NCBI GenBank assembly: GCA_018817315.1
Contig: JAHITV010000029.1
Location: 1 to 34,122, forward strand
Source of the DNA: Patescibacteria group bacterium
Lineage (GTDB): Bacteria > Patescibacteriota > Patescibacteriia > UBA1558 > UBA10009
Direction of reading: 5' to 3'
DNA: 34,122 nt
The position numbers and the translations under genes were made by a program. Position 1 is the first letter of the stretch; every line of letters begins with the position of its first letter. The notes beneath the pieces were generated by a model. That model ran no database searches. It worked only from the letters and a program-made list of their open reading frames with translations, and was not told the DNA's origin. Below, piece after piece: positions 1-34,122 of the stretch.

Positions 1-621
1 ATCATTTTTTTGTTAATTATTTTTGTTGGCTACTTTTTCATTTTACAGTCACAATTAATCAAAGTGTATCAAAACAAAGTTACACTTTTGGCCGGTAAAT
101 TAAAACAGCTAGATGATATGGAAAAATATTCGTTAAGTTTACAGAAATTGGAGGAAGCGGCAAAGAAGTTTGAACAAAAGCAAGAAAAAAATATTGAAAG
201 ATTCTCCCAGTTTTTACCTGCAGAGAGGAATTTAGCTAATTTAATTGCTCAACTGGAAACGGTAATGCGAGTTAGCGGATTTAACATTAATTCTTTAGCT
301 ATTACAGAAAGTTTAACAGCGAAGAAGACTGAACAACCGCCATTACCTGATGACTATGAGGATATCCCAAATGATGATTATGAGAGTTATGGTTATGAGG
401 AAGATCAATTCTTAGATGTTGTTGCTACCCCTTCTTTGCATGTTTTAAGTATTAATTTGGCTATTCAGGGCGGAGATTATGTAAGTTTTAAAAATCTTTT
501 AGCTAATTTAGAAAAACATATACGTTTATTTGATGTGAGCTCAATTAATTTTTCCAGTCCTGGAGATGAGGGAAGTTACAGTTTATCAATAACTACCTAT
601 TATTATCCTGAAGAAATTTAA
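1..621 (+). CDS. pilO: PilO-like type IV pilus alignment protein (5' partial)
   Basis: The frame is open to the first base of the window, so the true start lies upstream; the TTG at 10 is only the first possible start inside. The visible protein begins in a hydrophobic membrane segment, followed by a periplasmic coiled-coil-like stretch rich in K, Q, E and L, an acidic D/E/Y-rich linker (about residues 108-135), and a C-terminal alpha/beta part. This is the architecture of PilO, the inner-membrane protein that pairs with PilN and aligns the pilus machine. The neighbours (PilP-like, PilB, PilC) support the call; primary sequence similarity in this family is weak, so the name rests on layout and position. 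It ends 10 bases before the next gene, with no promoter between. Confidence 0.72.
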   Translation: MIFLLIIFVGYFFILQSQLIKVYQNKVTLLAGKLKQLDDMEKYSLSLQKLEEAAKKFEQKQEKNIERFSQFLPAERNLANLIAQLETVMRVSGFNINSLAITESLTAKKTEQPPLPDDYEDIPNDDYESYGYEEDQFLDVVATPSLHVLSINLAIQGGDYVSFKNLLANLEKHIRLFDVSSINFSSPGDEGSYSLSITTYYYPEEI

Positions 622-631
622 TTAATAATAA

Positions 632-967
632 ATGAACACTAACACTAAAAAAAATCCTTTAACCTTTATTATTGTTTTACTGGTGGTTATAGCAATGATT
701 GCTTTGGCAGTTTGGTCATTTTCTAATTCTTCTAAGACTAAATCAGATTTAGAATTCAGGAAAGTTTCTTCCGGAGCCGATAAATACGTTAATGCAGCTC
801 AAAAAACAGAGCAGCTAATTGAAGCTTATCAAGAAGATGAATTATTTAATTCTCCATTCTTCATGTCTTTAAAAGCATTCCTAAATTTACCTTTAGAGAT
901 TGGCCAAGTAGGAAAACCCGATCCTTTTAGTGTTCCCGAAGTGTTAGAAGATTTGGGCGAATTATAA
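632..967 (+). CDS. Small single-pass protein in the PilP position
   Basis: A 111-residue protein with one N-terminal membrane helix (about residues 10-30) after a short positively charged start, so it is probably anchored with the C-terminus outside. It lies exactly where pilP normally sits, after pilO. Near the C-terminus it has GKPDPF (about residues 94-99), reminiscent of the G-x-x-DPF element of PilP proteins. No lipobox is visible, unlike classical PilP. I infer a reduced PilP-like bridge between the PilN/PilO complex and the envelope. It could also be an unrelated lineage-specific pilus protein. No Shine-Dalgarno precedes the ATG. Confidence 0.6.
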   Translation: MNTNTKKNPLTFIIVLLVVIAMIALAVWSFSNSSKTKSDLEFRKVSSGADKYVNAAQKTEQLIEAYQEDELFNSPFFMSLKAFLNLPLEIGQVGKPDPFSVPEVLEDLGEL

Positions 968-997
968 AGGATCAATTTAAAAATAGATTATTTAAAT

Positions 998-2749
998 ATG
1001 TTAAAAGTCTCTTTCCAAAAAAGATTATTAGATGCGCTTAAGGCCGAGAATTTGATTTCTCTTCAAACATATAATGAGTATTTAAAAATTATCAAGGATA
1101 ACCCTCGGAAGTTAGATCAATTGTTAGAGGATAATTCCTTGATAACCCCGGAAGTTTTAGCTCAATTTAAAGGTAAGGTGCTCAAGATTCCTTATCTTAG
1201 TTTAGAAGGAAAAATAATCAATAAAGATGTTCTAAAGATTTTACCTCAAGATCTGGCTGAAAATTATCAACTACTGGTATTTGATAAAATTAAAAATGAG
1301 CTTCAAGTAGGTTTAGTGGATCCGACAAACTACAAGGCAGTAGAGGCCATAGAATTCTTGGCTCGTAAGAAAAACTTAGAAGTAAAATATTATATTATCT
1401 CGTCTCAAAGTTTTGCTTTAGTATTCAAAGAGTATGAAAGCATGAAAGAAGAGATGGTTGAGGCATTAGGTTTTGCCGAAAAAAAGTTTGCTCCGCAAGA
1501 TTTTGAAGGTAAAGAAGGGGTCACCTCTTTGGAAGATGTTATTAAAACCGCGCCAGTATCAAAAATTCTTTCAGTTATCTTAAGAAATGCTGTTGAGGGC
1601 AGAGCTTCGGATATTCATATTGAACCGCACGCAGATAAAAGTCGTGTACGTTATCGGATTGACGGTATTTTACACACTTCCTTAGTTTTACCTATTTATG
1701 TACATACAGCTTTAGTCTCCAGGATTAAGGTTTTGGCTAATTTGAAGATTGATGAAACTCGTTTACCTCAAGACGGAAGAGTTCGTCAAACTATTACCGG
1801 CAAAAAAGTAGACTTTCGTATTTCAATTATTCCTTTGGTTAATCAGGAAAAAGTGGTGATGCGTATTTTGGAATCTCCTGATAAAGCTCCCACTTTTGAA
1901 GACTTAGGATTTATGGGTAGACAGATTAAACTAATGGTGGATAATTTGAAAAGGCCTAATGGTATGTTTTTGGTAACCGGACCTACTGGTTCTGGTAAAT
2001 CAACTACTTTATTTTCTGCTTTGTCAATTCTTAACCAGGAGGGTATTAATATTATTACTTTAGAAGATCCAGTGGAATATTTTATTACCGGTGTTAATCA
2101 GTCACAGGTTAAAAGTGAAATAGGTTACAGTTTTGCTAACGGCTTAAGGGCTTTTTTACGCCAGGATCCCAATATAATTATGGTAGGAGAAATACGTGAT
2201 GTAGAAACTGTAGAACTGGCTATTCATGCTGCTCTAACTGGTCATTTAGTACTTTCTACTTTGCATACTAATGATGCAAAAGGTTCTATCCATCGTTTAA
2301 TTGATATGAAAGCTCAACCGTTTTTATTAGCCACTACTATTAATGTAATTATTGCTCAACGTTTAGTGCGCAAAATTTGTGAAAAATGTAAAGTTAAAGA
2401 TAAAGTGCCGCCGGATGTGCTGGAGGATGTTAAAAAAGATTTATCAACTATGCCGCCGGGAGGGTGGTATGATCCTTTAAAGGATAAAAGAGAACTGATT
2501 TTTTACAAAGGTGCTGGCTGTAATCGTTGCGGGGAGTCGGGTTATAAAGGAAGATTATCGTTGGCAGAAATTTTAGTGGTCAACACCAGAATGAAAGATA
2601 TTATTGCTCATGGTTTCCATCAACGGGAAGTTGATGAGGAATTAAAAAATCAAAATTTTGTTACCTTAGGACAGGATGGATGGATGAAAGCTTTACTGGG
2701 TCATACCACTGCAGAAGAGGTGTTAAGAGTTACCAAAACGGAAATGTAA
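998..2749 (+). CDS. pilB: Type IV pilus assembly ATPase PilB (GspE family)
   Basis: A 583-residue cytoplasmic hexameric ATPase that powers pilus extension. The N-terminal part (about 1-150) resembles the T2SSE/MshE N-domain. The core has a perfect Walker A GPTGSGKST at 328-336, an intact Asp box ITLEDPVEY, Walker B with the catalytic Glu and Arg (VGEIRDVET) and the His box (TLHTND). A zinc site is formed by CEKC at about 461-464 and CNRC at about 508-511, as in PilB/GspE. Length and motif order are typical. It is co-oriented with pilO upstream and the CheY-like and PilT-like genes downstream. It is the intact motor of the operon, in contrast with the degraded paralogue at 3255. Confidence 0.95.
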   Translation: MLKVSFQKRLLDALKAENLISLQTYNEYLKIIKDNPRKLDQLLEDNSLITPEVLAQFKGKVLKIPYLSLEGKIINKDVLKILPQDLAENYQLLVFDKIKNELQVGLVDPTNYKAVEAIEFLARKKNLEVKYYIISSQSFALVFKEYESMKEEMVEALGFAEKKFAPQDFEGKEGVTSLEDVIKTAPVSKILSVILRNAVEGRASDIHIEPHADKSRVRYRIDGILHTSLVLPIYVHTALVSRIKVLANLKIDETRLPQDGRVRQTITGKKVDFRISIIPLVNQEKVVMRILESPDKAPTFEDLGFMGRQIKLMVDNLKRPNGMFLVTGPTGSGKSTTLFSALSILNQEGINIITLEDPVEYFITGVNQSQVKSEIGYSFANGLRAFLRQDPNIIMVGEIRDVETVELAIHAALTGHLVLSTLHTNDAKGSIHRLIDMKAQPFLLATTINVIIAQRLVRKICEKCKVKDKVPPDVLEDVKKDLSTMPPGGWYDPLKDKRELIFYKGAGCNRCGESGYKGRLSLAEILVVNTRMKDIIAHGFHQREVDEELKNQNFVTLGQDGWMKALLGHTTAEEVLRVTKTEM

Positions 2750-2797
2750 TATTTATATATTTAATAAATTTGTAGGGTATGCTAGGATAATAAAAAT

Positions 2798-3181
2798 ATG
2801 CCTAAACCAAGTAAAATTTTAATAGTTGAGGATGACGGCTTTTTACTGCAGATGTATGTTGCTAAACTGGAATTAGAAGGATATCAGATAATAGTAGCTA
2901 CTGACGGCGAAAAAGGTATGAGAGTAATTAAAAAAGAGCACCCTGATTTGATATTGTTAGATCTGCTCTTGCCTAAAAAGGATGGTTTTAAGGTTTTAGA
3001 AGAAATGAAAAATGATAGTGCTATAAAGGATATTCCGGTTTTAGTTTTGACTAATCTAGGTCAAAAAGAGGATATTGAACGGTGCTTTGCTTTAGGAGCT
3101 AAAGATTACTTAATCAAGGCGCATTTTGTACCCAGTGAGGTTATTTCCAGGATTAAATCCATTTTAGAGAGCGGTGACTGA
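2798..3181 (+). CDS. Stand-alone response-regulator receiver (CheY-like)
   Basis: A 127-residue single receiver domain with no output domain. The acidic pocket is complete: D12/D13 in IVEDDG, phospho-acceptor D55 in LLDLLLP, T85 in VLTN and K107 in YLIKAHF. It should therefore be phosphorylatable and act through protein contact, as CheY and PilG/PilH do. It lies between pilB and the pilT-like gene, which suggests it controls the motor. No histidine kinase is present in the window, so its phosphodonor must lie elsewhere. The sequence AGGATAA some 10 bases before the start is a weak possible ribosome site. Confidence 0.9.
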   Translation: MPKPSKILIVEDDGFLLQMYVAKLELEGYQIIVATDGEKGMRVIKKEHPDLILLDLLLPKKDGFKVLEEMKNDSAIKDIPVLVLTNLGQKEDIERCFALGAKDYLIKAHFVPSEVISRIKSILESGD

Positions 3182-3254
3182 TTTAAGAATTGTTCATGGA
3201 AATTTGTTAATATTTAGTTACTTATTTGTTTAATTAATTTCAATTTTTTTAAGA

Positions 3255-4325
3255 ATGACTACCACTGAAGATTTAGCCATTAATAATATTCTTAATTCCG
3301 TGGCCGAAAGAGGAGCGACGGATATTCATTTTGCTGTGGGAAGCAATCCTTATTTTAGGATTAATGATCGTTTAATTACCTTAAGCGAAGCAAAGGTAAC
3401 TACACCGGCTTTTATGGAGACACTGATTAAATTTTTTGTGCCGGAAAAAAAACAAGAGTTGTTAAGACAAAGCAAAGAACTAAAATTTGTTTACAACTGG
3501 CTGGATAAAGCCCGTTTCAGAGTTAATGTTTTTCAGCAAAAAGGTTATTATGCTGTTTCTTTAAAATTAATTCTTCCGCAAATTAAGACCGTAGCAGAAT
3601 TAAGTTTGCCTAAGATTGTTAATTCTTTTACCGCAGTTGAAAAAGGTTTAATTATTATCAGCGGTCCTTATAATTCCGGACGTAGTACAACACTGGCAGG
3701 AATTTTAGAAACCATAAATCGTAATCGTTCCGAAAGAATTGTTTATTTGGAGAATCCCGTTGAACAGTTGTTTGTTAATCAAAGGAGTATTATTGAGCAA
3801 AGAGAAATAGGTACTGATGTAATTTCTTTTAGTGAGGGTTTACAATCCCTTAAAGAAGAGGATGTTAATGTGGTGGCAATTTCTCGGGTGGATTGCTTGG
3901 AAACTTTGGAGTTGGTTTTGGAGCTTTCGGTTTCGGGCCGTTTAGTTTTGGTTATCATGGATTATGACACTTCTTTAAGTTGTTTAACTGGTATGATTAG
4001 CGAGTTTCCCGAAGCAAAAAAAGAATGGGTGAGAAATGTTTTAGCTGACTATCTAGTTGGTTTAGTTGTTCAAAGGTTAGTGCCAGGGGTTGGGGAAATG
4101 GTTCTAGCCGCCGAAATTCTTACTGCTTCTTCCTCTTCCAAAGCTTTGATTGCCGAAGGTCGTTTTAATCAGTTAGAAAGTATTATTCAAACATCGCGGA
4201 TAGAGGGAATGATGAGTTTGGATTATTCATTAGCCAATTTGGTCAAGGCAGGCAGAATTTCCCAGGATGTTGCCTTAAAATATGCTCAAAATCCACGTAC
4301 TTTAAGTTCAATGTTAGCTAAATAA
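3255..4325 (+). CDS. PilT-family protein with degraded ATPase motifs (probable pseudo-ATPase)
   Basis: 356 residues with the PilT layout: an N-terminal PAS-like part with ATDIHF (21-26), then a RecA-like core and a C-terminal helical region. Every nucleotide-handling motif is altered. Walker A reads GPYNSGRST (137-145), with Arg143 where the catalytic Lys should be. The Asp box reads LENPVE, with Asn for Asp. Walker B reads VAISRVD, lacking the catalytic Glu. The His box (TLHTN in PilB) is replaced by VIMDYDTS. The reading frame is intact and the rest of the fold is kept, so it is unlikely to be a decaying gene. It probably cannot hydrolyse ATP and may be structural or regulatory. It sits between the CheY-like gene and pilC in the same operon. 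Confidence 0.85.
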   Translation: MTTTEDLAINNILNSVAERGATDIHFAVGSNPYFRINDRLITLSEAKVTTPAFMETLIKFFVPEKKQELLRQSKELKFVYNWLDKARFRVNVFQQKGYYAVSLKLILPQIKTVAELSLPKIVNSFTAVEKGLIIISGPYNSGRSTTLAGILETINRNRSERIVYLENPVEQLFVNQRSIIEQREIGTDVISFSEGLQSLKEEDVNVVAISRVDCLETLELVLELSVSGRLVLVIMDYDTSLSCLTGMISEFPEAKKEWVRNVLADYLVGLVVQRLVPGVGEMVLAAEILTASSSSKALIAEGRFNQLESIIQTSRIEGMMSLDYSLANLVKAGRISQDVALKYAQNPRTLSSMLAK

Positions 4326-4353
4326 TCAGGCCAGAGAATTAACTTAACTTTAA

Positions 4354-5568
4354 ATGAAATTTGACTATAGAGCTAGAAATAATAAGGGTGAAATTCTTGA
4401 GGGTAAAATTGATGCTCCCAGTGACGAGGTGGCAGCTGATGTTTTAATGGAAAGAGGTTTATCCATTATTTCTTTAGAAGCAATCATTAAGCCGTCTTAT
4501 GGTAAAAGACTCCAGTTAAGGGTGCCTTTTTTTGATCGAGTAAAGAAGAAAGATATAGTTATTTTTGCGCGCCAGCTGGCAGTTATGACCTCGGCTAATT
4601 TGCCGGTAGTACAATCATTACACATTATCACCCAGCAAACCGAAAACGAAGCTTTAAAAAGTAAAATAGAAGAGATCGCTAATGAAGTAGAAAGTGGAGT
4701 AAAGCTTTCGGCAGCTTTGGCTAAATATCCTAAAACCTTTTCTTATTTTTTTATTAGCATGGTTAAATCTGGCGAGACTTCTGGTAAATTGGATGAGGTC
4801 TTGAATTATTTAGCTAATCAGGAAGAAGAGGATTATGATATGGTTGCCAAAATTAAAGGCGCTATGATTTATCCTGCTTTTATTGTCGGAGGTTTGATCA
4901 TTGTAGGAACAGCGATGATGATTTTTGTTATCCCCCAACTTACCTCAATGTTAACAGCTTCGGGAGCAGAACTTCCTTTAACTACCAGAATTTTAATCGG
5001 CACAAGTAATGTTTTTAAAAATTACTGGTGGCTTCTTTTGCTTATTCTTATTGGTTTAATAGGAATTTTTAGGTGGTTCGTTAATTCTGAATCCGGTAGA
5101 AGGATTTGGGATCTGTTAAAAATTCGTATCCCAATTTTTGGTACTTTATTTCAGAAGATTTATTTGGTTCGCTTTACCCATTCTTTAGCCACTTTAGTAG
5201 TGGGTGGTATTCCTCTTGTTGCAGCTTTAAGAATAGTGTCTGATGTTGTGGGTAATGATGCTTACCGGCGTTTGATTGATAAGACTGTTAAAGAAGTTGA
5301 GGATGGGAATTCCATTGGCACTGTTTTTTTGCGTTCCGAAATTGTACCCAAAATGGTTTCTCACATGATGGCAGTAGGAGAGAAAACAGGTCGGTTGGAT
5401 GATATTTTAAGAAAGTTAAGTAGTTTTTATAGTAGAGAAGTGAGTAACATGGTGGCAAATCTTACCCATACTCTTGAGCCGATTATTATGGTTTTAATTG
5501 GCATAGGCGTCGGCGGGATGGTTTCTGCCATTATTATGCCTATGTATCAATTAGCTAATGCTTTTTAA
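4354..5568 (+). CDS. pilC: Type IV pilus inner-membrane platform protein PilC
   Basis: 404 residues, the usual PilC/GspF length, with two T2SSF repeats (about 65-190 and 270-395) and three main hydrophobic segments (about 170-195, 220-240, 375-400). The family phrases are visible: FARQLAVMTSANLPVVQSL in repeat one and FTHSLATLVVGGIPLVAAL in repeat two, each followed by an SGETSGKLDEVL- or VGEKTGRLDDIL-type segment. It is the rotor platform on which PilB acts. It is the last gene of the motor operon; a GC-rich stem-loop follows 20 bases after the stop. Confidence 0.95.
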   Translation: MKFDYRARNNKGEILEGKIDAPSDEVAADVLMERGLSIISLEAIIKPSYGKRLQLRVPFFDRVKKKDIVIFARQLAVMTSANLPVVQSLHIITQQTENEALKSKIEEIANEVESGVKLSAALAKYPKTFSYFFISMVKSGETSGKLDEVLNYLANQEEEDYDMVAKIKGAMIYPAFIVGGLIIVGTAMMIFVIPQLTSMLTASGAELPLTTRILIGTSNVFKNYWWLLLLILIGLIGIFRWFVNSESGRRIWDLLKIRIPIFGTLFQKIYLVRFTHSLATLVVGGIPLVAALRIVSDVVGNDAYRRLIDKTVKEVEDGNSIGTVFLRSEIVPKMVSHMMAVGEKTGRLDDILRKLSSFYSREVSNMVANLTHTLEPIIMVLIGIGVGGMVSAIIMPMYQLANAF

Positions 5569-5588
5569 TATTTTTTTGAATGAGGTAG

Positions 5589-5610
5589 GCGCCCCGCATA
5601 TGCGGGGCGC
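5589..5610. terminator. Perfect 22-nt GC-rich palindrome after pilC
   Basis: GCGCCCCGCA and its reverse complement flank a central TA with no mismatch. It stands out in AT-rich surroundings. No T-tract follows on either side, so a classical intrinsic terminator is not supported. It may cap the 3' end of the pil operon mRNA or be a small REP-like element (compare 27702-27718). Confidence 0.5.
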
Positions 5611-5650
5611 TTGGTAAAGTTCTACTTCGTGTTGAAAAGTTGGGAAAAAG

Positions 5651-5679
5651 TTGATTTTTTCTTTAAGATTTGTTATAAT
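5651..5679 (+). promoter_or_regulatory. Strong extended -10 promoter for the first pilin
   Basis: TTGATT, a 17-base spacer, then TATAAT preceded by TGT (extended -10). The predicted transcript would start near 5686 and carry a leader of about 118 nt, the longest seen in this window. That leader contains a GGATAA/TTATCC inverted repeat (5698-5711) and a perfect DnaA-box-like TTATCCACA (5706-5714). Confidence 0.75.
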
Positions 5680-5803
5680 AATAGTAATTAAGGATAGGGA
5701 TAAGTTTATCCACATGTTTGTTATTAACTTAAAATATTTTAAAAAGGTCGAATCAAATTTTCTTAAAATCTATAAAATTATAAAAATTAAGTAAAAATAT
5801 CAT

Positions 5804-6289
5804 ATGAAAAATAAAAAGAAAGGTTTTACTCTTATTGAATTATTAGTGGTTATTGCCATTATTGGCTTACTTTCCACTTTAGCTGTAGTTTCTTTATCAG
5901 GCGCTCGTGCTAAAGCCAGAGATGCTAAAAGAACTTCTGACTTAAGATCAATCCAGTCAGCTTTAGAGTTATATTTATCTGAAAATGCTGTTGCTCCTGT
6001 TGTAGGTGCAAATTGGAGTGCTACTATTGGTACTTTAAGTGAATATTTACCTGGACCAATTCAGGATCCTAGTAATGGCGCTACTTATCATTACACTTAT
6101 TGCCGTAGTAGTGCCACTACTACCTCATATCTTTTGGGAACCACCTTAGAAGGTAATGCAGTTCAACCAGGAGTACAAGGTGATCCAGATACTTTATACG
6201 ATGCGGGCGATTGTATGAATAGTAATGATGGGGCTGCCCTACCTACGGCCTGTGATGCTACTACTGGATTTTGTTTAGGAAGAATATAA
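5804..6289 (+). CDS. Type IV major-type prepilin, paralogue 1
   Basis: A 161-residue prepilin. The short leader MKNKKKG is cut by the prepilin peptidase before FTLIELL; Glu5 of the mature form is present and a hydrophobic helix follows (mature residues 1-25). After the helix comes RAKARDAKR, shared with the paralogues. The C-terminal domain has the family pattern of four cysteines: YTYC in the middle, a second (GDC), then a C-terminal pair ending in GFCLG near the stop. It is monocistronic between its own strong promoter and the terminator at 6314, so it is probably the most highly expressed pilin of the array (inference). Confidence 0.93.
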   Translation: MKNKKKGFTLIELLVVIAIIGLLSTLAVVSLSGARAKARDAKRTSDLRSIQSALELYLSENAVAPVVGANWSATIGTLSEYLPGPIQDPSNGATYHYTYCRSSATTTSYLLGTTLEGNAVQPGVQGDPDTLYDAGDCMNSNDGAALPTACDATTGFCLGRI

Positions 6290-6313
6290 GTTTTGTTTGA
6301 AAAATACTCAATC

Positions 6314-6349
6314 AACCCAGCTCCGAGTTTACCGAAGGGCTGGGTTTTT
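6314..6349 (+). terminator. Intrinsic terminator after pilin 1
   Basis: Stem AACCCAGC (6314-6321) pairs with GCTGGGTT (6339-6346) around a 17-base loop, and the 3' arm runs into TTTTT. The T-tract is also the start of the -35 of the next promoter. Confidence 0.88.
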
Positions 6350-6376
6350 GGTTATAGTTTTTAATTGTGGTATAAT
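6348..6376 (+). promoter_or_regulatory. Promoter of pilin 2 with 5' stem-loop
   Basis: TTGGTT, a 17-base spacer, TATAAT with TGG before it (extended -10). The -35 overlaps the T-tract of the preceding terminator. The region just after the -10 is a perfect 8-bp inverted repeat, ATTAGGTA/TACCTAAT (6378-6397), covering the predicted start point; it may be an operator or a 5' protective hairpin. Confidence 0.7.
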
Positions 6377-6407
6377 TATTAGGTACTGATACCTAATTAT
6401 AGATATT

Positions 6408-7076
6408 ATGAAAAATAGAAAAAACATGTTTATCAATAAAAAAGGATTAACTAGACAGCAACACGGTTTCACAGTCATTGAATTATTAATAGTCATTGCT
6501 ATTATTGGTTTACTTTCCACTTTAGCTGTAGTTTCTTTATCAGGCGCTCGTGCTAAAGCCAGGGACGCTAAAAGAATGTATGATCTTAAAAGAATCGAAA
6601 AAGCTTTGCAGTTATACGAGATAGAACATGGCGTGATGCCGGCGGTTTACCCTTGGGTTCTTTGGGATGATGGCAATCGAACTAACAATAATGATATAGT
6701 TGATTTTTTAGGTAGTTATATGAACAATGATGTTCCTTTGGATGCTGGTAATGATAGTGTTTTTTTGTATTGCCGTGATACTGTTCCTGACGTCTATCCT
6801 TATAATGTCGTAAATCCGAATAAATATCTTTTGGCAGTTGGCTTAGAACAGCAAACAAACATTGTTAATGATCTTGATGGTTCAACACCATGGCAATTGT
6901 ATAGTGGCATGATAAATGAAGAATGTGTTTCTTCTATTCAAAGTACTGCACCACAGGGGTCACACCACAATGGACCGATCGATTGTGATGATGGTGCTGA
7001 TGGTAATATTTACTTAAATCCAGGAGCAATTAGTTTTAGAAATGGAACAGTTTTTTGTTTAGGGTTTAAAGATTAA
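6408..7076 (+). CDS. Type IV prepilin, paralogue 2
   Basis: 222 residues, the longest of the array. It has an unusually long basic leader (about 20 residues) ending ...RQQHG before FTVIELLIV, so processing would occur after Gly20; mature Glu5 is present. The helix and the following ARAKARDAKRM are almost identical to paralogues 1 and 4. The C-terminal part is longer and divergent but keeps the cysteine pattern: LYC, EEC, IDC and the terminal VFCLG. It shares 53 identical consecutive bases with pilin 1 (6510-6562 against 5867-5919), pointing to recent duplication or gene conversion. Terminator at 7127. Confidence 0.92.
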   Translation: MKNRKNMFINKKGLTRQQHGFTVIELLIVIAIIGLLSTLAVVSLSGARAKARDAKRMYDLKRIEKALQLYEIEHGVMPAVYPWVLWDDGNRTNNNDIVDFLGSYMNNDVPLDAGNDSVFLYCRDTVPDVYPYNVVNPNKYLLAVGLEQQTNIVNDLDGSTPWQLYSGMINEECVSSIQSTAPQGSHHNGPIDCDDGADGNIYLNPGAISFRNGTVFCLGFKD

Positions 7077-7126
7077 AATATATAATATAATAGATATCCC
7101 CGTTTGCTGCGGTTTGGTCATTCATA

Positions 7127-7163
7127 AAGAAGGATTTTTAAAAAATCGTTCTTTTATTTTTTT
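7127..7163 (+). terminator. Intrinsic terminator after pilin 2
   Basis: A 13-base arm (7127-7139, AAGAAGGATTTTT) pairs with 7141-7153 with one mismatch, followed by a T-rich tract. Its 3' arm is the first part of a 120-bp duplicated element that also contains the next promoter. Confidence 0.75.
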
Positions 7164-7261
7164 CATATAAATTGTATAATAAATTTAAAGATTTAATGAG
7201 ATTTTATTCAAAATAGTCAACTTTTTCTTATTTTTATGAAGCAACAAGAAGATGATAATTT
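7141..7261 (+). repeat. Duplicated pilin promoter/leader element, copy A
   Basis: This stretch, including the terminator 3' arm, the -10, the untranslated leader and the first codons of pilin 3, matches 8437-8557 with about a dozen differences by eye and one indel. The shared peptide start is MKQQE. The two copies define a second pilin sub-type (3 and 5) distinct from sub-type 1/2/4. Confidence 0.85.
7175..7180 (+). promoter_or_regulatory. -10 box of pilin 3
   Basis: A TATAAT hexamer 61 bases before the start codon. No good -35 is seen at 17 bases (TTTTAT), so this is supported mainly by its conservation in the second copy of the element at 8471-8476. Confidence 0.5.
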
Positions 7262-7748
7262 AAAGAATAATAATGGTTTTACTTTAATTGAATTAGTGGT
7301 AGTAGTAGCTCTTTTAGCTTTATTTATTACTTTATTTATAGTCCCTTTGAATGAAATTTTGGCTAAAACCAGAGATACTAAACGTTTATCAGACTTAGAT
7401 AGGTTAAAAACTGCTCTAATTTTATATAAATTTGATCATGAACATGTACCTTATGTTTATCTTTCTTATAATTGGCGATTTTTTCATGATGATATAGTTG
7501 GTTATTTCACAGGTTCTTTTCCAGAAGATCCTAAAAATAATCTTAGTCATAATTATATTTATTGTACTAATAGTGAAACAGATAAGCATTTGTTGGCTGT
7601 GAGACTAGAAAAGACTCCTAAAGTTTTGGGTATTGCGGGTTTTGTTAATTATTCTTTAGATGAATGTATCAGTAGTGCGCCAGAAGCTAGTCATTTACGC
7701 CCTTTGTGCGACGGGGATAAAAATTATTGTTTGGGTGATTTGAATTGA
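7236..7748 (+). CDS. Type IV prepilin, paralogue 3
   Basis: 170 residues; leader of 14 residues ending NNNG before FTLIELVVVV; mature Glu5 is present. The region after the helix (LAKTRDTKR) is a diverged version of the AKARDAKR of the other pilins. The C-terminal domain keeps YIYC, DEC, LCDGD and the terminal NYCLG cysteine. The leader and 5' untranslated region are near-identical to paralogue 5. The next pilin begins 43 bases downstream, and no terminator is visible between them, so 3 and 4 may be co-transcribed. Confidence 0.9.
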   Translation: MKQQEDDNLKNNNGFTLIELVVVVALLALFITLFIVPLNEILAKTRDTKRLSDLDRLKTALILYKFDHEHVPYVYLSYNWRFFHDDIVGYFTGSFPEDPKNNLSHNYIYCTNSETDKHLLAVRLEKTPKVLGIAGFVNYSLDECISSAPEASHLRPLCDGDKNYCLGDLN

Positions 7749-7791
7749 TTATCGGGTACCAGTAACTAGTAATTGGTAATCAGTAACAAGT

Positions 7792-8400
7792 ATGAAAAAT
7801 AAAAAAACCATGTCTATCAATAGACACAGGATAACAAGGCAGCAACACGGTTTCACAGTCATTGAGCTATTAGTGGTTATTGCCATTATTGGCTTGCTTT
7901 CCACTTTAGCTGTAGTTTCTTTATCAGGCGCTCGTGTTAAAGCCAGGGACGCTAAAAGAATGGCAGACCTTTCTACTATAAGAAAAGCTATTGAAGTATA
8001 TATCCAATATAATGAAGTACCACCAGCTTTACCTGCTACCTGGGCTGAACTAGGTGATGATGACCATCTAGGCCCTTTTTTGGGAAGTGGTGTGCCGCTT
8101 GATCCAGATAATGGCACTGATGGAGTATTTGTTTATTGTGTTAATCCAGTAAATAATAATTATCTGTTAGCCACTGCTTTATCAGAAAATATTGATATAC
8201 CAGAAGATATAGATGGCGCGGTTGCTTCTGTGGTTGGTGTAGATCATTATACTGCAATGACAGAATGTTGTTCATCTAATGATAAAACAGTGATTTTTGT
8301 TGACTGTAATGATTCAAATAACGGCGACATTGCTATTGCTAATAGTCCTAGTTTCTATTATAGAAGTGTTTTTTGTATAGGTAAGAAGAAATATCAATAA
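7792..8400 (+). CDS. Type IV prepilin, paralogue 4
   Basis: 202 residues; 20-residue leader ending RQQHG before FTVIELLVV; mature Glu5 is present. The first 60 codons are closest to paralogue 2 and the helix-coding DNA is identical over 40 bases to paralogues 1 and 2 (7897-7936). The C-terminal part has VYC, TECC (an extra adjacent cysteine), VDC and the terminal VFCIG. The 5' gap carries repeated GTAAC/GGTA words but no convincing promoter. It ends at the terminator at 8417. Confidence 0.9.
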   Translation: MKNKKTMSINRHRITRQQHGFTVIELLVVIAIIGLLSTLAVVSLSGARVKARDAKRMADLSTIRKAIEVYIQYNEVPPALPATWAELGDDDHLGPFLGSGVPLDPDNGTDGVFVYCVNPVNNNYLLATALSENIDIPEDIDGAVASVVGVDHYTAMTECCSSNDKTVIFVDCNDSNNGDIAIANSPSFYYRSVFCIGKKKYQ

Positions 8401-8416
8401 ATTAATTATTTTCAGA

Positions 8417-8460
8417 AAGAATGATTTTTATTTTTTAAAAATCGTTCTTTTATTTTTTTT
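8417..8460 (+). terminator. Intrinsic terminator after pilin 4
   Basis: 13-base arms (8417-8429 and 8437-8449) pair with a single U-G wobble around a 7-base loop and run into a T-rich tract. It is homologous to the terminator at 7127. Confidence 0.82.
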
Positions 8461-8557
8461 ATAAAAATTGTATAATAAATCTAGGAATTTAATGAGATTT
8501 TATTCAAAATAGCCAATTCTTTCTTAATCTTTATGAAGCAACAAGAAAATAATAATT
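8437..8557 (+). repeat. Duplicated pilin promoter/leader element, copy B
   Basis: Second copy of the element at 7141-7261; it contains TATAAT at 8471-8476 in the same position relative to the start codon and the same MKQQE protein start. Confidence 0.85.
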
Positions 8558-9099
8558 TGACGAATAGTGGCTTTACCCCGCAGCAGCAGGGGTTTACTTT
8601 TATAGAAATGTTAGTAGTTATAGTTATTATTGGAATTCTTTTAACATTGGCTTTGATGTTTTTGAGTGGTTCAAGAACTAGGGCTAGAGACACTCAAAGG
8701 TTTTCTGATATTAAAACTGTGCAAGCAGCCATAGAATTATATATACAAAACAATGCTCAAAAATTACCTCCTGGCTTAGGCGTTGATTATGAATTAACAG
8801 ATTATGATTGGAATGATTTAAGGACTGATTTATTTCCTTATTTGGAAAATAGTGAATTACCGCGAGATCCTAGGGAGGATGACGGCTACTCTTATTCTTA
8901 TTGCGCTTACCGTCATAATTATCTTTTAGTAGCGGTAATGGAAAATAATCAGGATATTGATAGTGATATTGATAGTGATCCTGGATATGGACCCATTGAC
9001 TGTACTTCAAATACATTAGATTGTAATGATAATGGTTTAGGACAATTAGCCGGTAAAACAGGATCGGTTTTTTGCACAGGACTTTTAAAAAATCAATAA
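8533..9099 (+). CDS. Type IV prepilin, paralogue 5
   Basis: 188 residues; 20-residue Gln/Asn-rich leader ending PQQQG before FTFIEMLVV; mature Glu5 is present. The post-helix region reads TRARDTQR. The C-terminal domain has YSYC, a second cysteine (IDCTS), LDCND and the terminal VFCTG. It belongs to the same sub-type as paralogue 3 by its promoter and leader, but its C-terminal half is unrelated in detail, so the gene looks like a constant head with a variable body. It is followed by a terminator and the prepilin peptidase gene. Confidence 0.9.
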   Translation: MKQQENNNLTNSGFTPQQQGFTFIEMLVVIVIIGILLTLALMFLSGSRTRARDTQRFSDIKTVQAAIELYIQNNAQKLPPGLGVDYELTDYDWNDLRTDLFPYLENSELPRDPREDDGYSYSYCAYRHNYLLVAVMENNQDIDSDIDSDPGYGPIDCTSNTLDCNDNGLGQLAGKTGSVFCTGLLKNQ

Positions 9100-9123
9100 T
9101 CAAGAATTTTCAAAAAAAGTAAT

Positions 9124-9164
9124 CACCAGTCAAGCTAGTCTGACTAGTCAAATTGGTGTTTTTT
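9124..9164 (+). terminator. Terminator at the end of the pilin array
   Basis: Outer stem CACCA/TGGTG (9124-9128 and 9154-9158) encloses an inner stem CTAGT/ACTAG (9135-9139 and 9143-9147); a run of six T follows. Confidence 0.7.
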
Positions 9165-9190
9165 AAGTTCTTTATTAAAGACAAGAAAAA

Positions 9191-9199
9191 TGGTAAAAT
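9191..9199 (+). promoter_or_regulatory. Extended -10 directly before the prepilin peptidase
   Basis: TGG-TAAAAT ends one base before the first ATG of the downstream gene. With standard spacing, transcription would start at 9206, exactly on a second in-frame ATG. No good -35 is visible (TTTATT). Confidence 0.45.
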
Positions 9200-9991
9200 A
9201 TGATTATGATAATTACGGTTATTATTATTGGAATTCTTGGTTTGATTATTGGAAGTTTTTTAAATGTAGTAGTTTATCGGTTAAAAAAAGGGGGTGAAAT
9301 AGTTTGGCGTCGTTCTTATTGTCCTAAATGTGAACATTCACTAAATTACCGTGATTTAGTACCACTGTTCAGCTTTTTATATATGGGTGGTAAGTGCCGT
9401 TACTGTCACAGTGCTATTTCTTGGCAGTATCCTTTGGTTGAATTAACAACTGCCATAATTTTTATTTTAGGTTATTTAAAATATTTATACCCCTCCTCAA
9501 TCCTTGAGGGTAATGCAACTGATCAACTTTTGGTTTATGTAACTTTTTTAATCTTCAGCAGTTTTTTGCTAATTATTTTTGTTTATGATTTAAAGCATTA
9601 TCTTATTTTAGATAAAGTGACAATACCGGCTTTAATAGTTGCTTTAGTTTTAAATTATTGGTTAGGAATGCCTTTACTGAATCTGATCTTGGCTGCAGTA
9701 GTCGTGGCAGGGTTTTTTCTGCTGCAGTTTATAGTTTCTGCTGGTAAATGGATAGGCGGGGGAGACATTCGTTTGGGTTTAGTGATGGGAGTAATGCTGG
9801 GTTGGCCGAAAGTGCTGGTAGCTTTGTTTTTGGCTTATATCTTAGGAGCAGTGTTGGGATTAAGCTTAATAGCTTTAAAGAAAAAACAGTGGCATAGCCA
9901 GCTGCCTTTTGGTACCTTTTTATCCTTAGCCACAGTTATTACCCTGCTTTATGGGGAAGGTTTATTGGCTTGGTATCTTTCGTCAATTTGA
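9200..9991 (+). CDS. pilD: Prepilin peptidase / N-methyltransferase PilD
   Basis: 263-residue polytopic membrane enzyme that cleaves prepilin leaders after Gly and methylates the new N-terminus. The N-terminal domain carries the CPKC (41-44) and CRYC (66-69) zinc tetrad of the bifunctional type. The two catalytic aspartates are D130 in VYDLKH and D189 in GGGDIRLG. Its substrates are the nine prepilins encoded on both sides. The start is either ATG 9200 or, if the transcript is leaderless, ATG 9206 (two residues shorter); the membrane helix begins at once in both cases. Confidence 0.95.
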   Translation: MIMIITVIIIGILGLIIGSFLNVVVYRLKKGGEIVWRRSYCPKCEHSLNYRDLVPLFSFLYMGGKCRYCHSAISWQYPLVELTTAIIFILGYLKYLYPSSILEGNATDQLLVYVTFLIFSSFLLIIFVYDLKHYLILDKVTIPALIVALVLNYWLGMPLLNLILAAVVVAGFFLLQFIVSAGKWIGGGDIRLGLVMGVMLGWPKVLVALFLAYILGAVLGLSLIALKKKQWHSQLPFGTFLSLATVITLLYGEGLLAWYLSSI

Positions 9992-10006
9992 TTAAGAAAA
10001 ATTTTC

Positions 10007-10582
10007 ATGATAATTAGGAACTTTAAAAAAATTCAGCTTAGGCAATCAGGATTTACAGTAGTGGAGATGGTGGTGGTATTAATTATTTTGGTGGTTATCT
10101 TGAGTGTAATTTTGATAAATTTTAGAAAAGGAGAAAGAATAGAAGAATTTAGATTAGCCACTCAACATTTAGCCAGTAATTTAAGAATGGCTCAAACCAG
10201 TGCTTTAACTGGTCTGGCTGAAGAGGAAAGTTTAGGTCAAAGATATGGTGTTCATTTTGATTCAACAGCAGGCAATGATGATCAATATGTTTTATTTAAG
10301 GATAATTACACTTTAGATTACGGGGAAAATGATGTAATTATAGAAATCTTCAATTTACCATTGGAAATTACTATTAGTGAGTTATTAATTGATGATCTGC
10401 CGACCAATAATTTGGACGTTGTCTTTAATCCGCCTAAGCCTACTGTTTATGTTAATAGTTCTACTGATTCTTCAATTGTAGAAATTAAATTAGCTCGTGA
10501 GTTTATAGACGATGTCCAGGGAATAATAACCTTAAATCGTATTACCGGCCAAGTATCAGCTCAATTGCAAACTCAAGAATAA
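10007..10582 (+). CDS. Minor pilin / pseudopilin (FimT/GspH-like)
   Basis: 191 residues with a prepilin leader ending RQSG before FTVVEMVVVL; Glu5 is present, followed by a hydrophobic helix and RLATQHLASNLRMAQTSAL, the helix continuation typical of FimT/GspH proteins. The C-terminal beta-rich domain ends with an ITLNRITGQV strand, also typical. It starts 15 bases after pilD and heads a run of four minor pilins that would form the initiating tip complex. Confidence 0.85.
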   Translation: MIIRNFKKIQLRQSGFTVVEMVVVLIILVVILSVILINFRKGERIEEFRLATQHLASNLRMAQTSALTGLAEEESLGQRYGVHFDSTAGNDDQYVLFKDNYTLDYGENDVIIEIFNLPLEITISELLIDDLPTNNLDVVFNPPKPTVYVNSSTDSSIVEIKLAREFIDDVQGIITLNRITGQVSAQLQTQE

Positions 10583-10606
10583 GATTTAATTTAACCTATT
10601 AAGAGC

Positions 10607-11245
10607 ATGCGTTTAATAAAGAGATTATTTAAAAATTTAAAACAGGTTGAAGGTATAGGTCTTTTGGAAATGATTATTGCTTTAGGTGTTATTATTACCG
10701 GTGTTATTGGCGGACTTACTCTGGCTATTAATAATTTAATATCTATTTCTACTAATGATTCCCGTTTAGTAGCTGCAAATCTGGCTCGTGAAGCCGTAGA
10801 AGTGATTAGGAATAAGCGAGATAGTAATTGGTTAAATAATGCCTTGTGGTATGAAGGTATCCTTCAAGATCCTGACAACAATTATCGTTTAATAACTTTT
10901 TTTGAAGTCGGGAGTAATTCATGGCAATTTAATGATCAAACGCAGGATATAGAAAACTGTGATGAATGCCGACTTTACTATCATGCAGGTTCTGGAGCAA
11001 TTAGCCATGATCCTAGTGCGGATCCAGAAGTTTCTTTAACTTCCTACAAACGTTTGGTAACTTTAAGGCAAATTTGCTGGCATGAGGAAATTGGCAGTCA
11101 GACTATTTTATCCGAAGGTCAAAAATGTGAAGATGATCCAGATTTGGAATGGATTGGCTGGCAAGTTAATACAGAGGTTAGGTGGCAGGGAGCCGGCCGT
11201 ACTCATAGGGTAGAACTAGAAGATCATCTATATAATTGGCGATAG
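10607..11245 (+). CDS. Minor pilin (PilV-like)
   Basis: 212 residues; leader ends QVEG before IGLLEMIIALGV, so Glu5 is present although residue 1 is Ile instead of Phe. The phrase after the helix, SRLVAANLAREAVEVIRNKRD, is the AANLAREA(I/V)E motif of PilV-type minor pilins. The rest is a large divergent domain with a CDEC pair and two further Cys near the C-terminus. Second gene of the minor pilin run, 24 bases after the first. Confidence 0.82.
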   Translation: MRLIKRLFKNLKQVEGIGLLEMIIALGVIITGVIGGLTLAINNLISISTNDSRLVAANLAREAVEVIRNKRDSNWLNNALWYEGILQDPDNNYRLITFFEVGSNSWQFNDQTQDIENCDECRLYYHAGSGAISHDPSADPEVSLTSYKRLVTLRQICWHEEIGSQTILSEGQKCEDDPDLEWIGWQVNTEVRWQGAGRTHRVELEDHLYNWR

Positions 11246-11279
11246 TATATTTGCAATTTATTTAAATAATTAAGCTAAG

Positions 11280-11831
11280 ATGAATTTTTCAAAATTAAAA
11301 AAAACAGGCGGTTTTACTATTATGGAGACTGTTTTAGTTTTGGGTATTTTTTCTATTGCCACAACTGCTGCTATGGGAATTTTTATCCAAAGTCAGAGAT
11401 TGCAAAGACAAGTTTCTAATTTACAGCGCGTTATGTCAGACGCCAGATATGTTTTAGAAGTAGTAGCCAGAGAGGTAAGATTAGGCAGTATTGATTATGA
11501 TTTTTATCAAAGTTATAATTTAAACGAACCCCAGGAAATACTAGCTATTTTAGACCAGGATAGTAATATTGAACGTTTTAAAAAAGAAACGGTTGAGGGA
11601 CGTGATGCAATTCAAGTTTGTTTAGGCGATGGTTGTGGCAGTGAAAGCTGGGCAGATATTACCACCGCTAATCTTTCAGTGGAGAGATTAAGTTTTTTTA
11701 TTTCACCTCCAGATGCATCAGATAATCAGCAGTCGTTAGTTACGATTGTTTTAGAAACGAAGAATTTAGTAGGTGAGTCTCGTGCTTATAATTTTCAAAC
11801 CACTGTTTCTTCCAGAAGTTATCAACGTTAA
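11280..11831 (+). CDS. Minor pilin (PilW/GspJ-like)
   Basis: 183 residues; leader ends KTGG before FTIMETVLVLGIFSIA, with Glu5. After the helix comes RVMSDARYVLEVVAREVRLG, which matches the DARYALE.L.RE.R.AG-type segment of PilW/GspJ proteins. The domain then has CLGDGCGSE, a close cysteine pair. Third of the minor pilin run; no promoter upstream. Confidence 0.82.
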   Translation: MNFSKLKKTGGFTIMETVLVLGIFSIATTAAMGIFIQSQRLQRQVSNLQRVMSDARYVLEVVAREVRLGSIDYDFYQSYNLNEPQEILAILDQDSNIERFKKETVEGRDAIQVCLGDGCGSESWADITTANLSVERLSFFISPPDASDNQQSLVTIVLETKNLVGESRAYNFQTTVSSRSYQR

Positions 11832-11854
11832 CTATAAATTGATTATATAAAAGT

Positions 11855-12811
11855 ATGGTTAGATATAAAAAAGAAAGCGGAGCTATATTGATCTTAGCCC
11901 TTTTAATTATGTCTGTAGTTATTACCGTTAGTCTGGGAGCAAGTTTATTAGTTATTTCTGAAACAAAACAATCAAGGCAATTAGATCAATCAGTTATGGC
12001 TTATTATGCGGCGGAAAGCGGAGTGGAAAGAGCTTTATATCAGGTACGTAAGCAAGATTTTGACAGAGAAGAGTTTAATCAAATGAATGAGCAATTATCC
12101 AATAATTCTTCTTATAGATTGGTTGCCAAAGATACAGAAAATGTTGTTTATGCTACTATTGCCATGAATGAAAGTTATCAATTAGATTTATATAATCCGC
12201 ATTCTTTAGATCAATTAGAAGATTCCATTAAATCTTTGGCTATAAGCTGGGATCATGAAGCTTGGCTGGAAATTAACTGGATTTGTTGGAGTACCAGCGG
12301 TGAATTAGGAGAAACCCAGTCTCTTTATTATAGTCCAGCTGAATCAATGGCCATTGTACCTTTATATCAAACAGGTTGTTCTCTTTATCGGGTAAGAATG
12401 ATTCCGCGTAAGTTTGATAATCCAAGCTTTGATTCTACTAATATAGAAATTACAGCTTATTCATTACTTGATCCGACAATTTGTGAAGATGGTCCTGGTT
12501 CAGGCGGCGGTGGTATTCCAGGCGGTGGTGGTGGTATTCCAGGCGGTGGTGGTGATCCTCCTGGCGGCGCTGGGCTTCCTATTATTCCTGGCCATGGCGG
12601 TGTACCAGGCGGTGGCGAAGATCCTCCTTTTGCAGTTATTTGTCGCTCTTCTTTACCAGCTAGAATTCAAATTAAAGGTTTGGGTAAATTTCCAGCTAAT
12701 ACTGATGAAGCTTCCCGGCAGGCAATTTTAGTGAGTATGCCCCGCCGATCGCCGGCAGCACGTTTCTTTGATTATGTTATTTTTAGCGAAAGCGATGTAG
12801 AAAAATTCTAG
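11855..12811 (+). CDS. Minor pilin (PilX/GspK-like) with a glycine-proline-rich insert
   Basis: 318 residues. The N-terminus MVRYKKESG is followed by AILILALLIMSVV, a prepilin-type helix without Glu5, as in PilX and GspK. The next segment, YYAAESGVERALYQVR, is the hallmark A-E-S-G-x-E-x-A of that group. Residues about 215-257 are a low-complexity run of GGGG, IPGG and DPPGG units, encoded by tandem repeats and probably a flexible linker to a small C-terminal domain (about 260-318). The lack of Glu5 fits a tip protein. ligA begins 9 bases after the stop. Confidence 0.82.
   Translation: MVRYKKESGAILILALLIMSVVITVSLGASLLVISETKQSRQLDQSVMAYYAAESGVERALYQVRKQDFDREEFNQMNEQLSNNSSYRLVAKDTENVVYATIAMNESYQLDLYNPHSLDQLEDSIKSLAISWDHEAWLEINWICWSTSGELGETQSLYYSPAESMAIVPLYQTGCSLYRVRMIPRKFDNPSFDSTNIEITAYSLLDPTICEDGPGSGGGGIPGGGGGIPGGGGDPPGGAGLPIIPGHGGVPGGGEDPPFAVICRSSLPARIQIKGLGKFPANTDEASRQAILVSMPRRSPAARFFDYVIFSESDVEKF
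12501..12618 (+). repeat. Tandem GGN-rich repeat inside the PilX-like gene
   Basis: The word CCAGGCGGTGGTGGT and its variants recur about four times, coding for IPGGGG/DPPGG units. It is far richer in GC than its surroundings, and its length is probably variable through slippage. Confidence 0.75.
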
Positions 12812-12820
12812 TTGTAAATA

Positions 12821-14851
12821 ATGATGACTAGTAATTTTAGTAAAAAAGAGATTAAGCAGCGCCTAGAGAAATTAAGGAAAGAAATAGAGCATCATCGTTA
12901 TCTTTATCATGTGCTGGATAAGCAGGAAATATCCGATGCTGCCTTAGATTCCTTAAAACATGAACTTTATCAGCTTGAACAAGAAAACCCTGAATTTATC
13001 ACTGCTGACTCACCCACCCAAAGAGTGGGCGGTAAACCTTTGGATAAATTTAAAAAAGTCAAACATTCCATCCCTATCATTTCTTTAGAGGATATTTTTA
13101 GTTTGGCAGAATTTAAAGAGTGGGAAGAACGTAATCAAAAATTGGTAGCTGATGTTAAATTTAATTATTACTGCGAATTAAAACTGGATGGTTTATCAGT
13201 TGTTTTAACTTACGAAAACGGAATTTTTGTTCAAGGTGCAACCCGCGGTGATGGTTTAATCGGCGAGGAGGTAACACAAAACCTTAAGACCATTGAGTCT
13301 ATTCCTTTGAGCTTGAATCTTGAAGCTTTGTCAAAAAAGTTTAAAAAAAGACTGGCAGGAATTTTTGAAGTCCGTGGAGAAGTAGTGATGACTAAAAAAA
13401 TTTTTGAGGAGATTAATAAAAAACAGCAACAGCAGAATTTACCGCTTTTTGCCAATCCGCGAAACGTAGCAGCAGGCAGTATCAGACAGCTTGATCCTAA
13501 AATTACTGCTTCACGTAAACTTGGATGTTTTGCCTTTGAAATTATTACTGATATTGGTCAAAAAACACACGAAGAAGTTCATCTTATTTTAAAAGAGTTA
13601 GGATTTAAGACCAGTCTTCATGGTCATTACTGTTCTAATTCAAGTGAAGTAGCACGATATTTGGCTAAGTGGCAAAGAGAGCGGTCTGACCTTGATTATC
13701 AGACTGATGGAGTGGTTATCGTGGTTAATGATATTGCTTTAGAGAAAAAATTAGGGCGGATTGGTAAGGCAGAACGGTGGATGGCAGCTTATAAATTTCC
13801 GGCAGAACAAGCAACTACTACAGTACAGGATATTACAGTCCAGGTGGGACGAATTGGCACTTTAACGCCAGTAGCTATTTTAAAACCAGTTAAGGTAGCA
13901 GGTTCCACAGTTTCCAGGGCCACTTTACATAATCTTGATGAAATAAGACGATTAGATGTGAGAATAGGCGATACAGTTATTATTCAAAAGGCCGGTGATA
14001 TTATTCCGGATATTGTTAAGGTATTGGTTAAATTAAGAACTGGCAAGGAAAAAAAGTTTAAAATGCCATTACATTGTCCAGGTTGTGGCAGTAAAGTAAT
14101 AAAACTCCCAGGCGAAGTTAATCATTATTGTTCCAATAAAAATTGTTTTTCCCAAGAAAAAGAAAGAATTATTCATTTTGTTTCCAAAGCCGGTTTTGGT
14201 ATTGAGGGCCTGGGTCCTAAAATAGTGGAGCAATTACTTAATCAGGGATTGATTTCTGATGCCGCTGACCTTTTTAAATTAAAAGAAGGGGATTTAAAGC
14301 CTTTGGAAAGATTTGCGGAAAAGTCTGCCAGTAATTTAATTCTAGCTATTCAGTCAGCTAAAAAAATAAATCTAAGCAAGTTTATTAATGCTTTGGGTAT
14401 TAGGCATGTCGGTGAAGAAACAGCTATTTCTTTGAGTGAGCATTTTAAAACTTTGGAAAATCTAAAGGCAACTGAATTTGAGGAACTGGAAACAGTAAAA
14501 GATATTGGAACAGTGGTTGCTAAAAGTATTTATAATTTTTTTAACACTAAAGAACATCAGGAGTTTTTAACAAAGTTTAAAAAAGTGGGAATAGAAGTGA
14601 TATCTTTTAGTCAAAGATCTTCTGCTAAATTACAGGATAAAATTTTTGTTTTAACCGGTAGTTTAGCGTCTTTAACTCGCCAACAAGCCAAAGAAAAGAT
14701 TAGAAAACTGGGAGGAGATATTTCTGAATCAGTTAGCCAAAAGACTGATTATGTGGTAGTAGGCAAGGAATCTGGCTCAAAATTTGATCAAGCCGAAAAA
14801 CTAGGTGTTAAGACTATTTCTGAAAGGGAGTTCTTAAGACTCTTGAAATAA
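12821..14851 (+). CDS. ligA: NAD-dependent DNA ligase LigA
   Basis: 676 residues, full length. Domain Ia has the conserved HRYLYHVLD pattern; the adenylation motif is KLDG with nucleophile Lys121; the OB fold follows; the zinc finger is C419, C422, C437, C442; then come helix-hairpin-helix repeats and a C-terminal BRCT domain (about 598-676). It seals nicks in replication and repair using NAD. It lies only 9 bases after the minor pilins, so it may be read from the pilus transcript. Start: ATG 12821, with ATG 12824 as an equal alternative. Confidence 0.97.
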   Translation: MMTSNFSKKEIKQRLEKLRKEIEHHRYLYHVLDKQEISDAALDSLKHELYQLEQENPEFITADSPTQRVGGKPLDKFKKVKHSIPIISLEDIFSLAEFKEWEERNQKLVADVKFNYYCELKLDGLSVVLTYENGIFVQGATRGDGLIGEEVTQNLKTIESIPLSLNLEALSKKFKKRLAGIFEVRGEVVMTKKIFEEINKKQQQQNLPLFANPRNVAAGSIRQLDPKITASRKLGCFAFEIITDIGQKTHEEVHLILKELGFKTSLHGHYCSNSSEVARYLAKWQRERSDLDYQTDGVVIVVNDIALEKKLGRIGKAERWMAAYKFPAEQATTTVQDITVQVGRIGTLTPVAILKPVKVAGSTVSRATLHNLDEIRRLDVRIGDTVIIQKAGDIIPDIVKVLVKLRTGKEKKFKMPLHCPGCGSKVIKLPGEVNHYCSNKNCFSQEKERIIHFVSKAGFGIEGLGPKIVEQLLNQGLISDAADLFKLKEGDLKPLERFAEKSASNLILAIQSAKKINLSKFINALGIRHVGEETAISLSEHFKTLENLKATEFEELETVKDIGTVVAKSIYNFFNTKEHQEFLTKFKKVGIEVISFSQRSSAKLQDKIFVLTGSLASLTRQQAKEKIRKLGGDISESVSQKTDYVVVGKESGSKFDQAEKLGVKTISEREFLRLLK

Positions 14852-14874
14852 AATTTTTTATTTTTAATAAATTT

Positions 14875-14883
14875 TGCTAAAAT
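14875..14883 (+). promoter_or_regulatory. Extended -10 upstream of gatC
   Basis: TGC-TAAAAT, 22 bases before the gatC start; the -35 position (TTTTTA) is poor. Confidence 0.45.
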
Positions 14884-14905
14884 TAACTCACTATTTCTAT
14901 AAAAT

Positions 14906-15205
14906 ATGTCTTTGGATATTAAACAGATTGAACATTTGGCAAAACTGGCTAGAATCAAACTTACTGCTGAAGAAAAAAAGAAATTTAGCCAGGATCTTTC
15001 TAGTATTTTAGAATACGTGGAAAAACTTGGTATGGTGAAATCAGCGACTGATTCTTTAAGTCAAGAGTCAGTTAAAAAAGAATCTCAAGAATTGCGAGAG
15101 GACCAGGTTATAGGCATTGAGACAGAGGAATTGAATAATTTACATAGTCAGTTTCCTCAAAAGGAAGACAGGTTTATTAAAGCCAAGCCGATTTTTAATA
15201 ACTAA
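14906..15205 (+). CDS. gatC: Asp/Glu-tRNA amidotransferase subunit C
   Basis: 99 residues with the GatC signature at the start, IKQIEHLAKLARIKLTAEEK, then the helix ILEYVEKL and a C-terminal segment LREDQV that binds GatA. GatCAB converts misacylated Glu-tRNA(Gln) and Asp-tRNA(Asn) to the amide forms. gatA follows after 130 bases; gatB is not in the window. Confidence 0.93.
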   Translation: MSLDIKQIEHLAKLARIKLTAEEKKKFSQDLSSILEYVEKLGMVKSATDSLSQESVKKESQELREDQVIGIETEELNNLHSQFPQKEDRFIKAKPIFNN

Positions 15206-15229
15206 ATTTTTTAAAAACCATTGGCTAAA

Positions 15230-15277
15230 TTTATTCCCCTTCGATAAACTCAGGGTTTAGATCTTTAGGGGAATAAA
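15230..15277. other. Compound stem-loop between gatC and gatA
   Basis: An 11-bp perfect outer stem (TTTATTCCCCT, 15230-15240, with 15267-15277) encloses a second small stem TAAAC/GTTTA (15245-15249 and 15255-15259). The loop word CCCTTCGATAAACTCAGGG resembles a short repeat seen in many genomes. No T-tract follows. It may process or tune the gatC-gatA mRNA; function not known. Confidence 0.5.
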
Positions 15278-15335
15278 GCTAAATATTAGATATTCTCTTC
15301 GCCCTAGGTAGAGAGAGTTACAAAGTTGTATTATT

Positions 15336-16793
15336 ATGTCCTTATCTTATTTAACCATCAATCAGATAAAACAAGGTTTTAAAAATAAAGATTTTTCCTG
15401 TTCTGAATTGGTAAAGTATTATTTAACAAGAAGCGAGGTAAATCAGGATTTAAACGCTTATATTTCTTTAAATTCAGTTCAATCTTTAAAGCAAGCTCAA
15501 GAAGTGGATAAAAGATTAAAAGTTGGTAAAAAGATGAAAGACTTGGAAGGAATTCCTGTTTCCATTAAAGATGTTATTTTAACCAAAGGACTTAAAACCA
15601 CTGCCGCTTCCAAAATTTTAGCTGATTATACAGCTGTCTATGATGCGACTTTAGTTAAAAGACTAAAAGAAGCAGGAGTAATAATTTTAGGTAAAACTAA
15701 CTGTGACGAGTTTGTGATGGGTTCTTCCAATGAAAATTCTGCTTTTGGCAAGGTTTTAAATCCTTGGAATAAAAGCAGAGTGCCAGGAGGTTCATCCGGC
15801 GGTTCAGCAGTAGCGGTAGCAGCTGATCTTTGTGTTTTTTCCGTGGGAACTGATACAGGCGGTTCTATACGTCAGCCAGCTGCTTTTTGCGGAGTAGTGG
15901 GTTTAAAACCAACTTATGGCCGTGTTAGCAGATACGGTCTAATAGCCATGACTTCTTCATTGGATCAGGCAGGACCTATAACCAGAACAGCCGAGGAAGC
16001 AACTCAAGTTTTACAAGTGTTGGCTGGTAAAGATATTTATGATTCCACCACCACTCAAAGTAGAGTGGAAAATTACAGCCAAGCTATTAAAAAACCGGTA
16101 AAGGGATTAAAAATTGGAGTTCCTAAGGAATACTTTATCAGCGGTATGGATAGTGAGATTGAAAAAAAGATCCAGGAAGCCATTAAAGAAATGGAGAAAT
16201 TAGGAACTAAAATTAAAACCATAACTTTGCCTTCAACCCCATTTAGTTTGGCTACTTATTATATAATTTTAACAGCGGAAGTTTCCAGTAATTTAGCGCG
16301 TTATGACGGTATTCGTTATGGCTGGCAAAGTAGAGTGACTCATTCTTTAGCTGATGTTTATCAAAAGAGCAGAGCCGAAGGGTTCGGTCCAGAGGTTAAA
16401 CGTAGGATTATGATGGGTACTTATGTTCTTTCTGAAGGTTATAAGGAGGCTTATTACAGAAAGGCCTTAAAAGTTAAACAGTTGATCAAAAATGAATATC
16501 AGAAAGCATTTAAGGAAGTGGATGTTTTAATTACTCCTACTACACCGACAGTTGCCTTTAAGATTGGTGAAAAATTCACTGATCCTTTAACGATGTATCT
16601 TTCGGATATTTATACAGTGGCTGCTAACATTGCCGGTATTTGCGGCATCTCTCTTGGTTGCGGTTTTTCTAAGCAAAAACTTCCTATTGGTCTGCAAATA
16701 ATGGGAGCACCTTTTAACGAGGCCACTATTTTAAAATTAGCTTATCATTATCAGCAGCATACTAATTTTCATCAACAACATCCCAAGATTTAA
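15336..16793 (+). CDS. gatA: Asp/Glu-tRNA amidotransferase subunit A
   Basis: 485 residues. The amidase-signature catalytic triad is intact: Lys78 in VSIKDV, cis-Ser153 in PGGSSGGS and nucleophile Ser177 in GTDTGGSIRQP, with the same spacing as characterised GatA proteins. It releases ammonia from glutamine for the amidation done with GatB and GatC. No Shine-Dalgarno is visible before the ATG. The DedA-family gene follows after 11 bases. Confidence 0.96.
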   Translation: MSLSYLTINQIKQGFKNKDFSCSELVKYYLTRSEVNQDLNAYISLNSVQSLKQAQEVDKRLKVGKKMKDLEGIPVSIKDVILTKGLKTTAASKILADYTAVYDATLVKRLKEAGVIILGKTNCDEFVMGSSNENSAFGKVLNPWNKSRVPGGSSGGSAVAVAADLCVFSVGTDTGGSIRQPAAFCGVVGLKPTYGRVSRYGLIAMTSSLDQAGPITRTAEEATQVLQVLAGKDIYDSTTTQSRVENYSQAIKKPVKGLKIGVPKEYFISGMDSEIEKKIQEAIKEMEKLGTKIKTITLPSTPFSLATYYIILTAEVSSNLARYDGIRYGWQSRVTHSLADVYQKSRAEGFGPEVKRRIMMGTYVLSEGYKEAYYRKALKVKQLIKNEYQKAFKEVDVLITPTTPTVAFKIGEKFTDPLTMYLSDIYTVAANIAGICGISLGCGFSKQKLPIGLQIMGAPFNEATILKLAYHYQQHTNFHQQHPKI

Positions 16794-16804
16794 CTTAAAT
16801 TAAT

Positions 16805-17422
16805 ATGGATTGGACCAGTCTTTTTCAACATTATGGTTATATTATTCTCTTTTTGGCTTTGCTTATAGAAGGTCAGTCAGTTATTATCTTAAGCGGTTTT
16901 TTTGCTTATCTTGGTTACTTTAATTTTTACTTTGTTTTATTGATTAATTTTCCTTCCATTTTCTTAGGTGATGTTATTTTTCATCAATTAGCTTATCACT
17001 GGGGCAGAAAGTGGCTTACTAAACATGGTAGAATATTTTTTCTAACTCCCAAGCGAATTGTTAAACTGGAAAAATTTTTCCGGCTATATGGTGGAGGAGT
17101 AATATATTTTGCTAAATTGATTTGGGGACTGGGACGGAACGTTTTAATTGTTGCTGGTTTATCTGGCCGGCCTTTGAAGAAGTTATACAAATATGATTTA
17201 GCAGGTTGTTTAACTTCAGTTTTGTTGTTTACTAGCTTAGGATATTTTTTAGGCCATAGCTATTTTTTACTGGAAAAAATTGTAGAAGGATTTGGTCTGA
17301 CTATCATTGTTTTGGTAGTTGTTATAATTATTTTGGAAAAAGTGGGGGTGAGAAAATTTTTAAATAATAAATTACTAAAAAAGAATGGCGAGGATAATTC
17401 TATTAAATCTAATCAAAAGTGA
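16805..17422 (+). CDS. DedA-family membrane protein
   Basis: 205 residues, polytopic. It shows the DedA (SNARE-associated/VTT) pattern: an N-terminal amphipathic start, E23GQSVII in place of the usual E-x-x-x-P motif, GDVIFHQLAYHWGRK, and FAKLIWGLGRNVLIVAGL in place of the F-x-R-F-x-P-x-x-R region. Known members act as lipid flippases or in envelope homeostasis. The prolines normally present in both re-entrant motifs are missing, so transport activity is uncertain. It overlaps or abuts the thioredoxin gene that follows. Confidence 0.82.
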   Translation: MDWTSLFQHYGYIILFLALLIEGQSVIILSGFFAYLGYFNFYFVLLINFPSIFLGDVIFHQLAYHWGRKWLTKHGRIFFLTPKRIVKLEKFFRLYGGGVIYFAKLIWGLGRNVLIVAGLSGRPLKKLYKYDLAGCLTSVLLFTSLGYFLGHSYFLLEKIVEGFGLTIIVLVVVIIILEKVGVRKFLNNKLLKKNGEDNSIKSNQK

Positions 17423-17424
17423 TT

Positions 17425-18153
17425 ATGAATAAAGAAGCAAAAATTACTTCATTGGATTTTAAGAAACAGTTTAAAAAGAAGAAGTGGTATAAAAAATGGT
17501 GGGTGATTGTTTTAATTATTTTAGGTCTTTATCTGCTGGTTATAACCCTGCTAACGATTATTATCGGTGATAAAGTTCTTAACTCAGATTCTCAAGATAT
17601 TATTTCTTTAAATAGTTCAGAACAGGTCGCGCCAGAAGACTTATGGAGGAATACTGAAGATGATCCCAGTTGGGGAGAGAAAACCGCTCCGGTTCAGATT
17701 GTGGAATTTTCTGATTTTGAATGTCCTTTTTGTCGTGAATCTTTTTTTGTTATCAGGGAAGCATTGTTCAAGTATCAAGATAAAATATTTTTTGTTTACC
17801 GTGATTTTCCTAATTTTGAGGATCATCCGCATGCTCAAAAAGCAGCTCAAGCAGCAAATTGTGCTAATGAACAGGGAAAATTTTGGCCTTTGCATGATAA
17901 ACTTTTTATTAATCAAGAATCCCTGGATGATGAGTTTATAAAGAGATATGCAAAGGAAGTAGGAATTGATCAAGTAAAATTTAATGCTTGTTTTTCTTCT
18001 GGTAAATATATTGAGGAAATGAAGCAGGATTATGAGGATGGAGTGACTTTGGGAGTTATTGGCACGCCCACTTTTTTCATAAACGGTTATAAGATAGCTG
18101 GGGCTATTCCTCGTGAGACTTTTTTCCAGATAATTGAGCTGGCTTTAAAATGA
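17425..18153 (+). CDS. Membrane-anchored DsbA-like thioredoxin 1
   Basis: About 242 residues from ATG 17425; a GTG at 17419 overlapping the previous stop (GTGA) is the alternative and adds two residues. A Lys-rich cytoplasmic start precedes one membrane helix (about 24-46), so the thioredoxin-4/DsbA domain is outside. The active site is C100-P-F-C103 in DFECPFC and the cis-Pro loop is GTPTFFING. It probably makes or shuffles disulfides in exported proteins. A second paralogue follows. No DsbB or VKOR partner is seen in the window. Confidence 0.9.
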   Translation: MNKEAKITSLDFKKQFKKKKWYKKWWVIVLIILGLYLLVITLLTIIIGDKVLNSDSQDIISLNSSEQVAPEDLWRNTEDDPSWGEKTAPVQIVEFSDFECPFCRESFFVIREALFKYQDKIFFVYRDFPNFEDHPHAQKAAQAANCANEQGKFWPLHDKLFINQESLDDEFIKRYAKEVGIDQVKFNACFSSGKYIEEMKQDYEDGVTLGVIGTPTFFINGYKIAGAIPRETFFQIIELALK

Positions 18154-18154
18154 T

Positions 18155-18183
18155 TTGTCAAATAAGATCAATTAAGGTATAAT
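18155..18183 (+). promoter_or_regulatory. Promoter of the second thioredoxin gene
   Basis: TTGTCA, a 17-base spacer and TATAAT; the predicted start near 18190 leaves a 27-nt leader. Confidence 0.8.
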
Positions 18184-18216
18184 AGGTGAAATTAGTTAAT
18201 AATTAATTAATAATTT

Positions 18217-18975
18217 ATGTTTACAGACAATAAACCTAAGGGTTTTTTTGAAAATTTTTCCTCAAAAACCTCGTTTTTTCTAGGATTAATTGGAGGTATT
18301 TTGGTTATTTGCGCTGTTGGTTTTTTTGTTATTCTAGGGGTTACTTTAAGTAACTCTGAAGATGATAATAATAGCGCTGCCAATAATCAAAATAAAAACA
18401 CGGCTTTAGAGCAACCTAATCAGCCAGATAACCTTCCTTCTGAACCTCAACTTTCTAATATAGAACAGGTGAGCAGCAAAGACCATTTAAGAGGGGATCT
18501 TAATGCTCCTATAATGATAGTTGAATTTTCTGATTTTCAGTGCCCTTATTGCGATATGGTTCATCCGGTGTTGGATAGGTTGGTGGAGGAATACAAAGGA
18601 AAAGTTGCCTGGGTTTACAGGCACCTGCCTTTGGATCAGCTTCATCCTTATGCTCAAAAAGCATCCGAAGCTTCGGAATGTGCCGCTGATCAGGGAAAAT
18701 TCTGGGAGTATAGCGATAAACTTTATGAAAATCAAAAATTGATTAATAATGATTATTTTTCTCAATTGGCCGGAGAATTAAAACTTAACCAGGGAAATTT
18801 TGATGATTGTCTTTCTTCCGGCAAATATACCCAAAAAGTAAAAGATCAAAAGAATGAAGCTATCACTGCTGGTTTAACTGGTACACCAGGATTATTTGTT
18901 AATGATCAGTTTGTGAGAGGCGCTTTGCCTTATGATAACTTTAAACAATTGATTGATTCTCTTTTAAGTCAATAA
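18217..18975 (+). CDS. Membrane-anchored DsbA-like thioredoxin 2
   Basis: 252 residues: one membrane helix (about 20-45), an Asn/Gln/Pro-rich linker (about 47-80) and a DsbA-like domain with C109-P-Y-C112 in DFQCPYC and a GTPGLFVND cis-Pro loop. It is similar in layout to its neighbour (both have the FEC/FQC-P-x-C site, the HP-A-QKA segment and the CFSSGKY/CLSSGKY phrase), so the pair arose by tandem duplication. Unlike copy 1 it has its own strong promoter. Possible clients are the cysteine-containing pilins and the beta-helix protein at 33218. Confidence 0.9.
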   Translation: MFTDNKPKGFFENFSSKTSFFLGLIGGILVICAVGFFVILGVTLSNSEDDNNSAANNQNKNTALEQPNQPDNLPSEPQLSNIEQVSSKDHLRGDLNAPIMIVEFSDFQCPYCDMVHPVLDRLVEEYKGKVAWVYRHLPLDQLHPYAQKASEASECAADQGKFWEYSDKLYENQKLINNDYFSQLAGELKLNQGNFDDCLSSGKYTQKVKDQKNEAITAGLTGTPGLFVNDQFVRGALPYDNFKQLIDSLLSQ

Positions 18976-18991
18976 AACAGGAATAATTTTT

Positions 18992-19024
18992 AGCTAAAAA
19001 CAAGGGACTAAAGTTGTTTTAGCT
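18992..19024 (+). terminator. Hairpin between thioredoxin 2 and lgt
   Basis: AGCTAAAAACAA (18992-19003) pairs with TTGTTTTAGCT (19014-19024) with one bulged A. The T-tract after it is poor (TATTATT), so it is a weak terminator or a processing signal. Confidence 0.5.
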
Positions 19025-19044
19025 TATTATTGAGTTTCTAGAAT

Positions 19045-19839
19045 ATGATTTGGTTACATAGTTATCATCCACAAGTTATCTTGTTGGATTTGGGTATCAT
19101 TAAAATTTACTGGTACGGTTTTTTAGTGACTTTGACTATCCTTTTAAGTGCTTATTTTATTTTCAGACTAATTAAAGGAAAAGAGGAGCAAAAATATTTA
19201 TGGAACCTCTTTTTTTATTTAATAATTTTTGGATTGATTGGCGCTAGAATTTATCATGTTATCTTTTACAATCTCCAATATTTTTTAGAAAATCCTTTAG
19301 ATATTTTAAAAATTTGGCAGGGAGGCATGGCTATCCATGGAGCGATTTTAGCCGGTATTATTGTTACTTTTTTTTACACTAAAAAACATCGTCTGTTATT
19401 TTGGCAGTACAGTGATTATCTTGCTTTGGTTTTGCCTTTAGGTCAGGCCATTGGACGTTGGGGTAATTATTTTAATCAGGAATTGTTTGGCAAACCGTGC
19501 AATTATAGTTGGTGCATTCCCATTGATAAAATCAACCGTCCTTTAGTATATCAACAGAACCAATATTTCCATCCCGTGTTTTTATACGAATCATTATTAA
19601 ATCTCCTTCTTTTTATTATTCTTTTATTTGGTTTTAAATCAAAAAGATGGCCTCAAGGCATGATCACTTCAGTTTATTTAATTAGCTATTCAATAATCAG
19701 ATTTTTCACTGAATTTTTAAGACTGGATTCAGAAACAATCTTTTTAAGTTTAAAGCCGGTGCAGTGGTTATGTTTGGTAATTATCATCATCGTACTAATT
19801 TCTCAAAAATTTATGTATAAAAATAGAGAGATTGTTTAA
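19045..19839 (+). CDS. lgt: Prolipoprotein diacylglyceryl transferase Lgt
   Basis: 264 residues, polytopic. It carries GARIYHVI (66-73), the GGMAIHG motif with His99, and the family signature GQAIGRWGNYFNQELFG with Arg138. It transfers diacylglycerol from phosphatidylglycerol to the cysteine of prolipoproteins. Its 3' end lies inside the bidirectional terminator at 19824. Confidence 0.96.
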   Translation: MIWLHSYHPQVILLDLGIIKIYWYGFLVTLTILLSAYFIFRLIKGKEEQKYLWNLFFYLIIFGLIGARIYHVIFYNLQYFLENPLDILKIWQGGMAIHGAILAGIIVTFFYTKKHRLLFWQYSDYLALVLPLGQAIGRWGNYFNQELFGKPCNYSWCIPIDKINRPLVYQQNQYFHPVFLYESLLNLLLFIILLFGFKSKRWPQGMITSVYLISYSIIRFFTEFLRLDSETIFLSLKPVQWLCLVIIIIVLISQKFMYKNREIV

Positions 19840-19850
19840 ATATCTCTCTA
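19824..19850. terminator. Bidirectional terminator shared by lgt and a convergent small gene
   Basis: A perfect 9-bp stem TAGAGAGAT/ATCTCTCTA around a 9-base loop. It contains the lgt stop codon in the loop and the stop codon of the minus-strand peptide gene in the 3' arm. AT-rich tracts follow on both strands. Confidence 0.7.
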
Positions 19851-19925
19851 TTTATACCTGACTGTCTTAATGTTTTTCTTCTTTTTACGGTGCTTTTTTA
19901 AAGCCACCTTTTTCTTTTTATACAT
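19848..19925 (-). CDS. 25-residue Lys/Arg-rich peptide (AURKAIP1/COX24-like ribosomal protein candidate)
   Basis: A small frame convergent with lgt. It reads MYKKKKVALKKHRKKKK and then eight more residues ending TVRYK; 14 of 25 residues are Lys or Arg. The core VALKKHRKKKK resembles the K-K-H-K/R-x-K-K pattern of the AURKAIP1/COX24 (DUF1713, mS38-like) family, which includes very short bacterial ribosome-associated proteins. An extended -10 (TGA-TATAAT, minus strand, 19946-19954) lies upstream and a good terminator at its end, so it looks like a real transcription unit. The family assignment is tentative. Confidence 0.6.
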   Translation of the reverse strand: MYKKKKVALKKHRKKKKNIKTVRYK

Positions 19926-19945
19926 AAGTTTGATAAATATGATTT

Positions 19946-19954
19946 ATTATATCA
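19946..19954 (-). promoter_or_regulatory. Extended -10 of the small basic peptide gene
   Basis: On the minus strand TGA-TATAAT; the -35 at 17 bases is weak (TTTCTC). The predicted leader is about 14 nt. Confidence 0.45.
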
Positions 19955-19982
19955 GAAATTAAAGTCAAGAGAAAACAAACCT

Positions 19983-20010
19983 TTGATAATAAAATTAAAT
20001 ATGATACAGT
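19983..20010 (+). promoter_or_regulatory. Probable promoter of the nitroreductase gene
   Basis: TTGATA, a 16-base spacer and TACAGT with TGA before it; predicted leader about 20 nt. Confidence 0.55.
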
Positions 20011-20036
20011 AAATTAATAAATATCAATAGAAAATT

Positions 20037-20666
20037 ATGTTAGAAACATTTTTAGCCAATTTAAAATGGCGTCATGCCACTAAAGAATTTGATGAGAGAA
20101 AGGATGTTTCAAAAGAAGATTTACAAAAAATCACAGAAGCAATCCGCTATGCGCCTAGTTCCCGCGGTTTGCAACTTTATCATGTTTTTATTATCAAGAA
20201 TAAAGATTTAAGAAATAAAATAAAAGCTAAAGCTTATTTACAACCACAAATAACTACTGCTTCTTATTTAATGATTTTTTGCGCTTACACGGAGCGAGTA
20301 GATATTAACAAAAGAATTGATGATTATCTTGATTTAGTAAGTAGTAATAACGAGTCAGAGAAAACAAAACTGCAATCATTAGAAACAGTTCTTAAAGAAT
20401 CAGTCCAGAAAAAGTCAGATACAGAACTCGCTCACTGGGCAACTAAGCAGGTTTATATTGCTTTGGGTTTTGCTTTAGCTGCTTGTGCTGAATTAAAAAT
20501 AGATTCCTGCCCTATGGAAGGTTTTGAAAAAGAAGCCATTGATAAGATTTTACAACTGCCGTCTAGTTTAAAATCCACTGTTTTTTTAGCTGTTGGTTAT
20601 CGTCAAACAGAACCAACCAGAAAAAAGGTTAGGTTCCCAGAGGATGATTTATTCAGTTATTTATAA
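20037..20666 (+). CDS. Nitroreductase-family FMN oxidoreductase
   Basis: 209 residues. The N-terminal WRHATKEFD and the APSSRGLQLYHVFII segment are the FMN-phosphate binding hallmarks of the NfsB-type nitroreductases, and the C-terminal part has LGFALAACAELKIDSCPMEGF followed by the VGYR strand. Such enzymes reduce quinones, flavins or nitro compounds with NAD(P)H. The natural substrate cannot be read from sequence. It stands just upstream of the metal-related cluster but has its own promoter, and a strong promoter separates it from that cluster. Confidence 0.92.
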   Translation: MLETFLANLKWRHATKEFDERKDVSKEDLQKITEAIRYAPSSRGLQLYHVFIIKNKDLRNKIKAKAYLQPQITTASYLMIFCAYTERVDINKRIDDYLDLVSSNNESEKTKLQSLETVLKESVQKKSDTELAHWATKQVYIALGFALAACAELKIDSCPMEGFEKEAIDKILQLPSSLKSTVFLAVGYRQTEPTRKKVRFPEDDLFSYL

Positions 20667-20706
20667 TTCATGCATTAGTCATTTTTATTTGTGGATAAAT
20701 CAGTAC

Positions 20707-20735
20707 TTGACATAATATAATTATGGGTATATACT
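20707..20735 (+). promoter_or_regulatory. Near-consensus promoter of the DUF5320/NifX cluster
   Basis: TTGACA, a 17-base spacer and TATACT, the best sigma70 match in the window. The predicted start is near 20742. Confidence 0.85.
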
Positions 20736-20738
20736 CAT
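20723..20738. promoter_or_regulatory. Palindromic operator candidate over the -10
   Basis: ATGGGTATATACTCAT is a 16-base dyad with one mismatched pair, centred on GTATATAC and covering the -10 box. Its position suits a repressor that blocks RNA polymerase. The DUF134 HTH protein at the end of the cluster is a candidate binder (inference). Confidence 0.55.
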
Positions 20739-20784
20739 AACAAAGGTCAATTTATTAAATAATTAATAATTTAAGGAGAAATAT

Positions 20785-21042
20785 ATGCCAAACTATGATA
20801 AAACTGGGCCTTTGGGCTATGGTTCCCAAACTGGTCGAGGCATGGGTCCTTGTGGCGGGGGGATGTCTCGGCGTACAGGTCGTGGCAGAGGATTAGGTTG
20901 GAGAAGGTTTTGGGGTTATTATCCTGCTTCTACTCTTTCCAAAAAAGAAGAGGCAGAAATACTTTCAGAAGAGGTTGGAATTTTGGAAGAAGATCTTAAA
21001 GCCATGAAAGTTCGTCAGGCTGAACTCAAGGGTCAAAAATAA
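20785..21042 (+). CDS. DUF5320-family small protein
   Basis: 85 residues. The N-terminal half is Gly/Arg-rich with GPLGYGSQTGRGMGPCGGGM and a WRRFWGY segment, as in DUF5320 proteins; the C-terminal half (about 50-85) is a Glu/Lys/Leu coiled coil. A strong Shine-Dalgarno AAGGAG (20773-20778) lies 6 bases before the ATG, unlike most genes here. Function is unknown; the family often accompanies NifX-like and MinD-like genes. A hairpin separates it from the next gene. Confidence 0.85.
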   Translation: MPNYDKTGPLGYGSQTGRGMGPCGGGMSRRTGRGRGLGWRRFWGYYPASTLSKKEEAEILSEEVGILEEDLKAMKVRQAELKGQK

Positions 21043-21055
21043 AGAGATAAACATT

Positions 21056-21083
21056 GCCCTACATTAATAATTTAGTGTAGGGC
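21056..21083 (+). terminator. Intra-cluster hairpin after the DUF5320 gene
   Basis: An 8-bp perfect stem GCCCTACA/TGTAGGGC around a 12-base loop, with no T-tract. It would attenuate or protect the mRNA, so the first gene may be made in excess over the rest. Confidence 0.5.
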
Positions 21084-21130
21084 GGTTTAGCTTGAAATTA
21101 ATTAGTTAAAAATTAAATAGAAATAATAAT

Positions 21131-21469
21131 ATGAAAATAGCAATAAGTTCAATGGATAAAAATATTGATGGTAGTGTTTCTGATGTTTTTGGGAGATGCC
21201 CTTATTTTATTATTGCCGAAATTAAAGATAAGAAAATTGAAAGGACCGAATCAATAAAAAATGAAAGCACAGACCAAACCAGTGGGGCTGGCATTTCAAC
21301 CGCTCAATTAATGGCAGAAAAAAATGTTAATGCTATAATAACAGGAAATGTAGGGCCGAGGGCTTTGGATGTATTAAAACAGTTTAATATTGAGATTTAT
21401 TTAGGAGAAGGCGTAATAAAGAATGTTTTGCAGGAATTTATGGATGGGAAACTTAAAAAAATAAATTGA
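21131..21469 (+). CDS. NifX/NifB-like (Fe-Mo cofactor-binding fold) protein 1
   Basis: 112 residues of the dinitrogenase iron-molybdenum cofactor family: MKIAISS start, FGRCPYFIIAEI, a mid segment STAQLMAEKNVNAIITGNVG and GPRALDVLKQFNIEIYLG. The single cysteine in FGRCPYF could be a ligand. Members bind Fe-S or metal-sulfur clusters. No nitrogenase gene is seen, so a role in general cluster or metal handling is more likely. One base separates it from the paralogue that follows. Confidence 0.92.
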   Translation: MKIAISSMDKNIDGSVSDVFGRCPYFIIAEIKDKKIERTESIKNESTDQTSGAGISTAQLMAEKNVNAIITGNVGPRALDVLKQFNIEIYLGEGVIKNVLQEFMDGKLKKIN

Positions 21470-21470
21470 T

Positions 21471-21830
21471 ATGAAAATAGTTATCCCAACAAATACTAAA
21501 AAAGGCTTAGATGATAAAATAGCCGAGCATTTTGGTCGCTCAAAGACTTATACCTTCCTTAATGAAAATAGTGAAGTAATTGACATAATAGATAACACCA
21601 GTGAGCATAGCGGTGGTCAAGGATTACCTCCTGAATTAATGAAAAAGCACGGGGCGGATGTTTTATTGTGCAGGGGTCTTGGCCCGAAAGCCATTAATTT
21701 ATGCAAAGAATTAGGGATTGATGTATATGTATATCAAGCGGAAACAGTAAGAGAGATTTTTAAACTGTGGCAAAATAAAGAAATAAAGAAAGCAGATGTA
21801 AAAAATGTTTGCGAGAATCATCAAATATGA
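21471..21830 (+). CDS. NifX/NifB-like protein 2
   Basis: 119 residues of the same family as its neighbour: MKIVIPTN, EHFGRSKTYTF, HSGGQGLPPELMKKHGADVLLCRGLGPKAINLCKELGIDVYV shortened by eye to its landmarks EHSGGQG and RGLGPKA. It has Cys residues in LLCRG and NLCKE and one near the C-terminus instead of the FGRCPYF cysteine of copy 1, so the two are not equivalent. The stop overlaps the next ATG (ATGA at 21827-21830), implying translational coupling. Confidence 0.92.
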   Translation: MKIVIPTNTKKGLDDKIAEHFGRSKTYTFLNENSEVIDIIDNTSEHSGGQGLPPELMKKHGADVLLCRGLGPKAINLCKELGIDVYVYQAETVREIFKLWQNKEIKKADVKNVCENHQI

Positions 21831-23197
21831 AAACAGATATTTTAATTATCGGTGGCGGTCCGTCAGGTATAGTTGCAGCAACAACCGCTAGAAAAAATTA
21901 TCCCTCAAAACAGATAATTTTAATCAGAAAAGAAAAGCAAGCTGTCATTCCTTGCGGTATTCCTTATATTTTTTATCGTTTAAATTCGGTTGAACAAAAC
22001 TTGATGTCTGACCAGTCTTTATCAGATAATAAGATTAATTTAGTTATAGGAGAAGTTATAGAAATTAAACCGAGAGAGAAAAAAATAATTATTAAAAATG
22101 GTGATATTTTAAGTTATGATAAGCTAATTTTAGCATTAGGTTCAGAACCACAACTGATCCCCATTCCTGGTATTGAAAAAAGAGGGATATGGTTAGTAAA
22201 AAAAGATTTTGAATATTTAAAAAAATTTCGTCAAAAAGTTCTAAAAAGTAAAAAAGTAGTTATTATCGGTGGCGGTTTTATTGGGGTTGAGTTTGCTGAA
22301 GAGTTGAGTAGTATCAAAAGATTAGATATTAGCATTATTGAAAAGTTAGATCATTGTCTTATAACAAATTTTAATAAGGATTTTGCTATAGCCGCAGAAG
22401 AGAAGTTAAAAAACAAAGGTGTTAAACTCTTTACTAAGAGGACCGTAAGAGAAATAGGCGGTAATAAAGAGGCGGAATATGTAGAATTAGATAATGGAGA
22501 AAAATTACCAGCTGATATAATAATCTTATCAATTGGAGCCCAGCCCAACATAGATTTAGCAAAAAAAGCAGGTATTAAAACAGAAGAAAAAGGGGGGATA
22601 TGGGTTGATGAATATTTAAGGACAAATATTTCAGACGTTTTTGCTATAGGCGATTGTGCTCAAACTAAAGATTTTATTAGCGGTAGAAACATTCTTATAA
22701 TGCTTGCCTCGGTTGCCACCACTGAAGCTAGAATTGTCGCTAATAATTTATATCAAATAGAGCTTGTTAGGGAAAATAAAGGGACGATTGGTGTTTTTTC
22801 TACCTATATTGATGGCTTAGCTTTAGGAGCGGTTGGTTTAACTGAAAAAAGAGCTAAGAAAGAAAAAATTGATTATTTAATAGGCGAAGCAGAAGCATCA
22901 AATCATCATCCAACAAGTTTGCCTGGAGCAGAAAAAATTAAAGTTAAATTGATTTTTAGTAAAACATCTGAAGGTTTACTTTTAGGCGGAGAAATTATAG
23001 GTCCGGAGAGTATTGGTGAAATGTTAAACATATTATCCTTGGCTATTCAGCAAAAAGTTTCACTTTTTGATTTTAATACCTGGCAAATAGCTACTCATCC
23101 TCTTTTAACTTCTGCTCCGACTGTTTATCCAATTATTACTGCCGCTCAAGATGCTTTAGTTAAATTTAAAAATACTTTTAATAGAAGCAAGGTATAA
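21827..23197 (+). CDS. FAD/NAD(P)-dependent oxidoreductase, CoA-disulfide reductase/NADH oxidase-like
   Basis: 456 residues from ATG 21827, chosen because it overlaps the previous stop and places GGGPSG near the N-terminus; an upstream frame start at 21809 would add six residues. It has the FAD motif IIGGGPSG (about 6-13), a single redox cysteine C43 in IPCGIPY, the NAD motif VVIIGGGFIGVEFAE (about 145), the second FAD motif DVFAIGDCAQ (about 270) and a C-terminal dimerisation domain. This is the class with one active-site Cys: CoA-disulfide, persulfide or polysulfide reductases and NADH oxidase. Linkage to the Fe-S genes favours a sulfur-related electron-transfer role (inference). Confidence 0.88.
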   Translation: MKTDILIIGGGPSGIVAATTARKNYPSKQIILIRKEKQAVIPCGIPYIFYRLNSVEQNLMSDQSLSDNKINLVIGEVIEIKPREKKIIIKNGDILSYDKLILALGSEPQLIPIPGIEKRGIWLVKKDFEYLKKFRQKVLKSKKVVIIGGGFIGVEFAEELSSIKRLDISIIEKLDHCLITNFNKDFAIAAEEKLKNKGVKLFTKRTVREIGGNKEAEYVELDNGEKLPADIIILSIGAQPNIDLAKKAGIKTEEKGGIWVDEYLRTNISDVFAIGDCAQTKDFISGRNILIMLASVATTEARIVANNLYQIELVRENKGTIGVFSTYIDGLALGAVGLTEKRAKKEKIDYLIGEAEASNHHPTSLPGAEKIKVKLIFSKTSEGLLLGGEIIGPESIGEMLNILSLAIQQKVSLFDFNTWQIATHPLLTSAPTVYPIITAAQDALVKFKNTFNRSKV

Positions 23198-23237
23198 AAA
23201 TTTTAATTAAAATAATTAAACAAAAAAGGATAGAATT

Positions 23238-24110
23238 ATGAAAATTGCAATTACTGGCGGAAAAGGCGGGACGGGTAAATCAATGGTTGCTACTTCTTTA
23301 GCGGTGAAATTTGCTAAAAACAGCAAAACTGCTCTTTTAGATGTTGATGTGGAGTGTCCTAATGATCACCTCCTACTTTCTGTTAAAAGAAAAGAATTTA
23401 CTAAAATCTATCAGCCCATACCCAAGTGGGATTTTGATAAATGCACAAAATGTGGTAAGTGTGCTGCTGTTTGTAAGCAAAATGCCGTTGTATTTGTTAA
23501 AGACAAATATCCTGCTTTTGTAAAAGATATTTGCATTGGTTGTAAGGCCTGTATTGTTGCTTGTCCGCAAAATGCCATTTTTGAAACCAAGAAAGAGATT
23601 GGCACAATTTATATAGGAAGAAATTATAACGTGGGTTTAATTTCAGGCGAGCTTAAATTAGGTGAGTTGGCTTCTGGAGAAGTGGTGGCTGAAGTTAGGA
23701 AATACTTCGAAGAAATTAACAAAAAATTAAAGGCCGAGATTATTTTAATTGATTCTGCGGCTGGAATCGGTTGTCCAGTGATTGCTTCACTGATTGGTAC
23801 TGACTATATTGTAGCTGTTACCGAACCAACACCGTCTGCCTTGCATGATTTAAAACGAGTACTGTATTTGGCTAAACATTTTCAGATTAAACACGGAATT
23901 GTTATTAATAAATATGATTTAGCAAAACAGTTTTGTCTGAAGATAGAAGGATTTGCTAAAGAGAATAATATCGCAATCATTGGAAGAATTCCTTATAAAA
24001 AAGATTTTGTTGATTCAACTATAAAAATGAAGCCAGTGACTGAAATAAACCCAGATTATCAAAAATTATTTCAAAAAATTATTGAGCAGATAAATTTAGC
24101 AATAAAATGA
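23238..24110 (+). CDS. MinD/Mrp-type P-loop ATPase with two ferredoxin-like 4Fe-4S motifs
   Basis: 290 residues. It has the deviant Walker A GGKGGTGKS (7-15) of the MinD/Mrp/NifH group. Inserted in the middle are two complete CxxCxxCxxxC clusters (C69, C72, C75, C79 and C99, C102, C105, C109), then the switch DSAAGIGCP. This is the MinD superfamily P-loop ATPase with inserted ferredoxin domain, usually encoded beside NifX-like proteins and often as a pair; only one copy is present. A role as Fe-S carrier or ATP-driven redox partner is likely but unproven. Shine-Dalgarno AAGGAT lies 6 bases before the ATG. Confidence 0.92.
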   Translation: MKIAITGGKGGTGKSMVATSLAVKFAKNSKTALLDVDVECPNDHLLLSVKRKEFTKIYQPIPKWDFDKCTKCGKCAAVCKQNAVVFVKDKYPAFVKDICIGCKACIVACPQNAIFETKKEIGTIYIGRNYNVGLISGELKLGELASGEVVAEVRKYFEEINKKLKAEIILIDSAAGIGCPVIASLIGTDYIVAVTEPTPSALHDLKRVLYLAKHFQIKHGIVINKYDLAKQFCLKIEGFAKENNIAIIGRIPYKKDFVDSTIKMKPVTEINPDYQKLFQKIIEQINLAIK

Positions 24111-25156
24111 AAGAAAAAATAGTTGCAATTTCAATATTAGTAAATGTAATTTTGGCTGGAGGTAAGCTGATAGCAGGATTTGTAGCTGGCTCTGGCGCTA
24201 TTTTTGCTGAAGGTTTGCATTCAGGGATGGATATATTGTCATCAGCAATAAGCTTTGTCGGGATTAAAATAGCTAAAAAGCCAGTAGACAAAAAACATCC
24301 TTATGGTCATTATAAATTTGAGGTTTTAGCCGGGCTAATAATAACTACAATTCTGTTTTTAACAGGTTTGTTTATCGTAGTAGAATCAATCCGCGAATTT
24401 AGAAATCCTTCGCCTGTAACCATTGGATATTTAGCTTTGGGCGTGATGTTGGCTTCAGCCATAATTAATGAGATTATGGCGAGGTTAAAAATCAAATACG
24501 GCAAAAAAGAAAATTCAGTTTCTTTATTATCTGATGGGGTTCATTCAAGAGTTGATGTTTATGCTTCATTGGCGGTTTTAGTAGGATTATTTTTTACAAA
24601 GTATTGGATTTACGTTGATTCGGTCTTGGCTTTATTGGTCGGCTTATATATCATCAAAGAATCTTTTTCTTTGGGCAGAGAAGCGGTTGATTCTCTACTT
24701 GATGTTTCGGCTGGGGAAGAAATAGAAGAGAAAATAAAATCAATTGCTAAAATACAGAACATTAATATAGACTCTCTAAAAACGCAGAAGAAAGGCTCTG
24801 CTGTAACTGCTAATTTAGAAATAAACTTACCAAGCAATTTAAATGTAGAAGAAGCGACTAAAATTTCCGATGACTTAAGAGGGAGTCTTATAAAAGAAAT
24901 AGAATCTCTTGAGTATGTTGCTATTCAAATTATCAGTCATGAAGTGGAAACAGGGTTTTACAAACCTGATTTCGGCCGCGGTTTTGGCTGGCAAAAGAAA
25001 GGTCGGTTTAAAGATAAAGTTCAAGAGGCGTCTGGTAAAGGGCCGAATGGCTACTGTATCTGTGAAAAATGCGACTACAAAATATCTCATCAAAGAGGAA
25101 CTCCTTGCTCAACCTTAAAATGTCCAACCTGTAATTTAAACTTAAAAAGAGAATAA
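24107..25156 (+). CDS. Cation diffusion facilitator with C-terminal zinc-ribbon extension
   Basis: 349 residues. The CDF membrane domain carries metal-site pairs H38-x-x-x-D42 (EGLHSGMD) in TM2 and H146-x-x-x-D150 (GVHSRVD) in TM5; an HD/HD site is usually associated with zinc, though iron or manganese is possible. The cytoplasmic dimer domain follows (about 215-290). Beyond it is an extra domain, GYCICEKC ... GTPC ... LKCPTC (C317, C319, C322, C334, C339, C342), which looks like a zinc-ribbon or rubredoxin-like knuckle. Its ATG overlaps the end of the ATPase gene (ATGA), so the two are coupled. Confidence 0.92.
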   Translation: MKEKIVAISILVNVILAGGKLIAGFVAGSGAIFAEGLHSGMDILSSAISFVGIKIAKKPVDKKHPYGHYKFEVLAGLIITTILFLTGLFIVVESIREFRNPSPVTIGYLALGVMLASAIINEIMARLKIKYGKKENSVSLLSDGVHSRVDVYASLAVLVGLFFTKYWIYVDSVLALLVGLYIIKESFSLGREAVDSLLDVSAGEEIEEKIKSIAKIQNINIDSLKTQKKGSAVTANLEINLPSNLNVEEATKISDDLRGSLIKEIESLEYVAIQIISHEVETGFYKPDFGRGFGWQKKGRFKDKVQEASGKGPNGYCICEKCDYKISHQRGTPCSTLKCPTCNLNLKRE

Positions 25157-25157
25157 T

Positions 25158-25433
25158 ATGCCACGACCAAGACTTTGCCGGAGGATTAGATTTAATCCCC
25201 GGATAACATATTTTAAACCTCAAGGCGCGCCAATGAGATTTTTGGAAGTGATTGAGCTGACTACTGAAGAAGTGGAAGCTTTAAGATTGAAAAATATAAA
25301 AGATTTAGAGCAGATTGAGTGTGCCAAATTAATGAAAACTTCTCAAAGCACTTTTCAGAGAATTCTGTCAACAGCTTATAAGAAAATCACAGAAGCTTTA
25401 ATAAAAGGTAAAGCTATAAAAATAATAAAATAA
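25158..25433 (+). CDS. DUF134 helix-turn-helix protein
   Basis: 91 residues. MPRPRLCRRIRFNP with a single Cys near the N-terminus, TYFKPQGAPM, then LTTEEVEALRLKNIKDLEQIECAKLM and the HTH segment TSQSTFQRILSTAYKKI: the full DUF134 layout. These proteins resemble sigma-region-4 type DNA binders and may regulate neighbouring metal genes. Only one base separates it from the CDF stop. It is the last gene of the cluster. Confidence 0.92.
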   Translation: MPRPRLCRRIRFNPRITYFKPQGAPMRFLEVIELTTEEVEALRLKNIKDLEQIECAKLMKTSQSTFQRILSTAYKKITEALIKGKAIKIIK

Positions 25434-25490
25434 ATTAATTAAAAAGTTATTCAAATTTTTGATCGGAAGTTAATTGTTTTTTTCTATAAC

Positions 25491-25517
25491 AAAAAATCGC
25501 TTGATTAGCGTTTTTTT
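25491..25517. terminator. Bidirectional terminator between the DUF134 gene and the restriction gene
   Basis: AAAAAA-T-CGCT pairs with AGCG-TTTTTT around a 5-base loop with one bulged T; T7 on the plus strand, T-tract from the A-run on the minus strand. It serves both convergent units. The rest of the 150-base gap holds nothing else I recognise. Confidence 0.75.
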
Positions 25518-25583
25518 ATTTAGATTATAGATTTATAAAAATTCTAATTTGTTTGAAATTCCGAAATTTGCGATCAAGGTTTA

Positions 25584-26561
25584 TTAATTCAAAACATTAA
25601 TCAATTCCTTAAACCCTTTTGTATTAACAAAATAGTTTTGTCTATTTTTTCTCAAATTTTGTTTAATATTTTTAAGTTGATTTAATATTTTTCCCTTTTT
25701 AAGATACTTTTTATTAGCAAAGAGATTGAAATATAATCCGTCTAAAAATGAAATATAGTGAATTTTCGAATTGTTTTCGCTAAAACCTATAAACGATATC
25801 ACCTCGTTAATTTGTTTGTCCTGACCGCCACCACCTTCTTTCATATGTTTATGTTCGACAATAAAAATATCATCTCCGTTTTTTATTAAAAAATCTGGCA
25901 TTTTTTGCTCCTTCTTTTTGCTCCATGAAAATTTTATCTTATAATAACATAATAAATTTTTAAAAAGCTTTTTTCCTTTTTTATCCGCTTCAATATATTT
26001 TTTACCGCTTTGCGAGATAAAATTTTCTAATGTCTCGGCGTTAGCTTTTTTATACCCAGCTTTATCTAAAATTTTAGAAACTTTATAAATACCTAGATTG
26101 TCGCTTTCTTTATGCGCTTTTGCATCTTTTCCGACTTGCAATGTGGTGGGCGTATAACCATAAGATGAATAAATATCATGTCTTAATTCAATATATTTTT
26201 CAACTATATTTTTTATAATTTTAAATTGATCCTCTGGTTCAATTTTACAAAAAAGACTATATGAAATATCTACCACCGGCCAGAAAGAAACAAATTCAGA
26301 GTAGTTTATGTTTTTGCTTTTTACTATTTCTAAAATTTTTTCGAGAGCCTTTTTTAAAGTTGCTTGATTTTTATTCTTTTTAGCGAAGTTATAAGCTGAA
26401 ATGCTTTCAAGTAGATCAAAATTTTTCTTCATTAAATCGGTTTGTATTTTAAGGTTATTTGATATAATTAAATTTCCGTTTTTTAAATAAAATTCATCGA
26501 TAATCGGCTCTGGATTATTGAGTGAAAATTCAAATAATTTTATATTGTCGATTGTTTTCAT
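25584..26561 (-). CDS. Probable type II restriction endonuclease (PD-(D/E)xK fold)
   Basis: 325 residues. The N-terminal two thirds are Lys/Asn/Ile-rich and helical without recognised motifs. Near the C-terminus is P222-D223 followed twelve residues later by E236-x-K238 (MPDFLIKNGD...VEHKH), the classic PD-(D/E)xK nuclease site, and then a Gly-rich GGGGQDKQ segment. The partner methyltransferase gene lies directly upstream on the same strand, three bases away. The recognition site is not predictable. Low-GC, Asn/Lys-rich composition suggests acquisition by transfer. Confidence 0.78.
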   Translation of the reverse strand: MKTIDNIKLFEFSLNNPEPIIDEFYLKNGNLIISNNLKIQTDLMKKNFDLLESISAYNFAKKNKNQATLKKALEKILEIVKSKNINYSEFVSFWPVVDISYSLFCKIEPEDQFKIIKNIVEKYIELRHDIYSSYGYTPTTLQVGKDAKAHKESDNLGIYKVSKILDKAGYKKANAETLENFISQSGKKYIEADKKGKKLFKNLLCYYKIKFSWSKKKEQKMPDFLIKNGDDIFIVEHKHMKEGGGGQDKQINEVISFIGFSENNSKIHYISFLDGLYFNLFANKKYLKKGKILNQLKNIKQNLRKNRQNYFVNTKGFKELINVLN

Positions 26562-26564
26562 AAG

Positions 26565-27569
26565 TTAAAATAATTTTAATCTTGAACCTGGGTAAGCAAG
26601 CTCATAGGCATCTTCCAAAAATGCTCTGGCAGTCATGTAATCAAGCCTTCTTCTTCTTTCTCCATTTTTTTTATTTCCTTTGAATGGAGACAAAAGCACG
26701 TCATAAGTTTTTTTTCTAAAATCAAAAAGCATTTGATTGCTATATTTAATTATTTTGTCAATCGCCTGATCATCGGCTTTTACTTCAATTACAGTTATTA
26801 GCCTTGAGCTATGTTTAATATCAGCTAAATCATAATCAATTTCTTTTGGCTTCATGAAGGAAATAGGTTTTTGGGGATTTGTCGTGTCTACTGCCCGTAA
26901 AGCAATTTGTCCTTTCTGCGCATTAAATTTTATGTAAATATTTTTGTGTGGTGTTCTGCGCATTTTTTCAAAATATTCTAGCTTTCCAATTTGTTCATCA
27001 TTTTTATAAACATCAATTTGATCATAAGTCTTATTTTTATTATCAAAACAAATTACGCAAACTGGATTTTCTGTATCATTGAATAATTGATCTTCGATTA
27101 TAGTAATACTAACTAACCTATTTTTAGGAAATCTTGAATTAATAAAAGTTTCAGGAATAATCATAATCCCAAAATCATTTTTCAGACACTTTTCAATCGC
27201 CAATTGATAAATATCATCATAACTACAAACATCAAAGTATTGTTTTACATTTTTATAAATTCCTTTTCTCTTGGCACTATAATTTGTTAAATACGGTGGA
27301 TTGGTAATAGTAATAGAATTTTTAATTTTTGGGATACTCAAAAGGCTATCATTCTGTTCCCAATTTAAATTTTTGTCTATATCAAGTCCTTTGATTTTTT
27401 TAAATCCAATTTTTTGGGCAACATTTAGCAAATCACCACCACCAGCAAATGGATCAAAAGCAATTCTAGTGTTGGTCGATTTTATAAATTCTAAAATATG
27501 ATCTTTTAGCCAAAAATCATTTTTTGTAAAAAATTGCCCTAAACTTCGTTTTTTGATAATCGCATTCAT
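26565..27569 (-). CDS. DNA adenine-N6 methyltransferase (type II, gamma-like)
   Basis: 334 residues. Motif X-like GQFFT (11-15), AdoMet motif I FDPFAGGGD (38-46), motif II acidic GLDID (61-65) and motif IV NPPY (90-93) appear in that order, the gamma arrangement of N6-adenine methylases. The target-recognition part lies in the C-terminal half. It precedes the nuclease gene on the same strand, so protection is made before restriction. Composition is lower in GC than most neighbours. Confidence 0.85.
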   Translation of the reverse strand: MNAIIKKRSLGQFFTKNDFWLKDHILEFIKSTNTRIAFDPFAGGGDLLNVAQKIGFKKIKGLDIDKNLNWEQNDSLLSIPKIKNSITITNPPYLTNYSAKRKGIYKNVKQYFDVCSYDDIYQLAIEKCLKNDFGIMIIPETFINSRFPKNRLVSITIIEDQLFNDTENPVCVICFDNKNKTYDQIDVYKNDEQIGKLEYFEKMRRTPHKNIYIKFNAQKGQIALRAVDTTNPQKPISFMKPKEIDYDLADIKHSSRLITVIEVKADDQAIDKIIKYSNQMLFDFRKKTYDVLLSPFKGNKKNGERRRRLDYMTARAFLEDAYELAYPGSRLKLF

Positions 27570-27594
27570 AAAATATAAATTACAAATCTCTATT

Positions 27595-27600
27595 ATTATA
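27595..27600 (-). promoter_or_regulatory. -10 box of the restriction-modification operon (weak)
   Basis: TATAAT on the minus strand 26 bases before the methylase ATG; no convincing -35 with standard spacing, and the region is very AT-rich, so chance is possible. Confidence 0.35.
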
Positions 27601-27641
27601 ATAACATATATTAAACAATTTGATAATAAATCATAGCTATC

Positions 27642-27668
27642 AAAAAACCAGCATTTTGCTGATTTTTT
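27642..27668 (-). terminator. Terminator of the infC-rplT-tRNA unit
   Basis: Read on the minus strand: AAAAAA-x-CAGCA / TGCTG-x-TTTTTT with a 3-base loop and one mismatch, ending in six T. The A-run opposite could also terminate plus-strand reads. Confidence 0.75.
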
Positions 27669-27701
27669 CTAAGTTCAAACATGGAAAACTGGCGGGACGG
27701 A

Positions 27702-27718
27702 CCCCGCCAAAGGCGGGG
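27702..27718. repeat. GC-rich short palindrome
   Basis: CCCCGCC-AAA-GGCGGGG, a 7-bp perfect stem in AT-rich DNA, beside the tRNA 3' end. It resembles the palindrome at 5589-5610 in its CCCCGC core. Confidence 0.6.
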
Positions 27719-27745
27719 CGACCTCTGTAGGGTAGATAGTAATAA

Positions 27746-27822
27746 TGGCGGGGCCGACCGGACTCGAACCGGCGACCTCCTGCGTGACAGGCAGGCGTTC
27801 TAACCAGCTGAACTACGACCCC
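27746..27822 (-). tRNA. tRNA-Asp (GTC)
   Basis: A complete cloverleaf on the minus strand: acceptor GGGGTCG/CGGCCCC, anticodon stem CCTGC/GCAGG around CTGTCAC with anticodon GTC, T-arm GCCGG-TTCGAGT-CCGGT. The discriminator is G and the 3' CCA (27746-27748) is encoded in the DNA. It lies 32 bases after rplT on the same strand and before the terminator at 27642. Confidence 0.97.
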
Positions 27823-27854
27823 TAAATTTTTATATAAAGATGACTTAATTTTTA

Positions 27855-28199
27855 TTATTTAACCTTTTTAACAATATTTTCAAAAACTTGAGGATGATTT
27901 TGAGCTAGTTCTGCCAAGATTTTGCGGTCTAATTCTATTTTTTTGGTTTTTAAGCCATGAATAAACTTACTGTAGCTTAAACCATGTGCTCTGACAGCGG
28001 CATTAAGCTGGATTTGCCAAAGTCTTCTTCTAAGTCTTTTCTTTGTGCGGCGGTCTCTGTAAGCATAAACTCCAGCTTTTTTAATAGCTGGTTTAGCCAG
28101 TTTTATTTTTTTCTTACGTCCCCATTTATAGCCCTTGGCCTGTTTTAAAATATTCTTGCGACGTTTGATGTGTGCTCGTCCTCTTTTTACTCTTGGCAT
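27855..28199 (-). CDS. rplT: Ribosomal protein bL20
   Basis: 114 residues, the family length. It has the characteristic MPRVKRG start, [18 protein letters not shown], and the C-terminal [27 protein letters not shown]. It binds 23S rRNA early in large-subunit assembly. It stands in the usual infC-rpmI-rplT order, 18 bases after rpmI. Confidence 0.97.
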
Positions 28200-28217
28200 A
28201 TATTGTTTTTAATAAAA

Positions 28218-28412
28218 TTATGAATAAGGTAATAAACGTTTAATATTTTTGACATTTGCCTTGGATAGATTTTTATCTCTTCTTTTATTCCTACGGGTAT
28301 TGCCGGATTCTTTGGCATTAAAATGATCCTGCCCCCCGGTACGGATAAGCATTTTTTTCTTTTTAGTAGTTCTAATTCTTTTATTAATGGCTTTATTGGT
28401 TTTTAGCTTCAT
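28218..28412 (-). CDS. rpmI: Ribosomal protein bL35
   Basis: 64 residues from the internal ATG at 28412 (MKLKTNKAINKR), which gives the normal bL35 length; an in-frame start at 28442 would add ten residues that overlap infC and match nothing in the family. The core GGQDHFNAKESGNTRRNKR and the C-terminal VKNIKRLLPYS are typical. Confidence 0.95.
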   Translation of the reverse strand: MKLKTNKAINKRIRTTKKKKMLIRTGGQDHFNAKESGNTRRNKRRDKNLSKANVKNIKRLLPYS

Positions 28413-28422
28413 ACAAAATTCA

Positions 28423-28974
28423 TTAGTTCTTGGTAGGAGCAAATAAAGTAGATATTTGGTTCCCTTGTTTTTTAATTGGTTGTTCTATGGTGATATCTTC
28501 TCCCAGAGATTTTACAAAATCATCCATTTTTTCCATAGCCAGTCTTAGGTATTGTCTTTCCCGGCCGCGTAGAATTGTTTCAATTTTAACTTTATCTCCT
28601 TTGGCTAAAAATTTTAAGGCCTGGTTTTTCCTGAATTCTAAATCATGCTTATCAATTTTATAAGAAAGACGAAGGCATTTTATTTCAATCTTTTTGGTAT
28701 GAGCTTTTTGTTGCTGGGCTTTTCGTGATTGCTGATACTGAAATTGACCATAGTCTAAAATTTTACAGACCGGCGGATCAGCTTTGGGGTTAACCTCTAC
28801 CAGATCCAGTCCTTTTTCTTGAGCCAAAATCAGAGCTTTTTCAGTAGCCATATTACCCAAGGGTTGATTATTTTCATCAATGACAATTACCTGGGGTACT
28901 CTGATTCTTTCATTGACGAAAAAAAATTTTTTCTTATTCTTTTTATATTTATGTTTTCCGCGAATACGTAACAT
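28423..28974 (-). CDS. infC: Translation initiation factor IF-3
   Basis: 183 residues. N-domain begins at VNERIRVPQVIVID; then LGLVEVNP-type LDLVEVNPKADPPVCKILDYG; the C-domain has HDLEFRKNQALKFLAKGDKVK and the signature LRGRERQY. A 20-residue Lys-rich extension precedes the N-domain. The start is ATG, not the AUU or AUC used for autoregulation in enterobacteria, so that control is not expected here. Confidence 0.97.
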   Translation of the reverse strand: MLRIRGKHKYKKNKKKFFFVNERIRVPQVIVIDENNQPLGNMATEKALILAQEKGLDLVEVNPKADPPVCKILDYGQFQYQQSRKAQQQKAHTKKIEIKCLRLSYKIDKHDLEFRKNQALKFLAKGDKVKIETILRGRERQYLRLAMEKMDDFVKSLGEDITIEQPIKKQGNQISTLFAPTKN

Positions 28975-29014
28975 TGGTTTTAATTAAATTAATCAATCAA
29001 TTAAATTAATTTTT

Positions 29015-29043
29015 ACTATACTCATTTTATGGTTTTAAACCAT
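29015..29043 (-). promoter_or_regulatory. Possible infC promoter (weak)
   Basis: Minus-strand TATAGT with a poor -35 (ATGGTT) 17 bases upstream. A 15-base palindrome ATGGTTTTAAACCAT (29029-29043) overlaps the -35 and spacer. Confidence 0.35.
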
Positions 29044-29055
29044 GAGTTAGTCGAA

Positions 29056-29468
29056 TGGTGGAGATGGTGGGTCTTGCACCCACGTGTAGTAATTTAAAGT
29101 TTAAAACTTCTTCTAGGATAGTTCTTTTTTAATTTAGAAAAAGCAAATAAAAAAGAACAAAATCTACTTTTTCGAGCCTCTTAAATGAGTTTCAATAATT
29201 AAACAAGAAGCAGTTTAATTATCTATCCTGATAATTTGACACCCAAAGTCTTGCTATCAGGAGTCGCAAGTTCGGATGGCTGTAGATTTTAAGCTACAAC
29301 GGAAGCTAAAGTTGGAACACTAAAAGCGTTCTTTACTTTAGCCAATAAGTTCTTGGCATTTATCCAAGTGATAGTTTTTTAGGCGACTGCTGCCGCCTGT
29401 GCAAGAAGTTCTATCAACTTCTCCTAGCAGTTTTAAATTTAAAAGTACTAGCAAATTAAAACATCCCC
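29056..29468 (-). ncRNA. ssrA: tmRNA (one-piece)
   Basis: About 413 nt. The 5' end GGGGATG pairs with the 3' end CATCTCC, followed by discriminator A and an encoded CCA, making the alanine-type acceptor. Helix 2 is long: 5' CTAGTACTTTTAAATTT... pairs with 3' ...TTTAAATTACTA. The T-arm is GTGGG-TGCAAGA-CCCAC. A tag frame with an Ala resume codon lies at 29357-29289. It rescues stalled ribosomes with SmpB, whose gene ends three bases before it. No promoter is seen directly upstream of the 5' end. Confidence 0.93.
29289..29357 (-). other. tmRNA proteolysis-tag reading frame
   Basis: From resume codon GCC: 22 residues beginning AKNLLAKVKN, then AFSVPT, and ending LASVVA before TAA. It is longer than the typical 10-15 residue tag and ends in VVA, not the usual LAA. 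The alanine resume codon after AT-rich ATAAAT and the hydrophobic small-residue end fit a tag; the other frames stop at once. Confidence 0.75.
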
Positions 29469-29471
29469 TTA

Positions 29472-29939
29472 CTAATGATGCTGTAATCTTTGTTTTCTTC
29501 TGGTAAACTCGCGTTTTTTTAACAGTTCCCGTTTGTCTGCTTTTTTCTTACCTTTAGCTAAAATTAAAGTCAGTTTAATAAGTCTGTGAGGTGTAGTATA
29601 CACAGAGAGGGGTAATAATGTCAACCCCTTTTGCTGGGCTTTACCTGTTAAAGTTTTAAGTTCTGCCTGATTTAGTAGTAATTTTCTGTTTTTTGAAGGA
29701 TTATAATTATTCTGGCTATAGCCGGATTTTGCATATTTAGGAATTCTTGTACCTATAAGCCAGGCCTCTAAGCGATGAGTTTTAACATTGGTTTTTAAGG
29801 TGATATAACTGCCTTTTATATCAATTTGACCTTTTTTTACAGTTTTAACTTCACTTCCGCTAAATTTAATTCCGGCTTCATATTTTTCCAATATCTGGTA
29901 ATCATGTAATAATCTTTTGTTGGTAGTAATTTCCGTCAT
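29472..29939 (-). CDS. smpB: tmRNA-binding protein SmpB
   Basis: 155 residues. TTNKRLLHDYQILEKYEAGI, FSGSEVKTVKKGQIDIKGSY, LIGTRIPKY and the C-terminal basic tail KADKRELLKKREFTRRKQR are all family landmarks. It delivers tmRNA to the ribosome. The gene ends with TAG followed by in-frame TAA, then the tmRNA begins. A minus-strand promoter lies so close to the ATG that the transcript may be leaderless. Confidence 0.96.
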   Translation of the reverse strand: MTEITTNKRLLHDYQILEKYEAGIKFSGSEVKTVKKGQIDIKGSYITLKTNVKTHRLEAWLIGTRIPKYAKSGYSQNNYNPSKNRKLLLNQAELKTLTGKAQQKGLTLLPLSVYTTPHRLIKLTLILAKGKKKADKRELLKKREFTRRKQRLQHH

Positions 29940-29945
29940 AATTAT

Positions 29946-29973
29946 ATTATATAGAGTTTATGATATTTGTCTA
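29946..29973 (-). promoter_or_regulatory. smpB(-ssrA) promoter
   Basis: Minus strand: TAGACA (29973-29968), a 16-base spacer and TATAAT (29951-29946). Six bases separate the -10 from the smpB ATG, so +1 would be the A of ATG. Confidence 0.6.
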
Positions 29974-29996
29974 AATCATTTAAAATATGTTATTCT
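29967..29996 (+). promoter_or_regulatory. argS promoter
   Basis: TTGTCT (29967-29972), an 18-base spacer and TATTCT with TGT before it (extended -10). Its -35 overlaps, on the opposite strand, the -35 of the smpB promoter. Confidence 0.5.
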
Positions 29997-30034
29997 ATAG
30001 AAAATCTGACTTTCTATAAAAAGTTAAACTTTTT
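29996..30034 (+). promoter_or_regulatory. Two hairpins in the argS leader
   Basis: TATAGAAA/TTTCTATA (29996-30003 and 30011-30018) is followed directly by AAAAGT/ACTTTT (30019-30024 and 30028-30033), which ends 8 bases before the start codon. They could limit ribosome access. No T-box features are seen. Confidence 0.45.
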
Positions 30035-30040
30035 AAAAAA

Positions 30041-31636
30041 ATGAAGACCATAAAGACACAACTTAAAGAAACAATTAAGAAGAGTTTAGATAAAACTGAC
30101 TTTCCTGCGGCTGTTTCTTTTGTAGTTAATTATCCTAGGATTTCCCAGTACGGAGATTACAGCACTAATGTAGCGATGATTATTGCTAAACAGTTAAGGA
30201 AACCGCCTTTAGAAATAGCCGGAGAATTGGTGAAAATTTTACAGAAGCAAAGATTCATCAAAGACATGTTTGAAAAAGTGGAATCAATCAAACCTGGTTT
30301 TATTAACTTTTATTTTTCTCCCACTTTCTTGAGTAAACAGGTTTCGGCAATTTTATCCCTTAAAGATGATTATGGCAAAAGTGATTTAGGTAAAAAACAA
30401 AAAGTGCAGATAGAATTCATTTCAGCCAACCCTACTGGTCCTTTAACTATTGGCAATGGTCGCGGTGGATTTTACGGTGATGTTTTAGGAAATGTTTTGG
30501 AAAAATGCGGTTTTAAAGTAATCAAGGAATATTTAATTAATGATGCCGGACAGCAGATTGAAAAATTAGGCCATTCAGTTTTACAGGATAATCAGGCAGT
30601 TTATCGTGGTGAGTATATTGATGATTTACATAACAGACTTAAAGGAGAAAGTGATCCTTATAAAGTTGGTCAAAAAGCAGCAAAAATAATTCTAACACAG
30701 CTTATAAAACCAACAGTGGAAAAACAGATGCAGATTAAGTTTGACAGATGGTTTTCCGAGGAAAAGGAATTAAGAAAAACTAAAAAAATTACTGAAGTTT
30801 TAAACTGGCTAAAAGAAAAAAAATATTTATATGAAAAAGACAATGCCTGGTGGTTTAGATCAAGTGATTTTGGTGATAACCGGGACAGAGTTTTAATTAA
30901 ACAGGATGGGGGATCTACTTATCTTGCCCAGGATTTTGCTTATTTAAAAAATAAATTTGCCGAAAGAAAATTTGTAACGGTTATAGATATCTGGGGAGCT
31001 GACCATCATGGAGAAGTTGCTGGTTTATTAAATGCTGCCAAAGCTTTGGGTTATAAGGATCAGCAAAAAATTATTTTACTTCAATTTGTCCGTTTAACTA
31101 AAGAAGGCAAAGAAGTCAGAATGTCCAAAAGAACTGGCTCTTATATAACTATGAGCGAATTAATAGAGACGGTCGGACATGATGTCGCCAGGTTTTTCTT
31201 TTTAATGTATAGTCCTAACAGTCATATTGATTTTGACATGGACTTAGCTTTAGAAAAATCAGAAAAGAATCCTGTTTATTATGTTCAGTATGCTTTTGCT
31301 CGGCTGTCCAGTATTTTAAACCAACCCCAAGTCACTTCACATTTCAAGAAAAGTCCAGCTGCTCTAGATTACAATCAGACTGAAGAATACACTTTAATTA
31401 AAGAAGTTATTAAGTGGCCGGAGATTTTAGAAGAAGCAGCATCTCTTTATCAAGTTCAGCTTTTACCAGCTTATGCTATTAGTTTAGCTGACAGGTTTCA
31501 TCAGTTTTATAATAATTGTCGGGTTATCAATAATGATGCAATTAATGTATCCAGAGTTGAATTAGTTAAACTAATGCGTAAGATTTTTTTAGAAGTCCTT
31601 TCTACCATTGGTGTTTCTGCGCCAGAAAAGATGTGA
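30041..31636 (+). CDS. argS: Arginyl-tRNA synthetase
   Basis: 531 residues. An N-terminal tRNA-binding domain (about 1-110) is followed by the class I catalytic core and a C-terminal anticodon-binding DALR domain (about 410-531). The signature HIGH region reads NPTGPLTIGNGRGG (130-143), so TIGN stands for H-x-G-H; the KMSKS region is VRMSKRTG (359-366); INDAGQQ and WGADHHG are typical ArgRS segments. Charging of tRNA-Arg is expected. It is divergent from smpB. A hairpin (31639) follows the stop. Confidence 0.95.
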   Translation: MKTIKTQLKETIKKSLDKTDFPAAVSFVVNYPRISQYGDYSTNVAMIIAKQLRKPPLEIAGELVKILQKQRFIKDMFEKVESIKPGFINFYFSPTFLSKQVSAILSLKDDYGKSDLGKKQKVQIEFISANPTGPLTIGNGRGGFYGDVLGNVLEKCGFKVIKEYLINDAGQQIEKLGHSVLQDNQAVYRGEYIDDLHNRLKGESDPYKVGQKAAKIILTQLIKPTVEKQMQIKFDRWFSEEKELRKTKKITEVLNWLKEKKYLYEKDNAWWFRSSDFGDNRDRVLIKQDGGSTYLAQDFAYLKNKFAERKFVTVIDIWGADHHGEVAGLLNAAKALGYKDQQKIILLQFVRLTKEGKEVRMSKRTGSYITMSELIETVGHDVARFFFLMYSPNSHIDFDMDLALEKSEKNPVYYVQYAFARLSSILNQPQVTSHFKKSPAALDYNQTEEYTLIKEVIKWPEILEEAASLYQVQLLPAYAISLADRFHQFYNNCRVINNDAINVSRVELVKLMRKIFLEVLSTIGVSAPEKM

Positions 31637-31638
31637 CC

Positions 31639-31666
31639 CCGCTCTAAATTTATTTAAAAAGAGCGG
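31639..31666 (+). terminator. Hairpin after argS
   Basis: CCGCTCT (31639-31645) pairs with AGAGCGG (31660-31666) around an AT-rich loop; no T-tract follows, so termination would be partial. Confidence 0.5.
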
Positions 31667-31668
31667 AG

Positions 31669-31697
31669 TTGACCTCTAAAAGCACCTTTGTTAAAAT
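31669..31697 (+). promoter_or_regulatory. Promoter of the membrane-anchored conserved protein
   Basis: TTGACC, a 17-base spacer, TAAAAT with TGT before it (extended -10). The -35 begins two bases after the argS hairpin. Confidence 0.8.
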
Positions 31698-31735
31698 GTA
31701 ATTTAGCTACAAGCTTATTTTTAACTTAAAGCACT

Positions 31736-32278
31736 ATGTTAGAAAACGAACAAAACAGTCCGATTTGGGAAAACGAGGAACAGATTCCTCCTGTTTCTCA
31801 AACTTCAACAACTCCCCCAGTCTCTCCTCAAAAGAAAAATATATGGCCTATTATTTTAGTGTTGTTGGTAGTGATTTTTGTGGGAATTTATTTAATTTCC
31901 CGCTTTACTGAACTTAATATTTTGGGATTAAACAAAAACACAGAAGATTCATCTGCGGTTGAGGCAGTGGATTGGCAGGCTGTTTTCCTTTCCACTGGTC
32001 AGATTTATTTTGGCGAGATTACTCACCTAGACAGCGATATTCTTATTTTGGAGAAAGTTTATTATCTACAAGCCAATACTTCTATTCAACAGGTTGAAGG
32101 AGAACAGATTCCTCAACAAAATCTTTCTTTGGTTAAATTAGGTGAAGAATTGTATGGCCCTAAAGATAAGATGACGATCAACATGGATCATGTGTTATTT
32201 ATTGAAGAACTTAAAAAAGATTCGCAGGTGGTTCAAGCAATCAAAAGATATATAGAAGAGGGGATTGATAGTTTGTAA
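31736..32278 (+). CDS. Membrane-anchored protein of unknown function
   Basis: 180 residues. A cytoplasmic Pro/Thr/Ser-rich start (about 1-33) is followed by one membrane helix (about 36-58) and a small external domain beginning VDWQAVFLSTGQIYFGEI, with beta-strand character, LVKLGEELYGP and a helical C-terminus. I do not recognise a named family. The layout resembles conserved envelope proteins of unknown role found in CPR genomes. It has its own strong promoter and terminator, so it is a single-gene unit and likely well expressed. Confidence 0.8.
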   Translation: MLENEQNSPIWENEEQIPPVSQTSTTPPVSPQKKNIWPIILVLLVVIFVGIYLISRFTELNILGLNKNTEDSSAVEAVDWQAVFLSTGQIYFGEITHLDSDILILEKVYYLQANTSIQQVEGEQIPQQNLSLVKLGEELYGPKDKMTINMDHVLFIEELKKDSQVVQAIKRYIEEGIDSL

Positions 32279-32302
32279 ATTTATTCAGAACTAAAAGACA
32301 AT

Positions 32303-32334
32303 AACCTTTGTAGTAAAATAATACAGAGGTTTTT
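32303..32334 (+). terminator. Intrinsic terminator
   Basis: AACCTTTGTA (32303-32312) pairs with TACAGAGGTT (32322-32331) with one wobble, then TTTTT. Confidence 0.85.
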
Positions 32335-32346
32335 GTATTAAAATAT

Positions 32347-32390
32347 AAACTATAAAGTATAAAGTAGTACTTTACACTTTATAGTTTTTT
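32347..32390 (+). terminator. Second, longer intrinsic terminator
   Basis: A 12-bp perfect stem AAACTATAAAGT (32347-32358) with ACTTTATAGTTT (32376-32387), enclosing an inner palindrome AAAGTAGTACTTT, followed by a run of T. The -35 of the next promoter lies in its loop and 3' arm. Confidence 0.8.
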
Positions 32391-32399
32391 TGCTATACT
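32371..32399 (+). promoter_or_regulatory. Promoter of the mini MerR gene, inside the terminator
   Basis: TTTACA, a 17-base spacer and TATACT with TGC before it (extended -10). Predicted leader of about 75 nt. Confidence 0.75.
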
Positions 32400-32480
32400 T
32401 AATATTAGTGAGGAACTGTGGATATCTGATAAGAATTTTGAAGGTAAAAGCACTATTTTCTTAAAAAAACAAAAATAAAA

Positions 32481-32708
32481 ATGAATAAAAGATTTTTAAA
32501 AATAGGTGAATTATCAAGAATAGTTGGAGTTTTGCCTTCAACAATAAATTTTTATACTAATGAGGGTTTATTAAAGGAAGTTAAAAGATCTCAAGGCGGT
32601 TATCGTTTATATGAACCAAAGTATGCGATTCAGAGATTAAAATATATTCACAAATTACAAAAAGATAAGCGATTAACAATTCAAGAAATTAAGAGGATCA
32701 TTAAATAA
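32481..32708 (+). CDS. Mini MerR-family DNA-binding protein
   Basis: 75 residues, only the winged-HTH part of MerR proteins: FLKIGELSRIVGVLPSTINF, YTNEGLL and GGYRLYEPK are the family landmarks. There is no effector-binding or dimerisation domain, and the protein stops soon after the recognition region, shorter than normal MerR regulators (about 120-280). It could bind DNA through a partner or as an antagonist. A 45-residue frame follows after 6 bases and is probably co-transcribed. Confidence 0.88.
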   Translation: MNKRFLKIGELSRIVGVLPSTINFYTNEGLLKEVKRSQGGYRLYEPKYAIQRLKYIHKLQKDKRLTIQEIKRIIK

Positions 32709-32714
32709 CAATTC

Positions 32715-32852
32715 ATGTTTAAAAGACCAACGAAAAAAATATATCGGGCCAAACTTGATAACAACAGAAGCATTATTGTTGGTTGGACTCGTTTTAAGCA
32801 AAAACCCACAAAGAATAGTTTTTGGTATACAGTAAAAACCTTACTTTTTTAA
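32715..32852 (+). CDS. 45-residue basic protein, co-transcribed with the MerR gene
   Basis: The frame starts MFKRPTKKIYRAKLDNNR and ends WYTVKTLLF. It begins 6 bases after the MerR stop with no promoter or terminator between. It is rich in Lys, Arg and aromatic residues and has no membrane segment. I do not recognise it. The tight spacing makes it a plausible gene, but it could be a chance frame. Confidence 0.45.
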   Translation: MFKRPTKKIYRAKLDNNRSIIVGWTRFKQKPTKNSFWYTVKTLLF

Positions 32853-33151
32853 GTTATTAAATACCGCTAAAGTTACTTTTGAGTGATAAGTTACTCAAAA
32901 GACAAAAGGCGGTTGTACCTTAAATAAAAGAAAGAAGGCCTTCATCCATGCTTGAAGGTCTTCTTTATTGGGTATGGTTGATAAATCATCTTATTTTTAT
33001 AAAGAATTATTGAAGATTAGCCATTTGATTTTTCTAATCAATTCTGCTTTAATAAATTATTAGATTAAATTTTTTTATTTAGCTTCAATATCATCAAGTT
33101 TCGGTTCTAAATTTATATTAAGTCAACATTTAATGGTGATTGTACATTTTA
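32853..33151. other. Gene-free region with two large hairpins
   Basis: About 300 bases with no convincing frame. It holds a two-level hairpin (outer ACCGC/GCGGT at 32863-32867 and 32909-32913, inner CTTTTGAGT/ACTCAAAAG at 32876-32884 and 32893-32901) and then a second long stem at 32931-32966. The rest is AT-rich without a recognised element. Confidence 0.5.
32931..32966 (+). terminator. Long stem-loop after the MerR unit
   Basis: A 14-bp stem (32931-32944 with 32953-32966, one G-U) around an 8-base loop; 3' end TTCTTTATTG, so only a weak T-tract. A terminator of the MerR unit or the core of an untranslated RNA. Confidence 0.6.
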
Positions 33152-33180
33152 TTAACAAACCCATTATTTTGTGATAAAAT
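33152..33180 (+). promoter_or_regulatory. Promoter of the beta-helix gene
   Basis: TTAACA, a 17-base spacer, TAAAAT with TGA before it (extended -10); leader of about 31 nt. Confidence 0.78.
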
Positions 33181-33217
33181 TGTATTGAAATACAGTTAAA
33201 ACGTTAATGTTTAATAA

Positions 33218-34122
33218 ATGAAAAAAGGACTCATTTCTATATTTTTAATAACCGGAACCTTGATTAGCATATGGTTCCTTTTTGGAGTAAAAAAAGTTCA
33301 GGCTGACGAATGCGGTGACGGCGTTGAGTATTGCAATTGTGGAGATACAGTAGTCGCCGATTATACTTTGGATGATAATTTGTATTGTTCTGACGAATTT
33401 GTGTTAATGGTTGGAGCAGACGATATTACTATTAATGGAGGGGGGTATACTATTAGTGGCGACGCTGAGGTCGGTATTTATAATGAAGGTTATAGTAATG
33501 TTACTATTACTAATTTTACTATTACTAATTTTGATGTCGGCATTCTTTTTTCTTCTTCCGATTCCAATAATCTGACCAATAATATCATTAGTTCCAACTC
33601 CTATGGAATTTATCTTGATTCTTCCACCTCTAATACTCTGACTAGCAACATAATGTCAGGTAATGGAAGAAACCTTTATGTTACCGGTTCTTATGATAAT
33701 ACTATAGGCATCTCTAATTTAGTTGAAAGCAAACCAGTTTATTATCTTTATGAAGCTTCAGACGAAACTTATGACGGAGATGATGGAGATATCGGTATGT
33801 TCTGGTGTATTTCCTGTACCAATGTAACTGTGAGAGACGCTTCTTTATCAACTAATAATTATGCCGGCGTTTACTTCTATAATACTGCCAGTTCCACCAT
33901 TCAGAATATTACCGTTAGTTCCAACTTCTATGGCATTCTTATTGCGTCTTCAACCCTTAGTTATCTAACCAGCAACACTGCCAGTTCAAATAGCTATGGA
34001 ATTTATCTTGATTCTTCCACCTCTAATACTCTGACTAGCAACATAATGTCAGGTAATGGAAGAAACCTTTATGTTACCGGTTCTTATGATAATACTATAG
34101 GCATCTCTAATTTAGTTGAAAG
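33218..34122 (+). CDS. Secreted parallel beta-helix (NosD/PbH1-like) protein, 3' partial
   Basis: The frame starts at ATG 33218 and is open to the window end (301 residues). A signal peptide MKKGLISIFLITGTLISIWF...VQA ends near residue 29; a Cys-rich segment (CGDGVEYCNCGD) follows. From about residue 65 come repeats rich in N, T, S, I and G, such as VTITNFTITNFDVGI and SNSYGIYLDSSTSNTLTSN, the pattern of right-handed beta-helix proteins (NosD and related carbohydrate- or surface-binding proteins). An Asp-rich and Cys-containing insert breaks the helix at about 183-203. A 129-base segment recurs exactly 393 bases later in frame. Function is unknown; a surface adhesin is possible. Confidence 0.85.
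   Translation, partial: MKKGLISIFLITGTLISIWFLFGVKKVQADECGDGVEYCNCGDTVVADYTLDDNLYCSDEFVLMVGADDITINGGGYTISGDAEVGIYNEGYSNVTITNFTITNFDVGILFSSSDSNNLTNNIISSNSYGIYLDSSTSNTLTSNIMSGNGRNLYVTGSYDNTIGISNLVESKPVYYLYEASDETYDGDDGDIGMFWCISCTNVTVRDASLSTNNYAGVYFYNTASSTIQNITVSSNFYGILIASSTLSYLTSNTASSNSYGIYLDSSTSNTLTSNIMSGNGRNLYVTGSYDNTIGISNLVE
33601..33729 (+). repeat. Exact internal repeat of the beta-helix gene, copy 1
   Basis: 129 bases identical to 33994-34122, offset 393 bases (131 codons), so it is an in-frame duplication. Confidence 0.95.
33994..34122 (+). repeat. Exact internal repeat of the beta-helix gene, copy 2
   Basis: Second copy; it runs into the window end, so the identity may continue beyond. 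Confidence 0.95.

Follow-up and report, generated by a model that had tools for sequence, protein, structure and literature searches.

The operon-encoded PilT of a Patescibacteria group bacterium has lost the Walker A lysine, the catalytic glutamate, and both HIS-box histidines of its family, and its degenerate motifs are not a matter of chance, because they recur in every pil-operon copy that we examined in its class. The best-supported general statement that can be made of the gene is that it encodes a PilT-type pseudo-ATPase that is folded, under selection, and part of this pilus machine; a conserved "dead" motor of this sort suggests a structural or regulatory role. The window (the whole stretch of DNA analysed, 34,122 nucleotides) is contig 9 of a genome in 54 contigs (1.05 Mb, 92% complete), and the gene lies at positions 3255–4325 on its forward strand.

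An altered active site in a whole PilT fold

The open reading frame at 3255–4325 (+) starts with ATG and runs for 356 codons with no internal stops. Its 356-residue product scores 272 bits against TIGR01420 (pilT_fam), under the curated cut-off of 319.1 bits, and is therefore filed as a divergent relative rather than as a PilT motor; its identity to solved PilTs is about 30%. The AlphaFold2 model, predicted from a 22-sequence alignment, has a mean pLDDT of 89.9; its best PDB match by Foldseek is Geobacter PilT4 (E 2e-39), and VIA-align superimposes it on PilT4 6okv_D over 354 residues (Z 44.7, rmsd 2.1). As modelled, the product is a whole PilT fold, with an N-terminal PAS-like domain and a RecA-like C-terminal domain, and no fragment.

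The catalytic motifs, all read by alignment to canonical PilT, are altered in much the way that an earlier, sequence-only reading of this DNA had described: Arg143 (3681–3683) stands in place of the catalytic Lys in the Walker A motif GPYNSGRSTT (3663–3692), Asn167 replaces the Asp of the Asp box ENPVE (3750–3764; LENPVE with the preceding residue), and Arg211 (3885–3887) occupies the site of the catalytic Glu that normally follows Walker B. In the HIS box (3939–3962), for which that reading had named a replaced Thr-Asn, the loss is greater than claimed, as both histidines are gone (Arg229 and Asp236). Its statement that every ATPase motif is changed holds for the Lys, the catalytic Glu, and both His, but not for the P-loop glycines, Ser144/Thr145, the two Asp-box glutamates (E166 and the Mg-type E170), and Arg89, all of which are retained. 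Arg89 (3519–3521) corresponds to the first arginine finger, as judged from the 15-residue spacing of PilB R271/R286 (PMC5424180); at the equivalent of the second, Arg has become Lys104 (3564–3566). The C-terminal QTSxxxGM motif (Q312–M319; 4188–4211) is conserved.

The catalytic residues of PilT-like ATPases have been called completely or highly conserved in family surveys (PMC5424180), and the Walker A Lys, the catalytic Glu, and the HIS-box His are reported necessary in the PilT-like ATPases tested (PMC5424180, PMC5065972); one Asp-box Glu coordinates Mg in PilB (PMC5424180). Given these motif losses beside the kept P-loop glycines, Ser144/Thr145, and Asp-box Glu, we infer that catalysis should be lost in the window protein, whereas the binding of nucleotide and Mg may be preserved.

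The gene lies in a pilus operon, all of it on the forward strand. Upstream are pilB (998–2749), assigned to the extension ATPase by motifs and profile matches and canonical in GPTGSGKST, GEIRD, and LSTLHT, as had been noted earlier, and a gene for a stand-alone CheY-like receiver domain protein (2798–3181; PF00072) with D55 and K107. Downstream are pilC, encoding the platform protein of the same operon (4354–5568; PF00482, TIGR02120), a run of prepilin-like ORFs with type IV prepilin N-termini (5804–6289, with a match to PF07963, 6408–7076, 7236–7748, 7792–8400, and 8533–9099), and pilD, the prepilin peptidase gene (9200–9991; PF06750, PF01478). Three of the prepilin-like ORFs within 5804–9099 are almost the same at their N-termini (FTxIELLxVIAIIGLLSTLAVVSLSGARxKARDAKR), a sign that pilin genes may have been duplicated in tandem.

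Two further loci of the window lie outside the pilus genes. The segment 21131–24110 encodes a tandem pair of PF02579 (dinitrogenase iron-molybdenum cofactor) proteins together with an NADH-oxidase-like flavoprotein and a MinD-type ATPase that carries ferredoxin domains, a gene cluster that is unusual in a 1-Mb genome. The gene at 25584–27569 on the reverse strand weakly matches Eco57I/type II methyltransferases (NPPY motif) and adjoins a 325-aa ORF with no Pfam match, which may be a candidate restriction partner.

Conservation and descent across the class

We surveyed 100 distinct copies, drawn from 100 genomes in 39 families of the class that holds the window genome and the degenerate copies, which we take to be probably Patescibacteriia/ABY1; the genomes are representatives of uneven completeness. 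Degenerate motifs are present in 100/100 of these copies and in all 39 families. Position 143 is Arg in 76 copies, Lys in 20, and another residue in 4, so that replacement of the Walker A Lys by anything but Arg is rare; Glu at position 211 is kept in 35/100; and the first and second HIS-box histidines are kept in 1/100 and 2/100, respectively. At least one of Lys and Glu is lost in 88/100 copies, and 12/100 keep both. Glu170 (99/100), Glu166 (97/100), and the P-loop G137 (100/100) are kept. The HIS-box replacements are patterned, not random: position 229 is Arg or Lys in 79 of the 100 copies, and position 236 is Asp, Glu, or Asn, likewise in 79.

Within the window's order, orthologues at 34–58% identity occur in most genomes, and the first 29 to be aligned all have Walker A SGR and lack the Glu and His (29/29). 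Of the 26 invariant columns of the order alignment, seven lie within Walker A and the Asp box, which together span 19 columns (P 1e-4), and one lies within Walker B and the HIS box, which together span 28, a depletion that is not significant. Omega is 0.03–0.15 in close pairs, Arg-P-loop pairs included (Nei–Gojobori; the values are approximate, many dS being high or saturated), and the reading frame is open in essentially all copies. A single-genome oddity is ruled out by the same degenerate motifs in relatives, and a recent pseudogene by the open frames and the low omega.

The sequence-only reading had proposed a conserved pseudo-ATPase, and had named intact catalytic residues in sister genomes, or dN/dS near one with frameshifts, as marks of recent decay instead. 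The copies in related genomes of the class are likewise degenerate (100/100), which speaks against recent decay; omega is nowhere near one and the frames are open; and the second, intact PilT for which it had advised a search is encoded on contig 51 of the same genome (424 bits against TIGR01420). The proposal of a conserved pseudo-ATPase, as opposed to decay, is thus borne out. A second, canonical-type PilT occurs in all sampled carriers but five (two in fragments). One of the five, G065 (L182, L223; 99% complete, six contigs), has a degenerate PilT and PilBs, and no canonical PilT was found in it. The operon PilT and the stand-alone PilT share about 31% identity. In the single-PilT genomes examined, PilT lies outside the operon with no pilC nearby, and with pilB once, at a distance.

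A search of the whole collection with the single protein returned no relatives; an alignment-based search returned mostly canonical PilTs from other phyla, which can serve as outgroup. In other classes of the phylum, the PilT beside pilB and/or pilC is canonical in 28/28 loci, mostly with GHGKST, GEMRD, and TLH, and a study of Saccharibacteria describes a PilT with normal ATP sites (PMC12206443), which fits another class being canonical. In a 99-row tree, a short search like our other trees and with ten stand-alone class copies, the degenerate copies group as a single clade (SH-aLRT 99) within the operon-PilT clade (95), on branches longer than those of canonical copies, and the stand-alone canonical PilTs of the class form a separate clade (100). 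The degenerate copies again form one clade (100) when the catalytic columns are masked. The window gene belongs to the pil-operon PilT orthologue group of the phylum (joint clade, SH-aLRT 95; located between pilB(-cheY) and pilC) and would be the descendant in place of the phylum's original pil-operon PilT. As the masked tree requires two to three changes for HIS-box loss, at least ten for Lys/Arg, and 17 for Glu, its history is most simply read as a single loss of the HIS box on the class stem, after which the Walker A Lys and the catalytic Glu would usually have been lost too, by repeated later erosion. Horizontal import of a dead copy is disfavoured, because the dead copies nest inside the phylum's operon-PilT clade.

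Gene order ties the degenerate copy to the pilus assembly genes. In 100 class loci, pilB adjoins it in 90, cheY in 78, and pilC in 91, some of the remaining loci being contig ends. Operon-type PilC (E below 1e-90) is found in 82/86 carriers versus 98/200 other genomes (Fisher P 7e-16, a test that ignores kinship; 286 class genomes, unfetched pilT copies scored as absent). The order pilB-cheY-pilT-pilC also occurs in other classes, there with a fully canonical PilT, and cheY is kept in operons that have no pilT. A partnership of the CheY-like protein that is specific to the dead PilT, as had been suggested, is not favoured by either observation, from which cheY would instead be part of the ancestral operon.

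Degenerate or partly altered copies also occur in other settings. In family f57 (L165, L186; also L166, L181), a degenerate PilT with the Walker A Lys lies outside the pilB-pilC operon; in L165 and L186 it adjoins a PilM-like gene, and pilB-cheY-pilC lie together elsewhere. In a Clostridia MAG, a second PilT-like gene (L144:2088–3116) directly upstream of pilB has an altered HIS box (TGKLVLASYD) and keeps the Walker A Lys and Glu, perhaps an independent onset of the same process.

Possible roles of a presumed non-motor ring

Because the dead PilT retains the complete fold of its family, together with the P-loop backbone, the Mg-type Asp-box Glu, and the C-terminal motif, it most likely still makes a ring, presumably a hexamer, which may bind nucleotide with little or no hydrolysis. 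We suggest that this ring docks on the PilC platform of its own operon's pilus as a non-motor ring, and that it links or restrains the stand-alone PilT, thereby setting the timing and manner of pilus retraction; the retraction motor in nearly all carriers would now be the second, canonical PilT encoded elsewhere. The proposal has its precedent in Vibrio PilT/PilU and is a tentative one, to which we give slightly less than an even chance. In V. cholerae, PilU-driven retraction persists when PilT is mutated in Walker A, Walker B, or both (K136A, E204A, and the double mutant) but not upon deletion of pilT (PMC6821130), and PilT is regarded as the link between PilU and the machine whether or not it is itself functional (PMC12607626). 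Conservation in one clade, the omega values, linkage to pilB and pilC, co-occurrence with operon-type PilC, and the PilT fold all count for a docking ring. An unusual control of pilus retraction by a dead PilT, as the sequence-only reading had imagined, is plausible.

Several observations count against a docking ring. Three genomes (G107, G261, and G233) have operon-type pilB(-cheY)-pilC without pilT in between, which means that the stand-alone PilT manages on its own in some genomes and that an adaptor is not obligatory everywhere, and the five carriers in which no canonical PilT was found (G065 included) fit poorly with a pure adaptor for canonical PilT. Residual activity is possible in the 12/100 copies that have both Lys and Glu; the family f57 gene lies beside a PilM-like gene, away from pilB/pilC; and in Pseudomonas, PilU failed to restore motility with a Walker B-dead PilT (PMC12607626). 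A stronger form of the docking-ring proposal, that the class has split its retraction motor into a fixed, non-hydrolysing, perhaps nucleotide-sensing operon ring and a separate engine PilT that works through this ring, is more doubtful, and we think it rather unlikely. If true, such a split would amount to a naturally occurring PilT/PilU linkage, with one gene for the adaptor and another for the engine.

The main rival to the adaptor reading is a brake that holds the pilus out: the dead ring would take PilC instead of PilB or PilT, and the pilus would stay extended and static, for example during host attachment, until the ring is displaced. The same conservation, fold, and operon-linkage results agree with a brake, and strong conservation by itself cannot tell it from an adaptor. 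Vibrio E204A PilT, thought to be ATP-locked, gives hyperpiliated cells with rare retraction (PMC6821130), and cultivated relatives bind their hosts by type IV pili (PMC12206443); on balance we judge a brake unlikely, though deserving of serious weight. We give considerably less credence to co-assembly of dead and stand-alone PilT subunits into mixed hexamers that would reduce or modulate retraction power. Both proteins have the PilT fold and coexist in nearly all carriers, but their identity is only about 31%, and PilT and PilU, at over 40% identity, form homohexamers (PMC6821130, PMC13142100).

Equally improbable in our estimate is an atypical but active ATPase, in which the P-loop Arg and other residues would substitute for those lost and nucleotide would be turned over slowly. 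The persistence of the P-loop glycines, the Ser/Thr, the Mg-type Glu, and finger positions that are for the most part basic would suit such an enzyme, as would the 12/100 copies with both Lys and Glu and the partial function of a PilT H229A mutant (PMC12607626); the window protein, however, has Arg for the Lys, Arg at the catalytic Glu, and no HIS-box His, all of which are reported to be needed (PMC5424180, PMC5065972). Some genomes have lost pilT cleanly from the operon, and the degenerate copies have the longer branches, which could be taken to indicate a redundant paralogue that has been decaying since the second PilT took over, but the omega of 0.03–0.15, the open frames in essentially all copies, the P-loop and Asp-box residues invariant across the order, and retention in 39 families already disfavour this reading in most lineages and make it very improbable.

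Known systems and significance

The window protein resembles PilT, the type IVa retraction ATPase (TIGR01420), in fold, length, pil-operon place, Asp-box Glu, C-terminal motif, and identity (~30%), and differs from it in the absence of the Walker A Lys, the catalytic Glu, and both HIS-box His and in its score below the family cut-off. It resembles PilU in being a second PilT paralogue beside a canonical PilT and in its PilT fold (PilU 9n32, Z 41.1). PilU, however, is an accessory ATPase with an active site that needs PilT as its link, whereas the catalytic residues are absent from the window protein and it is the operon copy that is presumably inactive, as though the two had exchanged roles. 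FlaH and TadZ are P-loop proteins that attach to type IV filament machines without serving as motors, but these belong to P-loop subfamilies other than PilT, and FlaH 4yds is a distant fold match to our model (Z 11.6). A further likeness is to the ATPase-dead PilT of V. cholerae, with which a paralogue can still power retraction (PMC6821130) and which is, as is expected here, a non-hydrolysing PilT; those, however, are laboratory mutations, whereas the present changes are natural, fixed in the class, and include loss of the HIS box. Our literature search, confined to open-licence papers and hence a weak indication of absence, turned up no naturally occurring pseudo-ATPase PilT shared by a whole clade.

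The label "retraction ATPase" is probably wrong for this gene in roughly a hundred of the genomes sampled. A natural pseudo-ATPase that spans the class and sits in a pilus operon indicates that the PilT fold can be retained for a non-hydrolytic purpose, and offers a natural test of an idea based so far on laboratory mutants, namely that PilT doubles as a dock for another motor. The observation is also relevant to the control of pili in uncultured, probably host-dependent bacteria, whose pili may bind their hosts.
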